This document shows positions 1 to 64,000 of a DNA stretch of 64,000 bases, piece by piece (position 1 is the stretch's first letter; each line of letters begins with the position of its first letter). Source of the DNA: Rhodospirillaceae bacterium (lineage in GTDB: Bacteria > Pseudomonadota > Alphaproteobacteria > Rhodospirillales > Rhodospirillaceae); contig NSIP01000001.1 in the NCBI GenBank assembly GCA_002737725.1, positions 186,001 through 250,000 of the forward strand, given 5' to 3'. The notes beneath the pieces are model-generated. The model was not told the DNA's origin. It saw only the letters and a program-made list of their open reading frames with translations, and ran no database searches. The position numbers were made by a program, and so were the translations under genes.

Positions 1-90
1 TTTCAGCGCAGCTGTTTCAGCATCGGTCAGCGCTGATGCGCTTCCGGCAAAGAACATCAGCACAGCAACGAGGGCGGAACATAATTTCAT
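1..90 (-). CDS. lolA: Outer-membrane lipoprotein carrier LolA, N-terminal 30 residues only
   Basis: Reading leftwards from an ATG at 90, the window edge cuts a coding frame after 30 codons. The visible part begins MKLCSALVAVLMFFAG and ends its hydrophobic stretch with SASA, a typical Sec signal peptide with a signal peptidase I site, followed by LTDAETAAL. LolA is the periplasmic carrier that takes lipoproteins from the inner membrane to LolB, and ftsK followed by lolA is a common proteobacterial order. The LolA name therefore rests on context plus the signal peptide; the mature domain lies outside the window. It is on the same strand as ftsK, 154 bp downstream. Confidence 0.6.
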   Translation of the reverse strand, partial: MKLCSALVAVLMFFAGSASALTDAETAALK

Positions 91-148
91 GAGGGGCATG
101 GTGGCGGGAAATTATGGCGACTGCGGGGCAGAGTCCAGGCTCAGTTCT

Positions 149-169
149 TTTATACCGCTGCGGTATAAA
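149..169. promoter_or_regulatory. Perfect 21-bp palindrome between ftsK and lolA
   Basis: Arms TTTATACCGC and GCGGTATAAA flank a single central T. No T-run follows on the minus strand, so it does not look like the ftsK terminator. Its position about 60 bp upstream of the lolA start fits an operator or cruciform-forming site. Which protein binds it is unknown. Confidence 0.45.
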
Positions 170-244
170 CCGACCACGCTGTGGCCGGTATTACGGGTAA
201 AAAGCTTTCATTTACCGGTGAAACCGGTGGCCTGCTCGGTTGTG

Positions 245-2698
245 CTACATCATCCCCACAGGTTCGGGCAGCAGCACTTCACGTTTGCCCACATGGTTGG
301 GTTTGCCCACCATGCCTTGGGCTTCCATGTCTTCAATAATGCGTGCCGCGCGGTTATAGCCAATTTGCAAATGGCGCTGAATAAAGCTGGTCGATGCTTT
401 GCGTTCGCGCGCCACCACCGCCACGGCCTGATCGAACAGCGTGTCTTCGCCTGATGTGTTGCCACCCGCACCCGCACCCGTAAAGCCCGGCACATCACTC
501 ATGTCGGATTCTTCGGTCACATCGTTCAGGTAGTTAGGCTCGGCCTGCTCGCGCAGCATGGCTGTGACCTTCTCAACTTCTTTGTCGGTCACAAACGGCC
601 CATGCACGCGCGTGATGCGCCCGCCAGCGGCCATGTACAACATGTCACCCTGGCCCAGCAGCTGTTCGGCGCCCTGTTCACCTAAGATGGTGCGGCTGTC
701 GATCTTACTGGTGACTTGGAATGAGATACGTGTCGGGAAGTTGGCTTTAATGGTACCGGTGATCACATCCACGCTGGGGCGTTGTGTGGCCATGATCACG
801 TGAATGCCCGCCGCACGTGCCATTTGCGCCAAGCGCTGCACGGCGGATTCAACGTCTTTACCCGCGACAATCATCAGGTCGGCCATTTCGTCGATTATCA
901 CAACGATGTAAGGCAGCGGTGTGAGGTCGAGGTCTTGCTCTTCGTAAATCGGCTTGCCGGTGCCGGGGTCAAAGCCGGTTTGCACCGTCTTCTTAATCAC
1001 CTGTCCTTTTTTGGCGGCATCGACCAAGCGCTGGTTATAGCCCGCGATATTGCGCACCGATAGTTGCGACATGGCGCGGTAGCGGTTTTCCATTTCGCGT
1101 ACGGTCCACTTCAAGGCCATCACGGCCTTGCCGGGCTCGGTGACCACGGGCGAGAGCAAATGTGGAATGCCGTCGTACACCGACAACTCCAACATTTTCG
1201 GATCAATCATAATAAAGCGCACGTCGGATGGCGTGTTGCGATACAGCAGCGACATAATCATGGTGTTGACGGCCACCGACTTGCCCGAACCGGTCGTGCC
1301 CGCGATCAGCAAGTGGGGCATGCGCGACAAGTCGGCCATAATCGGCGTACCGCCGATATCTTTGCCCAAGGCCAAAACTAATTTGCCATCGGACTTTTCA
1401 AACTCGTCGTTGGCCAGCATCTCGCGGAAGTAAACGGTTTCGCGGCTGGCATTGGGCAGCTCAATACCAATGACCGTGCGCCCGGGCACCACAGCAATAC
1501 GCACGGCAATCGCACTCATGGAGCGCGCAATGTCATCAGCCAATGCTACAACGCGTGATGTTTTGGTGCCGGGTGCGGGTTCCAGTTCGTACAGGGTGAC
1601 AACCGGCCCGGGGCGCACTTTGACGATCTGGCCTTTGACACCGAAATCTTCCAACACCGATTCCAACATCCGCGCATTGTTTTCCAACGCTTCGGTGCTG
1701 GGGCCTTTGGGGCGATGCTCGACCAACGGCAGCGCGAGGATATCAAGCGGTGGTAACGAGAATCCTTTGCTGGCAGCGGCGGGCAAAAAGCTGCCCTGGC
1801 GCGCGGCCATGTCGCGTTTGGTCAGCTTGGTGGTCTTGGCGCGCTGCACCACCACGTCTTTTGATTTTGGGCCGGGTGTTGCGGCATCAAACTCGGCGTC
1901 ATCGCCATCCATCTCGCACGGTTCGGCTTCTTCGATAGCGACATGGCTGCGTTCAATCATCGGGTCATCATTGTTTGCGCTCATCGTTGGCTCTGCGCGT
2001 TCGCGCTTGGCCTTCGCGGGCTTGGCTTGCTCGTCGCGCGCAAAGAAAGCACCGAGCGTTGTGCCAAACGCTGATAGCCCCGCGCCGCAGACCCGCAGTA
2101 CAGCCATCACGCCGCCCATAGTGGCGCGCAAACTCACGGTTGCGGCCATGAACATCAGCCACACACCCACGAAAGCGCAGAGTCCCGATACGATCAACTT
2201 CTGGCTGGGGTCGATCCAGACAATGCCGGTCTCGAAGGTGGCCAAGCTCATCACCACGCGCCCCACCGATCCACCAAAACCGGCATCAATAGGCCAGGCG
2301 TTTGGTACTGGCAGACCGGCCAACGCGGTGGCAATCAAAATCATGGCGCCCAAGGCCGACAAGCTGCGCAGCCACACCCATTCCACATGCTCACCTCGCA
2401 CCAAGCACACGCCCCAGGAACTGACGGCAAACACCAGCGCGGCCATGCCCAGCCCGGAAATTTGCAACAACAAATCGGCCACCACGGCACCGGGATACCC
2501 CAACGCATTTTGAACAACCGATTTTGAAGCCGTGTTCAATGACGGATCTGTTGGCGTGTAGGTGATGAGTGCGCTCAGCACCAACACCACGGCGATCAAC
2601 ACCACGACACCACTTGTCGCCATGACACTGCGCTTGAGCAGCGCGGCCCAAGCCGGTGGCAGGAACGGAATGTTTTGTGAACGTGCGGTGGCGGTCAT
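245..2698 (-). CDS. ftsK: DNA translocase FtsK
   Basis: Septum-located, ATP-driven DNA pump that moves the chromosome terminus during division and activates XerCD recombination at dif. The 817-residue product has a hydrophobic N-terminal part (about 28-48, 70-97, 112-130 and 165-190) matching the 4-TM module, a short charged linker (about 220-310), and the RecA-like motor with Walker A GTTGSGKS at 467-474 and Walker [13 protein letters not shown] near 598-609. The winged-helix gamma domain that reads KOPS sequences occupies about 750-810. The linker is much shorter than in Escherichia coli FtsK, as is usual in alphaproteobacteria. It lies 20 bp downstream of dapC on the same strand and upstream of lolA, so the three may be cotranscribed. 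A 353-codon antisense frame over this gene is a shadow. Confidence 0.97.
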
Positions 2699-2718
2699 GG
2701 ATAGATCCTAACGGCGGG

Positions 2719-3957
2719 TCATAGGCTGGTTTCAAGAATACGTCGGGCGCGTTGCAAGGCTTCAGCGGTGCGGGTGCGTTCGTGGACAAGGGCAATGCGG
2801 ATGTAGGCGTGGCCGGGGTTGTGGTCGGTGTTGTCGGCGCGCGACAAATAACCACCAGGCAGAACTTTAATTCCGCCCTTCGCCCACAGTGCGCGCGCAG
2901 CTTTTTCGCCGTCGCCAACGTCGAGCCACAGAAAAAATCCACCCTCGGGGCGGTAAAACCCAAAGCGTCCACCCAGAATTTGCGCGGCATCGTCGAACTT
3001 CTCGCGATACATCGCGCGATTTGCATTGACGTGATGTTCGTTATTCCACAACGCAATCGAGGCATTGAGAACAGGCACCGGCTGCACCGCGCCGCCGTGG
3101 GCGCGCAGTTTGTTGAACTTTGAAATCAAGTCCGCATCGCCACACACAAAGCCCGAGCGCAAACCCGGCACACTCGAGCGCTTAGATAATGAATTAAACA
3201 CCAGCACATTTTTTAAATCGCCACCTAACGCGGCGCAGGCTTCCAGCGCGCCGGCGGGAGGCTTGTCGTCATAAATTTCCGAGTAGCACTCATCGGCGAT
3301 CAAAACGAAGTCATGCTTACGCGCCAGTATGATGGCCTCTTTTAGACGCTCTAATGTGGCCACCGTGCCTTGTGGGTTGGCGGGTGTACACAGGTAGGCC
3401 ATGGCCGCGCGATCAAGTGCATCGGGCGGTGCTGTTGCATAGTTAGGCTGAAAGCCGGTTGCTTTGGTGGCCGGAAGAAAGATCGGCTCAGCGCCGTTCA
3501 TCACGGCGGCCCCGAAATAAACCTGATAAAACGGATTAGGCATCAGCACGGTTGGCACACGCCCATTTTTTTGCGGCGGCACACACAATTGCGCTGCCAT
3601 GAACAACGCCTCACGGCTTCCGGCCACGGGCAAGACGTGTTTATCGCCATCAATCATATTGGCGGGTAGCGCATAGCGGCGTGAAATCCAACCGGCGACG
3701 GCCCGGCGAAACTCTGGCGTGCCGGGCGTTGGTGGGTACTTGCCCCAGTCGCCGGGATTTTGCGCCAAGGTGGTGTGCAGCAGGGCAGGCGGGGGGTGTT
3801 GCGGCTCGCCAATCGACATGGCGATCTGCTCGGCGGCGCTGACCTCACATGGGGTGCTGGCCAGCAGCGCGCTCAGGCGCTGAAACGGATACTCCGTAAG
3901 CCCGTCCAGTCGGGTGTTGTACATGCCTGACCGCATCTTGTTTTTGGGGGCGCCCAC
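2719..3957 (-). CDS. dapC: N-succinyldiaminopimelate aminotransferase-type PLP enzyme (DapC)
   Basis: Fold-type I, class I/II aminotransferase predicted to make N-succinyl-L,L-diaminopimelate in the lysine and peptidoglycan pathway. The Schiff-base lysine is in SLSKRSSVPGLRSG at about K259, and the PLP-nitrogen aspartate is in ADECYSE at about D222. The conserved asparagine lies in TPANPQGT near 194. The length of 412 residues is close to the family norm. Three possible ATG starts (residues 1, 8 and 12) precede the conserved block TEYPFQRL; the third gives about 401 residues and is equally plausible. dapB, another gene of the pathway, is also in this window. The aminotransferase fold is certain; the DapC substrate is inferred from subfamily features. 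Confidence 0.85.
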   Translation of the reverse strand: MGAPKNKMRSGMYNTRLDGLTEYPFQRLSALLASTPCEVSAAEQIAMSIGEPQHPPPALLHTTLAQNPGDWGKYPPTPGTPEFRRAVAGWISRRYALPANMIDGDKHVLPVAGSREALFMAAQLCVPPQKNGRVPTVLMPNPFYQVYFGAAVMNGAEPIFLPATKATGFQPNYATAPPDALDRAAMAYLCTPANPQGTVATLERLKEAIILARKHDFVLIADECYSEIYDDKPPAGALEACAALGGDLKNVLVFNSLSKRSSVPGLRSGFVCGDADLISKFNKLRAHGGAVQPVPVLNASIALWNNEHHVNANRAMYREKFDDAAQILGGRFGFYRPEGGFFLWLDVGDGEKAARALWAKGGIKVLPGGYLSRADNTDHNPGHAYIRIALVHERTRTAEALQRARRILETSL

Positions 3958-4090
3958 TATCGAGTCGCCCCAGGAAGTTTGAATCTTGCACCAGAGTGTA
4001 AACGAAACCTAAATAAAAGGCAAAAAATGACTATTTTACAGTTCTATCCAGCTTTTCCTTGAGTCTTTGATTAAGGCAGCCACAGGCCCG

Positions 4091-5014
4091 CTAAGCGGCA
4101 TCGTGGGCGGCCGACACCTCGCGCAAAATACGCGCAAAGGCGGTCATGGCTGGCGTATGCGTGCCGCGAGCCCGCCACGACAAGCCCACCTGATATTCAA
4201 ACTCAAGCTCGGCAACGTTGAGTGCAACCACACGGCCATCGCGGAGTTCTTCACTCATCACATGATCGGGCACCACGGCAGGCAAACCAAATTCCATCAC
4301 CGCTGTTTTCATGAAGCTCATGGAAGATGTGTTGATTTTCTGAACCGGGCCATCAAACCCCGCAGTGCGAAACGCATATTCGAAGCGATAGACCAACGAC
4401 ATCTGTAGCGGAATCGCCCAGGCATAGGTTGCCAGTTCGCGTAACGTGACACGTTTTGATTTTGCTAATGCATGGTCTGCGCGCACATAAGCGCGCGAGA
4501 AACTATCAAACAGCGTCTCGCGACGAATATGCTCGCCGGGCGCGACTTCCAAATTGGCCGGGTTGTCCAGGAACTGGGAAAAGACAATGTCGAGTTCATA
4601 GCCGCGCAGCATGCGGGTCAGGTTCTCGTAGGTCTCAGTCGACAAGCTGACGGTTACGCCGGGGTAAATGGCAAACAGGCGCTGCACGGCTTCCGGCACT
4701 AAGTAGCTGACAAAATTGGGCGAAATGCCCACCCGCACCTTGGCCTTCTCAATCCCCCGAAAGGCTTTCAGCTCCTCGGCGGCCCTGGTGGCTTCGTTCA
4801 ATATGGCTTTGGCGTAGGGCAGGTAGATTTCGCCAAAGGCTGTCATCACCACGCCCCGGGGGCCGCGCTCTAAAAGCTTACCACCCACTTCTTTCTCTAA
4901 GCGCTGCAAACTGCGGGTGAGTGCGGGCTGAGTAATGTTTAAATCCAGGCCGGCTTGGCCAATGGATCCCCGATTGGCCACAGTCACAAAATGCCGCAAA
5001 TGCTCGATATCCAT
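4091..5014 (-). CDS. LysR-family transcriptional regulator
   Basis: 307 residues. The N-terminal winged helix-turn-helix (about 1-60) carries the usual pattern, with ITQPALTRSLQRLEKEVG as the recognition region, and the periplasmic-binding-like effector domain spans about 90-300. LysR regulators are tetrameric and usually control a divergent operon together with their own gene, responding to a small molecule. Here the divergent genes are the small protein at 5205 and the methyltransferase at 5595. The first 80-bp operator repeat begins only 6 bp upstream of this start codon, so autoregulation is likely. The effector cannot be read from the sequence. dapC follows 133 bp downstream on the same strand but is probably independent. 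Confidence 0.93.
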   Translation of the reverse strand: MDIEHLRHFVTVANRGSIGQAGLDLNITQPALTRSLQRLEKEVGGKLLERGPRGVVMTAFGEIYLPYAKAILNEATRAAEELKAFRGIEKAKVRVGISPNFVSYLVPEAVQRLFAIYPGVTVSLSTETYENLTRMLRGYELDIVFSQFLDNPANLEVAPGEHIRRETLFDSFSRAYVRADHALAKSKRVTLRELATYAWAIPLQMSLVYRFEYAFRTAGFDGPVQKINTSSMSFMKTAVMEFGLPAVVPDHVMSEELRDGRVVALNVAELEFEYQVGLSWRARGTHTPAMTAFARILREVSAAHDAA

Positions 5015-5023
5015 CTCAATTCA

Positions 5024-5040
5024 CATGCCCTTTAAGCATG
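5024..5040. promoter_or_regulatory. Putative LysR operator, copy 1
   Basis: CATGC-N7-GCATG is a perfect 5-bp-arm palindrome. The T at 5026 and the A at 5038 are 11 nt apart, which fits the classical LysR T-N11-A box. It ends at the edge of the LysR translation start region, as expected for an autoregulatory site. Confidence 0.6.
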
Positions 5041-5103
5041 ACTATAACATATGAAAGCATATTATGGCATGACTTTATCTCGGGCATAATGGTATGATCA
5101 TCT

Positions 5104-5120
5104 CATGCCTCTTAAGCATG
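5104..5120. promoter_or_regulatory. Putative LysR operator, copy 2
   Basis: Same CATGC-N7-GCATG palindrome, exactly 80 bp from copy 1. Its arms are unchanged although the spacer differs, so the arms appear to be under selection. A CATAAT hexamer at 5165-5170 could be the -10 element for the plus-strand operon. No good -35 sits upstream, which is common at activator-dependent promoters. Confidence 0.6.
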
Positions 5121-5204
5121 ACTATAACATATAAAAGCATACGATTGCATGACTATATCTCAGGCATAATGATACGCTCAAACGTGAGATGATGGAGATT
5201 GACG

Positions 5205-5576
5205 ATGGTTGCAGCACCGGGCCTTGGCGCCCCCAAAGAGCGCGTCTGGGTCGCCAAAGGCAAACAGCCGCGGTTTCACGACGATCGTGCGGTCGATCAA
5301 CTCATGGCCATGGTCACGGCGTTGACCGCCGAAGTGGCGATTTTGCGTGATCGAGTCGACACGCATGAACGCATCGCCGAAGGTCGCAAACTCTTTAGCC
5401 GTGAAGACGTCGACAGCTTTATTCCCGACGCCCCAATCATGGCCGAGCGCTCAGCGCAGCATCAACGCATTCTTCGCAAAGTCTTTCGCGTTCTCAAAGA
5501 AGACCTCGCCCGTCACGACAAACCCGCCGACGATGCCGAACTTGACCGCCTCGCTGCCGAAATCAACGCCGCCTAA
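5205..5576 (+). CDS. Small hypothetical protein, first gene of the LysR-linked operon
   Basis: About 123 residues, family not recognised. The N-terminus is basic and flexible (APKERVWVAKGKQPRF). A helical, heptad-like stretch follows (about 28-60, AVDQLMAMVTALTAEVAILRD). The C-terminal half is charged (KVFRVLKEDLARHD ... DAELDRLAAEINAA) and is predicted helical. There is no signal peptide or membrane segment. ATG 5205 is preferred over a TTG at 5199 because GGAG at 5194-5197 sits 7 nt upstream of it. The stop is 18 bp before the methyltransferase start, so the two are surely cotranscribed. It could be a partner subunit of that enzyme; no function is claimed. Confidence 0.75.
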   Translation: MVAAPGLGAPKERVWVAKGKQPRFHDDRAVDQLMAMVTALTAEVAILRDRVDTHERIAEGRKLFSREDVDSFIPDAPIMAERSAQHQRILRKVFRVLKEDLARHDKPADDAELDRLAAEINAA

Positions 5577-5594
5577 TTTTATCGGAGAGCCCGC

Positions 5595-6758
5595 ATGACC
5601 ATCGCCAAGACAAATCTCGCTGAACCGCATCCCATGATGCCGAAAGTAAATCACGACGAGATTTCAGAACAAATGTTCGTCTCGGATTTGAAAACCTTTA
5701 TCGGTCGCGAGCTGGAACCCGGCCAAGCTAACCTGATGACCAACAAAGTCATCCCCGAGATGACCAAATCAAAAGGCCGCAGCCCCGCCAATCACATTGA
5801 AGTGCGCGGCGAGATGGAAAAAGACATCGACTACCAAGCCTGGGCTACACTCACCCGCACCGCCCAAGAGATGATGTGGGATAGCGTGGCGACGTGCGTT
5901 GATCGTCAGCTCGATAAGCTGGTGGACAAAAGCGATGTGAAAAACCCCAAGGGCTCGCTGACGGTTGATCCAAACTTTGTCGTGCCCCGCTACATCGACG
6001 CGTTTGATATTCACTGTATGCCCGGCAACTACCATGCCGTCACACGCGAGAACGATGTGCGTCAAGGCGCGGTGTTCGACCGTGCCGCTGCCATCTATCA
6101 CATGGGTCGCAACGGCGGATTCATGAATGATGTTCGCGGGCACACGGTCGTGTCTCATTTTATCGAACGCTGGCCTGACGCAAAACCCGCGCGTATTTTA
6201 GATATCGGTTGCACGGTTGGGCATTCTACGGTCGCGGTGAGCGAATACTTCCCTGAAGCTGAAATGCACGCCATCGATGTGGGCGCAGGTTTGTTGCGCT
6301 ATGCGTGGGCGCGCGCCGAGCATCTGGGTGTGGGCATTCATTTTTCGCAACAAAATGCCGAAGCCACCAACTGTCCCGACAACCACTTTGATTTGGTCTA
6401 TTCGTCAACTGTTCTGCATGAAACCTCGCATGCGGCCTTGCCGCGCATCATGGCTGAATGCAAACGCATATTGAAACCAGGCGGTGTAATGTTGCACCTC
6501 GAAGTGCCCGGCCATTACAGCCAACTTGACACCTGGGGCCGCATTCGCGGTGATTTTGAAATCTTCTACAATAATGAGCCCTTCTGGCGCGGGGCGCTGA
6601 CGACTGATTTCAAGAAGTTGGTGGAAGACGCAGGCTTTAAAGATGTGCGTGCGGGCTACCAAGATGCAACGTCGCGCCCCCAAAAAGGAACGCAAGCCTT
6701 CCGTGACAAATCCAAAGGCGTTCACGCCTCATGGTTCATTGTGTCAGGAACAAAATAA
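5595..6758 (+). CDS. Class I SAM-dependent methyltransferase with a ~190-residue N-terminal extension
   Basis: 387 residues. The Rossmann methyltransferase core starts near 203 with motif I ILDIGCTVGHST, then an acidic motif II (MHAIDVGAG), motif IV DLVYSSTVLHE and the post-motif region RILKPGGVMLHLE. The residues before it form a separate predicted helical region (VSDLKTFIGRELEPG ...) without a family I can name. A Shine-Dalgarno GGAG lies 8 nt before the ATG. The LysR gene, duplicated operator and small upstream protein indicate inducible expression as a two-gene operon. The substrate is unknown; a small molecule (natural product, quinone-like or xenobiotic compound) is more likely than nucleic acid because the core resembles Methyltransf_11/25 enzymes. 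That last point is inference. Confidence 0.85.
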   Translation: MTIAKTNLAEPHPMMPKVNHDEISEQMFVSDLKTFIGRELEPGQANLMTNKVIPEMTKSKGRSPANHIEVRGEMEKDIDYQAWATLTRTAQEMMWDSVATCVDRQLDKLVDKSDVKNPKGSLTVDPNFVVPRYIDAFDIHCMPGNYHAVTRENDVRQGAVFDRAAAIYHMGRNGGFMNDVRGHTVVSHFIERWPDAKPARILDIGCTVGHSTVAVSEYFPEAEMHAIDVGAGLLRYAWARAEHLGVGIHFSQQNAEATNCPDNHFDLVYSSTVLHETSHAALPRIMAECKRILKPGGVMLHLEVPGHYSQLDTWGRIRGDFEIFYNNEPFWRGALTTDFKKLVEDAGFKDVRAGYQDATSRPQKGTQAFRDKSKGVHASWFIVSGTK

Positions 6759-6760
6759 AT

Positions 6761-7966
6761 CTAGCTTGCTAAAAGCTGACGCAGAATTTCGTTGAGTGCT
6801 AAACGGCCGCCAGGTGTTGCAATCAGGTGGCCGTTTTTCTGTTCCAAAAACCCCTGATCAATCAGTCGGGTCGTCGCTGCGGTGTTAACCACGTGATCCA
6901 TCGACAACCCGGTGAGGCGCTCGAAGCGCGTCACATGCACGCCCTCACTCAGGCGCAAGCCCATCATCAATAATTCTTCGGCCCGCGCCTTTGTGTTCAG
7001 GGCTTCGCGCGCTTGCGTTCCGTGCGCGTCTGAGCTCACGCGTTTCAGCCACAGCGAGGGCGCCTTAATTTGGCGGGTGGCAACCGCACCATCATGCAAC
7101 CTCAACCGTCCATGGGCACCGGGCCCGATGCCCACATAATCACCGCCGCGCCAGTAAATCATATTGTGTCGGCACTCTTGCTCCGGTGCCGCATGATTGG
7201 AAATTTCGTAGGCCGGAAAACCCGCGCCCGCACACAAATCTTGCGTGCGTTCAAACATATCGCTCGATGCGTCTTCATCGGGCAGCGTAAAGGCTTTGCG
7301 TGCGTAATCCGCCGCCATCACGGTGCCGTCCTCCATCGTCAGTTGATAGAGCGACAAATGGGTAATGTTGTTGTCGCGCACCTCGTTCAGCGCTTCTTGC
7401 AACTCGCGCTGCCACGCCGCCAGGTCTTGATTGGGCCGTGCATAAATCAGATCAAACGACACGCGCGGGAAAATTTTGGCCGCTGCACGCCACGCCACAC
7501 GGGCCTCATCGACAGAATGTTTGCGACCCAAAAACCGCAAATCAGTTTCGTTCAACGACTGCACGCCCATGGACAATCGGTTCACGCCAGCGGCGCGAAA
7601 ATCGGCAAAGCGCTGCGCATCCACCGTGCCGGGGTTGGCCTCTAGCGTAATTTCAAGGTCCGGTGCGACGTTCCAATGTGCCCTGGCTGCTGTGATGACC
7701 GCCGCAGTGGTGGCGGGGTCCATCAGCGAGGGTGTACCGCCACCGAAGAAAATGCTGGTGAGGGTGCGCCCCGTTGTCTGGGCTGCAAAGTGGCTGAGTT
7801 CCCGCAAATAAGCGTCGTGCCAAGCGGTTTGTTCAATACGCTCAACAACATGGCTGTTGAAGTCGCAATAAGGGCACTTCGAGACGCAAAAGGGCCAATG
7901 GACATAAAGGCCAAAGCCCTCATCATAAGGGTCTGCCGCGAGAGATGAGTGTGTCATGGGGCGCAT
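6761..7966 (-). CDS. hemW: HemW-type radical SAM protein (heme chaperone)
   Basis: 401 residues, related to oxygen-independent coproporphyrinogen oxidase HemN. The radical SAM cluster motif is CVSKCPYC (C27, C31, C34), preceded by LYVHWPFC, and the GGGTPS motif lies near 78. HemW proteins lack HemN activity and act as heme-binding chaperones for respiratory enzymes; the short N-terminus before the cysteines supports HemW over HemN. Starts at M1 or M4 are both possible. In many alphaproteobacteria rph, rdgB and hemW are consecutive; here 8042-9388 separates hemW from rdgB. The stop codon lies 2 bp after the convergent methyltransferase gene. Confidence 0.92.
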   Translation of the reverse strand: MRPMTHSSLAADPYDEGFGLYVHWPFCVSKCPYCDFNSHVVERIEQTAWHDAYLRELSHFAAQTTGRTLTSIFFGGGTPSLMDPATTAAVITAARAHWNVAPDLEITLEANPGTVDAQRFADFRAAGVNRLSMGVQSLNETDLRFLGRKHSVDEARVAWRAAAKIFPRVSFDLIYARPNQDLAAWQRELQEALNEVRDNNITHLSLYQLTMEDGTVMAADYARKAFTLPDEDASSDMFERTQDLCAGAGFPAYEISNHAAPEQECRHNMIYWRGGDYVGIGPGAHGRLRLHDGAVATRQIKAPSLWLKRVSSDAHGTQAREALNTKARAEELLMMGLRLSEGVHVTRFERLTGLSMDHVVNTAATTRLIDQGFLEQKNGHLIATPGGRLALNEILRQLLAS

Positions 7967-8041
7967 CTATATCAGGCCGCACGCCGAATGTGAGCACGAT
8001 CGCACTTGAATCCGCTCGTGGTCCGATCCTAACATTCGCCC

Positions 8042-8890
8042 ATGGCCCGCCCACTCATTGAGTTTCTGTTCGCGCAACATCTGCCCTGGGCTCCTGGCCT
8101 GCCGGGCAGTGCGCGTGATGATGTGGATGCCAAAATCCTCAGCCGCGATACGGCGAACGGCGAGTTGACCGCCATTGTGCGCTACCCTGCCGGCTGGGCG
8201 CGACCCGAGGCAGAATCGCTCGCCGCTGAAGAAGAGATGTATGTGCTTGAGGGCAGTCTCGTCATCAACGGGCACACCTATACGCGCGATACCTACGCCT
8301 GCTTACCCAACCACTATCAGCGCAGCTCGGCTGAAAGTATTGACGGTTGCGTGGCGCTGACGTTCTTTGACGGAACCCCCGCAGAATCAAAACCCGTTGC
8401 GATGCCCGACCCCACGGCGCCTCTGATCGAAGGGCTTGATGTCTACGCTATGCGTTGGGATGCCAAGCCTGCCGACCCATCATTAGAGTGGATGGGCAAC
8501 CGGCGTAAAATTTTGAGGATGGACCCTGTCTACAAACAAAAAGCGACGTTTATTATTTCCACGCCGCCGCACATTTATCCTGACAACTGGGCCTGCCCCA
8601 CACTCACACATCCTTGTGTTGAAGAATCATTCATGTTGGCAGGCGACATGATCGGCCCCCATGGGCGCATGACGCCGGGCGCATACTTCTGGCGGCCCGC
8701 CGAAATTCCACATGGGCCTTTTGGCACGCGCGATGGTGGGATGTGTTTGATTCGCTTTCGTCACGGCCCGCATGTGAATGTCTGGGGCGAGACGCAAGTG
8801 CCCTATACGTTTGATACACCCTATAAGCCCGCCTTACCGCCCGCGCTCAAAGAATTCGCAACCTTTTATGACGGCGCGGCGCGCTACTAA
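8042..8890 (+). CDS. Bicupin protein, DUF4437/ChrR-like
   Basis: 282 residues forming two cupin barrels. In the first, RPEAESLAAEEEMYVLEGSL (about 59-78) resembles cupin motif 1 and the LPNHYQRSS region motif 2. In the second, HPCVEESFMLAGDM and RPAEIPHGPFG (about 196-226) carry histidine and glutamate residues in metal-binding positions. Such proteins bind a metal and often sense or degrade small oxidised compounds, but the substrate here is unknown. The gene stands divergent from hemW, about 75 bp away, and is followed after 19 bp by a decayed permease gene. Together they form an insert within the usual rph-rdgB-hemW run. Fold confident, role not. Confidence 0.75.
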   Translation: MARPLIEFLFAQHLPWAPGLPGSARDDVDAKILSRDTANGELTAIVRYPAGWARPEAESLAAEEEMYVLEGSLVINGHTYTRDTYACLPNHYQRSSAESIDGCVALTFFDGTPAESKPVAMPDPTAPLIEGLDVYAMRWDAKPADPSLEWMGNRRKILRMDPVYKQKATFIISTPPHIYPDNWACPTLTHPCVEESFMLAGDMIGPHGRMTPGAYFWRPAEIPHGPFGTRDGGMCLIRFRHGPHVNVWGETQVPYTFDTPYKPALPPALKEFATFYDGAARY

Positions 8891-8909
8891 AATCAAACCT
8901 AGCACCGAC

Positions 8910-9388
8910 GTGGAAAATCTTGATTTAGTTGTCATCGGCGGCGCAGTTATCGCGGGCTTTGTTCACGGGCTTTCGGGCTTTGCGTTTGGTTTGGTCGCCA
9001 TGGCCTTTTGGGTGTGGTGGCTCGATCCGCACATTGCCGGCCTACTGGTGATCTTCGGCGGGCTGGTGGGACAACTTTGTCGCTGGGCACCATTCGCCCC
9101 ACGTTTAAAATTCAACGCTGCGGCCCCATCATCGCCGGTGGAGCCGTCGGTGTGCCCATCGGCGTCGCACTGCTCAGTTATATCGAACCCTCGTTTTTCA
9201 AACTATTCGTCGGCCTGGTGCGCTATTTCGCGCTGATTGTTCCCGCCATGTTGATCCCGAACGCGATCGGCAACAAACTCTATGCGCGCTTGGGCGATGA
9301 GACGTTCCGAAAAACTGTTCTATTACTGCTCACGGTTTTGAGCGTCGCCATTGCGGCCAATGCGGGGACAATTGTGTTTGGCAAATAA
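8910..9388 (+). pseudogene. TSUP (TauE/SafE) permease remnant: frameshift plus internal deletion
   Basis: From a GTG at 8910 one frame gives a typical TSUP N-terminus (GFVHGLSGFAFGLVAMAFWVW ... FGGLVGQL). At about 9075-9079 the homology moves to another frame (LSLGTIRPTF ... GVPIGVALLSYIEPSFFKLFVGL). Restoring one T in the run at 9076-9078 would rejoin them. The second frame then passes directly from FKLFVGL, near the middle of a TSUP protein, to the last repeat (GNKLYARLGDETFRKTVLLLL), so roughly 80 residues appear to be missing. An intact homologue has about 240-250 residues; this one could encode at most about 160. Two lesions argue for real decay. It ends 1 bp from the convergent rdgB stop. 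Confidence 0.8.
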
Positions 9389-9389
9389 G

Positions 9390-9986
9390 CTATATGAAAC
9401 ACGCCGCTACAAGTTGCGCGAAGGCGCGTGCGCGGTGACTCATAGCGTGTTTGGCGGCGGGCTCCATCTCGGCAAACGTTGTCTCAAGGTCGACGGGCAC
9501 AAAAATCGGGTCATAGCCAAAACCTTTTGTCCCGCGCGGCGGAAAGCTAAGCGTTCCGTGAACCTCACCCTCAAAGACCTCGCAATGACTATCGGGCCAA
9601 CACAGCGCTAAGGCACACACAAACTTCGCTGAACGATCAGCCGTGCCCGCCATTTCTTTTTCAACACGCAACATGGCGGCGGTGAAATCTTTTGATGGCC
9701 CCGCCCATCGCGCAGAGTAAATTCCCGGCGCGCCATCCAACGCGCTGACCGCTAGCCCTGAATCGTCCGACAGCGCAGGCAACCCACTGGCTTTGGCAGC
9801 AGCCAAGGCTTTGAGTTTGGCATTGCCGATGAACGTACTTTCAGTTTCCTCGGGCTCGGGTAAATTTAATTCACCCGCCGAGATCACATCCGCTTTGAAG
9901 GACGCCAACAATTCGCGGATCTCGCGGACCTTGCCTTGATTGTGGCTGGCCACAACCAACCGCCCGCCCGTAAAATGACGCGACAT
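9390..9986 (-). CDS. rdgB: XTP/dITP pyrophosphatase (RdgB/Ham1)
   Basis: House-cleaning nucleotide pyrophosphatase that hydrolyses dITP, XTP and related non-canonical nucleotides to monophosphates. 198 residues, the family's usual length. The N-terminal substrate loop is [11 protein letters not shown], and the catalytic region [22 protein letters not shown] (about 72-93) holds the conserved aspartates. Near the C-terminus [11 protein letters not shown] and ... HRARAF are conserved. It is 3 bp from the rph stop codon on the same strand, so rph-rdgB is an operon. Confidence 0.97.
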
Positions 9987-9989
9987 AAA

Positions 9990-10724
9990 TTAGCTCGTGA
10001 TTTTGGCAATCGCTGCGTTTTGCAGCGCGATTAATTCGGCCACACCTTTTTTTCCCAGCGCCATCAAGGCGTCAAATTCTGAATCTTCAAACGGGTGGTG
10101 CTCGGCGGTGCCCTGCACCTCAACAATTTTTCCCGACGCGGTGAGCACAAAATTCGCATCGGCCTGAGCGTTGGAATCTTCGGCATAATCAAGGTCGAGG
10201 ACGGCCACGCCTTTATATAAGCCGCAACTCACCGCAGCGACGTTCTCGCGCAAGGGGATTTTACCAATCACGCCCATGCGCTTCATTCTGTTGAAGGCCT
10301 GAAACAGCGCCACATAGCTGCCGGTTACGCTAGCCGTGCGGGTGCCGCCGTCGGCTTGCAGCACGTCGCAATCAAGCCGAATTTGCACTTCGCCAAAGCC
10401 ATTGAGTTCGGTGACGGCGCGCAAGGCGCGGCCGATCAGGCGCTGAATTTCCTGGGTGCGGCCCGACTGCCCGCCTTTGGCGGCCTCGCGCTGGGTGCGG
10501 GTGTGGGTGGAACGCGGCAACATGCCGTATTCCGCTGTTACCCAGCCTTTGCCGCTGTTTTTCAAAAACGGCGGAACGCTGTCTTCGACGGTGGCGGTGC
10601 ATAATACGTGCGTGTCGCCGAACTTCACCAAGCACGAACCCTCGGCATGTTTGGCAAAACCGACATCCAAGGTCACGGCGCGAAGGGCGTCGGGAGTTCG
10701 ACCCGAGGGGCGCGATGGCGGCAT
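9990..10724 (-). CDS. rph: Ribonuclease PH
   Basis: Phosphorolytic 3'-5' exoribonuclease that trims tRNA 3' ends. With the start at 10724 (MPPSRPSGR) the product is 244 residues, matching the family, and AGGAAC lies just upstream. The open frame extends to 10970, but the extra 82 codons are not RNase PH-like and are rejected. Visible motifs include the tRNA-binding N-terminus ([16 protein letters not shown]), the arginine-rich [20 protein letters not shown] (about 75-94), and [16 protein letters not shown] (about 122-137). The gene is divergent from hrcA, a conserved alphaproteobacterial pairing. Confidence 0.97.
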
Positions 10725-10821
10725 GACATGTTCCTTTGGGTCAAAACGAGAAGAATAGCCGCCATCTATCACCGCCGAGCCACTTCGGGCAAGTCGTAGC
10801 CTTGGGTTTGGGTGGGTTACA

Positions 10822-10850
10822 TTGACGCTTACGAACCCTGCGCTTACATA
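10822..10850 (+). promoter_or_regulatory. Sigma-70-like promoter of hrcA
   Basis: TTGACG at 10822-10827 and TACATA at 10845-10850 are separated by 17 nt. The expected transcription start near 10857 would leave a very short leader, with AGGAG at 10858-10862 almost at the 5' end. No CIRCE inverted repeat was seen here. Confidence 0.5.
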
Positions 10851-10874
10851 CGCTACCAGGAGATTGGATTGCAG

Positions 10875-11966
10875 ATGCCGCCAACGCTTCCGCCAACCCT
10901 TGCGCCCCTGGCTGCCGATGCCCACAGCGTTGTGGCGCTGAACGAGCGCAGCCGCGAGATTTTTAAGCACATTGTCGATGCTTATGTGGAAACCGGCGAG
11001 CCGGTGGGCTCGCGCACCATTGCGCGTAAGTTGAATGGATCGCTATCGCCCGCGACCATCCGCAACGTGATGTCAGACCTTGAGGTGTCGGGTTTACTCT
11101 ATGCGCCCCATACATCGGCTGGCCGCCTACCCACCGACGTGGGCTTGCGTATGTTTGTCAGTGGGCTCTTACAATTAGGCGGGCTCGATACCGACGAACG
11201 CCAAGCCATCGAGGCCCATTGCCATGCCGCCGGGCGTTCTGTGGAAGAAGTTTTGACCCAAGCGACGTCTACACTTTCTGGGCTATCACAGTGTGCGAGT
11301 TTAGTGTTGGCGCCAAAAATGGAATCGCCGCTCAAGCACATCGAATTCGTCAGCCTCAAGCCTGGTCGCGCACTGGTGGTCATGGTCAGCGAGTCGGGCG
11401 TGGTGGAGAATCGTTTGGTCGAGGTGCCCGCCGATCTGCCGGTCTCGGCGTTGATCGAGGCGGGGAATTATCTCTCGACGCGGCTGGCCGGAAAAACACT
11501 CGACGAAGCGCGCGGCGATATTTTAAACGAAATCGAGAACAGCCGCGCCCAACTCAACGAACTCACCGCCAAGGTTGTGCAAGCTGGAATCGCCACGCGG
11601 ACCGGCGGCAGCGCCAATGATGGTTCACTGATCATCAAGGGCCAGGCTCATCTGTTGAATAATATTACCGCACTTGAGGACTTATCGCGCATCCGCCAGC
11701 TGTTCTCGGCGCTTGAAACCCGCGAGCATATGCTGCGCTGCGTTGACCTCGTGGGCCATGCGGACGGCGTGCAAATTTTTATCGGCGCTCAAAACGAACT
11801 CTTTGGTATGGCGGGGTTTTCGATGGTTGTGGCCCCGTTTGTAAACGCTCGTGAGCAAATTATCGGAGCGATTGGGATTGTCGGACCGACGCGAATCAAC
11901 TATGCCCGCATTATTCCCATGGTGGACTACACCGCAAAGCTGGTCAGCCGCATGCTTGGCCAGTAA
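10875..11966 (+). CDS. hrcA: Heat-inducible transcription repressor HrcA
   Basis: Repressor of groESL-type chaperone operons through the CIRCE element, with folding controlled by GroEL. From ATG 10875 the product is 363 residues. The winged-helix DNA-binding domain (about 25-100) contains [22 protein letters not shown] and [28 protein letters not shown], then a GAF-like and dimerisation region. An in-frame TTG at 10869 is 6 nt after AGGAG and is a possible start; the longer frame from 10812 runs through the promoter and is rejected. grpE follows after 35 bp, the classical hrcA-grpE operon. No CIRCE was found in this window, so its target (presumably groESL) lies elsewhere. Confidence 0.97.
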
Positions 11967-12001
11967 GTCATGATTTTATTCAATCAATAAAGCAGACGCA
12001 C

Positions 12002-12640
12002 ATGAACGACCCCGCCCAAAAACAAGACCCCGCAATGGAAGATCCGTTCGAGACCGCGCCCGAGCAGGCACCGTACGACAACGCAGCACTGGCCGTGCAA
12101 GCCCTCCAACTCCATATTGAAGACCTCGATAAACAAATCGCCCAGCTGAAGGCTGATCGTTTACTGGCGCTGGCCGAAGCCGAGAATGCCTCTAAGCGTG
12201 CCGACCGCCGCATTTCGGAAAATGCCAAGTTTGCCACCTCCAACATTTGTAAAACCCTCTTACAGGTGGCCGATAATCTGGGGCGCGCACTCTTGGCCGC
12301 ACCCACCGATCAGCGTGTCAGCAACGAGGCGCTTAAAAACCTTTCGGTTGGCGTGGAATTGACGGAAAAAGAGCTGTTGAAGATTCTGGAAGATCAGGGT
12401 GTGCGGCGCGTTCCTGCCCTCAACCAGCCCTTCGATGCCAATCTGCATAACGCCGTGCAAGAAGTGGAAAACACCACGGTTCCTTCGGGCACGGTCGTTC
12501 AGGTGATGATCGAAGGCTACACCATGCACGAGCGGCTTTTGCGCCCGGCTATGGTGCTGGTCTCGCGCGGTGGCCTCAAGTGCGAAGCGGCTAAACCCGA
12601 AAACCCCGCCGCGCCCAGTGGCGTCAATACCGCGGCTTAA
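12002..12640 (+). CDS. grpE: Nucleotide exchange factor GrpE
   Basis: Co-chaperone that releases ADP from DnaK. 212 residues. The acidic disordered N-terminus (about 1-28) is followed by the long dimerising coiled coil (about 30-110, LQLHIEDLDKQIAQLK ... NASKRADRR) and the C-terminal beta domain with NQPFDANLHNAVQEVE and GTVVQVMIEGYTMHERLLRPAMV (about 143-190), the GrpE signature. dnaK and dnaJ are 3.5 kb further on in the same orientation. Confidence 0.97.
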   Translation: MNDPAQKQDPAMEDPFETAPEQAPYDNAALAVQALQLHIEDLDKQIAQLKADRLLALAEAENASKRADRRISENAKFATSNICKTLLQVADNLGRALLAAPTDQRVSNEALKNLSVGVELTEKELLKILEDQGVRRVPALNQPFDANLHNAVQEVENTTVPSGTVVQVMIEGYTMHERLLRPAMVLVSRGGLKCEAAKPENPAAPSGVNTAA

Positions 12641-12687
12641 TAAATAATCGACTCTGTGCTTGAGAGTGCAGGCCGCAGCGTGCGACA

Positions 12688-12705
12688 TCATATGCGAACA
12701 TATGA
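12688..12705. promoter_or_regulatory. Inverted repeat upstream of the sugar dehydrogenase-like gene
   Basis: TCATATG-cgaa-CATATGA is an 18-bp perfect inverted repeat 21 bp before the start at 12727. It resembles a regulator half-site pair. The same CATATG-N4-CATAT pattern appears in operator copy 1 near 5050, which may be chance. No terminator separates it from grpE. Confidence 0.4.
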
Positions 12706-12726
12706 ACGCTTGATGGAGCTGCGCAG

Positions 12727-13956
12727 ATGACACATCACGGGCTTTTTGCTGCTGCGCTTTTGTGCGCCACGGCCAGTACGGCATTTGCGCAAACCTTCGA
12801 GCAAGCGCCCGGCACCAAGATCAAAATTGATCTGGCGGCCATGCCGGTGCCCTATTCACCCCCAAGCCCTGCCAATCCGCCGCGCACAATTACGCGCCCC
12901 GCAGGCGCCATGCCGAAAGCCATGGAGGGATATAACGTTAATTTGTTTGCCGAAAATCTTGCCGATGCGCGCAACCTGATTACGGCACCCAACGGGGATG
13001 TGTTTTTGGCCGCGTCGGGCGAAGGCAAAATTATGGTGCTGCGCGATGCCGATGGCGACGGCAAAGCCGAAAAGGTCGAGACCTTTGCCGATGGTTTTGC
13101 CGCGCCCTTTGGGATCGCCGTCGGAAAAGATTTTGTGCTGATCGGCGATACGGTGGCGGTGTGGCGCTTCCCTTATAAAGCTGGCGACATGAAAGCCATA
13201 GCCAAGGCCCAGCAGGTCACCAAAGATGGTGCGCTGATGGACCCCGGTGGCCATTCAACGCGCGCTGTCACGCTGCACCCCGATGGATCAAAGTTCTATG
13301 TGTCAATTGGCTCACGCGGCAACATCAACGAAGAGCCCGAGCCCCGCGCGACCATCCAAGAATTCAAGCTCGATGGATCAGCCCAGCGCACCTATGCAAC
13401 TGGTTTGCGCAATGCGGTGGGCACGGCGTTTTATCCCGGCACCACCGACATCTACACGGTTGTGAACGAGCGCGACGGTTTGGGCGAAGAGTTGGTGCCT
13501 GATTATCTGACCAAAGTTGTGGATGGTGGTTTTTATGGCTGGCCTTACAGCTACATGGGCAAAAACCCGCAGCCTAAGTTTGCCGACAAACGCCCTGATT
13601 TGGTGGCCAAAGCCATTGTGCCCGACACCCCCTTTCGCTCGCACTCTGCGCCTGTGGGTTTGACGTTCTCGACAGGTAACGTTTTCCCCAAAGAGTTTCA
13701 GGGCGGTGCTTTTGTGGGCTTGCATGGCTCGTGGAACGCAGCCCAAGCGCGCGGATATCATTTGGTCTATGTGCCGTGGGTGAATGGCAAGCCAGCCGAT
13801 CACTATATTGTTTTCCTGTCCGGCTTCTGGTCGCAGGGTGAAAAGAAAGCCGAAGTGTGGGGCCGCCCGGCGGGTGTGGCCATGGCCAAAGACGGAAGTT
13901 TGTTGGTGGCCGATGATGTGGCTAACATCGTCTGGCGTGTTAGCGCGAAGAAGTAG
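12727..13956 (+). CDS. Periplasmic PQQ-dependent sugar (sorbosone/glucose) dehydrogenase-like beta-propeller
   Basis: 409 residues with a Sec signal peptide (MTHHGLFAAALLCATASTAFA, cleavage near 21). The mature part is a six-bladed propeller of the glucose/sorbosone dehydrogenase family: EGYNVNLFAENLADARNLITAPNGDVFLAASGEGKI, HSTRAVTLHPDGSKFYVSIGS, TGLRNAVGTAFYPGT and FVGLHGSWNAAQARGYHLVY. Members bind PQQ and calcium or are catalytically inactive relatives; no PQQ synthesis genes are in the window. DADGDGKAEKVETF resembles a calcium-binding loop. It is 86 bp after grpE, with an inverted repeat between, and 5 bp before the ASCH gene. Fold sure, substrate unknown. Confidence 0.85.
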   Translation: MTHHGLFAAALLCATASTAFAQTFEQAPGTKIKIDLAAMPVPYSPPSPANPPRTITRPAGAMPKAMEGYNVNLFAENLADARNLITAPNGDVFLAASGEGKIMVLRDADGDGKAEKVETFADGFAAPFGIAVGKDFVLIGDTVAVWRFPYKAGDMKAIAKAQQVTKDGALMDPGGHSTRAVTLHPDGSKFYVSIGSRGNINEEPEPRATIQEFKLDGSAQRTYATGLRNAVGTAFYPGTTDIYTVVNERDGLGEELVPDYLTKVVDGGFYGWPYSYMGKNPQPKFADKRPDLVAKAIVPDTPFRSHSAPVGLTFSTGNVFPKEFQGGAFVGLHGSWNAAQARGYHLVYVPWVNGKPADHYIVFLSGFWSQGEKKAEVWGRPAGVAMAKDGSLLVADDVANIVWRVSAKK

Positions 13957-13961
13957 CGCCC

Positions 13962-14450
13962 ATGCCAACCGCAGCAGCCCCAACTCATCCCGCAGCCCTA
14001 GGCGCGTTTTGGCGTGCAGTCCAAGCCGCGCGACCAGATTTTGTTATCCCAGCGCGGTTTGCAGTGCGTTGTATCGGCACATCACCCGAGATGAACACCA
14101 TCATTTTAGATCTTATCGCCAATGGCCAAAAGGTCGGTACGTTTCCGCTCCCGCTGCAATTAGAGCGCCTGGGTGAACCGTTGCCGCAGCCCGGCGATCT
14201 CACCGCTCATGTGCGTCTTGATGGCACGCCGCGCTTGTTGGTGCGAACGACAGCGGTTGAACAAGTGGCATTCAAAGATATCACCGAAAAACACACGGCG
14301 ATTGACGGCCCAACCGTGCGTCCGCTCGATGTGTGGCGCAAAATTCACATCCCGTACTACACCAACATGATGGCTGGGTACGGCTTATCCTTCACCGAAG
14401 ACATCCCACTGTGCGTTGAACACTTCGAGTGTCTCTACGTTGCGCCGTAA
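13962..14450 (+). CDS. ASCH-domain protein
   Basis: 162 residues. The pattern GTSPEMNTIILDLIANGQKVGTF, PGDLTAHVRLDGTPRLLVRTTAVEQVAFKDIT and the closing HIPYYTN...GLSFTEDIPLCVEHFECLY matches the ASCH fold, a beta-barrel related to PUA. ASCH proteins are thought to bind or process RNA or modified nucleosides; the exact role is not known. The start is 5 bp after the sugar dehydrogenase stop, and its own stop overlaps the start of the decayed GNAT gene as TAATG, so the three formed a translationally coupled operon. Confidence 0.7.
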   Translation: MPTAAAPTHPAALGAFWRAVQAARPDFVIPARFAVRCIGTSPEMNTIILDLIANGQKVGTFPLPLQLERLGEPLPQPGDLTAHVRLDGTPRLLVRTTAVEQVAFKDITEKHTAIDGPTVRPLDVWRKIHIPYYTNMMAGYGLSFTEDIPLCVEHFECLYVAP

Positions 14451-15277
14451 TGCTGCGACTGCTGACCCCTGCCGATCAGCCAGCGCTTGAATCGTTTTTG
14501 TCGCAATACCCAGCGGCAACTATCTTCTTGCGCTCAAACCTGCGGGCCTCGGGGGTTGGCGAGGGCGATGGACCATTCCATGGTATCTATGCGGCTCGCT
14601 TTGATGGCGAGCACATTACCGACGTTGCGGCGCAATTTTGGACAGATAAAATTATTTTATTTGCACCCACCATCGCCGCCAAGCTGGCGGTTTTTGTTGG
14701 AATTCATTAAGCGTAACCCGTCAAAGGTTTTCTGGGCCCCTGGGCGCAATGTGAGGCCGCTTTGGACGCGCTTGCACTTCGACATCGCGTGCGCGATCTG
14801 AGCCCCAAAGATTTATTCGAACTTGATCTGGAAAAATTTGTCCGAAAAGAAAATCACGGCGTGTCGTGCCGCCGTACACAACTGAAAGATTTTGATTTGA
14901 TCGTTCAGTGGCGCATCAACTACGAAATCGAAACTCTCGTAGCCCCACCCAGCCCCGACGTTGAAAGCCGCGCCCACGACAACGTCAAACAGATGATTGA
15001 TCGCGGCGATTTTTGGGTTGCAACCGTTGATGATGTTCCAGTGCCGTTGTCTGTAATCAATGCTCGGCTTCCGGACGTGGTGCAAGTGGGCGGCGTGCAC
15101 ACGCCCAAACATCTTCGTGGACGGGGCTATTCAGCCAGATAATTGCTTTATCGCCATGCGGAAGGTGCGCGCACAGCCACTTTGTTTACAGAAGCTAAGA
15201 ACCTTTCGGCCATACGTGTCTATAGCGCGCTGGGGTTTTCGTGCGTCGGTGACTACGGCCTGGTCTTGCTGGACTAA
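14450..15277 (+). pseudogene. GNAT acetyltransferase gene broken by two compensating indels and a nonsense codon
   Basis: The frame opened by ATG 14450 reads a GNAT-type protein (LTPADQPALESFL ... FLRSNLRASG) and would end at 15277, about 275 codons. It meets TAA at 14708 and TAA at 14714. Across about 14690-14720 the coherent sequence is in another frame (FLLEFIKRNP), after which the first frame resumes (PVKGFLGPWAQ), which means one extra and one missing base. A further in-frame TAA at 15140-15142 cuts the acetyl-CoA-binding core: LRGRGYSAR stop LLYRHAEGARTATLFTEAKNLSAIRVYSALGF. Three lesions make a functional product very unlikely. The start overlaps the ASCH stop. Confidence 0.8.
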
Positions 15278-15298
15278 AACCAAAGTCCTTTTTGTCGA

Positions 15299-15973
15299 TC
15301 AAAGGGCTTTTCGAAACGTCAGACTGTACCGGCCTTTGATCTCTGGTATTGGGCTGGTGTCCGAGTAAATTTTTCGCACCCCATGAAAGTATAGGCGGCT
15401 TTCACCGCCCATGATCATCACATCGCCTGAACGGACAATGATCGAGGAGGTTTTATCACTGCGTTTGGGCCCGCCCACCTGAAAATCCGCATCACCGCCC
15501 AGGCACACCGTGACAATGGGTTGGGTGAAATCTTTTTCGTCGCGATCTTGGTGTAACCCCATTTTGGCGCCGGGTTCATAAAAGTTGATCAGGCAGGCAT
15601 CGGGAGCAAAATTTGGCCAGGGCGTGTTTGCGACGCAAGCGCTTACAGCACGCAAAAAAATATCTGGCATCGCTGGCCAGGGCATCCCGTTGGCCGGGTT
15701 GCGGGTTTCATATCGGTAGCCCTTGGCATCGCTCCACCATCCGGCATGCCCACAGTTGGTGATGGCCGCCGACGTGTAACCCCCAGTCTTGGTAAGGACC
15801 TTTGTCAGGGGGGCGGCGTGAGCAATCTCCTGAATGGCGGCCAAAAGGGCCATTTGAGTTCTTAAACCCAGACTTTTTGGATGAAAAGTGCACCCCGTGG
15901 GCAACTCGGGGCCGAAAAGATCGTCTGAAAACGACCTTTTTCGGCTTTTGGGGGTCTGAAGGGGCTGCGTCAT
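15299..15973 (-). CDS. alkB: AlkB-type alkylated-DNA dioxygenase
   Basis: Fe(II)/2-oxoglutarate dioxygenase that oxidatively removes methyl groups from 1-methyladenine and 3-methylcytosine. From ATG 15973 (MTQPLQTPK) the product is 224 residues, close to E. coli AlkB. The iron ligands are the HxD of GLHQDRDEKD and a distal H in YFHGVRKI; the 2-oxoglutarate-binding arginines are in the closing GRYSLTFR. The substrate region contains WWSDAKGYRYE. The frame stays open to 16300, but that extension covers the dnaK promoter and is rejected. The gene is divergent from dnaK, and no clear Shine-Dalgarno was found. Confidence 0.93.
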   Translation of the reverse strand: MTQPLQTPKSRKRSFSDDLFGPELPTGCTFHPKSLGLRTQMALLAAIQEIAHAAPLTKVLTKTGGYTSAAITNCGHAGWWSDAKGYRYETRNPANGMPWPAMPDIFLRAVSACVANTPWPNFAPDACLINFYEPGAKMGLHQDRDEKDFTQPIVTVCLGGDADFQVGGPKRSDKTSSIIVRSGDVMIMGGESRLYFHGVRKIYSDTSPIPEIKGRYSLTFRKAL

Positions 15974-16037
15974 CGCCTCATCTGCTCGTTTGGGCTGAAA
16001 AAAACCACCGTAACGGCTCGAAAACAGCACCTGCGCT

Positions 16038-16068
16038 GTTGCGGGGGCAAGAGCCCCCCTTATATAAC
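16038..16068 (+). promoter_or_regulatory. Heat-shock (RpoH-type) promoter of dnaK with a hairpin in the spacer
   Basis: GTTG at 16038-16041, 17 nt, then CTTATATAAC at 16059-16068 closely follow the alphaproteobacterial sigma-32 pattern CTTG-N17/18-CYTATNTNNG. The spacer holds a perfect 6-bp inverted repeat GGGGGC-aaga-GCCCCC (16043-16058). The start site would be near 16075, giving an untranslated leader of about 120 nt. Confidence 0.55.
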
Positions 16069-16193
16069 CCCCCAACTTCAGAGGTGCGACTGGTCGTCGT
16101 GCCTTTTGGAATAAATCTGCAAGCCAACCCAAGGGGATATCTGCGGACGCCATCCTGGGTTCCAGATGTCTGCCACTGAGAAAAGGAAAAGTT

Positions 16194-18104
16194 ATGGGTA
16201 AAGTTATTGGTATCGATCTTGGAACAACCAACTCGTGTGTCGCGATCATGGAGGGCAAAACCCCCAAGGTGATCGAGAACGCCGAAGGTGCGCGCACCAC
16301 GCCGTCGATCGTCGCCTTTACGGAATCGGGCGAACGTCTGATGGGCCAACCGGCCAGGCGTCAGGGTGTCACCAACCCCGAAGCCACCTTATTTGCGATC
16401 AAGCGCCTCATGGGTCGTCGTTACGAAGACCCAATGATCGAGAAGAGCAAGAAGCTTGTTCCATACACAATTGTCAAAGCCGACAACGGCGATGCTTGGG
16501 TTGAAGTGCGCGGCGAAAAACACGCCCCCAGCCAAATCTCGGCGCAAACTTTGATCAAGATGAAAGAAACCGCCGAAGCCTATTTGGGCGAGTCGGTCAG
16601 CGAAGCCGTGATTACGGTTCCGGCTTACTTCAACGATAGCCAACGTCAGGCCACCAAAGATGCGGGCAAGATCGCGGGCCTGAATGTGCTGCGTATTATC
16701 AACGAGCCCACGGCAGCCGCGCTTGCCTACGGCCTCGATAAAAAGAAAAACGGGACAATCGCAGTCTATGACTTAGGCGGTGGTACCTTTGACGTCTCGA
16801 TTTTGGAAATTGGTGATGGCGTTTTCGAAGTCAAATCCACCAACGGCGACACGTTCCTGGGCGGTGAAGATTTCGATGCACGGATCATCGATTATCTCGC
16901 TGATGAGTTCAAAAAAGAAAACACCATTGATCTGCGCAAAGACAAGCTGGCTTTGCAGCGCCTGAAAGAAGCCGCTGAGAAAGCCAAGATCGAACTGTCG
17001 AGCGCGATGCAAACGGAAGTGAACTTGCCGTTCATCACCGCCGATCAGAATGGGCCAAAGCACCTCAACATCAAACTAACGCGCGCCAAGCTTGAGGCGT
17101 TGGTGGATGACCTGATTCAAAAAACCATCGAGCCGTGCCGCCAAGCCCTGAAGGATGCGGGCCTGAAAGCCAGCGAGATCGATGAGGTTGTGCTGGTCGG
17201 TGGCATGATCCGCATGCCCAAAGTGCAAGAGTTGGTCAAACAGTTCTTCGGTCGCGAGCCGCACAAGGGCGTCAACCCAGACGAAGTTGTGGCCATTGGT
17301 GCGGCCATTCAAGCCGGCGTGCTGAAGGGTGATGTGAAAGACGTGCTGTTGCTCGATGTCACGCCCCTGTCGCTGGGCATCGAAACGCTGGGCGGTGTGT
17401 TTACGCGCCTGATCGAACGCAACACCACTATCCCAACGCGCAAAAGCCAGGTGTTCTCAACGGCTGAAGATAACCAAACCGCCGTGACTATCCGCGTGTT
17501 CCAAGGCGAACGCGAAATGGCGGCCGATAACAAAATGCTGGGTCAGTTTGATCTGGTTGGCATTCCGCCGGCACCGCGCGGCATTCCCCAAGTGGAAGTA
17601 ACCTTCGACATCGATGCCAACGGCATCGTCAATGTGTCGGCGAAAGACAAGGCCACCAATAAAGAACAGCAAATCCGTATTCAAGCCTCGGGCGGCTTGT
17701 CGGATGACGATATTAAAAAGATGGTTAAGGACGCCGAAGCGCATGCCGACGAAGATAAAAAACGTCGCGAAGCGGTTGACGCCCGTAACCAAGCAGACAG
17801 CCTCGCGCACACCACCGATAAAAACTTGAAAGAGCATGGCGACAAGTTGCCGCCTGCCGACAAAGCCGAGATCGAAGCAAAGTTAAAGGATGTCCGCGAC
17901 GTGCTCGATTTAGGTGACGCCGAGAAAATCAAGGAAGCGACGAACGCATTGATGCAAGCGTCGATGAAAATGGGCGAAGCCATGTACAAGTCTGATCCAG
18001 CCGCCGCGGCGGCGGGTGAAGCTGGCCCAGGGGCTGCGGCTGGCGAAAAGAAAGATGATGTGGTCGACGCTGATTTTGAAGAAGTCGACAAGGACAAAAA
18101 ATAA
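16194..18104 (+). CDS. dnaK: Chaperone DnaK (Hsp70)
   Basis: ATP-dependent cytoplasmic chaperone working with DnaJ and GrpE. 636 residues. The nucleotide-binding domain (about 1-383) begins [16 protein letters not shown] and shows [19 protein letters not shown] and [17 protein letters not shown]. The linker [15 protein letters not shown] joins it to the substrate-binding domain (about 390-500) and the helical lid. The C-terminus ends with the alanine/glycine-rich tail and [12 protein letters not shown], the usual co-chaperone-interacting end. AAGGAAAAG before the ATG is the ribosome binding site. A predicted RpoH promoter lies upstream and a terminator separates it from dnaJ. Confidence 0.99.
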
Positions 18105-18153
18105 ATCGGATCGGGCAACCGAAGCGGGCTGGTTTGTCCTTAGCTATTGTTCG

Positions 18154-18192
18154 TGTCATGGCCTGTGCAAAACGGGCCATGACATTTTCTTT
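18154..18192 (+). terminator. Rho-independent terminator between dnaK and dnaJ
   Basis: TGTCATGGCC (18154-18163) and GGCCATGACA (18175-18184) form a perfect 10-bp stem with an 11-nt loop, followed by TTTTCTTT. It should reduce read-through from dnaK into dnaJ and so set the DnaK:DnaJ ratio. Confidence 0.8.
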
Positions 18193-18217
18193 ACCCTAAC
18201 CTCTGCGATTATTTTCC

Positions 18218-19345
18218 ATGGCGAAGCAGGATTTTTACGAACTGCTCGGTGTCGCAAAGGGCGCGTCATTAGATGACGTGAAAAAAGCCTATCGTAAACT
18301 TGCGATGCAGCATCACCCGGACAAAAACCCTGGTGACAAAAACGCCGAAACAAAATTCCGCGAAATCAACGAAGCCTATGATGTTCTGAAAGACGAGCAA
18401 AAACGCGCGGCCTACGACCGCTACGGCCATGCGGCATTCGAGCAAGGCAACGGCGGTGCTGGCGCTGCGGGCGGCTTCGGAGGCTTTGCCGATGTTTTCG
18501 ACGAGATGTTTGGCGATATGATGGGTGGTGCCAAACGCGGTGGGCGCGCGGCCTCGCGTGGCCAAGATCTCCGCTATAATATGGAGATCACGCTCGAGGA
18601 ATCGTTTCACGGTAAAAAAGCGAAAATTACGGTTCCGTCGTCGCTTGCGTGCGAATCGTGTAAAGGCAGCGGCGGCAAAGATGGCGCGGCACCCAAGGCC
18701 TGCCCCACATGTCGCGGTGCGGGCAAGGTGCGCAGCCAGCAAGGCTTTTTCACGATTGAGCGCACCTGCCCCATGTGTCAGGGCGCCGGTCAGGTGATCT
18801 CGGACCCCTGCCCCACATGTCGGGGCCAAGGCCGCACCCGCAAAGACAAATCGCTAGAAGTCACGATTCCGCCCGGTGTTGAAGAAGGCACGCGCATTCG
18901 CTTAGCATCCGAAGGCGAAGCGGGCTTGAGCGGCGCACCGCCCGGCGATCTTTATATCTTTCTGGCCATACAGCCCCATCGCATGTTCCAGCGCGAAGGG
19001 GCCAATCTGTTTATGCGCATGCCCGTTGCAATAATCACGGCAGCGCTCGGTGGTGAAGTGGAAGTGCCCTCGATTGATGGATCGCGCGTCAAGGTGACGA
19101 TCCCCAAGGGCTGCCAGCACGGCCACCGCTTTCGTCTCAAAGGCAAGGGCATGTCGGTCCTGCGCTCGGCTGCCCGCGGCGACTTCTTTCTGGAATCCGC
19201 GGTCGAAGTGCCCGTGAACCTGACCGACAAGCAAAAGAAGCTGTTGCGGGAATTCGAAAAAGAGAGCGATCGCAAGACCGACAGCCCAGAAACCCAAGGT
19301 TTCTTTGACCGGGTGAAAGAGTTCCTGGACGAGCTGGCTAGGTAG
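18218..19345 (+). CDS. dnaJ: Chaperone DnaJ (Hsp40, type I)
   Basis: 375 residues. The J domain (about 1-70) carries the HPD motif in HHPDKNPGD, followed by the Gly/Phe-rich linker (about 75-125, [13 protein letters not shown]). The zinc-finger region has four CxxCxGxG repeats ([32 protein letters not shown]; about 145-210), then the substrate-binding C-terminal beta domains. DnaJ delivers clients to DnaK and stimulates its ATPase. It lies 113 bp downstream of dnaK beyond a terminator, so it may also depend on partial read-through or its own promoter. Confidence 0.99.
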
Positions 19346-19432
19346 TCAGCGGCACGTTTACCTGAATTGACTTGATTTGCAGGGGTCTTCGTCGCAAGAC
19401 CAAGGACGTTTAAAACCCCCGGGCGGATCGCC

Positions 19433-20242
19433 ATGAGCACATCACCCTTAAAGATCGGCATTGTCGGCTGCGCTGGACGCATGGGGCGCATGCTCGTGTC
19501 CGAAGTTTTAGCCGCGCCTGGATGTACACTCAGTGGCGGCACCGAGCCCGTGGGGCCAATGGTCGGCACCGACATCGGCCTTCTGGTCGGGCCCAAGCCG
19601 CTAGGCATTCTTGTTAGCGCGGATGCAAGCGCGCTGTTCGCCGCCTGCGATGCCGTCATCGACTTCACCGTTCCAGCCGCGACCCTTCACCATGCCGCCT
19701 TAGCCGCCAAGACCGGAAAAATTCTGGTGGTCGGCACCACGGGCTTGGATGCCGACATAGTGGCGACACTGCAAAAATACGCGGCCTCTGCACCCATCGT
19801 GTTTGCACCCAATTTTAGCATCGGTGTGAATGTGTTGTTTTCGTTGACCGAAAAACTCGCGGCCACTTTGGGCCCCGATTACGACATCGACATTCTTGAA
19901 ATGCATCATCGTCACAAGCTCGACGCGCCCTCGGGCACGGCTTTGGGGCTTGGCGAGGCGGCCGCTCGTGGGCGCAAGGTGAAACTGGTGAATGTGTGGA
20001 AGAAGTCGCGCGATGGTCAGGTGGGCGCGCGACCAAGCGGTGAAATTGGTTTTGCCACATTGCGTGGCGGCGATGTGGTGGGTGATCATACGGTGATGTT
20101 TGCGGCTGACGGTGAGCGCGTAGAACTGACCCACAAGGCCTCGTCGCGTGCGGTGTTTGCCAAGGGTGCGGTGCGTGCTGCACTTTGGGCGCGCAGTCGC
20201 GGACCGAGCTTCTATTCGATGCGCGATGTGCTGGATCTTTGA
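19433..20242 (+). CDS. dapB: 4-hydroxy-tetrahydrodipicolinate reductase
   Basis: NAD(P)H-dependent step of the lysine/diaminopimelate pathway. 269 residues. The nucleotide-binding loop is GIVGCAGRMGRM (about 9-20), DFTVP and VGTTG are the conserved strand ends, and EMHHRHKLDAPSGTAL (about 158-173) holds the catalytic histidine and lysine. The position after dnaJ is conserved in alphaproteobacteria. The first REP-like element begins 4 bp after the stop. Confidence 0.98.
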   Translation: MSTSPLKIGIVGCAGRMGRMLVSEVLAAPGCTLSGGTEPVGPMVGTDIGLLVGPKPLGILVSADASALFAACDAVIDFTVPAATLHHAALAAKTGKILVVGTTGLDADIVATLQKYAASAPIVFAPNFSIGVNVLFSLTEKLAATLGPDYDIDILEMHHRHKLDAPSGTALGLGEAAARGRKVKLVNVWKKSRDGQVGARPSGEIGFATLRGGDVVGDHTVMFAADGERVELTHKASSRAVFAKGAVRAALWARSRGPSFYSMRDVLDL

Positions 20243-20245
20243 TTT

Positions 20246-20296
20246 GGTCTCATTTTCCACGCCAAGCAGTAAGCAGTACTTCTCGGGAAAATGTTC
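20246..20296. repeat. REP-like element, copy 1 of 3
   Basis: It begins GGTCTCATTTTCCACGCCAA and ends TCTCGGGAAAATGTTC. The outer arms CATTTTCC and GGGAAAATG pair, and the 15-nt interior contains AGTA-N5-TACT, a small inner hairpin. It fills the gap between dapB and nth, and the ATG at 20291 belongs to the repeat. Copies 2 and 3 are at 48154 and 57717. Confidence 0.65.
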
Positions 20297-20299
20297 CTG

Positions 20300-20974
20300 A
20301 TGAACCCCGCCAACGTCACTGAATTCTATCGCCGGCTGCGCGAGCTTAACCCCGAACCCAGCACCGAGCTGAAATCCGTTAATACCTATACGTTGCTGGT
20401 GGCAGTCGTGCTGTCGGCGCAGGCCACCGATGTGGGCGTGAACAAAGCCACGGGGCCGCTGTTCAAGGTGGTCGACACGCCTGAGAAAATGCTGGCACTG
20501 GGCGAAGTGGGTCTGAAAAATTACATCAAGACCATTGGGCTGTTTAACACCAAGGCGAAGAACGTTATTGCGCTGTCGAAGATTTTGTTTGAACAGCACG
20601 GCAGCCAGATCCCACGTTCACGCGAGCAGCTTGAGCAGCTTCCAGGTGTGGGGCGCAAAACCGCCAACGTGGTGCTGAATGTGGCTTTCGGCGAGCACAC
20701 GATTGCCGTGGACACGCACATTTTTCGGGTTGGCAACTGTACCGGGTTAGCGCCCGGCAAAACGCCGCGCCATGTGGAAGAAAAATTAGAGAAGGCAACG
20801 CCAGCGGAGTTTAAACAAAACGCGCATCACTGGTTGATTTTGCACGGTCGTTATATTTGCAAAGCGCGCTTGCCCGACTGTTGGCGATGTGTGGTCGCCG
20901 ATCTGTGCGCCTTTAAACCCAAAACGCCGGCGCCAGATTCAAAAGAAGCCAAAGCGAAGAAAAAGAAAGCTTAG
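20300..20974 (+). CDS. nth: Endonuclease III (DNA glycosylase/AP lyase)
   Basis: Base-excision repair enzyme for oxidised pyrimidines. The helix-hairpin-helix LPGVGRKTANVV and the following VDTH place the catalytic lysine and aspartate at residues 120 and 138 when translation starts at 20300. The 4Fe-4S cluster C-X6-C-X2-C-X5-C begins at C187. These are exactly the E. coli Nth positions, so ATG 20300 is chosen over ATG 20291, which lies inside the REP-like element. The product is 224 residues, with a lysine-rich C-terminal tail (EAKAKKKKA). No strong Shine-Dalgarno is visible. Confidence 0.97.
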   Translation: MNPANVTEFYRRLRELNPEPSTELKSVNTYTLLVAVVLSAQATDVGVNKATGPLFKVVDTPEKMLALGEVGLKNYIKTIGLFNTKAKNVIALSKILFEQHGSQIPRSREQLEQLPGVGRKTANVVLNVAFGEHTIAVDTHIFRVGNCTGLAPGKTPRHVEEKLEKATPAEFKQNAHHWLILHGRYICKARLPDCWRCVVADLCAFKPKTPAPDSKEAKAKKKKA

Positions 20975-21085
20975 TCATTGAGCGTGGTGATCGTGCCCGA
21001 AAGCTTGCCGCCATGGGTCCCGCCCTCAAAACGTCTAAGCCATTGTTATTTGAACATTTTTACGGACCTTGTCGTCGATCTTAGT

Positions 21086-21759
21086 TTACACGCGACCGGC
21101 TAATTTATGGAAAAAATATACCATGGCCACTGCCCCGATGACAGGCGCTACCAGGTTGATCGCCGGGATTGTCAGCAGGCCAGTGGTGATGGCTCCAGCT
21201 CCTAGGATTTGCCACCGGTACGCCTGACGCATCTGGGCCACGGTCGCGGCGTCGAACCTGCGTAACGCCACCGCCTCGAAATACTCTCGGCCCAAAAGCT
21301 GACCATTCACGAGATAGAACAAGACCAAGTTGAGCGGTGGGATAAAGATCAGCACAAGATAGAGCGGCAATAAAAGTAAGTTGAGTCCAAGCGTGGTTGC
21401 GATCAACTGAACCGAAGAGAAAACCGTTTCTTGTATGAGAACTTTTCGAGCCGGGCCCAGGTGCCCATAGTGCGTGCCCTCGAGCGCTGTGATCACCGGA
21501 TCAAGCAGCGCCCCCATGATTCCCGACGCCACGCCTGGAAATAGAAACCACGCCAGAACGCACGCGACCACACCAACCCCCAGATCCAACAGTGTATCAA
21601 CCCAGGGCCATGAAGCGATATCGGTCGCTCGCAAAACTCAACCAAGCCCTAAAAAAAGGAAAGATAGATGGCAAGAGTGATCCCGATGCAGATCAACATC
21701 AGGCGCACGACGCGGGGGTCTTTCAACCCTAGGAAAGCTTTATAAAAAACAGAGATCAT
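21086..21759 (-). pseudogene. EI24/CysZ-like membrane protein gene with a damaged 5' end
   Basis: The open frame 21634-21086 encodes 182 residues of an EI24-domain membrane protein: hydrophobic stretches plus PPLNLVLFYLVNGQLLGREYFEAVALRRF, the most conserved part of the family. The usual first 40 residues are missing from it. They can be read upstream in another frame from ATG 21759 (MISVFYKAFLGLKDPRVVRL, then a membrane helix), but that frame hits TAG at 21649-21651, just after a run of seven A (T on the coding strand). The downstream frame has TGA at 21638-21640. At least two changes are therefore needed to rejoin them. A shortened product from a TTG near 21634 is possible, but loss of function is more likely. 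Confidence 0.7.
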
Positions 21760-21843
21760 TGATGTTCTGGATGTTTGTCGGCTGGCGAAGGCATCGTTAT
21801 ACTCCAATCCTTATTTTACACAGAGTTAGTATGTAGGTCTTTC

Positions 21844-22839
21844 ATGAACGATAAGCATTATGACGTTGTTGGAATTGGCAGTGCCATTGTCGACATTCTC
21901 TCCCGCACGGACGAAAACTTTTTAGAACGCCATAACATGGTCAAGGGCACCATGGCTCTGATCGATCCCGATCAGGCCAAAGCGCTTTATCGCGACATGG
22001 GCCGCACCATGAATATCTCAGGTGGGTCTGCGGCCAACTCAATGGCTGGTATCGCATCTCTTGGTGGCCGCCCTGCCTTCATCGGCAAAATTGGCGGTGA
22101 TGAATTTGGTGAAATCTTCAATCACGCAATTAAGGCTGCAGGCGTTGATTTTCATGCAGGCGCAAAGGGCACCACCAAGCTGCCCACGGCTATGTGTTTG
22201 ATTTTGGTCACGGGCGATGCGCAGCGCACGATGAACACTTATCTTGGGGCGTGCACCGAGCTGAGTGCCGCAGACATTGATGAAGGCATGATTTCAGCGG
22301 CACACGTCACGTATATCGAAGGCTATCAGTGGGACACGCCGCAAGCCAAAGACGCCATTCGCAAAGCCTGCGTGACAGCCAAGGTGGCTGGTCGCAAGGT
22401 GGCGCTCTCGTTGTCAGATCCTTTCGTGGTGGATCGTCATCGTGATGATTTGTTGAAACTTATTTTCGAACACGTCGACTTGCTATTCGGCAATGAAGAA
22501 GAAGTGTTTCGCCTCTATCAAACGACTGATTTCGACACAGCCGTGCGCAAGTTGCGCCAATCCAACACCCTGGCCTGCATGACATTGGGCGCGCGCGGCG
22601 CGCTGGTGGTTGATGTCATGAGCACCGCAACGGTTCCTGCCGCGCCTGTGTCCAAGGTCGTCGATACCACTGGCGCCGGTGATTTATTCGCGGCTGGCTT
22701 TTTATATGGCTACACCAATGGGCGCGACTTGGTGAGCTCGGCCAAGATCGGCGCATTGGCCGCCGCCGAGATCATTAGCCATATGGGCGCGCGCCCCGAA
22801 GCCGACCTGCGCAAGCTGATGGTCAAAGAGGGGCTTTAA
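21844..22839 (+). CDS. PfkB-family sugar/nucleoside kinase (adenosine kinase-like)
   Basis: 331 residues from ATG 21844 (MNDKHYDVVGIGSAIVD); the frame's 23 upstream codons are not family-like. Signature 1 is GGSAANSMAGIASLGGRPAFIGKIGGDEFG (about 59-88). Signature 2, DTTGAGDLFAAGFLYG (about 282-297), contains the catalytic aspartate and anion hole. An adenosine-kinase-like enzyme of this type is widespread in alphaproteobacteria, but the substrate could also be a sugar. The gene stands alone, divergent from the EI24 remnant and upstream of typA. Confidence 0.9.
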   Translation: MNDKHYDVVGIGSAIVDILSRTDENFLERHNMVKGTMALIDPDQAKALYRDMGRTMNISGGSAANSMAGIASLGGRPAFIGKIGGDEFGEIFNHAIKAAGVDFHAGAKGTTKLPTAMCLILVTGDAQRTMNTYLGACTELSAADIDEGMISAAHVTYIEGYQWDTPQAKDAIRKACVTAKVAGRKVALSLSDPFVVDRHRDDLLKLIFEHVDLLFGNEEEVFRLYQTTDFDTAVRKLRQSNTLACMTLGARGALVVDVMSTATVPAAPVSKVVDTTGAGDLFAAGFLYGYTNGRDLVSSAKIGALAAAEIISHMGARPEADLRKLMVKEGL

Positions 22840-22968
22840 GGGCTCGCCTTGCTTTAGGCCCCTGAGACGGGTATAGAACCGGCCGCACGGAACTGTCGGA
22901 TCAGGGCGTATGCCTGAACGCCATTTTGTTATCTGAAATCAACGACTTAGGACCTCGCAGAGCTTCCC

Positions 22969-24789
22969 ATGAACCTGCGCAACATCGCCATCATCGCTCA
23001 CGTTGACCACGGCAAAACCACCCTGGTCGATGCTTTTTTACGCCAATCAGGTGCCGTGCGTGCCAATTCGCGCATGCAAGACTGCGCAATGGACTCCAAT
23101 GATTTGGAGCGCGAGCGCGGCATTACGATTTTAGCAAAGTGCACCTCGGTTGAATGGAACGGCATTAAAATCAACATTGTCGACACCCCTGGCCACGCCG
23201 ATTTCGGCGGCGAAGTGGAACGCATTTTGTCCATGGTCGACGGCGTGGTGTTGCTGGTGGACTCGGCCGAAGGCCCGCTGCCACAAACAAAATTCGTTCT
23301 TTCCAAGGCACTTGACCTGGGTTTGAAGCCGATTGTGATCATCAATAAGGTGGATCGTAGTGATGCGCGTCCGCACGACGTTCACAATGAAATTTTCGAT
23401 CTTTTCGCTGTCCTTGGCGCCAGCGATGAACAACTCGATTTCCCCACACTCTTTGCCGTGGGCCGCGAAGGTTGGGCTGTTCGTGATCTCGAAAAAGATA
23501 AACCAGGCGATTTAACCCCGTTGTTTGAAACCATTGTCGCGCGCGTGCCACCGCCCAAGAGCGATCTTGAAGCGCCCTTCACCATGCTGTGCACGACATT
23601 GGAATACGATTCGTACTTGGGCCGCATCCTCACAGGCCGCGTTCAATCGGGCATTGGTCGCGTCAACATGCAGATCAAAGCACTATCGCGCGACGGCAAG
23701 ATTTTGGAACAAGGCCGGGCCACGAAATTACTTTCGTTCCGTGGACTTGAGCGCGTTCCGGTCGATAGCGTGGAAGCAGGCGACATTGTCGCCATTGCGG
23801 GGCTTGAGAATGCCAACGTTGCCGACACTATTTGCGCCCCCGAAGTCACGGACGCGATACAAGCCCGCCCCATCGATCCGCCAACCTTGGCCATGACCTT
23901 CTCGGTCAATGATTCACCACTCGCGGGCTTGGATGGCGATAAGCTGACCACTCGTATGATTGGCACGCGCCTGATGCGCGAAGCCGAAGGCAACGTGGCC
24001 ATTAAGGTCAGCGAATCCGACGACAAAGACGCCTACGAAGTCGCCGGTCGCGGCGAATTGCAGTTGGGCGTGTTAATCGAAAACATGCGCCGCGAAGGCT
24101 TTGAGTTATCAATTTCGCGCCCACGCGTGCTGTTCCGCGAAGACGAAAACGGCAAAAAGACCGAACCCATCGAAGAAGTCGTGATCGATGTGGATGACGC
24201 CTACACCGGCATTGTTGTCGACAAAATGTCTCAGCGTAAAGCCGAGATGCGCGAAATGAAGCCCTCGGGCGGCGGCAAAACCCGCATCGTCTTCCACGCA
24301 CCTGCGCGCGGATTAATCGGGTACCATGGTGAATTTCTCACCGATACGCGCGGTACCGGCATTATAAATCGCCTCTACTATGGCTATGCGCCCTATAAAG
24401 GCGCCATTGCTGCGCGCCGCGTCGGCGTGCTGGTCTCGACAGACGCGGGTGAGGCCAACACCTATGGTTTGCACAACTTGATTGATCGTGGCCCACAATT
24501 CATTTCCCCCGGCGACAAAGTGTACGGCGGCATGATCGTGGGCGAACACACACGCGACAACGACCTTGATGTTAATCCGCTGAAGGCCAAAGCGCTGACC
24601 AACTTCCGCACCGTCATTAAGGACGACAAACAATTCCTGCCGCCCCCGCGCCGCATGACGCTGGAAGACGCACTCGCTTACATCCAGGACGATGAGTTAG
24701 TGGAAGTGACGCCGAAGTTTATACGGTTGCGCAAACGCTACCTCGACCCCAACAAGCGCAAGCGCGCCTCTAAGCAAGCTGCTGAATAA
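22969..24789 (+). CDS. typA: Translational GTPase TypA/BipA
   Basis: 606-residue ribosome-associated GTPase needed for ribosome assembly and stress or cold growth. G1 is AHVDHGKTT (10-18), G2 is in the switch [11 protein letters not shown]3 is DTPGHADF and G4 is NKVDR. EF-G-like domains II, III and V and the TypA-specific C-terminus ([38 protein letters not shown]) follow. A weak hairpin at 22905-22922 lies upstream and a strong terminator follows directly. Confidence 0.98.
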
Positions 24790-24821
24790 TCCGAATATCT
24801 GGAAGATCTTTCCAGCCTTTC

Positions 24822-24854
24822 AAGGCCATGGCATGAATCAGCCATGGCCTTTTG
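24822..24854 (+). terminator. Rho-independent terminator of typA
   Basis: AAGGCCATGGC (24822-24832) and GCCATGGCCTT (24841-24851) form an 11-bp perfect stem with an 8-nt loop, ending in TTTTGCTT. It starts 32 bp after the typA stop. Confidence 0.85.
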
Positions 24855-24957
24855 CTTGTCCCTGCTGTTGGCATCTCTCCGACTTTCCTAACGCTGTCGG
24901 TTTGGTGCCCCGGCGGCTGCAATCAATTTCTTCACGCCTCCTTTCATTTTATCTCAT

Positions 24958-25164
24958 ATGATTGCAACGGCTGCCCCGCCCTGGCGACCAGAGGACACCA
25001 AGTCTTTCACGAACAATATCTTGGACCACGCGTGGATTCCCATCACCATTGCTGCTGCGGTAATGCAAGCCCTGCGCACGGCGGTGCAAAAAACGCTCAC
25101 CCTGAACCTCAGCCCCAATGCCAAGCGCGGGAACATTGAGGTTAAACTCGTCACGCGGGGTTAA
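24958..25164 (+). pseudogene. Probable EamA/DMT transporter N-terminal remnant
   Basis: The 346-bp gap between the typA terminator and the AmpG-like gene holds one short frame. Its stretch AWIPITIAAAVMQALRTAVQ (about 28-47) resembles the first helix of EamA-family drug/metabolite transporters, where a similar W-I-P-x-T...Q-x-x-R-x-A-x-Q pattern precedes the first loop. After QKTLTLNLSPNA the similarity stops and the frame ends at 25164, whereas an intact protein has about 280-300 residues. The match is by eye only; a short unrelated peptide or plain noncoding sequence is possible. Confidence 0.35.
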
Positions 25165-25214
25165 CCCTTCGCACCGGGGATTCACAACCCGCAACACCTG
25201 TGCGACAAACGCTT

Positions 25215-26885
25215 ATGGGTGAAACGGCTTCTCAGGCCCCAATCGGTGGATGGAGCGCAGCTCTGGGTTTGTTCCTCGAGCGGCAAACCCTCGTCATGCT
25301 TGCGCTGGGCTTCTCGGCGGGATTGCCGTTTCTTCTCATTTTCGACACGCTTTCAGCCTGGCTGCGCGAGGCAGGGCTGTCACTCGAAGTGATTGGCTTC
25401 TTTAGTCTGGCGACACTTGCCTATGCGTTTAAGTTTCTCTGGGCCCCACTTGTCGATCGCGGCACCATACCGCTTCTGGCGAAGCTGCTGGGGCATCGAC
25501 GCGCCTGGATGTTGGTGTCGCAAATTTCGATCACCGCAGGTTTGTTTCTCATTTCACTGTCTGACCCTGCCTCAAATTTAGGCGTGGTTGCTCTTTTCGC
25601 GGTGCTGACGGGTTTTTCTTCAGCAACGCAGGATATCGTCATTGATGCGTGGCGCATCGAAGCCACGGGCGAAGCGAAACGGGGCGCGATGGTGGCCGCC
25701 TATACGTGGGGTTATCGCATGGCGCGTATTGTCGCTGGTGCCGCTCCGCTGGTTCTCGCACAAACCTATGGCTGGTCATTCTCTTACGCGGTGATGGCCA
25801 GTTTAATGCTTGTGGGCATGCTCGCGGTTCTGCTGGCGCCGCGTGAACGCGCCCATGTGCTGCGGCCCATTCCCACCAACGGTATTCCAGCCCAGCCTTT
25901 GAACGAGCGGATCGAATGGCTGCTGCGGCTTTCCGTTCTGGTGTTGGGGGCGTTGTTGATGGGCTCTGGCCTCTCGGGCAAGGCCGACGTGCTGGCAAGC
26001 ATTCTTCCCGACGCATCAGCCCTGAACTTCAAAACCATCTGGACTGCGCCGGGCAGTGGCGTGTGGTTTCAACTTCTTGGCGTAATCATCGGTGGCGGTC
26101 TGGTTGGGCTGGCCGCGTGGCCCATGCCAGGACAGAAAACCCGCCCCGGTGTTTTTCTCTCTCATGCCTTTGGTGATCCACTGGCAGATTTTTTTGGCCG
26201 CTATCGCGGCACCGCAAGCCTCATCCTCGCCCTCATCTGCCTCTACCGATTGGCAGACTTCACGCTCAACATCATGAACCCCTTCTACATCGACCTTGGC
26301 TTTACGCTGACCGAGATTGCCGAAGTTCGGAAAATATATGGCACGGCAATGTCAATGTTTGGCGTGTTCGCCGGTGGTTTTTCCATCGCACGCTGGGGTT
26401 TAATGCGGCCACTTTTAGTGGGCGCGCTTATCGGGCCTTTTAGTAATCTTGTTTTTGCTTGGCTTGCCACCCAAGGGCCTGATGTTGCCGCGCTGACAAT
26501 TGCCATCAGTGTCGATAATATTTCCGAAGGATTTTCGGGAACATGCCTGATTGCATATATGTCATCGCTGACTACTGATTCTTTCACAGCCACACAGTAC
26601 GCTTTATTTTCATCGTTCTATTCCATTCCAGGAAAGCTGCTCGGGTCACAGTCAGGCCGCGTGGTTGAATCTGCGGCCCGTTCGATTGAGGCGGGCGGAG
26701 TGTTCGCACCGGTCATGAACTTGTTCACGAATCTCCCTGCTGGTGCACTGGCGCAAGGGGCGGCGAAGCTTGGGGTATCCGCGCCCGCACTCGGCGCAGG
26801 ATACGTTGTGTTTTTCGTCTACACTTTTATTGCAGGCCTCAGCGGAATTATTATCACGCAAATGGTCATGCGCCGCACGCGCTGA
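25215..26885 (+). CDS. AmpG-like MFS permease
   Basis: About 556 residues with roughly 12-14 membrane segments. The N-terminal LGFSAGLPFLLIFDTLSAWLREAGLSLEVIGFFSLATLAYAFKFLWAPLVDR and TGFSSATQDIVIDAWRIEATGEAKRGAM are characteristic of AmpG permeases, which import anhydro-muropeptides for cell-wall recycling. ATG 25215 is preferred to a GTG at 25200; neither has a clear Shine-Dalgarno. The central region (about 225-330) is longer than in E. coli AmpG (491 residues). No ampD, nagZ or ampC is nearby, so the muropeptide substrate is inferred from family only. Confidence 0.85.
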   Translation: MGETASQAPIGGWSAALGLFLERQTLVMLALGFSAGLPFLLIFDTLSAWLREAGLSLEVIGFFSLATLAYAFKFLWAPLVDRGTIPLLAKLLGHRRAWMLVSQISITAGLFLISLSDPASNLGVVALFAVLTGFSSATQDIVIDAWRIEATGEAKRGAMVAAYTWGYRMARIVAGAAPLVLAQTYGWSFSYAVMASLMLVGMLAVLLAPRERAHVLRPIPTNGIPAQPLNERIEWLLRLSVLVLGALLMGSGLSGKADVLASILPDASALNFKTIWTAPGSGVWFQLLGVIIGGGLVGLAAWPMPGQKTRPGVFLSHAFGDPLADFFGRYRGTASLILALICLYRLADFTLNIMNPFYIDLGFTLTEIAEVRKIYGTAMSMFGVFAGGFSIARWGLMRPLLVGALIGPFSNLVFAWLATQGPDVAALTIAISVDNISEGFSGTCLIAYMSSLTTDSFTATQYALFSSFYSIPGKLLGSQSGRVVESAARSIEAGGVFAPVMNLFTNLPAGALAQGAAKLGVSAPALGAGYVVFFVYTFIAGLSGIIITQMVMRRTR

Positions 26886-28322
26886 TTAGCTGGTCGTGCC
26901 GACCATTGGCAGATAGACCGAAAATGTCGAACCCTTGCCGATCTCGCTTTCAATGGCCAGCACGCCGCGATGCTGAAGGGTGATGTGCTTGACGATGGCT
27001 AATCCTAACCCCGTCCCGCCCATTTCGCGCGAGCGCGCCGTGTCCACCCTGTAAAAGCGCTCTGTCAGGCGCGGAATGTGCTCTTTGGGAATCCCACCCC
27101 CATGATCACGCACTGCAATTCTCACGCACGGGCCAGTGCCAGGCATGGACAGCGGGCGCTCCTCGACACGCTGGGCCGAAATTTCAACCGAGCCACGCTC
27201 GCCGCCGTATTTCAAGGCGTTGTTGGTCAGGTTGTAGAACACCTGACTCAGCACTGTCGGCTCGCCGATGACGTGCGGCAAGTCATTGGCCACATTGATC
27301 CGGATAGATGTTTTGAGTTCGCGTTTCTGCACATCCAATAAATCAACGGTGGCGCTTAAGACGGTCGCGATATCGGTCTCTCCAGTCGGTCGCATGTGTT
27401 CACGCAGTTCAATACGAGACAGAGACAAAAGATCATCAATCAACCGTGTCATCCGGTTGGCTTGTTTCAGCATGATCTCAAGAAACTTCTCCCGCGCCTC
27501 AGTGTCATCGCGGGCGGCACCCCGTAGGGTTTCGATAAAGCCTAAAACAATGGCCAAGGGCGTGCGTAGCTCGTGGCTGGCGTTGGCGACAAAGTCAGCC
27601 CGCATCTGATCCATCCTGAGGTGCTCGGTTTGTTCCTGCAGCACCATGATCAAGGCGGTTCCATCTTTTTCTACAAGGCCAAGGGAGACTAGCAGCGTCC
27701 GAAAGGTCCGCTCGATGGGGGCCGGAAAACTCAACAAGGCTTCGCCGCTCTTGTTTTGGGCCAACGCACGATCAGTTGCCTCAAGAACTTTGGGATCGCG
27801 GATCACCCACGCGAGGTCGCGATACAGCAGTTCCCGCGTGCTCCCCGTAGCGCCCGCCTCACGGTCCAGCAAATCACGAGCAGCGGCATTAGCGCCCACC
27901 ACACGCCGTTTGCGATCAAGTAATAATAAGGGTTCAGGCAAGCTATCAATAATAACTTGCCGCGATGTCGCTAGGCCTTCAGCTTCGTCGCGCCGATCTG
28001 CCCATAGTTTTTGCAAAGCCGTCAGCGCATTCCTCAGTCGCTGGACTGTGGCCGAGGTGTGAATGGGCGGCGCGGGTGCATCGATATTTTTTAACAATAA
28101 TTCTGTGTAACGGATGAGCCGCGCCAAATCCGCCAGGCGCGTGAAAACGAAGATCGCCATTAAAACGAAAAAGACCGCCGCCGCGACCATGGCCTCCATA
28201 GCGCTTAACCGTTCCAGGCCATACAAAACCAAAATAAGGGCCCAGCCGGGAAGACATGGGCCGATGCCCCAGGCAATCACGCTGCGGATTGATTCTTCCG
28301 AAAGGGAGCGAGGGCTGGGCAT
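26886..28322 (-). CDS. phoR: PhoR-like sensor histidine kinase
   Basis: 478 residues. Two N-terminal membrane helices (about 20-35 and 44-62) are followed by a PAS domain (about 120-230, IIDSLPEPLLLLDRKRRVVGANAAARDLL), a HisKA domain with ANASHELRTPL (phospho-acceptor H250), and a HATPase domain with N-box NLTNNALKYG and G-boxes DHGGGIP and GGTGLGLAIVKH. This is the architecture of the phosphate regulon kinase PhoR. The usual partners phoB, pst and phoU are not beside it, so the phosphate role is likely but not proven. It is convergent with the AmpG-like gene, with no gap, and divergent from mutS. Confidence 0.85.
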   Translation of the reverse strand: MPSPRSLSEESIRSVIAWGIGPCLPGWALILVLYGLERLSAMEAMVAAAVFFVLMAIFVFTRLADLARLIRYTELLLKNIDAPAPPIHTSATVQRLRNALTALQKLWADRRDEAEGLATSRQVIIDSLPEPLLLLDRKRRVVGANAAARDLLDREAGATGSTRELLYRDLAWVIRDPKVLEATDRALAQNKSGEALLSFPAPIERTFRTLLVSLGLVEKDGTALIMVLQEQTEHLRMDQMRADFVANASHELRTPLAIVLGFIETLRGAARDDTEAREKFLEIMLKQANRMTRLIDDLLSLSRIELREHMRPTGETDIATVLSATVDLLDVQKRELKTSIRINVANDLPHVIGEPTVLSQVFYNLTNNALKYGGERGSVEISAQRVEERPLSMPGTGPCVRIAVRDHGGGIPKEHIPRLTERFYRVDTARSREMGGTGLGLAIVKHITLQHRGVLAIESEIGKGSTFSVYLPMVGTTS

Positions 28323-28499
28323 GGTCCGCTGAATATTTCTGTGTCGAAGCTGATTTTTATATCCTTATTGTGCGCTGGCCGCGAGACCGGATGCAATGGC
28401 CCGATGCAATAGCGTGTTCGGATGTGTTGATTGCGGCGGCAATCACTGTCACAACACTGTCATTGAACCTCATTTCCCGTGCTATAGAACGGCACGGCC

Positions 28500-31253
28500 A
28501 TGACTGACGCAAGTTCCTCAGACACCCCTCTCAACGCCCCCGTCGATGGCGCAACGCCGATGATGGTGCAATATCATGCCGTCAAGTCGGGCTATCTCGA
28601 CGCGCTGTTGTTTTACCGCATGGGCGATTTTTACGAGCTGTTCTTTGATGATGCGCTCAAGGCCGCAGCCGCACTCGATATCGCGCTGACCAAACGCGGC
28701 AAGCACAATGGTGAGGACATTCCCATGTGCGGTGTCCCGGTCCATAGCCACGAAAACCACCTTTCTCGGCTTATCCGCAAGGGCTTCAAGGTCGCGGTAT
28801 GCGAACAACTGGAAGGTCCGGCCGAAGCCAAAAGGCGCGGCTCCAAGTCGGTTGTCAAACGCGATGTCGTGCGCCTCATCACGCCGGGCACGTTGACGGA
28901 AGACACGCTGCTAGATGCGCGCACCAACAATTACCTCGTGACTCTAACCCAAGTGCGCGCGGAATCGAATGAGATGATGGGTCTGGCGTGGATTGATGTC
29001 TCGGTGGGTGAGTTAAATGTTGAGGCGGTGAACATCCGTGGGTTGGCCTCAGTACTCAGTCGCGTGAGCCCCGGCGAGATTGTTGTGGCAGATCGCCTGG
29101 CCGATGAGCCCGAGATCAAGGCGCAATTGGAAGGTTGGAAATCAATCCTCACACTTTTGCCTTCAGTGCGATTTGATTCCGAGAACGCAAAACTTCGGCT
29201 TCACAAGCTCTATGGCGTCTCCACGCTCGATGCGTTTGGGTCTTTCAGCCGTGCTGAAGTGGCCGCCGCTGGGGCATTGGTGGATTACGTTGATCTGACC
29301 CAGAAAGGCAAATTACCCCGCATTTCATCGCTGAAGCATCAACCGACAGGGAGCATATTGGATATCGATGCGGCCACGCGACGGAATCTTGAGTTAACGC
29401 AAACGCTGTCCCATGAGCGTCGTGGCAGCTTGCTCGCGACGATTGATCTAACCGTGACCGCCGCAGGCGCCCGCGCACTGGCCGCACAACTGTCGGCGCC
29501 TCTGACCAGCGCCAAAGCCATCAACGAACGATTAGATGGCGTTGCCTTCTTCGCCGCGGCCGCGGCCACGCGCGAACAGGTTCGTGACATTCTCAAATCG
29601 TGCCCTGATCTTGAGCGCGCACTGTCTCGCACAGCGCTGGGCCGTGGTGGCCCGCGCGATCTTGCCGCCATCAGGGATTCATTGGCGCAGGCACCAATGT
29701 TGCGCCAGGCGATTGAACACCCTCAGGCTTCGTTGTTGCCGCCACCGCTGCGGATTTCTCAGGCACTCACGAACCTTGGGGATCACCAGGATTTGGTCGC
29801 AAAACTCAGGCACGCGTTAGCCGCAGACTTGCCGTTGATGGCGCGCGATGGTGGCTTTGTCGCCGCCGGGTTCTCAGCTGAGCTCGATCAACTGCGCTTG
29901 ATGCGCGATGACAGCCGCCGCCTGATTGCTGAGTTGCAAGCCACTTACGCCGAGCAGACGGGCCTTAGCGCATTGAAAATTCGCCATAATAATGTGCTTG
30001 GCTACTACATCGAAGTGAACGCCAAGAATGGCGAAAAGCTTATCGAAGATGCACGCACCATCAGCAACGAAAAAACAAAATTCATTCATCGCCAAACATT
30101 AGCCAACGTCATGCGGTTTGCGACCGTTGAGCTCTCTGAGTTGGAAGAAAAAATCAGCTCTGCCGCCGACATAGCGTTAGTGGTTGAGTTACAAGTCTTT
30201 GCCGACCTTACGGCCGCAGTGATCGGTGAAGCAGAGGAAATCTCGCGCAGCAGCACCGCGTTGGCAGATCTCGATGTCGCCGCTGCAAATGCTCAGCTCA
30301 GCGTTGAGCGTACCTATTGTCGCCCGGTGGTTGATGAGAGTTTTGCGTTTCATATTTCGGGCGGACGTCACCCGATTGTTGAAGAGGCGCTTAAAATTTC
30401 TGGGGCGTCGGCCTTCGTTGCTAACGATTGCAACCTAGGCGCCAAGACTGACAAAGGTGATGGCCGACTGTGGCTCATTACCGGCCCTAACATGGCGGGC
30501 AAAAGTACGTTTTTGCGTCAAAACGCCCTGATCGCAATTATGGCGCAGGCGGGGTTCTATGTGCCCGCCGCCAGCGCACACATCGGTGTGATTGATAAAT
30601 TGTTTTCGCGTGTGGGTGCTGCCGATGATTTGGCGCGCGGGCGATCAACCTTCATGGTCGAGATGATCGAGACGGCGGCTATTCTGAACCAAGCAACCCC
30701 GCGCTCGTTTGTGATTTTAGATGAAATTGGGCGGGGCACGGCCACTTACGATGGCCTCTCGATTGCCTGGGCCTCATTGGAACATCTGCACGATATCAAC
30801 GCTGCGCGGGCTTTGTTTGCCACGCACTATCACGAACTCACGGCGCTTTCTGGACGTTTGGCCGAGCTGGAGCCCCACACCATGAAGGTGCGCGAATGGC
30901 AGGGCAGCGTGGTGTTCTTGCACGAAATTGGCCCAGGGGCGGCTGATCGCTCGTATGGCATCCACGTCGCGCAATTTGCAGGCATGCCGGCGGCGGTGAT
31001 CGCACGCGCCAGCGAAGTCCTTGATACTATTGAGAAAAGCGGCCAAGCAGGCTCGGTCAAGACACTCGCGACCGACTTGCCACTGTTTGCCGCAGCCGAA
31101 CGCCCTGGCTCAGGGCGGATGTCTTCAAGTCACAAGCCGTCCGCTTTGGACGAGGCTATGGCGGCCCTTCGCCCAGACGAACTTACCCCTCGCGAAGCCT
31201 TAGATACGCTTTATCACCTCAAAGCTCTGCTCAGCGCAAAAAAGAACGCCTGA
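28500..31253 (+). CDS. mutS: DNA mismatch repair protein MutS
   Basis: 917 residues. The mismatch-recognition domain has the Phe-X-Glu motif in [11 protein letters not shown] (about 42-52, after MVQYHAVK). Connector, core and clamp domains follow, then the ABC-type ATPase with Walker [10 protein letters not shown] near 662-670, Walker [12 protein letters not shown] near 735, and a C-terminal tail with LKALLSAKK. The gene is intact, so the decay seen elsewhere in this window is not explained by a broken mutS. It stands in the mutS - small protein - glnD - murJ order typical of alphaproteobacteria. Confidence 0.99.
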
Positions 31254-31320
31254 GTCGGTCTCCCGCCTGGTCTCTGATATACTCATATTGATTCGACGAC
31301 TCCCAACAGGAGACCTGCCC

Positions 31321-31719
31321 ATGTTTGAGCTCGATCCCGACAAGCCCGATATCCCAGCGCTCGCGCGCATCCAGCTGTGGATGGGCGTGCTGTGCATGAT
31401 CGGTTCGGTCATCTCGTTGTTGCTGGCGTTCTCGGCTTACGAATGGATCAACGAAGTTTATGCTTTCGCGGGCGCAATTGGGGCCTTCTTGGTTGCACTG
31501 CTGTTTGTCGACCAAGCTAAAACCCTCGAGCTTCAGCCTGTCATCAGCGCACGGGTCAAATCGCGGTTTGCCATGGAAGGCGTCACGCGCGCCATGCCGG
31601 GGATGACAGGTGGAACTGGCGGTGATCGCAAGCCCGGCATTATTTCACAAAAACAAACCGAGCGTGTGATCAAGGTTTCTGAAAAGGATGCCCGCGAACA
31701 AGGCCTGCGGTTGCGCTAA
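31321..31719 (+). CDS. Small two-helix membrane protein, unknown function
   Basis: 132 residues from ATG 31321, which has AGGAG 8 nt upstream. The N-terminus is hydrophilic (MFELDPDKPDIPALARIQ). Two membrane helices follow (about 20-40, LWMGVLCMIGSVISLLLAFSA, and about 46-65), then a basic, glycine-rich cytoplasmic tail (about 75-132). No family recognised. It sits between mutS and glnD on the same strand with short gaps and is probably cotranscribed with one or both. Confidence 0.75.
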   Translation: MFELDPDKPDIPALARIQLWMGVLCMIGSVISLLLAFSAYEWINEVYAFAGAIGAFLVALLFVDQAKTLELQPVISARVKSRFAMEGVTRAMPGMTGGTGGDRKPGIISQKQTERVIKVSEKDAREQGLRLR

Positions 31720-31731
31720 CCTGTTAATCCT

Positions 31732-34524
31732 GTGCGAACGATTTTAAAACCCCGCGAGATTATCGACCGGCGCGAACTTGCGGCCGCGCTGGATGTCATC
31801 GCCAAAAGCGATGAGTCCGATACCGCTCGCCGTGCCCGCTTTCTCGACACGCTGAAATCTGCACTCAAAGCCGGCGACGATGAAATTCATTGGCGGCTCG
31901 ATGACGGAAAGCATTCAGGCAACGACTGCGTGGCTGAACGCTCGTTTTTGATGGACCAGATCATCCGTGTGTTGTTCGATCACGCCCTCGACCACCTCAT
32001 TCGGCGCGGCGTGCCCACAACGGGCGAGCGCATTGCCGTGCTGGCTATCGGTGGTTATGGGCGTGGTGAACTCGCACCGCTCTCAGACATCGATTTGCTG
32101 TTTTTGCTTCCTTACAAAGAAACACCTTTCTCTGAGCAGCTCGTTGAATTTATCCTGTATTCTCTGTGGGACGCAGGCCTCAAGGTGGGGCAGGCGGTGC
32201 GCTCCATCGATGAGAACATTTTGTATGCCAAAGCTGATGTCACGGTGCGCACATCCTTGCTCGATGCCCGCTGGATCTGGGGTGATCAAGCACTAGCCGC
32301 CGATCTCAAGGCCCGCTTTCAGAAAGACATTGTCGATGGCAGTGGCGCGCAGTTCGTCCAGGCCAAGCTGGCCGAGCGAGATGCCCGCCACGAAAAGACC
32401 GGCGATTCGCGCTATCGTCTGGAGCCCAATGTGAAAGACGACAAAGGCGGTTTGCGCGACTTACACATATTATTTTGGATCGCCAAATATCTCTACGGTG
32501 TCTCAGACGTTCGCAGGCTTGCTGATTTAGGTTTGATTGACGACGAGGCGGCAGGGCGCTTCGTCAAGGTGTATGAATTTCTCAATACCGTGCGTTGCCA
32601 TTTACATTACCTCAGCGGGCGTTCTGACAATCGATTGACTTTTGATCTTCAGCGCCAGATTGCAACCAAAATGAACTTTGCGGAACGCGCCAGCTCGGTA
32701 GCGACCGAGCGTTTCATGAAATATTACTTTCTTATCGCGCGCGACGTGGGCGATCTCACGCGTTTGTTTATCACCATGCTGGAGGAAAAGGGCCGCCGCA
32801 AACCTTTGTTACGCCTTCCCAGTGCCTTGCGTCGTCGCAAGATCGGCGGGTTTTTGGTCGAAGGTGGGCGCATTTCGCTAACGGAAGATGACATCGCGAC
32901 AAAGCCCATCAAGCTGCTGCAAATTTTTCGTACCGCCCAAGTTCAAAACATTGATTTCCAACCCAAAGCGCTGCGGCTCATCGCGCGCCATGCCAAACGC
33001 GCGGCGACGTTGCGAAACCACGAAGATGCCAATGTGATCTTTATGGATATTCTCACGGAACCCAAGGGTGCCGAGAACACGCTACGTCTGATGAACGAAT
33101 CGGGCGTGTTCGGGCGGTTTGTGCCCGATTTTGGGCGTGTCGTGGCACAGATGCAGTATGACATGTACCATGTCTATACCACCGATGAGCACACCATCCG
33201 CGCCGTTGGCATTCTCAACCGCATCGAGCAGGGGAAACTAAAGGATGACTTGCCCATTGCCTCTGACGTCATCCACAAAGTGAAATCGCGCCGCGCACTG
33301 TATGTCGCGGTCATGTTGCACGATATCGCCAAAGGTCGGGGTGGCGATCATTCAGGCCTCGGGGCTGACATTGCGCTTGAGCTTTGCCCACGGCTAGGGC
33401 TGACGCCTGAAGAAACTGAATCGGTCAGTTGGCTGGTGCGCAATCATCTGCTGATGAGCAATACGGCCTTTAAGCGCGATCTTGATGATCCGCAAACCAT
33501 CGATACGTTTTCGGAGGCCGTACAATCACCAGAACGATTGCGGCTACTGTTGGTGCTGACGTGCGCCGATATTCGCGCGGTGGGCCCCAATGTCTGGAAT
33601 AACTGGAAAGCCACACTTTTGCGCGAGCTTTATAATCGCGCTGACGAATATATGACGGGCGCGCAAAACACAGCCACGCGTGACGTGCGTGTGGCGGCGT
33701 GTCGCGAGGCCTTACTGGCGCGATTGGCCGACTGGCCCGATGACGCTCGCGAAAGCATTATCGCCTCGGCGTCACCTGCGTATTTGTTGGGATACGACCT
33801 CGCGACCCAAGAACGACATATGCGATTTATCCGCGCGGCTGAAACCAGAAATCAGAAAATTGAGGTCGCCTTCGCGATTGAGGATAAGCGCGACGTCACC
33901 TCCATGCTGGTCTACACGCCCGATCACCCGGGCCTTTTTGCCAAGATTGCAGGGGCCTTGGCGTTGTCGGGGGTGTCGATTGTTGATGCAAAAATTCTCA
34001 CGCTCTCGAGCGGTATGGCGCTCGACACGTTTTATTTTCAAGACTACGACGGCGACACGATTGTCCAAGATGAGCGCCTTGATCGCATCAAAGGCCGTGT
34101 CGTTCAGGCCCTGGAAGAGCGAATCAGGCTTAATCAGGAACTCTCAAACACCGCCGTCCTGCGCGTGCCTATGCGGGCCAAGGCTATGGAAGTGCCGCCG
34201 CGTGTCTTTATCGATAACACGGCCTCAAGGGTCTGTACCGTGATTGAAATCAACGGGCATGACCGGCCTGGATTCTTGTATGACGTCACAAAAACATTGA
34301 CGGACCTGGGGCTGCAAATTTCCTCGGCGCACATTTCAACTTATGGCGAACGAGTGGTCGACGTGTTTTATGTGAAGGACATCTTTGGTATGAAAGTCGA
34401 GAATGAAACCAAATTACGTCAAATCCGAGATGCCTTGGGTAAGACGATAGGCGTGGCCGCAGGCGATGTTTCTGTTCAGGCTGCCGTCCGCCGCGAAGCG
34501 GTGACCGCCACGGCCGCTGAGTAG
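31732..34524 (+). CDS. glnD: [Protein-PII] uridylyltransferase/uridylyl-removing enzyme GlnD
   Basis: Nitrogen sensor that adds UMP to PII proteins when glutamine is low and removes it when glutamine is high. 930 residues starting at GTG 31732. The nucleotidyltransferase domain has GGYGRGELAPLSDIDLL near 106-122, and the HD domain has MLHDIAKGRGGDHS near 527-540. Two C-terminal ACT domains (about 720-800 with DHPGLFAKIAGAL, and 835-910 with DRPGFLYDVTKTL) bind glutamine. Length and order match alphaproteobacterial GlnD. It starts 12 bp after the small membrane protein. Confidence 0.98.
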   Translation: MRTILKPREIIDRRELAAALDVIAKSDESDTARRARFLDTLKSALKAGDDEIHWRLDDGKHSGNDCVAERSFLMDQIIRVLFDHALDHLIRRGVPTTGERIAVLAIGGYGRGELAPLSDIDLLFLLPYKETPFSEQLVEFILYSLWDAGLKVGQAVRSIDENILYAKADVTVRTSLLDARWIWGDQALAADLKARFQKDIVDGSGAQFVQAKLAERDARHEKTGDSRYRLEPNVKDDKGGLRDLHILFWIAKYLYGVSDVRRLADLGLIDDEAAGRFVKVYEFLNTVRCHLHYLSGRSDNRLTFDLQRQIATKMNFAERASSVATERFMKYYFLIARDVGDLTRLFITMLEEKGRRKPLLRLPSALRRRKIGGFLVEGGRISLTEDDIATKPIKLLQIFRTAQVQNIDFQPKALRLIARHAKRAATLRNHEDANVIFMDILTEPKGAENTLRLMNESGVFGRFVPDFGRVVAQMQYDMYHVYTTDEHTIRAVGILNRIEQGKLKDDLPIASDVIHKVKSRRALYVAVMLHDIAKGRGGDHSGLGADIALELCPRLGLTPEETESVSWLVRNHLLMSNTAFKRDLDDPQTIDTFSEAVQSPERLRLLLVLTCADIRAVGPNVWNNWKATLLRELYNRADEYMTGAQNTATRDVRVAACREALLARLADWPDDARESIIASASPAYLLGYDLATQERHMRFIRAAETRNQKIEVAFAIEDKRDVTSMLVYTPDHPGLFAKIAGALALSGVSIVDAKILTLSSGMALDTFYFQDYDGDTIVQDERLDRIKGRVVQALEERIRLNQELSNTAVLRVPMRAKAMEVPPRVFIDNTASRVCTVIEINGHDRPGFLYDVTKTLTDLGLQISSAHISTYGERVVDVFYVKDIFGMKVENETKLRQIRDALGKTIGVAAGDVSVQAAVRREAVTATAAE

Positions 34525-34606
34525 CTCACCCTCCGCCCCCACCAAAGTTTCGCTACCTGATTGTCTCTGATTCACCTCTACCTCAATTTAAGCTACACTA
34601 TTACGC

Positions 34607-36181
34607 ATGTCCTTTATTCGCTCTGTCACCACGGTTGGTTCCTACACGCTGCTGTCGCGCCTCACGGGGTTTGTACGTGATGTGCTCACTGCCACCTATA
34701 TGGGGGCTGGGGCGACAGCGGATGCTTTCTTTATCGCCTTTCAGTTCCCGAATCTGTTTCGCAGCCTGTTTGCCGAGGGAGCCTTCTCGGCGAGCTTTGT
34801 CCCGATATTTACGCAAACGCTGGCGCGCGATGGCAAGCAAAAAGCCAAGCAGTTCGCCGACGATGCCTTTGCGGTCTTAGCGGCTGCCTTGCTTGTGTTC
34901 AGCGTGATCATGATCATCGCCATGCCGGTGGTGCTGTATGTGATGGCGCCGGGATTTGCCGATATCCCCGGCCAAATGGAACGCACCACCGAATTGGCGC
35001 GCATCGCGTTTCCCTATCTTTTTTTTGTCTCGCTGACGTCCCTGCAGTCAGGCGTACTCAATGCGTTTGACCGATTTGCTGCCGCTGCCTTTGCTCCGGT
35101 TTTGCTGAACCTGACGTTGATTTCAGCACTTCTCAGTGGGGCAGGAGCCAACGGAGACCCTGCACTGTTCCTGGCTTGGGGTGTTTTTGTCGCGGGCGTG
35201 GTGCAATTTTTCTGGCTGGCGCAAGATTGCAAACGCATCGGCATGAGATTCAAACTCTCCGTACCGCGCCTCACGCCCGAGGTAAAAACGCTGCTCTCGC
35301 GCATGGCGCCGGTCATGTTTGGTGCGGGCATTTACCAGCTCAATCTGGTGGTCAACAAAATTGTGGCCACCCTTGTCTCTGCTGGCGCGGTGTCATGGCT
35401 CTATTATGCCGATCGCGTGAACCTCTTGCCTGTTGGTGTCATCGGTGTGGCCATCGGCGTCGCGCTGGTTCCATTGCTCTCACGCCACATTCAAAATGGC
35501 GATACCGCCGCCGCCCTGGCCGATCAAAACCGCGCCATTGAACTCAGCCTGTTGCTGACGGTTCCCGCAGCCGTGGGCATTGCAATGCTAGCAGAGCCCA
35601 TCACATCGGTTTTATTTGAGCGTGGCGCGTTCAGTGCGCTGGACCGCGAGGCTGTGGCCGCCGCGCTTATGGCTTTTTCGTTTGGGCTGCCCGCATATGT
35701 TCTCAATAAAGCACTGATCCCCGCCTTCTTTAGTCGCAACGACACCAAGACGCCGGTTCAGGCTGCGTTTGCATCTTTCGTCGTGTGTGTGGTGCTCAAC
35801 CTCGCGCTGATGAATGTGCTGGGCCATGTTGGTATTGCAATGGCCACCTCGGTCTCTGCGTGGCTGAATATTTTAATCTTGGGCGCTGTCCTTCACCGGC
35901 GCGGGTATCTGATCGCTGACGCGCGCCTCAAAGGAAATATTCCTAAAATCATATTCGCAGCCGCGCTCATGGCTGGCCTCTTATTCCTTGGCGATTGGGC
36001 CGCCCTTAAAACATGGGGGCCAATTTTCGGCGCGCCTAACGCACCATCCGGGCCGATGTATCTGCGAACATTTGCATTGGTCGGCCTCATCGCAGGCGGT
36101 GCTCTGGTTTTTGCCTTTGCCATCCTCGCAACAGGTGCGGCTAAGCTCAGCGACCTCAAAAGTCTGCGCCGCCGCGCTTGA
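34607..36181 (+). CDS. murJ: Lipid II flippase MurJ
   Basis: 524-residue MOP-superfamily membrane protein with about 14 helices that flips lipid II for peptidoglycan synthesis. The N-terminal [12 protein letters not shown]-like segment appears as [52 protein letters not shown], the MurJ signature region with charged cavity residues. It follows glnD by 82 bp and precedes trpS, a common alphaproteobacterial order. Confidence 0.97.
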
Positions 36182-36260
36182 CCGCCCTCTAACACCAGGC
36201 TACCACCCCATTCACACTTGGCGTGCGGGTCCATCCGTGCGCCATACAGAGGAGGACATC

Positions 36261-37298
36261 ATGTCCACTAGCGGGTCCACACCGCTCGGTCAAAAAGCCG
36301 GGCGCATCCTGTCTGGCATTCAGCCCACGGGCAATCTTCACCTCGGCAATTATTTGGGCGCCATTCGCAACTGGGTGACGCTGCAACAAGATTACGAGTG
36401 CCTGTTTTGCATTGTCGACATGCACGCCATCACGGTTTGGCAAGATCCGGCTGAACTCATACGCACCACCCGTGAAGTGGCCGCCGGCATGATTGCCGCA
36501 GGCGTGAGCCCTGTCGATAATGCGCTGTTCGTCCAAAGTCATGTGCCGGCCCATGCCCAATTGGCTTGGGTGCTCAATTGTGTGGCGCGCATTGGCTGGC
36601 TCAACCGCATGACCCAGTTCAAGGACAAGGCCGGCAAAAACCGCGAGAATGCCTCGGTCGGGCTTTACGTTTATCCCAACCTCATGGCGGCTGATATTCT
36701 TGTTTATAAAGCCACGCATGTTCCTGTGGGCGAGGATCAAAAACAGCACCTCGAATTGGCGCGCGACATCGCGCAGAAATTCAACATTGATTTTGGAAAA
36801 GTGGTGTTTCCGCTGCCCGAGCCCGTCATTCGCGGGCCAGGCATGCGCGTGATGAGCTTGCGCGATGGCTTAAAGAAAATGTCAAAGTCAGACGAATCTG
36901 ATTATTCACGCTTGAATATGACCGATGACCGTGATGCCATTGCACTCAAATTCCAAAAAGCCAAGTCCGACCCATTGCCACTCCCGACTACAGACGCCGA
37001 GATGGAGGGCCGACCCGAAGCCATCAACCTCATCAACATCTACGCAGCACTCACGGATAAATCTCACGCAGAGGTGCTCGCAGACATTTCCGGCCTGCAG
37101 TTCTCAGCCTTTAAAGCTAAGCTGACTGAAGTTGCTGTGAATGTATTGGGCCCGATCAATGCTGAGACAAAACGGCTGATGAACGACCCGGCCGAGATTG
37201 ACCGAGTTCTGGCGCGGGGCGCTGAAAAAGCCAACACCATCGCAGCAGGCGTTTTGAAAGAGGTCTATGACGTGGTTGGTTTCTTGCCGCGCGCCTAG
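36261..37298 (+). CDS. trpS: Tryptophan-tRNA ligase
   Basis: Class I aminoacyl-tRNA synthetase. 345 residues from ATG 36261, which has GGAGG a few bases upstream; the open frame to 35988 overlaps murJ and is rejected. The HIGH-type motif is [10 protein letters not shown] (about 25-34), and the KMSKS loop is [10 protein letters not shown] (about 204-213). The Rossmann fold and C-terminal helical domain are complete. Confidence 0.98.
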
Positions 37299-37347
37299 TC
37301 GTCTACACATCTTTCGACCTTGAGTTTCAAGCGTTGCAAGCCGTAAC

Positions 37348-37947
37348 TCAAATAATCTGGCAGGCCTGCTCAAAGGCTAGGCGTGGCCCGCGTGGAAAAA
37401 TTTCTGCGTCATCGCCGTAGCCGATACTGCACAAGAAATTTGCTTTGATCCGCCCCTCTGGCCAGAAGGCTGCATTTACTTTGGCTTGATCGAAACCGCT
37501 CATCGGCCCGCAATCTAAGCCCAAAGACCGTGCCGCGATCATGAGGTAAGCGCCTTGCAACGTGCTGTTGCGAAATGCGGTGTCTTGAATCATCTCAGCG
37601 CTGCCTTCGAACCAAGTGCGGGCGCTTAGGTCGTGCGGGAACAGCTCGGGCAATAAATCATAAAACTGCATGTCGTAGCCAATGATTGCGGTCACTGGCG
37701 CGCTCATGGTCTTGGCCAAGTTGCTGCTAGACAGGGCGGGCTTCAGTTTGTCCTTACCTTCAGGGCCGGTGACAAAAATAAATCGCGCCGGCGAACAGTT
37801 GGCGCTGGTTGGCCCCATCTTCATCAGGTCATAAACGCGCCGCAGCAGGTCTTCGGCGACCGCCTTGGGATGCCAGCTATTTTGCGTCCGAGCTTTTCTG
37901 AAGATGAGATCAAGGCCCGCTTCGTCTATGGTGGTCTTCAAGGTCAA
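37348..37947 (-). CDS. RutE-like nitroreductase-family protein
   Basis: 199 residues of the nitroreductase/FMN family, closest by eye to the RutE (probable malonic semialdehyde reductase) group: ARTQNSWHPKAV, DLMKMGPTSANCSPARFIFV, LAKTMSAPVTAIIGYD and FRNSTLQGAYLMIAARSLGLDCGPMSGFD. The last motif and the TSANC segment hold FMN and substrate contacts. No other rut genes are present, so a pyrimidine-degradation role is not supported by context. The start appears to be TTG at 37947. Only 15 bp separate it from the start of the divergent deacetylase remnant. Confidence 0.82.
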   Translation of the reverse strand: MTLKTTIDEAGLDLIFRKARTQNSWHPKAVAEDLLRRVYDLMKMGPTSANCSPARFIFVTGPEGKDKLKPALSSSNLAKTMSAPVTAIIGYDMQFYDLLPELFPHDLSARTWFEGSAEMIQDTAFRNSTLQGAYLMIAARSLGLDCGPMSGFDQAKVNAAFWPEGRIKANFLCSIGYGDDAEIFPRGPRLAFEQACQII

Positions 37948-37962
37948 CTCCCGGTCCAGAAC

Positions 37963-38326
37963 ATGCGATTTATTCTAAGCAGAGCATTGCTGGCGTTCAC
38001 ATCTGTGCTCTTTGCTGCACCCGCGCTCGCTCAAGACCCAAGCGCTGTGGTGCTGATGTATCACCGATTTGGCGAAGCCAAGTATCCCAATACGAACACC
38101 ACGCTTGAACAACTCGACGCGCATATCGCCTATTTGCAGGCGAACGATTTTAAAGTTTTGCCCTTACCCGAGGTTGATGCGGCCCTCAAAGCGCGCAAGC
38201 CCCTGCCACCCAAGGCCGTCGCCATCACTATCGATGATGAAACAAGACTGGTACTGGTTCGGTCAAGAGTTTTTGGTGGGAGGGGCCAGCGAGGGTGTGC
38301 TGGTCCATGCGCGGTATAGGAACTAA
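37963..38326 (+). pseudogene. Polysaccharide deacetylase gene with a large internal deletion
   Basis: ATG 37963 opens a frame with a signal peptide (about 1-23, ending APALA) and the start of a NodB-type deacetylase: VVLMYHRFGEAKYPNT ... LEQLDAHIAYLQANDFKVLPL ... KAVAITIDDE, the first metal-binding motif. Normal sequence stops there at about codon 92, and the frame ends at 38319 after 27 unrelated codons. In another frame the segment just after the break reads DWYWFGQEFLVGG and ends at 38326, resembling the tryptophan-rich C-terminal end of longer relatives. About 150-200 residues of catalytic domain would be lost at a junction near 38238-38250. The C-terminal assignment is inference. Confidence 0.65.
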
Positions 38327-39324
38327 ATTCCAGTAGGCGATTGGGCCACATCTGCGGATGTCTCACCAATTAAGCGCGCGCGGTCCAAAGCGGCAAGGTC
38401 GTTTGCCCTTATAATACTGCGCAGAGATTCAACATAGGCCTGACCACGGCCTGAATAGCGGGTTAATGCCCCAGCCAAAGTCTGCCCGTCGAGATGCCCG
38501 GTTGCGGCCTTCATGTTGGCGCGCATGCGGCGGAACGGCTCGTAGGCGCGGTGCGTATTCAGGTTATACGCATACGCCAGCGTCGATTCATAAATATCGC
38601 GGAACGCGCGCACGCTATGGGTCTGGCCGGTGATACGGTCTTTGGGAATGATGCCAGCCTCGTCGTTCCACACCCATTGCCCATACAGCGCGTTGCCTTC
38701 TGCGGCAAAGCGCGACAACCCCCACGCACTTTCTTCGGCGGCTTGTGCTAGAACCAAGGACACTGGCAGGGGGGCGGCGCGCAGCAGCAATTCGTCGATC
38801 ATCTCGGTTTCATTCAGGTCATCGGCAGCGCCCACGTCCTCATCGTCAATCACGCGATAGACGCGCGCGAGCCGTTCGAGCTCTTCGCTTTCGGCGCGCT
38901 TGAGGTTTTTTTGGACTCTCGTTTTCTTAGCAAACCCCTCAATATCATCGCGCTCGCGCATGATTTGCTCGTTGACCGCCAGCACCAAGGGCAGCACCGC
39001 GCTGAGAAACAAACCTTTACGTCGATCAACTTCGGGGACCTGACCCAAATAATCAGGCACGGTGCGCACCAACACGCGCGGTACACCGTATCCATTACGA
39101 ATTTTCATAACGTCGTAATCGAGCTTGGCGAAGGCCTCTTCAACCGCAGAAACGGGTAAGGGATCGACGCTGACTTCCACGTCCCAATGGCCAGAGCCAT
39201 CACGCGAAGCAAAGCCGCGCCATAAAAAAAAGACGGCGAGCACCACCAATGCCAAGGCACCAGCGATACTGATGATGTGCTTTTTCTTCAGGCTTAAAGC
39301 GTTGATCGCAATGACTGCGGTCAT
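38323..39324 (-). CDS. Bax-like glucosaminidase-domain protein
   Basis: 333 residues. One N-terminal membrane anchor (about 17-37) is followed by a periplasmic domain. The core resembles E. coli Bax and the glucosaminidase/peptidoglycan hydrolase family: PVSLVLAQAAEESAWGLSRFAAEGNALYGQWVW (about 186-218) with the putative catalytic glutamate in AAEESAWG, then a lysozyme-like helical end. Predicted to cut or bind peptidoglycan. The frame overlaps the end of the deacetylase remnant by 4 bp on the opposite strand. Confidence 0.85.
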   Translation of the reverse strand: MTAVIAINALSLKKKHIISIAGALALVVLAVFFLWRGFASRDGSGHWDVEVSVDPLPVSAVEEAFAKLDYDVMKIRNGYGVPRVLVRTVPDYLGQVPEVDRRKGLFLSAVLPLVLAVNEQIMRERDDIEGFAKKTRVQKNLKRAESEELERLARVYRVIDDEDVGAADDLNETEMIDELLLRAAPLPVSLVLAQAAEESAWGLSRFAAEGNALYGQWVWNDEAGIIPKDRITGQTHSVRAFRDIYESTLAYAYNLNTHRAYEPFRRMRANMKAATGHLDGQTLAGALTRYSGRGQAYVESLRSIIRANDLAALDRARLIGETSADVAQSPTGI

Positions 39325-39341
39325 CGTTAGGGCTGCGACGT

Positions 39342-39905
39342 TTAATTAATCGCCTCGACTTGCAGCACCTCTGGTACGTAGTGGCGCAACATATTTTCAA
39401 TGCCCATCTTTAAGGTCGCTGTCGAACTGGGGCAGCCTGCGCACGAGCCGCGCATATGCAAATAGACGGTGCCCTCTTTGAACCCCTTATAGATGATATC
39501 ACCACCATCTTGGGCCACGGCGGGCCGTACGCGCGTGTCGATTAGTTCTTTAATTTGCGAAACGATTTCTGGGCTAATGCCATCGTTGAACTCTTCATCC
39601 TCACGCGCGACGTCTTCGGCGGTCCCCATCACAGGATGACCCGATGTGTAATGATCCATGATTGCCCCCAAAACCATGGGCTTGAGGGTTTGCCAGGACC
39701 TCTCGTCGATCTTGGTGACGGTGATAAAATCAGAGCCGAGAAAAACCCCCTTCACACCACCAACGCCGAACAAGATCTGCGCTAAAGGTGAACGCTCCGC
39801 AGCTTCTTCCGACGTGAAATCGGCTACGCCAGTTGCCATCACTTCGCGGCCAGGCAGGAATTTCAGCGTGGCGGGGTTGGGGGTGTCTTCAGTTTGGATG
39901 AACAT
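39342..39905 (-). CDS. nfuA: NfuA/NFU1-type iron-sulfur scaffold protein
   Basis: 187 residues from ATG 39905 (MFIQTEDTPNPATLKFLPG), preceded by AAGGAC; the 27 upstream codons of the open frame are rejected. It has an N-terminal Nfu domain (about 1-88), as in mitochondrial NFU1, then the NifU C-terminal domain (about 110-180) with the cluster-binding CxxC at C155 and C158 (GSCAGCPSS). It transfers 4Fe-4S clusters to client enzymes. It is followed by the Bax-like gene 17 bp downstream. Confidence 0.96.
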   Translation of the reverse strand: MFIQTEDTPNPATLKFLPGREVMATGVADFTSEEAAERSPLAQILFGVGGVKGVFLGSDFITVTKIDERSWQTLKPMVLGAIMDHYTSGHPVMGTAEDVAREDEEFNDGISPEIVSQIKELIDTRVRPAVAQDGGDIIYKGFKEGTVYLHMRGSCAGCPSSTATLKMGIENMLRHYVPEVLQVEAIN

Positions 39906-40026
39906 GGTGGGAAAGTCCTTATGCCGGGCGGCCTTAAGTCTCTGGCCATACATAGAGCGATCATGGGGCCTAGTCCATTCGGGCACCCCAAGGCAGACCT
40001 TTAAATAGGACTAAATCAGTCTGAAA

Positions 40027-40518
40027 TCAAGTGAGAGCGTCTACTTGGGCGTCTGACAGGTGGCCAGGAACAATCGTGACAGGGATACGGACTTTACCCG
40101 CCAAACTCCCGGACAATGCGCTGACCAGCCCACCCGGTCCCTCGGGGCCCGTGCCAGCGCCCAGCACCAGAACGGAGATTGAAGGATCTTCAGCGATCAC
40201 AGCCAGCAACTGCTCCATGGAGTCGCCCTCGCGCAAGATCACGTGCGGGTAACTTCCCATTAGCCGGTGGGCGTCAACCGCGACGGCTTTGAGCACCTCT
40301 TCGGCTTCGCTGTGGGCTTCGCGCTCCATCAACTCACCAATGCTGGCGAAGTAGTGCGAATCACGTTTGGGCACACAAGAAAACAACACCACCGCGCCAT
40401 CGGTGCGCAATGCACGGCAGCACGAAAATCGTACGGCGGCTCTCAACTCGGCGGAACGATCGACCACCAACAGAAATTTGCGCGTGGTCGATGATGCGGG
40501 TATGACGGGCTCGGTCAT
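40027..40518 (-). CDS. Universal stress protein (UspA family)
   Basis: 163 residues with the UspA alpha/beta fold: KFLLVVDRSAELRAAVRFSC at the start and VLVLGAGTGPEGPGGLVSALSGSLAGKVRIPVTIVPG at the end, where the glycine-rich loop matches the ATP-binding G-2x-G-9x-G(S/T) pattern only approximately. It is the last gene of a three-gene operon (TSUP, TIGR02186, UspA) with 2-bp spacings. The role is probably nucleotide-linked stress protection. Confidence 0.88.
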   Translation of the reverse strand: MTEPVIPASSTTRKFLLVVDRSAELRAAVRFSCCRALRTDGAVVLFSCVPKRDSHYFASIGELMEREAHSEAEEVLKAVAVDAHRLMGSYPHVILREGDSMEQLLAVIAEDPSISVLVLGAGTGPEGPGGLVSALSGSLAGKVRIPVTIVPGHLSDAQVDALT

Positions 40519-40520
40519 TC

Positions 40521-41273
40521 TTAAGCCCGCCGGAACGCAGCGCTGGCGGCCCAGCCCGCCGCAACCGCAAGCGCAATCGCCAGCAAGCCATAAATCGCAC
40601 CAAAATTATGTGCGAAGTCATAGACGTCAGCACCAAAACCAATTTTGCTGATGTTAAACGGCACAATCTCGGCGGCAGCGACGGTCCCATTGCGGAACAA
40701 ATAAATTTCGACGAAGTAAATTCCCGTCGGCACGTTCTCCGGAAACAAAATCCGCGTGCGGAATAATCGATTCGACGTGGTATTCACCGAACCCAAGCCC
40801 TCATCGTAAAGCTGAGCTGTCGTTTTTAATCGAACGAGTGATTCGCGGTAGACCTTTAAATCATCCGGCGACAAGGCCGCATCATCTGCGGTTTCTAAAC
40901 GAATATTATCGGTCCCAATCTGAAAGCGCGACAGCAAATTGGGTGGCGCAAATTCCTCCAAGGGGCGGCTTGATGCAATGCGATAGAACGATGGGACATC
41001 GCGAAAGGTCACCGATTGACGATTGACCCAAATGGGGCCGAAGCGGCTTTTTTTGCGCACCGTAATGTCGCGCGATGGGCCTTTGACGACGATGGCGATG
41101 TCTCCGGGTCCATCCGTCGCGCCGAATAGCAAAATCTCTTTCCCCGTGAATCCGGTGGTGATGGCAACTAGGTTTTCCGAAACATCAGCGACCAGGGGCG
41201 CATCTTGTGCGTGCGTTACGCTTGGCCCGAGACAAGTCGCTGCGAACAAAAGAAAGAGCGCGTGAGGCGTCAT
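40521..41273 (-). CDS. TIGR02186-type membrane-anchored protein
   Basis: About 250 residues with a signal peptide (ends near 23, VTHAQDAP), an exported beta-rich domain (VADVSENLVAITTGFTGKEILLFGATDGPGDIAIVVKGP, about 27-65) and one C-terminal membrane helix (about 225-245, IYGLLAIALAVAAGWAASA). This family almost always follows a TSUP permease in alphaproteobacteria, as here, suggesting it is an accessory subunit. Its biochemical role is unknown. ATG 41273 starts 2 nt after the TSUP stop; a GTG at 41279 would overlap that stop. Confidence 0.85.
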   Translation of the reverse strand: MTPHALFLLFAATCLGPSVTHAQDAPLVADVSENLVAITTGFTGKEILLFGATDGPGDIAIVVKGPSRDITVRKKSRFGPIWVNRQSVTFRDVPSFYRIASSRPLEEFAPPNLLSRFQIGTDNIRLETADDAALSPDDLKVYRESLVRLKTTAQLYDEGLGSVNTTSNRLFRTRILFPENVPTGIYFVEIYLFRNGTVAAAEIVPFNISKIGFGADVYDFAHNFGAIYGLLAIALAVAAGWAASAAFRRA

Positions 41274-41275
41274 GA

Positions 41276-42205
41276 TCACTTGATCTCTGCCGCGATCGAG
41301 AACAGTTCATTGGGTGTAATGACCAAGTCATAAGCCAGCTTCAAAGAAACTCCGAGCACGATCAGCGCCAACAACGAGCGCAACTGCTCGCCTTTTAACT
41401 TCACTGCAAACCGCGCGCCAATCTGCGCGCCGATCACGCCGCCTAAAAGCAATAAAATTGCCAAAATCGCATCGACGGTTTGGTTGATGGTGGCTTGCAA
41501 GAATGTCGTGTTGGCCGTCACAAAAATAATCTGGAACAGCGAGGTGCCAATCACCACTTGGGTCGGCATGCCCAACAAGTAGATCATGGCCGGCACCATG
41601 ATGAAGCCGCCGCCAACGCCCATAATCGCGGCCAAGATCCCTACAAGAAAACCGACGGCCAGCGGCAAGATCGCCGAGATATAAAGTTTCGACTTATGAA
41701 AGCGCATCTTGAAGGGCAGGCCGTGAATCCAGGTATGACGTCCGGGCCCGCGTGTGTCGGGGCTGGTTGTCGCAGCACCCGTGCGCCGCCGCATCACGCC
41801 GGGCAGGCTTTCGCGCAACATCAACGCGCCGATAATTCCTAAAAACAGAACGTAGCTCAGCGAGATCACTAGCTCGACTTGGCCCAAATCCCGCAAGATC
41901 GAAAACAGCCACACACCCAGGCCCGAGCCTAAGAACCCGCCGACCGTCAGAACACCGCCCATTTTGAAGTCGACGTTACCGCGTCCCATGTGGGCCAAGA
42001 CACCAGAGACGGACGAGGCCACAATCTGGTTGGCCTCGGTGCCCACAGCCACAGCGGGGGGTACGCCCATAAAAATCAGCAGCGGGGTCATCAAAAACCC
42101 ACCACCAACACCGAACAAGCCAGACAAGAAACCGACCGCCCCACCCATTCCCAAAATCAGGAACACGTTGACCGACATCTCAGCGATAGGAAGATAAATT
42201 TGCAT
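41276..42205 (-). CDS. TSUP (TauE/SafE) family permease, intact copy
   Basis: 309 residues with about eight membrane helices. Both inverted TSUP repeats are visible: GFLSGLFGVGGGFLMTPLLIFMGVPPAVAVGTEANQI (about 25-61) and GILAAIMGVGGGFIMVPAMIYLLGMPTQVVIGTSLFQI (about 190-227). TSUP proteins export sulfite, sulfonates or other organic anions; the substrate here is not defined. First gene of the TSUP-TIGR02186-UspA operon. It is full length, in contrast to the decayed TSUP gene at 8910. Confidence 0.93.
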   Translation of the reverse strand: MQIYLPIAEMSVNVFLILGMGGAVGFLSGLFGVGGGFLMTPLLIFMGVPPAVAVGTEANQIVASSVSGVLAHMGRGNVDFKMGGVLTVGGFLGSGLGVWLFSILRDLGQVELVISLSYVLFLGIIGALMLRESLPGVMRRRTGAATTSPDTRGPGRHTWIHGLPFKMRFHKSKLYISAILPLAVGFLVGILAAIMGVGGGFIMVPAMIYLLGMPTQVVIGTSLFQIIFVTANTTFLQATINQTVDAILAILLLLGGVIGAQIGARFAVKLKGEQLRSLLALIVLGVSLKLAYDLVITPNELFSIAAEIK

Positions 42206-42315
42206 CAGGCCCTAACGTTCAAGTCGCTTTGATGTTCTAGGCGCTGCACCCAGACGGATCAAGGTCGATATCGCCTTTGCGGCAAACTCAGTGCTTAGTC
42301 CGCGCGCCACTGGAA

Positions 42316-43257
42316 TCATGTGTGTGTCACGTTGGCCTTGTACCAAGCGTAGGTCTTGGCAATTCCCGCACGCAAGTCGGTGGTCGCCCTCCAGCCCAGC
42401 GCATGGATGCGTGCGCTGTTCATCAGTTTCTTGGGCGTCCCATCGGGCTTGCTCGCATCAAACGTAAACCCGCCCTGAAAGCCAATGACGTCGGCGATAG
42501 TTTCGGCCAATTGGCGAATTGTCACATCGCTGCCGAAGCCAACGTTGATCGGATCTTCGTGTGAATAATTTTTGAGCAGGAAGACACAAGCCTCGGCTAA
42601 ATCCTCGACGTACAGAAATTCACGCATGGGCTTGCCCGAGCCCCAAAGCACGATACTCGGCGCGCTCGCCCGTTTGCTGCGGTGGGCCTTCGCCAGCAAC
42701 GCCGGCAAAACATGGCTCGAGGCGACATCAAAGTTATCGCCCGGGCCGTATAAGTTTGTCGGCATCGCGCTGATGTAGTCGCGGCCATACTGGCGGCGAT
42801 AGGCCTGGCATAATTTAATACCGGCAATTTTGGCGATGGCATACCATTGGTTCGTGGTCTCCAATGGCCCGGTCAACAAACTATCCTCTGTGATTGGCTG
42901 TGGCGCCATGCGCGGATAGATGCAGCTCGAGCCCAGAAATAAAAGGCGGTTGATGCCAATTTTATGTGCCGTCGCAATGATGTTGGATTGAATCATAAGA
43001 TTGTCGTTGAGAAAATCCACCGGCCTTGAATCATTGGCTAAAATTCCACCGACGACAGCAGCAGCTAATACAATGACGTCGGGTTTGTTTACAGCCATCC
43101 AATCTTCCACATCTTTTTGACGCGTCAGATCAAGTTCAGCATGAGTGGCCGTCAGGATAGTGCAGTTCTCGGCTTTGAGGCGCGCTGTGATCGCCCCGCC
43201 GACCATCCCACGGTGACCGGCCACCCATATTATTTTACCTGCCAAAGAAAACGCCAT
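42316..43257 (-). CDS. fcl: GDP-L-fucose synthase
   Basis: 313-residue extended short-chain dehydrogenase converting GDP-4-keto-6-deoxy-mannose to GDP-L-fucose by epimerisation and reduction. It shows the nucleotide-binding GHRGMVGGAI (about 14-23), SSCIYPRMAPQPITEDSLLTGPLETTNQWYAIAKIAG with the YxxxK catalytic pair, and MPTNLYGPGDNFD. It lies 14 bp downstream of gmd, which supplies its substrate, so the pair feeds a fucose-containing surface polysaccharide. Confidence 0.96.
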   Translation of the reverse strand: MAFSLAGKIIWVAGHRGMVGGAITARLKAENCTILTATHAELDLTRQKDVEDWMAVNKPDVIVLAAAVVGGILANDSRPVDFLNDNLMIQSNIIATAHKIGINRLLFLGSSCIYPRMAPQPITEDSLLTGPLETTNQWYAIAKIAGIKLCQAYRRQYGRDYISAMPTNLYGPGDNFDVASSHVLPALLAKAHRSKRASAPSIVLWGSGKPMREFLYVEDLAEACVFLLKNYSHEDPINVGFGSDVTIRQLAETIADVIGFQGGFTFDASKPDGTPKKLMNSARIHALGWRATTDLRAGIAKTYAWYKANVTHT

Positions 43258-43271
43258 CGTACGAACAGACT

Positions 43272-44345
43272 TTATGAGTCGTGGCGGTCAAACCGCCCCG
43301 CTTCAGACATCACTTCGACAAGATCACTCGCCACCATTTCTTTGACCAAAGTTTTCAGCGTCGTTTTGTGTTTCCACTTCAGGATGCGATGGGCTTTGCG
43401 GGGGTCGCCCAGCAGAAAATCAACTTCGGTCGGGCGGAAATAGCGTGGATCGATGGCCACCACTACCTTGCCGGTTTTTTTGTCGAGGCCCTTTTCCTTC
43501 ACGCCCTCGCCTTTCCATTCGATCGTGCGGCCAATTTCGGCAAAAGCAAGCTCGACAAACTTGCGCACAGTATGGGTCTCGCCGGTCGCCAAGACAAAAT
43601 CATCCGGTTTTTTTTGTTGCACGATGCGCCACATGCCCTCGACATAATCGCGCGCATGGCCCCAGTCGCGCTTCGCATCAAGATTGCCTAGATAGACTTT
43701 ATCCTGCAGGCCCTTTTCAATGGATGCTACCGCGCGGGTAATTTTGCGCGTCACGAACGTTTCGCCGCGGATCGGGCTTTCGTGATTAAACAAAATTCCG
43801 TTCGAGGCGTGATAGCCATAAGCCTCGCGGTAGTTCACCGTGATCCAGTAGGCATACAATTTAGCCGCGGCATAGGGGCTTCGGGGATAGAAGGGTGTGG
43901 TCTCGCTTTGCGGCGTTTCATGAGCTTTACCGTACAGCTCAGATGTGGAGGCTTGATAAAACCGCGTTTTATCTTTCAGGCCCAGAATGCGCATGGCCTC
44001 CAGCAATCGAAGCGTGCCTATGGCATCAGAGTTGGCCGTATATTCGGGCGTCTCGAAGCTCACTTGCACGTGGCTTTGGGCAGCTAAGTTGTAGATCTCG
44101 TCAGGCTGCACTTCTTGGACAAGCCGGATCAAGTTCGTGGCATCGGTCATATCGCCGTAATGCAGAAACAGCCGCACACCCGATTCATGGCTGTCGCGAT
44201 AGAGATGATCAATCCGCCCCGTGTTGAACGAGGAGGAGCGACGTTTGACCCCGTGGACGATATAGCTCTTTTTGAGCAACAGCTCGGCAAGGTAAGCGCC
44301 GTCTTGTCCGGTCACCCCGGTGATCAAAGCAACTTTATCGGCCAT
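43272..44345 (-). CDS. gmd: GDP-mannose 4,6-dehydratase
   Basis: 357 residues from ATG 44345 ([24 protein letters not shown]); 33 upstream codons of the open frame are not family-like. [10 protein letters not shown] is the NADP-binding loop, [35 protein letters not shown] holds the catalytic Thr/Ser-Glu and YxxxK, and [14 protein letters not shown] and [13 protein letters not shown] are typical of Gmd. It catalyses the first step from GDP-mannose towards GDP-L-fucose. Divergent from the capD-like gene at 44537. Confidence 0.97.
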
Positions 44346-44496
44346 GGAAATCTGCAGTCCTGGAAAAAATAAAAAGGCGTCCGTTGACTGTTCTAGACCG
44401 GATTGTGGCGGCGGAAAACCCCGGCGAATATCAAATCTGCTCAACCTGTGTAGGCCTAAAAAGACACCTGAGATTCGCCAAACCTACCCCGTCTGG

Positions 44497-44518
44497 GTTA
44501 TGATCATCCCAGCATAAC
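44497..44518. promoter_or_regulatory. Inverted repeat in the gmd/capD divergent region
   Basis: GTTATG (44497-44502) and CATAAC (44513-44518) are separated by 10 nt, 18 bp before the capD-like start. TATGAT at 44499-44504 could serve as a -10 element for that gene, but no matching -35 was found. Binding protein unknown. Confidence 0.3.
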
Positions 44519-44536
44519 GAAACCAGAATTGAATCC

Positions 44537-46453
44537 GTGAGAATACTCTTTCAACCACGCAATTTGCTTGTCTATTGCCACGACGTGGCCATGGCGTATC
44601 TGGCGTTTATCACCGCCTATGCGCTTCGTCTGGGCGTCGATGCCGCCTCGTGGGAGGCGCGCGGCGTCTTGGTAACGGCCGCAGCTTTCGCAGGAATCGC
44701 CGCCGTGGTTTATCTCTTTACCGGGCTTTATCGCCATGTCTGGGAATATGTCTCGACCAAGGATGCCATGAACGTTCTGCGCTCGGCGACCTTAAGTATA
44801 CTCGTTTTCCTCCCAGCGTTGTTCTTCGTCACCCGGCTCGAAACCTTCCCGCGCTCACTGCCGATTATTGGGTGGTTTGTCCTGGTGCTGTTTCTGGCCG
44901 GGCCGCGGCTCTTGCTTCGTCTGGCCAGTGATCGTCAATTCGGGGGGGCGTGGACTCAAGCCCAAGATGGCATGCCAATACTCGTGGTCGGGGCTGGACC
45001 CGAAGGTGAGCAGTTCGTTCGCACAGTCCAGAAAAGCCGAACCACGGCCTATATCATTCTGGGTTTTGTCACGGCCAATCCCAGCCGGGTCGGACAACTG
45101 ATTCAGGGCGTGGAAGTGCTGGGCCTCGACAAAGACTTGTCCACGATCATCTCGAAACTTGGCCGCCGGGGCATGAAGCCCGAAAAAATTGTGGTCGTGC
45201 GCGCGAAGGTCTCGGGGGCCGAGCTGACGCAGTTTCTGGATGTCGCTGAAGCGCATCAGTGCGGATTGGCGCGCGTCCCACCACCAGCTGAGTTGCGCGA
45301 CCATGACGACGCCGCCCTGAAACCCCGCCCTATCGCCATTAATGATGTGCTGGGACGTCCACAGATGTCGCTTGATCGTGGTGCCATGGCCGATTTGATT
45401 CGAGGTCGACGAATTTTGGTCACAGGCGCGGGCGGCTCGATTGGCTCAGAGTTGGTTCGCCAAATTGTGGCGATTGGGCCATCGCATTTGGCGTTGGTCG
45501 ATAATGGCGAGTTCAATCTCTACACCATCGACCGCGAAATCCGCGAATGGCGCGCCAATCAATCCATGAGCACGATCTTGGCTGACGTGCGCGATGCGGC
45601 GCGACTGAAGGATGTTGTCGCGAAGGAGCGCCCCGATCTATTGTTTCATGCAGCCGCATTGAAACACGTGCCATTGGTAGAAAGTAATGTGTTGGAAGGC
45701 TTGCTGACAAATGTGATTGGCGCGCGCAACGTGGCCGAAGCATGTGTTGCTGCGCGCATACCGACGATGGTGTTGGTCTCCACCGATAAGGCCGTGAATC
45801 CTGCCAATGTCATGGGCGCGTCCAAACGCATTGCCGAGATTTTCTGCCAGGCCGAAGATCTGCGCCAATCGGCCACCAGTTTCATCACGGTACGATTTGG
45901 CAATGTGCTGGGTTCGGCGGGCTCGGTGGTGCCATTGTTCCAGCATCAGCTCGAAACCGGCGGCCCGCTCACGGTCACGCACACCGATATCGAACGCTAC
46001 TTCATGACGCCTCATGAGGCAGTTGAATTAATTCTCCAGGCCAGCGCTTTGGGCATGACCAAGCGCGATCAGGGCGCGATCTATGTGCTCGATATGGGTC
46101 AGCCGGTAAAAATCATCGACCTGGCCAAACAAATGATCCGGCTGGCTGGCAAAACCCTGGGCACCGATATCGACATTAAAATCACCGGCCTGCGGCCCGG
46201 AGAAAAACTTTATGAAGAGCTTTTTCACGGCGAAGAACCACCGCTACCCACCGGGCAAGAGGGAATTCTGCTGGCCCGCCCGCGCGTGGCCGACGCCGGC
46301 CTGATCGCTGCCCAGCTGACGGCCTTGGAGCGCGCCGCTCGTGCGCGCGACGAAGAGGGTGCGCTGGCGATTGTTGCGACCTTGGTGCCCGAAATGCGAC
46401 GGGGCCAGCCGCCCCAGTCCAAGCCACATTTGAGCATTGTGAAGTCGTCGTAG
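44537..46453 (+). CDS. CapD/WbpM-type nucleotide-sugar 4,6-dehydratase, membrane-anchored
   Basis: 638 residues. About four N-terminal membrane helices (about 10-140) are followed by a first Rossmann-like domain (about 150-270, PILVVGAGPEGEQFV) and the catalytic epimerase/dehydratase domain (about 290-560) with ILVTGAGGSIGSELVRQI, HAAALKHVPLVE and STDKAVNPANVMGASKR. In the last motif methionine replaces the usual catalytic tyrosine, a hallmark of WbpM/PglF-like C6 dehydratases. These convert UDP-GlcNAc (or GalNAc) to the 4-keto-6-deoxy sugar used for O-antigen or capsule. The start is GTG 44537 without an obvious Shine-Dalgarno. Confidence 0.93.
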   Translation: MRILFQPRNLLVYCHDVAMAYLAFITAYALRLGVDAASWEARGVLVTAAAFAGIAAVVYLFTGLYRHVWEYVSTKDAMNVLRSATLSILVFLPALFFVTRLETFPRSLPIIGWFVLVLFLAGPRLLLRLASDRQFGGAWTQAQDGMPILVVGAGPEGEQFVRTVQKSRTTAYIILGFVTANPSRVGQLIQGVEVLGLDKDLSTIISKLGRRGMKPEKIVVVRAKVSGAELTQFLDVAEAHQCGLARVPPPAELRDHDDAALKPRPIAINDVLGRPQMSLDRGAMADLIRGRRILVTGAGGSIGSELVRQIVAIGPSHLALVDNGEFNLYTIDREIREWRANQSMSTILADVRDAARLKDVVAKERPDLLFHAAALKHVPLVESNVLEGLLTNVIGARNVAEACVAARIPTMVLVSTDKAVNPANVMGASKRIAEIFCQAEDLRQSATSFITVRFGNVLGSAGSVVPLFQHQLETGGPLTVTHTDIERYFMTPHEAVELILQASALGMTKRDQGAIYVLDMGQPVKIIDLAKQMIRLAGKTLGTDIDIKITGLRPGEKLYEELFHGEEPPLPTGQEGILLARPRVADAGLIAAQLTALERAARARDEEGALAIVATLVPEMRRGQPPQSKPHLSIVKSS

Positions 46454-46561
46454 GTTCCCGCCATCTCAAAACCGAACCTCATCGAGGCGGTTCCCCCCGA
46501 CTCAGGTGTATGCTACACGGCGCGCGGTTTTGCCCCGTTGCTCAGTCGTTGAGGTCTCGCG

Positions 46562-48145
46562 ATGCCCGCCCCCGCCCCCGCCGTTCGCCGCGCATTGTTT
46601 TCCGTTTCCGATAAAACCGGCCTTGTCGGCTTTGCCGAGTTTCTGCACGGACTGGGCGTGGAGCTGATCTCCACCGGGGGCACGGCGGCTGCTTTGCGCA
46701 ACGCTAAATTGCCCGTGAAAGAAGTGGCCGATCTTACCAGCTTTCCTGAAATGCTCGATGGTCGCGTGAAAACGCTGCACCCCAAGGTGCACGGTGGCTT
46801 GCTCGGGATTCGCGGGAACGCCGAGCATGAAAAAGCCATGGCCGATCACGGTATCGTTCCCATCGATCTGGTGGTGGTGAACCTCTATCCCTTCGAAGAG
46901 ACGATTGCCAAAACCACTGATTTTGAAACCTGCATCGAGAATATCGACATCGGCGGCCCCGCCATGATTCGCGGTGCGGCTAAAAATCATGCGGGCGTGG
47001 CGGTGGTTGTGGACACCGAAGACTACGCAACTGTGATCGAGGACATAAAGGCCAACAAAGGTGCGGTCAGCGATGATCTGCGCAAGCGTCTCGCAGCCCG
47101 CGCGTATGCGCGCACGGCGGCCTACGATGCGGCCATCTCCGCGTGGTTTGCCGATGTGCTGAAGGATGACTTTCCGCGTTATTTGTCGTTTGGCGGTAAA
47201 ATCAAGCAGTCACTTCGGTATGGCGAAAACCCGCACCAAAGTGCAGCGCTGTATCTGACTACCGAACAGCGCCCCGGCATTGCCACCGCCAAACAACTGC
47301 AAGGCAAAGAACTCAGCTATAACAATATTAACGACACTGACGCCGCGTTTGAGTTGGTGGCAGAATTTTCGCAACCCGCTTGCGCGATTATCAAGCACGC
47401 CAACCCCTGCGGTGTGGCCTTAGGGGCATCGTGCTTGGAGGCTTATACCAAAGCACTGATGTGCGATCCGGTATCGGCGTTCGGCGGCATCATCGCGCTC
47501 AATCGTCCCATCGACGGCCCTACTGCTGCCAAGATCAGCGAATTGTTCACCGAGGTGGTGATCGCGCCGGGGGCCAGCGAAGAGGCCATCAGCATCTTTG
47601 CCAAGAAAAAAAATCTCCGATTGATGGTGGCCGACGCCATGCCCGACCTCAAAGCCAAGGGTCGCGCCATCCGCAATGTCGCCGGTGGGTTTTTGGTGCA
47701 GGGTCGCGATAGCGGGCACATCACCGAGAGTGATTTGAAGGTGGTCACCAAAGTCAAACCGAGCGATCAACAAACCGCTGATTTGTTATTCGCCTTTACC
47801 GTCTGCAAGCACGTGAAGTCCAATGCCATCGTCTATGTGAAAAACGGCGCGACGGTGGGCATTGGCGCAGGCCAAATGAGCCGCGTGGATTCGGCACGTA
47901 TCGCGCATTTGAAATCGAAAGAAGCCGCCCAGGCTGCGGGCCTCACCGAGGCACTGACGGTCGGTTCGGTCGTCGCCTCCGATGCCTTCTTCCCCTTCGC
48001 TGATGGCCTGTTGGTGACGGCTGAGGCCGGTGCCGTGGCGGTGATTCAGCCCGGCGGCTCAATTCGTGATGATGATGTGATTAAGGCTGCTGACGAAAAA
48101 GGCTTAGCGATGGTGCTCACGGGTATGCGGCACTTCCGGCATTGA
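46562..48145 (+). CDS. purH: Bifunctional AICAR transformylase/IMP cyclohydrolase
   Basis: Last two steps of purine synthesis. 527 residues. The N-terminal IMP cyclohydrolase (MGS-like) domain (about 1-150) has [28 protein letters not shown] and [15 protein letters not shown]. The transformylase domain (about 200-527) has [13 protein letters not shown] and [13 protein letters not shown], with the catalytic Lys-His pair at 278-279. The end FFPFADGL ... [17 protein letters not shown] is typical. The second REP-like element follows 9 bp after the stop. Confidence 0.99.
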
Positions 48146-48153
48146 TTCTTCTT

Positions 48154-48203
48154 GGTTGCATTTTTCCACGCCAAGTGGAAGGCCACGTCTCGGGAAAATG
48201 CTC
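48154..48203. repeat. REP-like element, copy 2 of 3
   Basis: It begins GGTTGCATTTTTCCACGCCA and ends GTCTCGGGAAAATGCTC. The outer arms GCATTTTTCC/GGGAAAATGC can pair, and the interior contains the perfect hairpin GTGG-aagg-CCAC. It occupies the whole gap between convergent purH and the UMF1 gene and reaches into the latter's stop codon. Confidence 0.7.
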
Positions 48204-49452
48204 ACGGCTCTTTCACGCCGCGCAGCACCCACAAGCCCCCCGCTAAAAATACCAGCACTGTGGCCAGGCCCCAACGCTGGCTGCCGCTGACAGCCGTCAT
48301 CCAACCCACGGCCAGCGGTCCACCAAACGCAATGGCTTTGCCGGTCAGGGCAAACAGCCCAAACATTTCCGTGCGAATCTCGAGCGGCGAGAGTCGCGCC
48401 ATCATGGTGCGGCTTGCGGCTTGCACCGGCCCAAAGAAGGTACTCACGGTCAGCGCCCAAATCCAAAACCAGGTTTTGTCGGGCGCGCTTAAGGTCAACG
48501 CGCCGAACACTATGACGGCCAAGACGCTGATGGAAATGGTGCGCTTCGATCCAAACTTGTCATCGATCCAACCAAAAACCGCAGCCCCAATCCCTGCCGT
48601 CACATTTAAAGCGATTCCAAGCTGGATGACCTCGGCCACCGTCATGCCAAAGGTGCCAGCGGCAAAGATACCGCCAAAGGCAAAAATGGTCGTGACCCCA
48701 TCGTTGTAAAGCATGCGTGCGATCAAAAAGCGTACGATGTTCGGGTATTGGCGAATTTTACCTAGCGTCTCGCGTAATTGAATCAAGCCGCTTTTGATCG
48801 CAAGACCAATGGGCTGGGTTTGCGCTGCGTCGTCTTTGACCCAAAAGAAAAACGGTAGGGAAAATACACTAAACCAAATGGCCACGACTAAAACCGTGGC
48901 GCGGACATGCGCGCTGGCTGCTTTATCTAAGCCAAAGGGTGCGGGGTCAGCCCGAATGAACAGCAACAAGCACAGCAATAAACAGAGCAACCCGCCGCCG
49001 TAACCGCAGCCCGACGCCCAGCCGGAAATGCGCCCTAATTTTTCGCTGGGTGCCACCGAGGGCAGCAACGCGTTATAAAAAACCTGCCCCACTTCGAAGC
49101 CAATGTTGGCGATCACCACAGCCGCTAAGATCAGCGCAATGTGCGAGCTGTTGGGTTCTGCAAACCACAAGAATGCGGTGGTGATCACCGTCAATATCGA
49201 GCACCAAAATACCCAAACTTTGCGCCGCCCTGCATGGTCGGCGATGGCGCCCACGACAGGGCTAATCAGCGCAATCAGCAGGGCCGATATCCCCTGCGCT
49301 GTGCCCCACCACGCCGTGCCCTGCTCGGGCGTGGGTGCAACGCCTTGGGTGAAGTAGGTGGCAAAAACAAACGTGACAATAACAGTGACATAGGCCGAGT
49401 TGGCGAAGTCGAACAGACACCAGCCTAGAACGCTGCGCTGCTCGGGTTTCAT
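48202..49452 (-). CDS. UMF1-family MFS transporter
   Basis: 416 residues, 12 predicted membrane helices. It opens with SVLGWCLFDFANSAYVTVIVTFVFATYFTQGV, the signature of the UMF1 (Atg22-like) family, then IALISPVVGAIADHAGRRKVWVFW and a typical central loop. Bacterial substrates are unknown. Its ATG overlaps the stop of the upstream Gfo/Idh gene as TAATG, so it belongs to the aminotransferase-oxidoreductase operon and may move a related precursor or amino compound; that link is inference. The REP-like element copy 2 lies at its 3' end. Confidence 0.88.
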   Translation of the reverse strand: MKPEQRSVLGWCLFDFANSAYVTVIVTFVFATYFTQGVAPTPEQGTAWWGTAQGISALLIALISPVVGAIADHAGRRKVWVFWCSILTVITTAFLWFAEPNSSHIALILAAVVIANIGFEVGQVFYNALLPSVAPSEKLGRISGWASGCGYGGGLLCLLLCLLLFIRADPAPFGLDKAASAHVRATVLVVAIWFSVFSLPFFFWVKDDAAQTQPIGLAIKSGLIQLRETLGKIRQYPNIVRFLIARMLYNDGVTTIFAFGGIFAAGTFGMTVAEVIQLGIALNVTAGIGAAVFGWIDDKFGSKRTISISVLAVIVFGALTLSAPDKTWFWIWALTVSTFFGPVQAASRTMMARLSPLEIRTEMFGLFALTGKAIAFGGPLAVGWMTAVSGSQRWGLATVLVFLAGGLWVLRGVKEP

Positions 49453-50354
49453 TAAATGGCCTCAATGATTTTCCAGGCAACACGCATAGCCCGCAGGGCA
49501 TCCTGAGCGGTAACTCGGGGGGGTGTTCTGGTGCGAACGGCGTCTAAAAAATCCGCGATCTCGGCGCGAAGCGCATCGTGTTCGCCCACAGCCAAAGATT
49601 GGGTGATGTCGTGCGTTTTGTGCGTCACGGTGCGACCGATAAAGTCGAGGTGATACGCGCCGTGCGTGGTTTGCAACGCTAAACCCCTGATGCGCGTATC
49701 GGCCTTGCGATTGGCATTCAGTTGCGCCGAAGTACCATCAGCAAAAGTCAGCTCAGCTTTGGCCCAATTATCAAGCACGCCCTCGGCGGTGATGGCCACG
49801 ACGTCTGATTGTTTCAAGGCCAGCACAATTTCCAAATCGTGAATCATCATGTCAGACACAACATCCACGGCAACCTGTCGCCCGCCTGCGGGGCTGAGGC
49901 GTTGAACGTTGATGCAGCGAATATGGTTGTTTTTTATGCCCACAGCAAAAAGGACTTCGGTCGCTGGATTAAAACGCTCGATCTGACCGACGGCAACAAC
50001 CGCATTGGTTTTTTCAGCGGCCTGAATGATGGCTACGCAATCACCTTCGGTCATCGCCAATGGCTTCTCAATCAAACATGAAATACCTGCGCTTAGAAGC
50101 GTCACCGCGGCAGCGGCATGAAATGCCGGCGGCGTGGCGATGGTGGCCGCATCTACATGGCCGATTAAATCGGCCGCATCATAAAAAGCCTGACAGTTAA
50201 ATTGTTTAGCGATTTCGTTAGCTCTTGCCTGATCGACATCCACCACAGCGACCAGCTTTGAATCTGCCATATCAGCCGCCGCGCACACATGGCGCATTCC
50301 CATGGGTCCCAATCCCACCACGGCTGTTCGTAAATCGTTTGGGCGCGATGTCAT
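49452..50354 (-). CDS. Gfo/Idh/MocA oxidoreductase, possible UDP-GlcNAc 3-dehydrogenase (GnnA-like)
   Basis: 300 residues. The N-terminal NAD(P)-binding Rossmann fold has AVVGLGPMGMRH (about 11-22), the catalytic-site motif EKPLA is near 98, and a C-terminal alpha/beta domain follows. GnnA oxidises the 3-OH of UDP-GlcNAc, and GnnB, a DegT-family aminotransferase, then makes UDP-GlcNAc3N for lipid A with amide-linked acyl chains. The gene 9 bp upstream is a DegT aminotransferase, and the divergent neighbour is an MsbA-like exporter, which fits that pathway. WbpB-like or other sugar dehydrogenases are alternatives. Family certain, substrate inferred. Confidence 0.85.
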   Translation of the reverse strand: MTSRPNDLRTAVVGLGPMGMRHVCAAADMADSKLVAVVDVDQARANEIAKQFNCQAFYDAADLIGHVDAATIATPPAFHAAAAVTLLSAGISCLIEKPLAMTEGDCVAIIQAAEKTNAVVAVGQIERFNPATEVLFAVGIKNNHIRCINVQRLSPAGGRQVAVDVVSDMMIHDLEIVLALKQSDVVAITAEGVLDNWAKAELTFADGTSAQLNANRKADTRIRGLALQTTHGAYHLDFIGRTVTHKTHDITQSLAVGEHDALRAEIADFLDAVRTRTPPRVTAQDALRAMRVAWKIIEAI

Positions 50355-50363
50355 CAGCGTTGG

Positions 50364-51518
50364 TTAGCTTGCGGCGCGCTGGACGGCAGCAACGATACGA
50401 TCCTGGTCGGCTTCGCTCAGATAGGGATGCATGGGGAGGCTGACGACTTCGCGCGACAAGGCCTCGGTCACGGGTAGGCCACCCTCGGCTTGCGGGAAGG
50501 CGCGATATGCGGGTTGAACGTGAATCGGCTTCGGATAAAAGACTGATGTCGGGATTTTTTCAGCTCCCAGCAACGACACAATTTTATCGCGCACCTTAGA
50601 TTTAATGGTGTACTGCGCCCACACCGAAGACCTGTCAGTACGAACTTTTGGGGTTATGACGGCACCGCCCAGACGCTGGTGATAGCGCTCGGCGATACGC
50701 TGGCGCGCGGCACATTCATCGTCGAAGATGTCCAATTTCTCAAGCAAGACCGCCGCTTGAATGGTGTCTAAGCGCGCCGTTAGGCCGACGCACACATTTT
50801 CGTTGCGGTTCTTGCCTTGGCCATGAACGCGAATGTGCGTCATGCGGTGGTACAGGTCTTCATCGTCGGTGAAAACGGCTCCGCCATCGCCATAGGCCCC
50901 CAAAGGCTTTGAGGGGTAAAAACTGGTGGCCGTCACCTCAGCCAACGCACCTACGCGTATGTTTTTATAACGCGCGCCGTAGCTTTGCGCGGCGTCGGCC
51001 AAAACCCAAATGCCTTCTTTGGCACACAGGGCATTAATCTTGTCCATATCGGCAGGTTGCCCAAACAGGTCGACGGGAATCACAGCGCGCGGTTTTAAGC
51101 CTAAGCGTCGGGCTGTGAGGATGCCGCGGGCCAAACTCGCGGGATCAAGATTGAAGGTATCAGGGTGGACATCGATAAAAATCGGTGTTGCCCCTGCGAG
51201 AGCAACAACTTCGGCCGTGGCTGTGAACGTGAACGAGGGCACGAACACTGCGTCACCATGCCCCACGCCCTTGGCCATCAGTGGGATCACCAGGGCGTCG
51301 GTTCCGCTGGAGCAACTCAGCACGAATTTTGCGCCACTGTGCTTTGCCAAACGGCGCTCTAACTCCATGACTTCCGGGCCCATGATAAACCCGCCATGCG
51401 CCAGAACCTTGGCGATGGCGGCATCAATGCGCGTACCAATGCGGGCGCGCTGCGCCTGCAGGTCGATGAAGGGAATGGGTTTTGTGCTGGGCAGGCTTTG
51501 GTGGGCTGTCTCGGCCAT
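50364..51518 (-). CDS. DegT/DnrJ/EryC1-family sugar aminotransferase, possibly GnnB-like
   Basis: 384-residue PLP enzyme. IPFIDLQAQRARIGTRIDAAIAKVLAHGGFIMGPEVMELE is the family N-terminus. LSCSSGTDAL binds PLP phosphate, DAAQSYGARYKN holds the ring-nitrogen aspartate (near 180), and SFYPSKPLGAYGDGGA carries the Schiff-base lysine (near 203). Such enzymes aminate a 3- or 4-keto nucleotide sugar. Directly followed by the Gfo/Idh oxidoreductase, matching a 3-dehydrogenase/3-aminotransferase pair. First gene of a three-gene operon divergent from the MsbA-like transporter. Confidence 0.92.
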   Translation of the reverse strand: MAETAHQSLPSTKPIPFIDLQAQRARIGTRIDAAIAKVLAHGGFIMGPEVMELERRLAKHSGAKFVLSCSSGTDALVIPLMAKGVGHGDAVFVPSFTFTATAEVVALAGATPIFIDVHPDTFNLDPASLARGILTARRLGLKPRAVIPVDLFGQPADMDKINALCAKEGIWVLADAAQSYGARYKNIRVGALAEVTATSFYPSKPLGAYGDGGAVFTDDEDLYHRMTHIRVHGQGKNRNENVCVGLTARLDTIQAAVLLEKLDIFDDECAARQRIAERYHQRLGGAVITPKVRTDRSSVWAQYTIKSKVRDKIVSLLGAEKIPTSVFYPKPIHVQPAYRAFPQAEGGLPVTEALSREVVSLPMHPYLSEADQDRIVAAVQRAAS

Positions 51519-51682
51519 TATCTTGGTTCTTTGGTCGCTCTTATTGTTTATTGTGCGTGTCTGGTCTCTGACCGGGGTGAAACTACTCGGGCAGGGAGGT
51601 CTTGAAAAGGCACAAGCCTAAAAACAAGCCTAGACGCCTGCGGCTGCCCGGGGTTATCTCGGCCCATGACGGCGGATACAAG

Positions 51683-53458
51683 ATGACCACAATTTCCGAT
51701 CAGCCCAAGGCAACCAACGTGTGGTCTAGGCTCGCGCGTGATTCGATTTTACCCTATTTGGGCGATTTTTTGCTGGCTGGCGTTTGCATGTTGATGGTGG
51801 CCGTCTCGACCGCTGCCTTGGCTTGGCTGATGAACCCGGTGGTCGACAAAGTTTTCGTTGAACGTCGTGCTGATTTGCTGTGGCTGGTGGGCGGGGCGGT
51901 GTTTGCCTGCTTTGCCGTCAAGGGCGTGGCTGCTTACGGCCAAACCATCATCATGAACCGCGTCGGCCAGACGATTTTAACAGATCTTCAAAACCGATTG
52001 TTCGCCCATGTTCTGGCCATGGATCTGGCGTTTTTCGCCGTCAATAAAACCGGCGCGCTGATCTCTCGTTTGACCACAGACATCAATTCGATGCGACAGG
52101 CTGTATCGACGGCGCTCACGGGCTTGGGCCGTGAAGTGCTGTCGGTCATCTTCCTTGTTGGTGTGATGTTCGCTCAAGATTGGATTTTGGCCACCATTGC
52201 TTTCGTTGTGTTTCCGCCGTCGGTCATTCTGGTGACGGGTTTGGGGCGACGCTTGCGCCGGGTGACCGCCAACACCCAAGCTCAAACCGGCGCCTTCATG
52301 ACGTTGGCGGAACAAAGCTTCACGGGCATCCGTGTGATCAAAGCCTATGGCCTTGAGAGTTACGAGAACGCGCGCATCAAAACGCTCACCATCAAAATTC
52401 GCGACCTCATTATTGGGGCCGAGCGCATCAAAGCCATTGCCACCCCGTTGATGGAAACCTTAGGCGGCGTGGCCGTGACGATTGTGATCGTTTATGGCGG
52501 CTGGCGCGTGATCGGCGGCGTGACAACCGCAGGCGCCTTCTTCTCGTTCATCACGGCGTTGTTGATGGCGTACCGGCCCATGAAGGCCTTAGCGAACGCC
52601 AACGCCTCCGTGAATGAAGGTCTTGCGGGGGCCGAGCGACTTTATGCTGTGCTCGATCAACGCGCCGGTGTGACTGATCGCGCTGATGCAAAACAATTGG
52701 TACCACGTGATGGAGCTGTGAGCATCGACAACGTTTCTTTCTCCTACGGCGAGGGCGTGTCGGCACTCAGCGGATTGGTGCTCAACGCAGCGCCCGGCAA
52801 AACCACAGCACTTGTGGGCCCGTCGGGTGCGGGCAAAAGCACGGTGTTCAATTTGCTCCTGCGCTTTTATGAGCCCACGCAAGGGCGTGTGGTCATTGAT
52901 GGGCAAAACATCGCTGACGTTTCGCTCGCATCGCTGCGCTCCGCCATTGCCTTCGTCGGCCAGGATGTCGTGCTGTTTGATGATAGCGTGCGCGCCAATA
53001 TCGCCTATGGTCGCCCCGATGCCGACGAGGCAGCGATTATCGCCGCCGCCACAGCCGCCGGCGCTCATGACTTTATTGCGGTCCTACCGCAAGCCTACGA
53101 CACCGTGGTTGGCGAACGCGGGCAAACATTATCCGGCGGCCAAAGGCAACGCATAGCCATTGCGCGAGCGCTTCTCAAAGACGCACCGATTTTGCTGCTC
53201 GATGAAGCCACCAGTGCGCTCGACACCGAGACCGAGCGCGTGGTGCAAGCGGCGCTGGACCGCCTCATGCAAGGGCGGACGACCATTGTCATCGCACACC
53301 GCTTGTCCACCATTGCGCGGGCCGATCAAATTTGTGTCATGGATAAAGGCTGCGTGATTGATCACGGCAGTCACCACGAGCTGATGGCGCGCGGCGGGCT
53401 GTATCGCCGCCTGTATCAATTGCAGTTCGCCGATACTGCCGACGTTGCGACACCGTAG
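51683..53458 (+). CDS. MsbA-like lipid A/multidrug ABC exporter (half-transporter)
   Basis: 591 residues from ATG 51683 (MTTISDQPKATN); the frame's earlier start at 51602 adds a basic non-family tail. The six-helix ABC membrane domain spans about 25-310, and the ATPase domain about 345-580 has Walker A GPSGAGKST (about 379-387), signature LSGGQRQR (about 483-490), Walker B PILLLDEATSALD and the H-loop in IAHRLSTI. MsbA flips lipid A-core across the inner membrane as a homodimer. The divergent amino-sugar pair supports a lipopolysaccharide role, but other lipid or drug substrates are possible. Confidence 0.9.
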   Translation: MTTISDQPKATNVWSRLARDSILPYLGDFLLAGVCMLMVAVSTAALAWLMNPVVDKVFVERRADLLWLVGGAVFACFAVKGVAAYGQTIIMNRVGQTILTDLQNRLFAHVLAMDLAFFAVNKTGALISRLTTDINSMRQAVSTALTGLGREVLSVIFLVGVMFAQDWILATIAFVVFPPSVILVTGLGRRLRRVTANTQAQTGAFMTLAEQSFTGIRVIKAYGLESYENARIKTLTIKIRDLIIGAERIKAIATPLMETLGGVAVTIVIVYGGWRVIGGVTTAGAFFSFITALLMAYRPMKALANANASVNEGLAGAERLYAVLDQRAGVTDRADAKQLVPRDGAVSIDNVSFSYGEGVSALSGLVLNAAPGKTTALVGPSGAGKSTVFNLLLRFYEPTQGRVVIDGQNIADVSLASLRSAIAFVGQDVVLFDDSVRANIAYGRPDADEAAIIAAATAAGAHDFIAVLPQAYDTVVGERGQTLSGGQRQRIAIARALLKDAPILLLDEATSALDTETERVVQAALDRLMQGRTTIVIAHRLSTIARADQICVMDKGCVIDHGSHHELMARGGLYRRLYQLQFADTADVATP

Positions 53459-53469
53459 GGGCTAGTATT

Positions 53470-53559
53470 TTGGCCTTACCTTCTTTTGACCAAGCCATTG
53501 CGCAATACCAAGCGGGCAACCGTGCCACCGCTGCGCGTAATTCGCAAACTCTAACATAG
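53470..53559 (+). pseudogene. Possible N-terminal fragment of a TPR protein
   Basis: Twenty-nine codons from a TTG read ALPSFDQAIAQYQAG and on to a stop at 53559. The spacing of A, Y, G, A and L resembles the first TPR helix pair of TPR-glycosyltransferase or sulfotransferase proteins. Nothing homologous follows before 53632. This may be a remnant or chance; the 174-bp gap otherwise shows no feature. Confidence 0.2.
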
Positions 53560-53632
53560 TCAGAGTGTCGGGCAGAATGAGACAATGAATTCTCGCTGAT
53601 ATGTTGCGGCGCAACAAAGCGCGGGCCCCCCC

Positions 53633-55021
53633 TCAGACCATGATGATCTTATCGCCAATGTCGTTGAGCGACTCAAAGCCGTCTTTGGTAATCAACGTCA
53701 GGTCCTCCAAATGCGACGAACCACCCGCACCGGCCTCCAGCAGCGGGCAATCCACACTGAGTATCATTCCTGGTTCCAGCGTCATGTCGGCGGGCGGCGG
53801 TAACCCCGAATCACCCACATGGTCGGCGTGATACAGGCCCACGCTGTGGGGCGTGAAAGAGATATTGTAGTCAGCACCCATGGCTTTCAACGCTGCGCGC
53901 CCCTTGGCTTGCACCTCCGAAAAGGTCACGCCGGGTTTGATCGATTCGCGCACGATGTCCCAGGCCTTGCCCGTCGCTGCCGTTACTTTTTTCATCGATG
54001 CCGGGGGCTCGCCGACGAACACGGCGCGCGCATAATCGCCGTGATAGCCCGCATACTCACTCACACAGTCTACCGAGAAGCATTGGCCTTCGCGGAATTT
54101 GGCCTCATAAGCTGGCGAACTCACGCGATCAATCACCATGAACACCCCGCGCATGCCGCGCATGGCCACGGCGGCAAAATAGCTTGCACGCAACTCACGC
54201 ACATCAGCGCCCGCACGCATGGTGCGCACGGCTTCCTTCACAGCTTCGGCATTGTTGTGCGCGGCTTGACGCATCAGTTCAATTTCCACCGCAGATTTCA
54301 CAGGTCTGATTTTGCGCAGCGCATCGTCGGCATTGACAATCGTGGCCTCGGGGGCGGCCTCTGCTGTTGTTTGGTGGACGGGTGGTAAATCAACGGCGAT
54401 GCGGCCTTTTGCTACGCCTGCATCCTTTAGCGCTTTGCGTAAGGCAAACACCATGCTGGCCGAAGGCGGCTGCTTGGCCATGGTTTTTTCAACAATCTGC
54501 GCGCGTGATGATTCAATAAAATCCAGCTTGGCTTCGCCGCGGTCGTTGAATTTTGATAACTTTGCTGCCACCGGCTCGACGGTTCCCTTGCTCAAACTCT
54601 CGCCCGCCTCAGGCGCGGTATATACATACGCAGGGTAGCCTTGATCCCGATGATCAATCGCGATGGTGTAATAATATAAAAATGCTGGTGCGATCAGCGA
54701 CAGCCGTTGTTTGTCGTTGCGCGTGATCACCGCGTAGACGCCCGGTGTGTGCCCCATGCGCGGCGCGGTTAAATCTAACCCCGTCGCGTGATATAAATTG
54801 ACACCCCCGCCAACCACAATCGCATCCAGCCCCAACTGCGTCATAATCTTGTCTGCTTGGGGGAAGTTGATGCGCGGGCCTAATATCGGCTTGGGTAACA
54901 TCGGCCAGGTTGAAATCGTCGCAGCATTGGCCGCCGATGTCCCTGCCGCCAGAGTGGCTGCGGTCATGCCCCCCACCACACCCATGCCAAGGCCCCCCAG
55001 TGCCGAACGACGTCCGATCAT
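53633..55021 (-). CDS. Exported M24-family metallopeptidase (Xaa-Pro aminopeptidase/creatinase type)
   Basis: 462 residues. The N-terminus has MIGRRSALGGLGMG followed by a hydrophobic, alanine-rich stretch ending ANAA, a Tat-like signal peptide. The creatinase N-domain (about 55-240) precedes the pita-bread M24 domain (about 245-450). Candidate metal ligands are the aspartates in FSVDCVSEYAGYHGDYARAVF, the histidine in TPHSVGLYHADH and the glutamates in SVDCPLLEAGAGGSSHLEDL. The second and third blocks look slightly non-canonical, so creatinase-like or inactive variants cannot be excluded. Probably periplasmic peptide or amidine hydrolase; substrate unknown. Confidence 0.82.
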   Translation of the reverse strand: MIGRRSALGGLGMGVVGGMTAATLAAGTSAANAATISTWPMLPKPILGPRINFPQADKIMTQLGLDAIVVGGGVNLYHATGLDLTAPRMGHTPGVYAVITRNDKQRLSLIAPAFLYYYTIAIDHRDQGYPAYVYTAPEAGESLSKGTVEPVAAKLSKFNDRGEAKLDFIESSRAQIVEKTMAKQPPSASMVFALRKALKDAGVAKGRIAVDLPPVHQTTAEAAPEATIVNADDALRKIRPVKSAVEIELMRQAAHNNAEAVKEAVRTMRAGADVRELRASYFAAVAMRGMRGVFMVIDRVSSPAYEAKFREGQCFSVDCVSEYAGYHGDYARAVFVGEPPASMKKVTAATGKAWDIVRESIKPGVTFSEVQAKGRAALKAMGADYNISFTPHSVGLYHADHVGDSGLPPPADMTLEPGMILSVDCPLLEAGAGGSSHLEDLTLITKDGFESLNDIGDKIIMV

Positions 55022-55203
55022 GGCGCTCTCCCCCTTCTCTCGCTGTGTCTATGGATCGCAGAAATCAGGCTAACACCACCACACTGCAGGCGACACGTTA
55101 TATCAATTGGGGGGTTTTTTGAGAGCGTAGACGCACGGGGAAACCCGGTTCAAGCATGAACCGTTCCCGCCGCAGATTATCATATTGATTTTATTGAAGA
55201 ATT

Positions 55204-55278
<75 letters not shown>

Positions 55279-55323
55279 GCTCCAGCGCGTCAAAGCCTTG
55301 GGAGGCCCTGAAAAGAGGGCCGG

Positions 55324-55351
55324 ACTATAGCCATTTAGACTTGCATTGCAA
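55324..55351 (-). promoter_or_regulatory. Promoter of tRNA-Gly
   Basis: On the minus strand TTGCAA (55351-55346), 16 nt, then TATAGT (55329-55324) form a sigma-70-like promoter. Transcription would start near 55317, about 40 nt before the mature tRNA. A GGCCCT-N6-AGGGCC hairpin lies at 55304-55321. Confidence 0.45.
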
Positions 55352-55465
55352 GGGCGCAGCCAGGCCCTCAACCCCGCCCTCAATTGGGCCCAAGCCCTTG
55401 CCTTCCAAGCGATTCCATCACATTTAATCACCATCAGGTTTCGATGGTTGAAGGATGATTGGTCG

Positions 55466-56383
55466 ATGTTAGTGGGACAATCCGGCGATGTGCCGACAGC
55501 CGCCGTGGCTGCCGAAGATTTGATTAAAGATGCGGGTACGGCGAGCTTCGTGGCCGACGTCATTGAGGCCTCAAAAACTGTTCCGGTGATTGTCGATTTC
55601 TGGGCGCCGTGGTGCGGCCCGTGCAAGCAACTCACGCCGGTCATCGAAAAGTTGGTGAAGCAGTACGCCGGCAAAGTGAAGTTGGTAAAGGTCAACGTTG
55701 ACGAGAACCAGCCTCTGGCTGTGCAATTTCGTGTGCAATCCATCCCTGCGGTTTATGCGTTCAAAGACGGCAAGTCTGTCGATGGGTTTATGGGCGCGAT
55801 ACCTGAAAGCCAAGTGAAGCAATTCATCGAGAAGCTCACCGGGCGTGGCGGCAACCCGATTGATGACGCGCTTGAAGAAGCCGCAGAGTTCATCAAGCAA
55901 AATCAGCCGGAAGTCGCGCTGGAAATTTATCAGGAAATTTTGAGCCAAGACCCCGCCCACGTGAAAGCCTTGGGTGGTGCGCTGAAGTGCTATATGGTGC
56001 TGGGTCAACTCGACGTGGCGCGCGATGTTCTGGCGAAGCTGCCCGAAGCGATGTTGAAAGATGCCGACATTGCCAGCGTGCGCACAGCACTCGAACTCAA
56101 AGATCAAAGCCAAGGGGCCAGCGGCGCGACCCAAGAACTCGAAGCCAAAGTCGCGGCCAACCCCAAAGACATGCAAGCCCGGCTTGACCTTGCCATGGCG
56201 CGGTTTGGGGCCGACGATAAAGAAGGCGCGATGAACGATTTGCTCGAGATGATTCGTGCCGATCGTAAATGGAACGAAGAAGCGGCACGAAAACAGCTGG
56301 TGAAATTTTTCCAAGCCTTTGGCCCGATCGACCCTTTAACAGTCCAAGGCCGCAAGCGGCTCTCGGCGATTCTCTTTTCTTGA
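55466..56383 (+). CDS. cnoX: Thioredoxin-domain TPR protein (CnoX/YbbN family)
   Basis: 305 residues from ATG 55466, with AAGGA upstream. The thioredoxin domain (about 25-130) has VIVDFWAPWCGPCKQLTPVIE with the CGPC pair at C50 and C53. A TPR-like region follows (about 135-300: ALEEAAEFIKQNQPEVALEIYQEIL, ALKCYMVLGQLDVARDVL). E. coli CnoX lacks the CxxC and works as a redox-protective holdase; here the dithiol is present, so it may also act as a reductase, as in some alphaproteobacterial members. The next gene starts 18 bp later, opening a four-gene run. Confidence 0.92.
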   Translation: MLVGQSGDVPTAAVAAEDLIKDAGTASFVADVIEASKTVPVIVDFWAPWCGPCKQLTPVIEKLVKQYAGKVKLVKVNVDENQPLAVQFRVQSIPAVYAFKDGKSVDGFMGAIPESQVKQFIEKLTGRGGNPIDDALEEAAEFIKQNQPEVALEIYQEILSQDPAHVKALGGALKCYMVLGQLDVARDVLAKLPEAMLKDADIASVRTALELKDQSQGASGATQELEAKVAANPKDMQARLDLAMARFGADDKEGAMNDLLEMIRADRKWNEEAARKQLVKFFQAFGPIDPLTVQGRKRLSAILFS

Positions 56384-56401
56384 GGTAAGATTCACCCCAC
56401 A

Positions 56402-57118
56402 ATGCGTAGCCCCGTTCAAACCAACTTTAAAGACTTGCCAGATGAACTAGCCGTCTTTCCGTTGTCGGGTGCGTTGGTTTTGCCAGGCGGTCGGCTGCCT
56501 CTCAATATTTTTGAGCCGCGCTATCTGAACTTGGCGCTCGATGCGCTGAAGTCGCAGCGTATATTCGGCATGATCCAGCCCGACCAAACCAAACTCAATC
56601 GCGCGCGGCTGACGGCCGAGCAGGCGGGCTCTGATAGCAACATCATCAAACTGAAGACCGAGCCACCGATTTATTCTGTCGGCTGTGCGGGGCGCATTGC
56701 ATCATTTGAGGAAACCGATGACGGGCGCATTCTCATCGCCCTCAAGGGCCTGATCCGCTTTCGCGTCGTCCAGGAGATCGAGGGCTGCAATGGCTATCGG
56801 CGGGTGAAGCCGATCTATGACGAATTCAAAACCGATATGGAAGCACTACCGAAAATCGTGATGGATCACGACGCCTTAATCGAGGTGCTGAAGCCTTATC
56901 TTGATGCGCAGGGCATGAATGTGAATCTCGATGTTATCAAAAAACTATCCGACGCGACGCTGATCACTTCCCTGTGTATGATCTGCCCGTTCGATCCGCG
57001 CGAAAAACAAGCACTGCTCGAAAGCCCCACGCTGCAACACCGAGCTGAAACACTCACAGCGCTGTTGCGCATGGGCGTTTTCGATGCCAGCGGAAAACCC
57101 GACGGCCCCCGCCAGTAA
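56402..57118 (+). CDS. LON substrate-binding-domain protein
   Basis: 238 residues containing only the N-terminal (PUA-like) domain of Lon protease: LAVFPLSGALVLPGGRLPLNIFEPRYLNLALDAL (about 14-48), VGCAGRIASFEETDDGRILIALKGLIRFRV (about 94-123), then a helical end. No ATPase or protease domain follows. Such stand-alone LON proteins are common next to the thioredoxin-TPR gene in alphaproteobacteria and are thought to bind unfolded or regulatory partners; their role is not settled. Confidence 0.92.
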   Translation: MRSPVQTNFKDLPDELAVFPLSGALVLPGGRLPLNIFEPRYLNLALDALKSQRIFGMIQPDQTKLNRARLTAEQAGSDSNIIKLKTEPPIYSVGCAGRIASFEETDDGRILIALKGLIRFRVVQEIEGCNGYRRVKPIYDEFKTDMEALPKIVMDHDALIEVLKPYLDAQGMNVNLDVIKKLSDATLITSLCMICPFDPREKQALLESPTLQHRAETLTALLRMGVFDASGKPDGPRQ

Positions 57119-57149
57119 ACAAGACCACACACAATAAGTTGAAAATATC

Positions 57150-57335
57150 ATGCCCACCGCCAGCGACATCGACCCCAAGCTTCTGGAAATTCTGGTGTGC
57201 CCTTTAACCAAGGGCCCGCTTAATTATGACCGCGAAAAACAAGAGCTGGTCAGTAAGCAAGCGGGGCTGGCCTATCCGGTGCGCGACGGCATTCCGATTA
57301 TGTTGGTGGATGAAGCCCGCAAGCTCGACGCATAA
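57150..57335 (+). CDS. Trm112/YcaR-family small protein
   Basis: 61 residues of the UPF0434/Trm112 family: [28 protein letters not shown]...[20 protein letters not shown]. In eukaryotes and archaea Trm112 is an obligate partner of methyltransferases. Here only one cysteine of the usual zinc-binding set is left (VCPLTKGPL), as in many bacterial members. The gene lies 31 bp after the LON gene and 5 bp before DUF971. Confidence 0.92.
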
Positions 57336-57340
57336 AATCA

Positions 57341-57706
57341 ATGGCCTTGCCCGAGCCCTGGCCGTCGTCGATTGATTACGACCCTGCCACAAAATCACTA
57401 TGCGTTGCGTTTGATAACGACCGCCAATTTGATTTGCCGGCGGAATACTTGCGCGTTGAAAGCCCCTCAGCTGAAGTGCAAGGGCATAACCCCGCTGAAA
57501 GAATATTTGTGCCGGGGCGCATGCATGTGGGGATTATGAATATCGAGCCGGTGGGAAATTATGCCATCCGTATTATCTTTGATGACCTGCACGACACCGG
57601 TCTTTATTCGTGGCGCTACTTGTACGAGCTGGGGCGCGATTACGCCGAGCGCTGGGCCTCGTATCTCGATGGTTTAAAGGTGCGTGGTCTGAAGCGCGAG
57701 CCTTAA
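57341..57706 (+). CDS. DUF971 (GBBH-like N-terminal domain) protein
   Basis: 121 residues: SIDYDPATKSLCVAFDNDRQFDLPAEYLRVESPSAEVQGH and YAIRIIFDDLHDTGLYSWRYLYELG, the hallmark of DUF971, the small domain also found at the N-terminus of gamma-butyrobetaine hydroxylases. Stand-alone forms are linked by context to Fe-S protein maturation, but the function is not established. Last gene of the run that starts with cnoX; REP-like element copy 3 follows after 10 bp. Confidence 0.9.
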   Translation: MALPEPWPSSIDYDPATKSLCVAFDNDRQFDLPAEYLRVESPSAEVQGHNPAERIFVPGRMHVGIMNIEPVGNYAIRIIFDDLHDTGLYSWRYLYELGRDYAERWASYLDGLKVRGLKREP

Positions 57707-57716
57707 CCTTTTTGTT

Positions 57717-57765
57717 GGTCGCATTTTTCCACGCCAACCGGTCTCCACTTGTCGAGAAAATGCTC
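57717..57765. repeat. REP-like element, copy 3 of 3
   Basis: It begins GGTCGCATTTTTCCACGCCA and ends TGTCGAGAAAATGCTC. The outer arms GCATTTTTC/GAGAAAATGC still pair, with slight divergence. It fills the gap between the convergent DUF971 and ubiH genes, ending directly at the ubiH stop codon. Confidence 0.65.
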
Positions 57766-59019
57766 CTAAAGTCCTACACCGCGCATAAGTTTCGGCAAGT
57801 CGCCGACCGTGCCCATGGCGTGACGCATGAAGAAGAGTTTCAGCGGCGGAATTCGATTAACGATTCCCAATCCCATGTCGCGCGCTATCCGAATGGGCGC
57901 AATGTCGTTCGAGAACACGCGATTGAGGATGTCGGTCACGCCGCCCATCAGCAAATTATCTGCGCGCCGCCAGCGTTCAAACCGATCAAGCCCTGTGGGG
58001 TGCGCGGGGTCTAAGCCTAATTGCGCGTTGTCGACCAAAATTTCAATCAGCGCCGCAACGTCACGCAACCCTAAATTCAAACCTTGCCCGGCAATGGGGT
58101 GAATGGCGTGCGCACTATCGCCAATAAGCACCAATCGCGCTTTCACGTAGCCTGATGCAAATTGCAAACCCAACGGGTAACTCAAGCGCGGGCCGATCAG
58201 GCTGAGTTCACCCAAAAAACCGCCCACGCGTTCATTGATCTCGGCCACAAAGCGATCGTCGGGCAAGGCTAAATAATCAGCCGCGCGCCCGGCGGCTTCG
58301 GTCCATACCAGTGACGAGCGATGCCCGCCGTACAGCGGCAAAATCGCAAAGGGCCCTGCTGGTAAAAACCGCTCATGGGCTATGCCCTGGTGCGACGTTG
58401 CGTGACCGATGGTGGCGACAATCGCAGTTTGCGGGTAACTCCAGCCGGTCACGTTCACGCCTGCGGCCTCACGCAAGCTAGAATTTTTGCCTTCTGCCGC
58501 GATCACCAATTTTGCATCTATCTCGCCGCCATCTTTGAATTGCACGGTGGCGCTGTCGGCGGTTTGCGTCAAGCCACTCACAGCAACAGGCGCGATTACA
58601 TCAATCAACGCGGGTTGTGCAGTAATTTCCGCGGCAATGGCTTCACGCAAATGTCGGTTTTCGACCATATAGCCCAAGGGGCCTTCGCCCAGGTCGCGAT
58701 GATCGTAATGCAGGAACAGCAACGAGGGGCCGTCTGAAACTCGGATGTCTAAAATCGGTTCGGCCCGCGCGGCTAAATGCGGCCACAGACCAATCGCGTC
58801 CAGCAGCTTTTGCCCTGAAGCTGAAATGGCCGAGGCTCGCCCATCAAAATCGGGGCCGATGCCTTGGCTGGGTGCCAGGCGATCCACCAGGGTAGTTTTC
58901 ACCCCGTGCCGGGCCAGGCCCAACGCCAGCGAACCGCCCACCAGACCACCGCCGACAATCACAATGTCGGCGCAGATGCGCTCTGTCGCGTCGCTCGCGA
59001 AACCTGGGGCTTTCGTCAT
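57766..59019 (-). CDS. UbiH/UbiF/VisC-family ubiquinone-biosynthesis FAD monooxygenase
   Basis: 417 residues. DIVIVGGGLVGGSLALGLARHGVKTTLVDR (about 19-48) is the FAD-binding GxGxxG loop region. GRASAISASGQKLL is the second conserved block, and LVLIGDSAHAIHPIAGQGLNLGLRDVAALIE (about 304-334) contains the GD motif binding the FAD ribityl chain. Members hydroxylate the ubiquinone ring at C5, C6 or C1; alphaproteobacteria often have one or two with mixed regioselectivity, so UbiH, UbiF or UbiL cannot be told apart here. Confidence 0.93.
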   Translation of the reverse strand: MTKAPGFASDATERICADIVIVGGGLVGGSLALGLARHGVKTTLVDRLAPSQGIGPDFDGRASAISASGQKLLDAIGLWPHLAARAEPILDIRVSDGPSLLFLHYDHRDLGEGPLGYMVENRHLREAIAAEITAQPALIDVIAPVAVSGLTQTADSATVQFKDGGEIDAKLVIAAEGKNSSLREAAGVNVTGWSYPQTAIVATIGHATSHQGIAHERFLPAGPFAILPLYGGHRSSLVWTEAAGRAADYLALPDDRFVAEINERVGGFLGELSLIGPRLSYPLGLQFASGYVKARLVLIGDSAHAIHPIAGQGLNLGLRDVAALIEILVDNAQLGLDPAHPTGLDRFERWRRADNLLMGGVTDILNRVFSNDIAPIRIARDMGLGIVNRIPPLKLFFMRHAMGTVGDLPKLMRGVGL

Positions 59020-59113
59020 AGAGGGACCTTAACTCAAATCATGCGCGGCCCCAACCACACCAAGCTCACGGAATCGCTCAGGTTTTAAGGACTATGCCAG
59101 GGTCTTGATTGGC

Positions 59114-59142
59114 TTGCGCTTTGGGCCCGATGCGCCTATTTT
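59114..59142 (+). promoter_or_regulatory. Promoter of tRNA-Thr
   Basis: TTGCGC (59114-59119), 17 nt, then TATTTT (59137-59142) form a plausible sigma-70 promoter, placing the start near 59149 and giving a leader of about 35 nt before the tRNA. Confidence 0.4.
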
Positions 59143-59145
59143 CCG

Positions 59146-59165
59146 GCACCTTTTTCAAAAGGTGC
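59146..59165. promoter_or_regulatory. 20-bp palindrome at the tRNA-Thr transcription start
   Basis: GCACCTTTT (59146-59154) and AAAAGGTGC (59157-59165) are perfect 9-bp arms around TC. It overlaps the predicted start site of tRNA-Thr and could be a leader hairpin or operator. Confidence 0.4.
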
Positions 59166-59184
59166 GATCCTTCTTCAGGCGCGT

Positions 59185-59259
<75 letters not shown>

Positions 59260-59690
59260 TTCAAAATCAATGACTTATTGAACAATTGACTTTCGCCCAG
59301 AGTGGCGAAGAATCATTTGGCAACCACGGCAGGGAGCAAGGCGGGCATCCCGCATTGCTAATCCATTCTGCTTTATTCAGCATCGCCATTAACAATCGCT
59401 ATCCCCCAACTGACAAAACCGCCATAACCCCTTTTTTCAGTTCTGTCAGTCTGGCCTTAGGCCGTTAGCGCCACTTTCCGACCCCATCCCCCCGAAAACG
59501 GCAGGGGGTATGCTCAATGCGGGGTCCCCAACCATGCATGTCGCGTCGGGTTTTTTTTAATTACGCTAGGCGGTGGGTGGCCTCAGGCTGGGGTGGTAGC
59601 CGGGATGGCTGATTGCGGTCATCAGCTTGGCTAACGGATGGTCAGTCTGGTCGCAGGGCTGCTGTCAATGTGACAATGCCTGCATAAACA
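59260..59690. other. Gene-free gap between tRNA-Thr and the BI-1 gene terminator
   Basis: About 430 bp without a credible coding frame. Minor structures: TTCGCC-N6-GGCGAA at 59292-59309 just after the tRNA (possible weak terminator), GTCAGTCTGG occurring twice (near 59444 and 59641), and a run of eight T after CGTCGGG near 59550. No integrase fragment or duplicated tRNA end was found. A small RNA is possible but not supported. Confidence 0.4.
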
Positions 59691-59720
59691 AAAACCCCGG
59701 ATCGTAAGATCCGGGGTTTT
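59691..59720 (-). terminator. Rho-independent terminator of the BI-1 gene
   Basis: AAAACCCCGGATC and GATCCGGGGTTTT form a 13-bp perfect stem with loop GTAA. On the minus strand it ends in a T-run and lies 26 bp after the BI-1 stop. The flanking A and T runs would also let it work in the other direction. Confidence 0.88.
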
Positions 59721-59746
59721 GCATTCGGTCTGAAAGACCTTTGCTG

Positions 59747-60502
59747 TTATTTCCGGTCGCCCAGTAACGACAGCAAAATTTGGAACAAGTTGACGAAATT
59801 GAGGTAGAGCGAGACCGCGCCCATAATCGCCGAGCGATCTTCCATGTTCGTGCCTTGCACCTCAAGGTACTCGTTCTTCAGGCGTTGTGTGTCATAGGCG
59901 ATGAGCCCCGAGAACACCAAGAGGCCAACGCACGAGATGACGAATTGCATCATCGAGCTTTGCATGAAGATGTTCACAACGCCTGCGATGACGATGCCGA
60001 TCAGGCCCATGAACAAGAACGTGCCAAAGCCCGACAGGCTTTTCTTGGTGGTATAGCCGTAAAGACTGAGTGCGCCAAAGGCCGCCGATGTAATGAAGAA
60101 CACGCGGGTCACCGACACGCCGGTATAAACCTTCAGCAGCACGGCAAAGCCTATGCCCATGGTGCCGACCAGGCCCCAGTATAAACCCTGCAACATGCCG
60201 GTGCTCATCCGCGCCCCGCCAAAGCTCATGGCCAGGATAATGCCAATGGGGGCGAACATCGCCACGAAGCCCATGCCGGTGTAGCCCACACGGCCGTTGG
60301 CCGCAGTTTGGAAGAACACATCTTGCAAGCCGGTGTTGGCCACGACAATGGCGACAATGCCGCTGAGCAGCAGGCCCGAGGCCATGTAGTTGTAGATCTG
60401 CAGCATGTGCTTGCGCAGGCCGACGTCGATGTCTGCCGCTGCGGTTTGTCCCCAGATGCCGCGATCAGCCTGACCAAACGCTTTACGATCTGTATCAGCC
60501 AT
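59747..60502 (-). CDS. Bax inhibitor-1/YccA-family membrane protein
   Basis: 251 residues with seven membrane helices from about 35 onward. Family blocks: HMLQIYNYMASGLLLSGIVAIVVANTG (about 32-58), MGFVAMFAPIGIILAMSFG and GLIAYDTQRLKNEYLEVQG (about 199-217), and the conserved C-terminal aspartate region ALSLYLNF-like AVSLYLNFVNLFQILLSLLGDRK. Bacterial members such as YccA modulate FtsH, and others conduct calcium; which applies here is not known. Monocistronic, with its own terminator. Confidence 0.95.
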   Translation of the reverse strand: MADTDRKAFGQADRGIWGQTAAADIDVGLRKHMLQIYNYMASGLLLSGIVAIVVANTGLQDVFFQTAANGRVGYTGMGFVAMFAPIGIILAMSFGGARMSTGMLQGLYWGLVGTMGIGFAVLLKVYTGVSVTRVFFITSAAFGALSLYGYTTKKSLSGFGTFLFMGLIGIVIAGVVNIFMQSSMMQFVISCVGLLVFSGLIAYDTQRLKNEYLEVQGTNMEDRSAIMGAVSLYLNFVNLFQILLSLLGDRK

Positions 60503-60667
60503 ATGTAACCTCTTTGCTTTTCAAACAAACGCTTGGGTCACGGCGATCTTGCCGGACTGTCACCCATATTGGGCTGGTGTGGGGCGACTTCAATCGAAAT
60601 CGGCCAGATCACATGAATGTCATCTTGGGCGAGGTGTATAACCATTAAAAATAAATGGCTTAGTACA

Positions 60668-63229
60668 TCATTCATTTCGCAGAAGGGGGGCTGCTTTAAT
60701 GCCTAACGCCCGCCACGTCCCGGCAAAGCCAGCCAGCAGGGTCACGAGAATGCAAACACCCACCACACCCACGGCCAGTCCGTACCCCATATCCCATTCC
60801 AGCTTCATGATGTGAACCACCACCGCCCACGAGGCCAGCGCACCCACGCCCACAGCAATGGCACCAGTGGCCAAGCCCAACAGACAATATTCGAACACAA
60901 ACGCACTCAACACATTGCCACGAGTTGCCCCCAAAACCTTCAGCACCACGGATTCATAAATCCGACGCGAATGTCCGGCAGCAATGGCACCTGCCAGCAC
61001 CAAGGCCCCTGCAAAGAGTGCGACGGCTGCCGTCATGCGCACGGCCACACTCAAGGTTCCCAAAACATCCTTTAACATTTGCACAGCATCGCGAACTTGA
61101 ATCACCGTCACATTCGGCATGGCCTCAAGCACGGCGGTCTCAATTTTGTTTTCCACGCCAGGCTCAGAGTTGACGGTGGAAATATACATACCCGGTGCGC
61201 CAGCCAGAGCTTGCGGCGAATAGATGAGCGTGAAATTCATGGTGCCTGATTGCCAACGCACATCGCGTGTGTTGGCAACTTTGGCCGCAATCTCGCGGCC
61301 TAAGATATTCAGGCTGATGGTGTCACCAATTTTCAAATTCATGCCGTCTGCGACACGATCATCAATCGACACTAAATTCTCACCGCTATAATCAGCCGGC
61401 CACCACTCACCCCTCACCAACTTCGCGTTGTCGGGCAGGGTTGCTGCCTGCGACACACCGCGTTCGCCACGCACCGCCCAGCGACTATCGGGGTGAACAT
61501 CGGCCTTCTCAATAGCGACGTCTTTAATTTTTGAAATGCGTCCGCGAATCATCGACGCGCTGGTGACTTTATTGGTGCCTGGTACGGCCTTGACGATTTT
61601 CTCAAATTCTTCAACTTGGCCGCTTTGGATGTCGATGAAGAACATGCTCGGCGCATCTTGCGGCAAGCCCTCATTCAACCGCGTGTTCAAATTGCTTTGA
61701 ACGAGCGCAATCGACACTAAAACTGACAATCCTAAGCCCAGCGACAGCACGACCGATGTGGTTGGTGCGCCCGGCCGATAAAGGTTCGACAACGCAAGTC
61801 TGAGTGTTGGCTTTCCAGCCACCGCGCCGCCACGCCCTGCGCTGAGTTTGCGCGCCAGCGCCATCACGCCATTGGCTGCGAAGGTAAACAGGATCAACGC
61901 TACCGCTGTCCCGCCAACAAAGAAGGCGGCATACTTCGGTTGCTCGGCAGTACCGATGGTATATCCCGCCAGCGACAACGCCAGCAGCGCCATGGCGATC
62001 ATATATCGCCGCCGGGGCCAAGCGCGTGTGGGGGCCAACAAGTTGCGAAACAGGGCCACGGGCGGAATGTCGCGCGCGCGTGCCAAGGGCCACAAGGCAA
62101 ACACAGCAGCCGTCAGCACTCCAAAAACCAACGCTTTGAACAACGAGCCAGGATACACACCAAACTGTGCATTGACAGGCAAAAGGCCTTCAAGCGCTTG
62201 TCCTGCGGCCACAGGAATGATGGCCCCCAGAATCAAGCCTAAGCCAATGCCCAGCGCCGACAGCAACGTGATTTGAACCACGTAAATGCGAAAAATTGTT
62301 TCGGCAGGCGCGCCCAAGCATTTCAGCGTTGCAATGGTGTTGATGCGACCTGCCATATACGCGCGCACTGCATTGGCCACACCAATGCCACCGGTCAGCA
62401 ATGCGGTCATGCCCACCAGCGTCAAAAATAACGTCACGTTATCCAAAAACGCTTCCACGCCTTGGGCTGCCTGGTTGATTCCGCGCAAACGCCAGCCCGT
62501 GTCGGCAAAATCTTTGGTCAGTCGCGCGCGCAATTGATCAGCGCTGCCGCCCTTGTCGACACGAATGTTATAGACGTAAGACACCATGCTGCCTTGTTGC
62601 ACTAACTGGGTGTCTTGAATGGCAGCTGTGGCAATCATCACGCGCGGCCCAGCGGTGGCAAATGTCACAACCCGGTCTGGCTCTTTGATAATCAGTGCGC
62701 GCACTTGCAGCGACGCCTCGCCAACTTTGATCACATCGCCAACTTTGACGGCCATGCGATTGGCCAGTGATGTATCAATCGCCCCCCCCCATAGGCCGTT
62801 CGATTGCTCAAGGATGCGCGCGAGCGGCAGGGCGGGTTCGGTTTGCAACGCGCCATAAAGTGGATAAGCTTCGTCGACGCTTTTGAGCTCAATCAAGGCC
62901 CGTTGACGCACCGCGCCGGTCTCATCATCAACGCGTGCCATGGACCGCAGTTGAATTTGGGCGCTCACGTCACCGGCCAATGTCATCGCCGACATTTCTT
63001 CGGCGTTGACGGGCCGCTCGCTCATGCGCGCTTGAAGATCACCGCCGAGAAGTGGTTGCGCGTCCGCAGCGATGCCAGCTTTGACCGAATCGTTCAGCGA
63101 GCCCGCGCCCGCGATGGCCGCAACGCCGATTGCTAAGCAGGCGAGGAAAATACGAAAGCCCTTAATGCCCCCGCGCAGTTCGCGAAGTGCAAAACGAATC
63201 GCAATTGATCCGTCGAACATACCCGCCAT
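60668..63229 (-). CDS. YbbP-type ABC transporter permease (FtsX-like)
   Basis: 853 residues. It has an N-terminal membrane helix (about 25-45) with a periplasmic domain (MacB-like PCD, about 50-250), a first FtsX block of helices (about 265-400), a middle helix pair (about 405-460) and a second FtsX block at the C-terminus (about 735-850). This ten-helix arrangement matches E. coli YbbP, part of a mechanotransmission-type ABC complex proposed to work with a TesA-like esterase. The start is 4 bp after the YbbA stop. A run of eight C near 62780 is read through in frame. Confidence 0.9.
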   Translation of the reverse strand: MAGMFDGSIAIRFALRELRGGIKGFRIFLACLAIGVAAIAGAGSLNDSVKAGIAADAQPLLGGDLQARMSERPVNAEEMSAMTLAGDVSAQIQLRSMARVDDETGAVRQRALIELKSVDEAYPLYGALQTEPALPLARILEQSNGLWGGAIDTSLANRMAVKVGDVIKVGEASLQVRALIIKEPDRVVTFATAGPRVMIATAAIQDTQLVQQGSMVSYVYNIRVDKGGSADQLRARLTKDFADTGWRLRGINQAAQGVEAFLDNVTLFLTLVGMTALLTGGIGVANAVRAYMAGRINTIATLKCLGAPAETIFRIYVVQITLLSALGIGLGLILGAIIPVAAGQALEGLLPVNAQFGVYPGSLFKALVFGVLTAAVFALWPLARARDIPPVALFRNLLAPTRAWPRRRYMIAMALLALSLAGYTIGTAEQPKYAAFFVGGTAVALILFTFAANGVMALARKLSAGRGGAVAGKPTLRLALSNLYRPGAPTTSVVLSLGLGLSVLVSIALVQSNLNTRLNEGLPQDAPSMFFIDIQSGQVEEFEKIVKAVPGTNKVTSASMIRGRISKIKDVAIEKADVHPDSRWAVRGERGVSQAATLPDNAKLVRGEWWPADYSGENLVSIDDRVADGMNLKIGDTISLNILGREIAAKVANTRDVRWQSGTMNFTLIYSPQALAGAPGMYISTVNSEPGVENKIETAVLEAMPNVTVIQVRDAVQMLKDVLGTLSVAVRMTAAVALFAGALVLAGAIAAGHSRRIYESVVLKVLGATRGNVLSAFVFEYCLLGLATGAIAVGVGALASWAVVVHIMKLEWDMGYGLAVGVVGVCILVTLLAGFAGTWRALGIKAAPLLRNE

Positions 63230-63233
63230 GATT

Positions 63234-63998
63234 TTACCCCGCAGCTTTCGTCAGGCCTTCGCCGACGATCAAGCCGTCATTGATGCGCGCCACGCGGTCG
63301 CAACGCCCGGCCAGCTTCAGGTCGTGCGTGATCAAGACCAGCGTTGTGTTGTGGTGATCGTGCAGTTCGAACAACAGCTCGATGATCTGTTGGCCCGTGC
63401 CGCCATCAAGATTTCCGGTGGGCTCATCGGCCAGCAGAATTTTAGGCTCGACCGCAAAAGCCCTGGCAAGTGCGACGCGCTGTTGTTCGCCGCCCGATAA
63501 TTGCCCCGGGTAATGCTCCATGCGATGGCCCAGGCCGACACGTTTCAGTTGGGCCTCGGCGCGATCAAAGGCATCCTTGCGACCGGCAAATTCTAAGGGA
63601 ACGGCCACATTTTCCAGCGCCGTCATGGTGGGAATCAGGTGAAACTGCTGAAACACAATGCCGACATTATCGCGCCGAAATAAGGCTAGCCCGTCTTCGT
63701 CCAAGGCACTGTAATCGGTTCCCGCAATGTGGACTTTGCCCGCGCTTACGCGCTCAAGGCCCGCAATAATCATCAGCATGGTGGTTTTGCCCGAGCCCGA
63801 AGGGCCTACGACGCCCAGTGCTAAACCTTGCGGCACGGTCAGGTCGACCCCACGCAAAATATTGACCGGCCCGGCCGGCCCGTCCAATGTCAGGTGGACG
63901 CCTTCCAATAAAACGGAAGGCACAATAGCGGACGAAGTTGCGATTGAATGCATGGGTGTTACGTTCTGTTTTATCATGACGTCGGCGGCACTTTTCAT
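63234..63998 (-). CDS. YbbA-type ABC transporter ATP-binding protein
   Basis: 254 residues from ATG 63998, or 247 from ATG 63977; both fit before the conserved ATPase domain. Walker A is VGPSGSGKTT (about 63-72), the Q-loop IVFQQFHLIPTMTALENV, the signature LSGGEQQRVALARA (about 165-178), Walker B KILLADEPTGNLD, and the H-loop LITHDLKLA. This is the MacB/LolD/YbbA subgroup that energises FtsX-like permeases, here the YbbP-type gene 4 bp downstream. In many proteobacteria a tesA-like esterase gene is divergent; that side lies beyond the window. Confidence 0.93.
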   Translation of the reverse strand: MKSAADVMIKQNVTPMHSIATSSAIVPSVLLEGVHLTLDGPAGPVNILRGVDLTVPQGLALGVVGPSGSGKTTMLMIIAGLERVSAGKVHIAGTDYSALDEDGLALFRRDNVGIVFQQFHLIPTMTALENVAVPLEFAGRKDAFDRAEAQLKRVGLGHRMEHYPGQLSGGEQQRVALARAFAVEPKILLADEPTGNLDGGTGQQIIELLFELHDHHNTTLVLITHDLKLAGRCDRVARINDGLIVGEGLTKAAG

Positions 63999-64000
63999 AA

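Follow-up and report, generated by a model that had tools for sequence, protein, structure and literature searches.

Many bacteria of water and soil carry, next to genes for the breakdown of organic compounds, a two-gene unit formed by a small protein that matches no known family (S) and a methyltransferase-like protein (M). Our best explanation, in which we place slightly less than even confidence, is that M belongs to an undescribed family of SAM-dependent methyltransferases, that S is its partner, and that the pair is a catabolic module that has been duplicated. The copy from which the analysis departed lies in a stretch of 64,000 nucleotides, hereafter the window, where the following features were defined.

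4091..5014, - strand: LysR-type regulator of 307 aa, divergent to the S-M pair, with Pfam HTH_1 and LysR_substrate domains.
5021..5100, no strand: operator unit 1 (80 bp), with the LysR-box-like ATGC-N7-GCAT; the motif is exact.
5101..5180, no strand: operator unit 2 (80 bp), tandem copy of unit 1, 85% identical.
5205..5576, + strand: S, protein of 123 aa, mainly helical by prediction, no cysteine.
5595..6758, + strand: M, methyltransferase-like protein of 387 aa without export leader, 18 bp after S.
5595..6164, + strand: N-terminal region of M, about residues 1-190, containing the invariant H140; no Pfam or PDB match.
6183..6509, + strand: SAM-methyltransferase core of M, about residues 197-305, with H275 and E276; Pfam Methyltransf_25, E 4e-20.
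8042..8890, + strand: cupin gene, second gene downstream of M, with a relative in the pJE1 plasmid island; associated with the pair.

The ORF coordinates bear out the arrangement described in an earlier note on this DNA, with S preceding M on the + strand at a distance of 18 bp. S is a genuine gene, with orthologues of 64-94% identity on five public MAG contigs. The description of S as lacking a recognisable family also holds, as nothing exceeded the Pfam or NCBIfam cut-offs and no significant PDB match was obtained; so does that of some 190 unassignable residues ahead of the SAM core of M, since a profile of this N-terminal region gave a best PDB E-value of 1.5 and no Pfam family.

The predicted structure of S is mainly helical and of low confidence (pLDDT 64), and a fold search with this model returned no match in the PDB. 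The S of the window has zero cysteines and therefore no zinc-cysteine site. Trm112, a small methyltransferase activator with zinc-binding cysteines that serves several enzymes, is like S in the works-like sense only of a small partner for several enzymes; S differs from it by the lack of cysteine and of any sequence or fold relation found. The identification of S with a known methyltransferase activator was set aside. A long Lys/Ala-rich, histone-H1-like N-terminal tail is present in the S proteins encoded at L078:5266-5934, L081:5011-5571, and L083:4779-5384. No relative was found in the viral contigs scanned.

By its Pfam and PDB matches, the core of M is an ordinary class I SAM-methyltransferase. 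It scores 72.8 bits with Methyltransf_25 (gathering score, 27) and, more weakly, 24.8 bits with Methyltransf_2 (PF00891; gathering score, 22.3); the N-terminal dimerisation domain of Methyltransf_2 was not recovered, the N-terminal region of the window M matching no Pfam family. The sequence matches of the core in the PDB are 3bus, 3mgg, and 6uak. Across 124 non-redundant M paralogues, from loci picked through S or M matches and partly for tandem M arrays, the SAM motifs are kept (G205 in 119, G209 in 122, and D228 in 120), and H140, H275, E276, and E328, the last one located downstream of the core, are invariant in all 124. In the alignment with the methyltransferase 3bus, H275 stands at the first H of its LHHM. 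A comparable histidine may act as a base in related O-methyltransferases; a literature search on the catalytic-base role of such a histidine gave no confirmation.

None of the 25 NCBIfam models listed for M reached its cut-off. BioC (TIGR02072) and trans-aconitate methyltransferase (PRK14103), both carboxyl methyltransferases, gave the best or near-best NCBIfam scores for the M core, yet far under their cut-offs (51.9 bits against 184.95, and 35.7 bits against 320, respectively). A Pfam scan of the N-terminal region in 25 paralogues yielded TAT_signal in two of them and otherwise single weak matches. A structure model of M from six orthologues reached a pLDDT of 34 and is not used for any claim. 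M shares the core fold signature and the SAM motifs with the class I SAM-dependent methyltransferases (Methyltransf_25/11; 3bus, 3mgg, 6uak), and with 3bus also the aligned histidine after strand 4, and departs from them in the about 190 unmatched N-terminal residues with the invariant H140, in the partner gene S, in its very large copy number, and in the leaders carried by some copies. We propose that M would methylate small organic intermediates at their hydroxyl or carboxyl groups, and that its family-specific N-terminal region would complete the active site, bringing H140 together with H275, E276, and E328. S would act as a small helical partner, either an accessory subunit or a folding partner.

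The two genes occur together across genomes. Of 61 genomes, 13 have a match to S (E up to 0.001), and the identical 13, which all belong to the taxonomic family of the window, have one to M (E up to 1e-20). Class-wide, 385 alphaproteobacterial genomes were searched, the scoring being limited to 11 S and 4 M candidates per genome. S was present in 24 of them at E up to 1e-6, M in 25 at E up to 1e-45, and both in 23 (Fisher p 1e-33); the exceptions were G430, with S alone, and G119 and G283, with M alone. A search through the phylum found S in 4 of 349 genomes, including the window's own, two of them outside the class. Joint conservation, the lack of which the earlier note had listed as a refutation, was found at both scales, in the same 13 relatives and in the 23 genomes common to S and M. 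Contamination of the MAG was set aside, as the pair is also carried by plasmids and by 13 genomes of the same family.

The pair is not a lone system, the 2.92-Mb genome of the window having 29 M and 20 S in all. Copy numbers in a selection of 16 genomes, with M counted up to an E of 1e-40, reach 70 M and 36 S in G008 (3.5 Mb), 62 M and 34 S in G020, and 63 M and 8 S in G395, from another family; at the lower end, the counts of M and S are 1 and 1 (G517), 2 and 2 (G703), 2 and 1 (G074), and 3 and 3 (G234). In family f55, the S:M ratios are 8:63, 7:42, 6:42, and 5:16. From this unevenness, S may serve several M, or just some of them.

Within the window genome, 16 of 19 S have an M on the same strand no more than 250 bp away, in both gene orders (S-M in seven and M-S in nine), and three have no full-length M inside this distance. 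Seen from M, 15 of the 29 copies have an S inside 250 bp and 14 do not. An S gene at L053:4458-5035 adjoins an M fragment of less than 90 residues, in a pair that is apparently decaying. The distances among S and among M are correlated over 15 pairs (r 0.61, a value reached in 0 of 5000 shuffles), mostly because the types of S track two types of M, with and without an export leader: the correlation is not significant for the leaderless pairs (n=9, r 0.42, 343 of 5000 shuffles) or for the Tat-type pairs (n=6, r -0.07, 3007 of 5000). Taken as a whole, the interpretation offered in the earlier note is partly supported: the pair is co-conserved, S and the M N-terminus are unclassified, and a LysR-box-like motif is present, but the pair is one of many in its genome, S and M are not one to one, and the regulator adjoins only some orthologous pairs.

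The note's duplicated operator is present as described, as two 80-bp units (5021-5100 and 5101-5180) that are 85% identical, each with one of the two exact occurrences of ATGC-N7-GCATGACTATA in the window, a box that we take to be of the T-N11-A type; no further ATGC-N7-GCATGACTATA appears in the window even when up to 2 mismatches are allowed (shuffle mean, 0.11). The box-like motif lies between the regulator and the pair and was found only in loci with this LysR gene (131 of 138 examined loci have no match), in keeping with the LysR control proposed in the note; a LysR orthologue adjoins the pair in just 4 of 12 orthologous loci (G000, G004, G002, and G036), as seen in flanks of about 1.5 kb for all but the window and L023-L027. 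Three of these four have the exact box (G000, G004, and G002), and G036 has the LysR gene without an exact match. The LysR-bearing relatives L023 and L024 each have a single operator unit, so that the duplication was unseen outside the window genome in the two relatives compared. The idea that LysR is a constant component of the system was set aside. In the window, the operator-bound LysR protein would turn the pair on when an intermediate is present; such regulation of the pair, as read from the sequences, is likely, but it is local and does not define the system.

The surroundings of the M and S genes are rich in catabolic functions. Over 77 distinct stretches, the recurrent families near M or S are CoA-transferase III (10), isochorismatase-like (7), alpha/beta hydrolase (7), DUF1838 (6), PEP-mutase/isocitrate-lyase-like (6), FAD oxidase (6), HMG-CoA-lyase-like (5), MmgE/PrpD (5), and aconitase/LeuC-like (4). 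The families were named from Pfam matches of some members or from similarity to annotated pJE1 genes, and the alpha/beta hydrolase group by reading of the sequences; neighbouring ORFs were picked mechanically, and a few of the "families" are antisense frames or wrong starts. Homologues of the 23 families that recur near M or S elsewhere are present in 12 of 27 M/S loci and in 1 of 20 control regions (p 0.003), the latter being fixed, author-picked places of the window genome. The catabolic neighbours recur in a gammaproteobacterium and on plasmids. Members of the Rhodospirillales are described as aromatic-compound degraders in PMC9789639, in the main text of which the word "methyltransferase" occurs 0 times.

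Some loci have a composition of their own. Three Rieske-type proteins, recognised by eye, are interspersed with one S and three M genes at L037:2897-11288. The stretch L031:6464-10362 is a tandem row of five related genes whose products seem to have signal peptides, and an M-S pair follows immediately downstream. One protein encoded at this locus shares 32% identity with a DUF3108 protein of pJE1.

A more complete setting is found on plasmids, nine records of which, seven from Novosphingobium, were matched by tblastn with an M. On plasmid pJE1 of Sphingomonas sp. JE1, M is annotated as "class I SAM-dependent methyltransferase" and S as "hypothetical protein"; they are 35% and 31% identical to the M and S of the window, respectively. 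On plasmid pTomTYG65b of Sphingobium sp. TomTYG65, M is annotated as "hypothetical protein", and S is encoded but unlisted and reaches the end of the record. In pJE1 (L143), pTomTYG65b (L146-L147), and G703 (L092-L093), M and S lie within a common island of about 25-30 genes. Its genes include a TonB receptor, transporters, a CoA-transferase, HMG-CoA lyase, LeuCD, MmgE/PrpD, a HapK-like protein, flavoproteins, and hydantoinase genes, together with PuuE-allantoinase-like, caprolactamase-like, and methylisocitrate-lyase-like genes, and much of it surrounds two S-M pairs in G703, outside the class.

The plasmid island and the window have M, S, and the cupin in common, the window cupin being 34% identical to its pJE1 relative (E 2e-39), and one hypothetical gene of the island is related to a gene at the window's pair or its orthologues. 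A gene located upstream of the orthologous pair in G008, G027, and G026 is 38, 37, and 28% identical, respectively, to its relative on the pJE1 island. The plasmid island and the window differ in that pJE1 and pTomTYG65b have a single complete island that contains hydantoinase and PuuE-like genes, for which no counterpart was seen next to M or S in the window genome. The pTomTYG65b island encodes two LeuC proteins above the NCBIfam cut-off, an isochorismatase-family protein near N-carbamoylsarcosine amidohydrolase, and, below the cut-offs, two PuuE-allantoinase-like proteins, a caprolactamase-alpha-like protein, and a methylisocitrate-lyase-like protein. As a lead only, this gene content could indicate that the substrates of the pTomTYG65b pathway are cyclic amides, imides, or lactams converted to alkylmaleates, for example tetrapyrrole-derived maleimides. 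The isolate TomTYG65 is one of those obtained from tomatine soil (PMC10653915); the word "methyltransferase" was counted 0 times in it. No paper on the S-M pair or the M family was recognised in the literature searched, as far as which the function of the pJE1/pTomTYG65b island is unpublished.

A different kind of variation affects the N-terminus of M. The window genome encodes TatC, and 11 of its 29 M (10 by another, stricter rule) have a twin-arginine motif at the start, with a hydrophobic stretch behind it; 18, including the window's own M, are leaderless; Pfam TAT_signal matches 2 of the 25 paralogues scanned. Leaders were seen in 40 of the 124 M, a figure that is not a rate because the loci were chosen by S or M matches and partly for tandem M arrays. 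On a FastTree tree computed with the leader columns omitted, the leader label changes 3 times, against 34 in shuffles. An S neighbour is present for 6 of the 11 leader-bearing and 9 of the 18 leaderless M, and the six S adjoining leader-bearing M show no leader by inspection. At L110-L113 (G008, G005, G027, and G020), at least four M genes, mostly with twin-arginine leaders, follow each other in a row close to a flavoprotein and, at L110 and L112, also to a Rieske-type protein recognised by eye. Short-chain-dehydrogenase-like proteins with apparent signal peptides, again by eye, are encoded at L033:8630-9472, L114:11626-12411, and L115:3653-4474, and represent another type of cofactor-dependent enzyme that looks exported. 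To our knowledge, SAM is not expected outside the cytoplasm, and we know of no supply of it there, which makes the leader-bearing copies the strangest part of the finding.

Several of these observations count against a methyltransferase with a dedicated partner and have to be weighed with the alternatives. The insignificant S-M agreement within either type of M, the absence of S beside 14 of the 29 M, and the low S:M ratios of f55 would suit an independent S, that is, a scaffold or regulator of the same pathways that stays nearby since pathway genes travel together, as would the three S without a full-length M inside 250 bp and the long Lys/Ala-rich tails of some S (L078, L081, and L083). The near-complete co-occurrence of S and M across genomes and their adjacency in both orders argue against it, and we regard an independent S as unlikely. 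It is also conceivable that M and S serve ordinary methylation, in biosynthesis or detoxification, and lie by chance near catabolic genes in genomes rich in catabolism; the methyltransferase core is a common one, and Pfam matches alone would class M as ordinary. The enrichment of catabolic families at the M/S loci relative to other regions of the same genome, and the presence of these neighbours also on plasmids and in a gammaproteobacterium, make this reading distinctly improbable.

The main rival with an exotic mechanism concerns the chemistry of M. SAM or SAH could be a tightly bound, unconsumed cofactor that assists isomerisation, elimination, hydroxylation, or substrate-to-substrate methyl transfer, for which RdmB, LepI, and glucose-fructose oxidoreductase provide precedents. 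Tat-type M would then be exported folded with their cofactor, accompanied or proofread by S. The twin-arginine leaders on 11 of the 29 M, which fit poorly with an enzyme that spends SAM, the presence of TatC, the retention of the SAM motifs and putative catalytic residues in the leader-bearing copies, and their arrays of at least four in G008, G005, G027, and G020 all point in this direction. It would also fit the several M genes found within one degradation cluster (L058-L060), which are odd for plain methylation. That none of the listed NCBIfam methyltransferase models reached its cut-off is a further point against the preferred reading. Against a bound cofactor stands that the window M and 17 others, 18 of 29 in total, are leaderless, and we consider a bound, unspent cofactor quite unlikely for M. 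A similarly low probability is given to the more specific proposal that the leader-bearing M are extracytoplasmic enzymes of the SAM-methyltransferase fold that hold SAM or SAH without spending it, with S as a chaperone or co-exported protein. If it were true, the members of the family would work in the catabolism of planktonic bacteria, where each would open or rearrange an organic compound of its own rather than methylate one; and if the leader-bearing copies are exported and active, the question arises of how a SAM enzyme can work without a known supply of SAM.

We return to the methyltransferase with a small partner as the preferred reading. The S-M pair would be a catabolic module that was duplicated and then specialised, probably with one substrate class per copy, and that sits in gene islands for the uptake and breakdown of organic acids and ring compounds. 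This small unit lends itself readily to experiment, as it comes in dozens of natural variants and is present in named Sphingomonadaceae on a compact island of a plasmid. For the bacteria that carry it, 70 copies of one enzyme in a 3.5-Mb genome indicate a major activity without a name, probably in the turnover of organic compounds.
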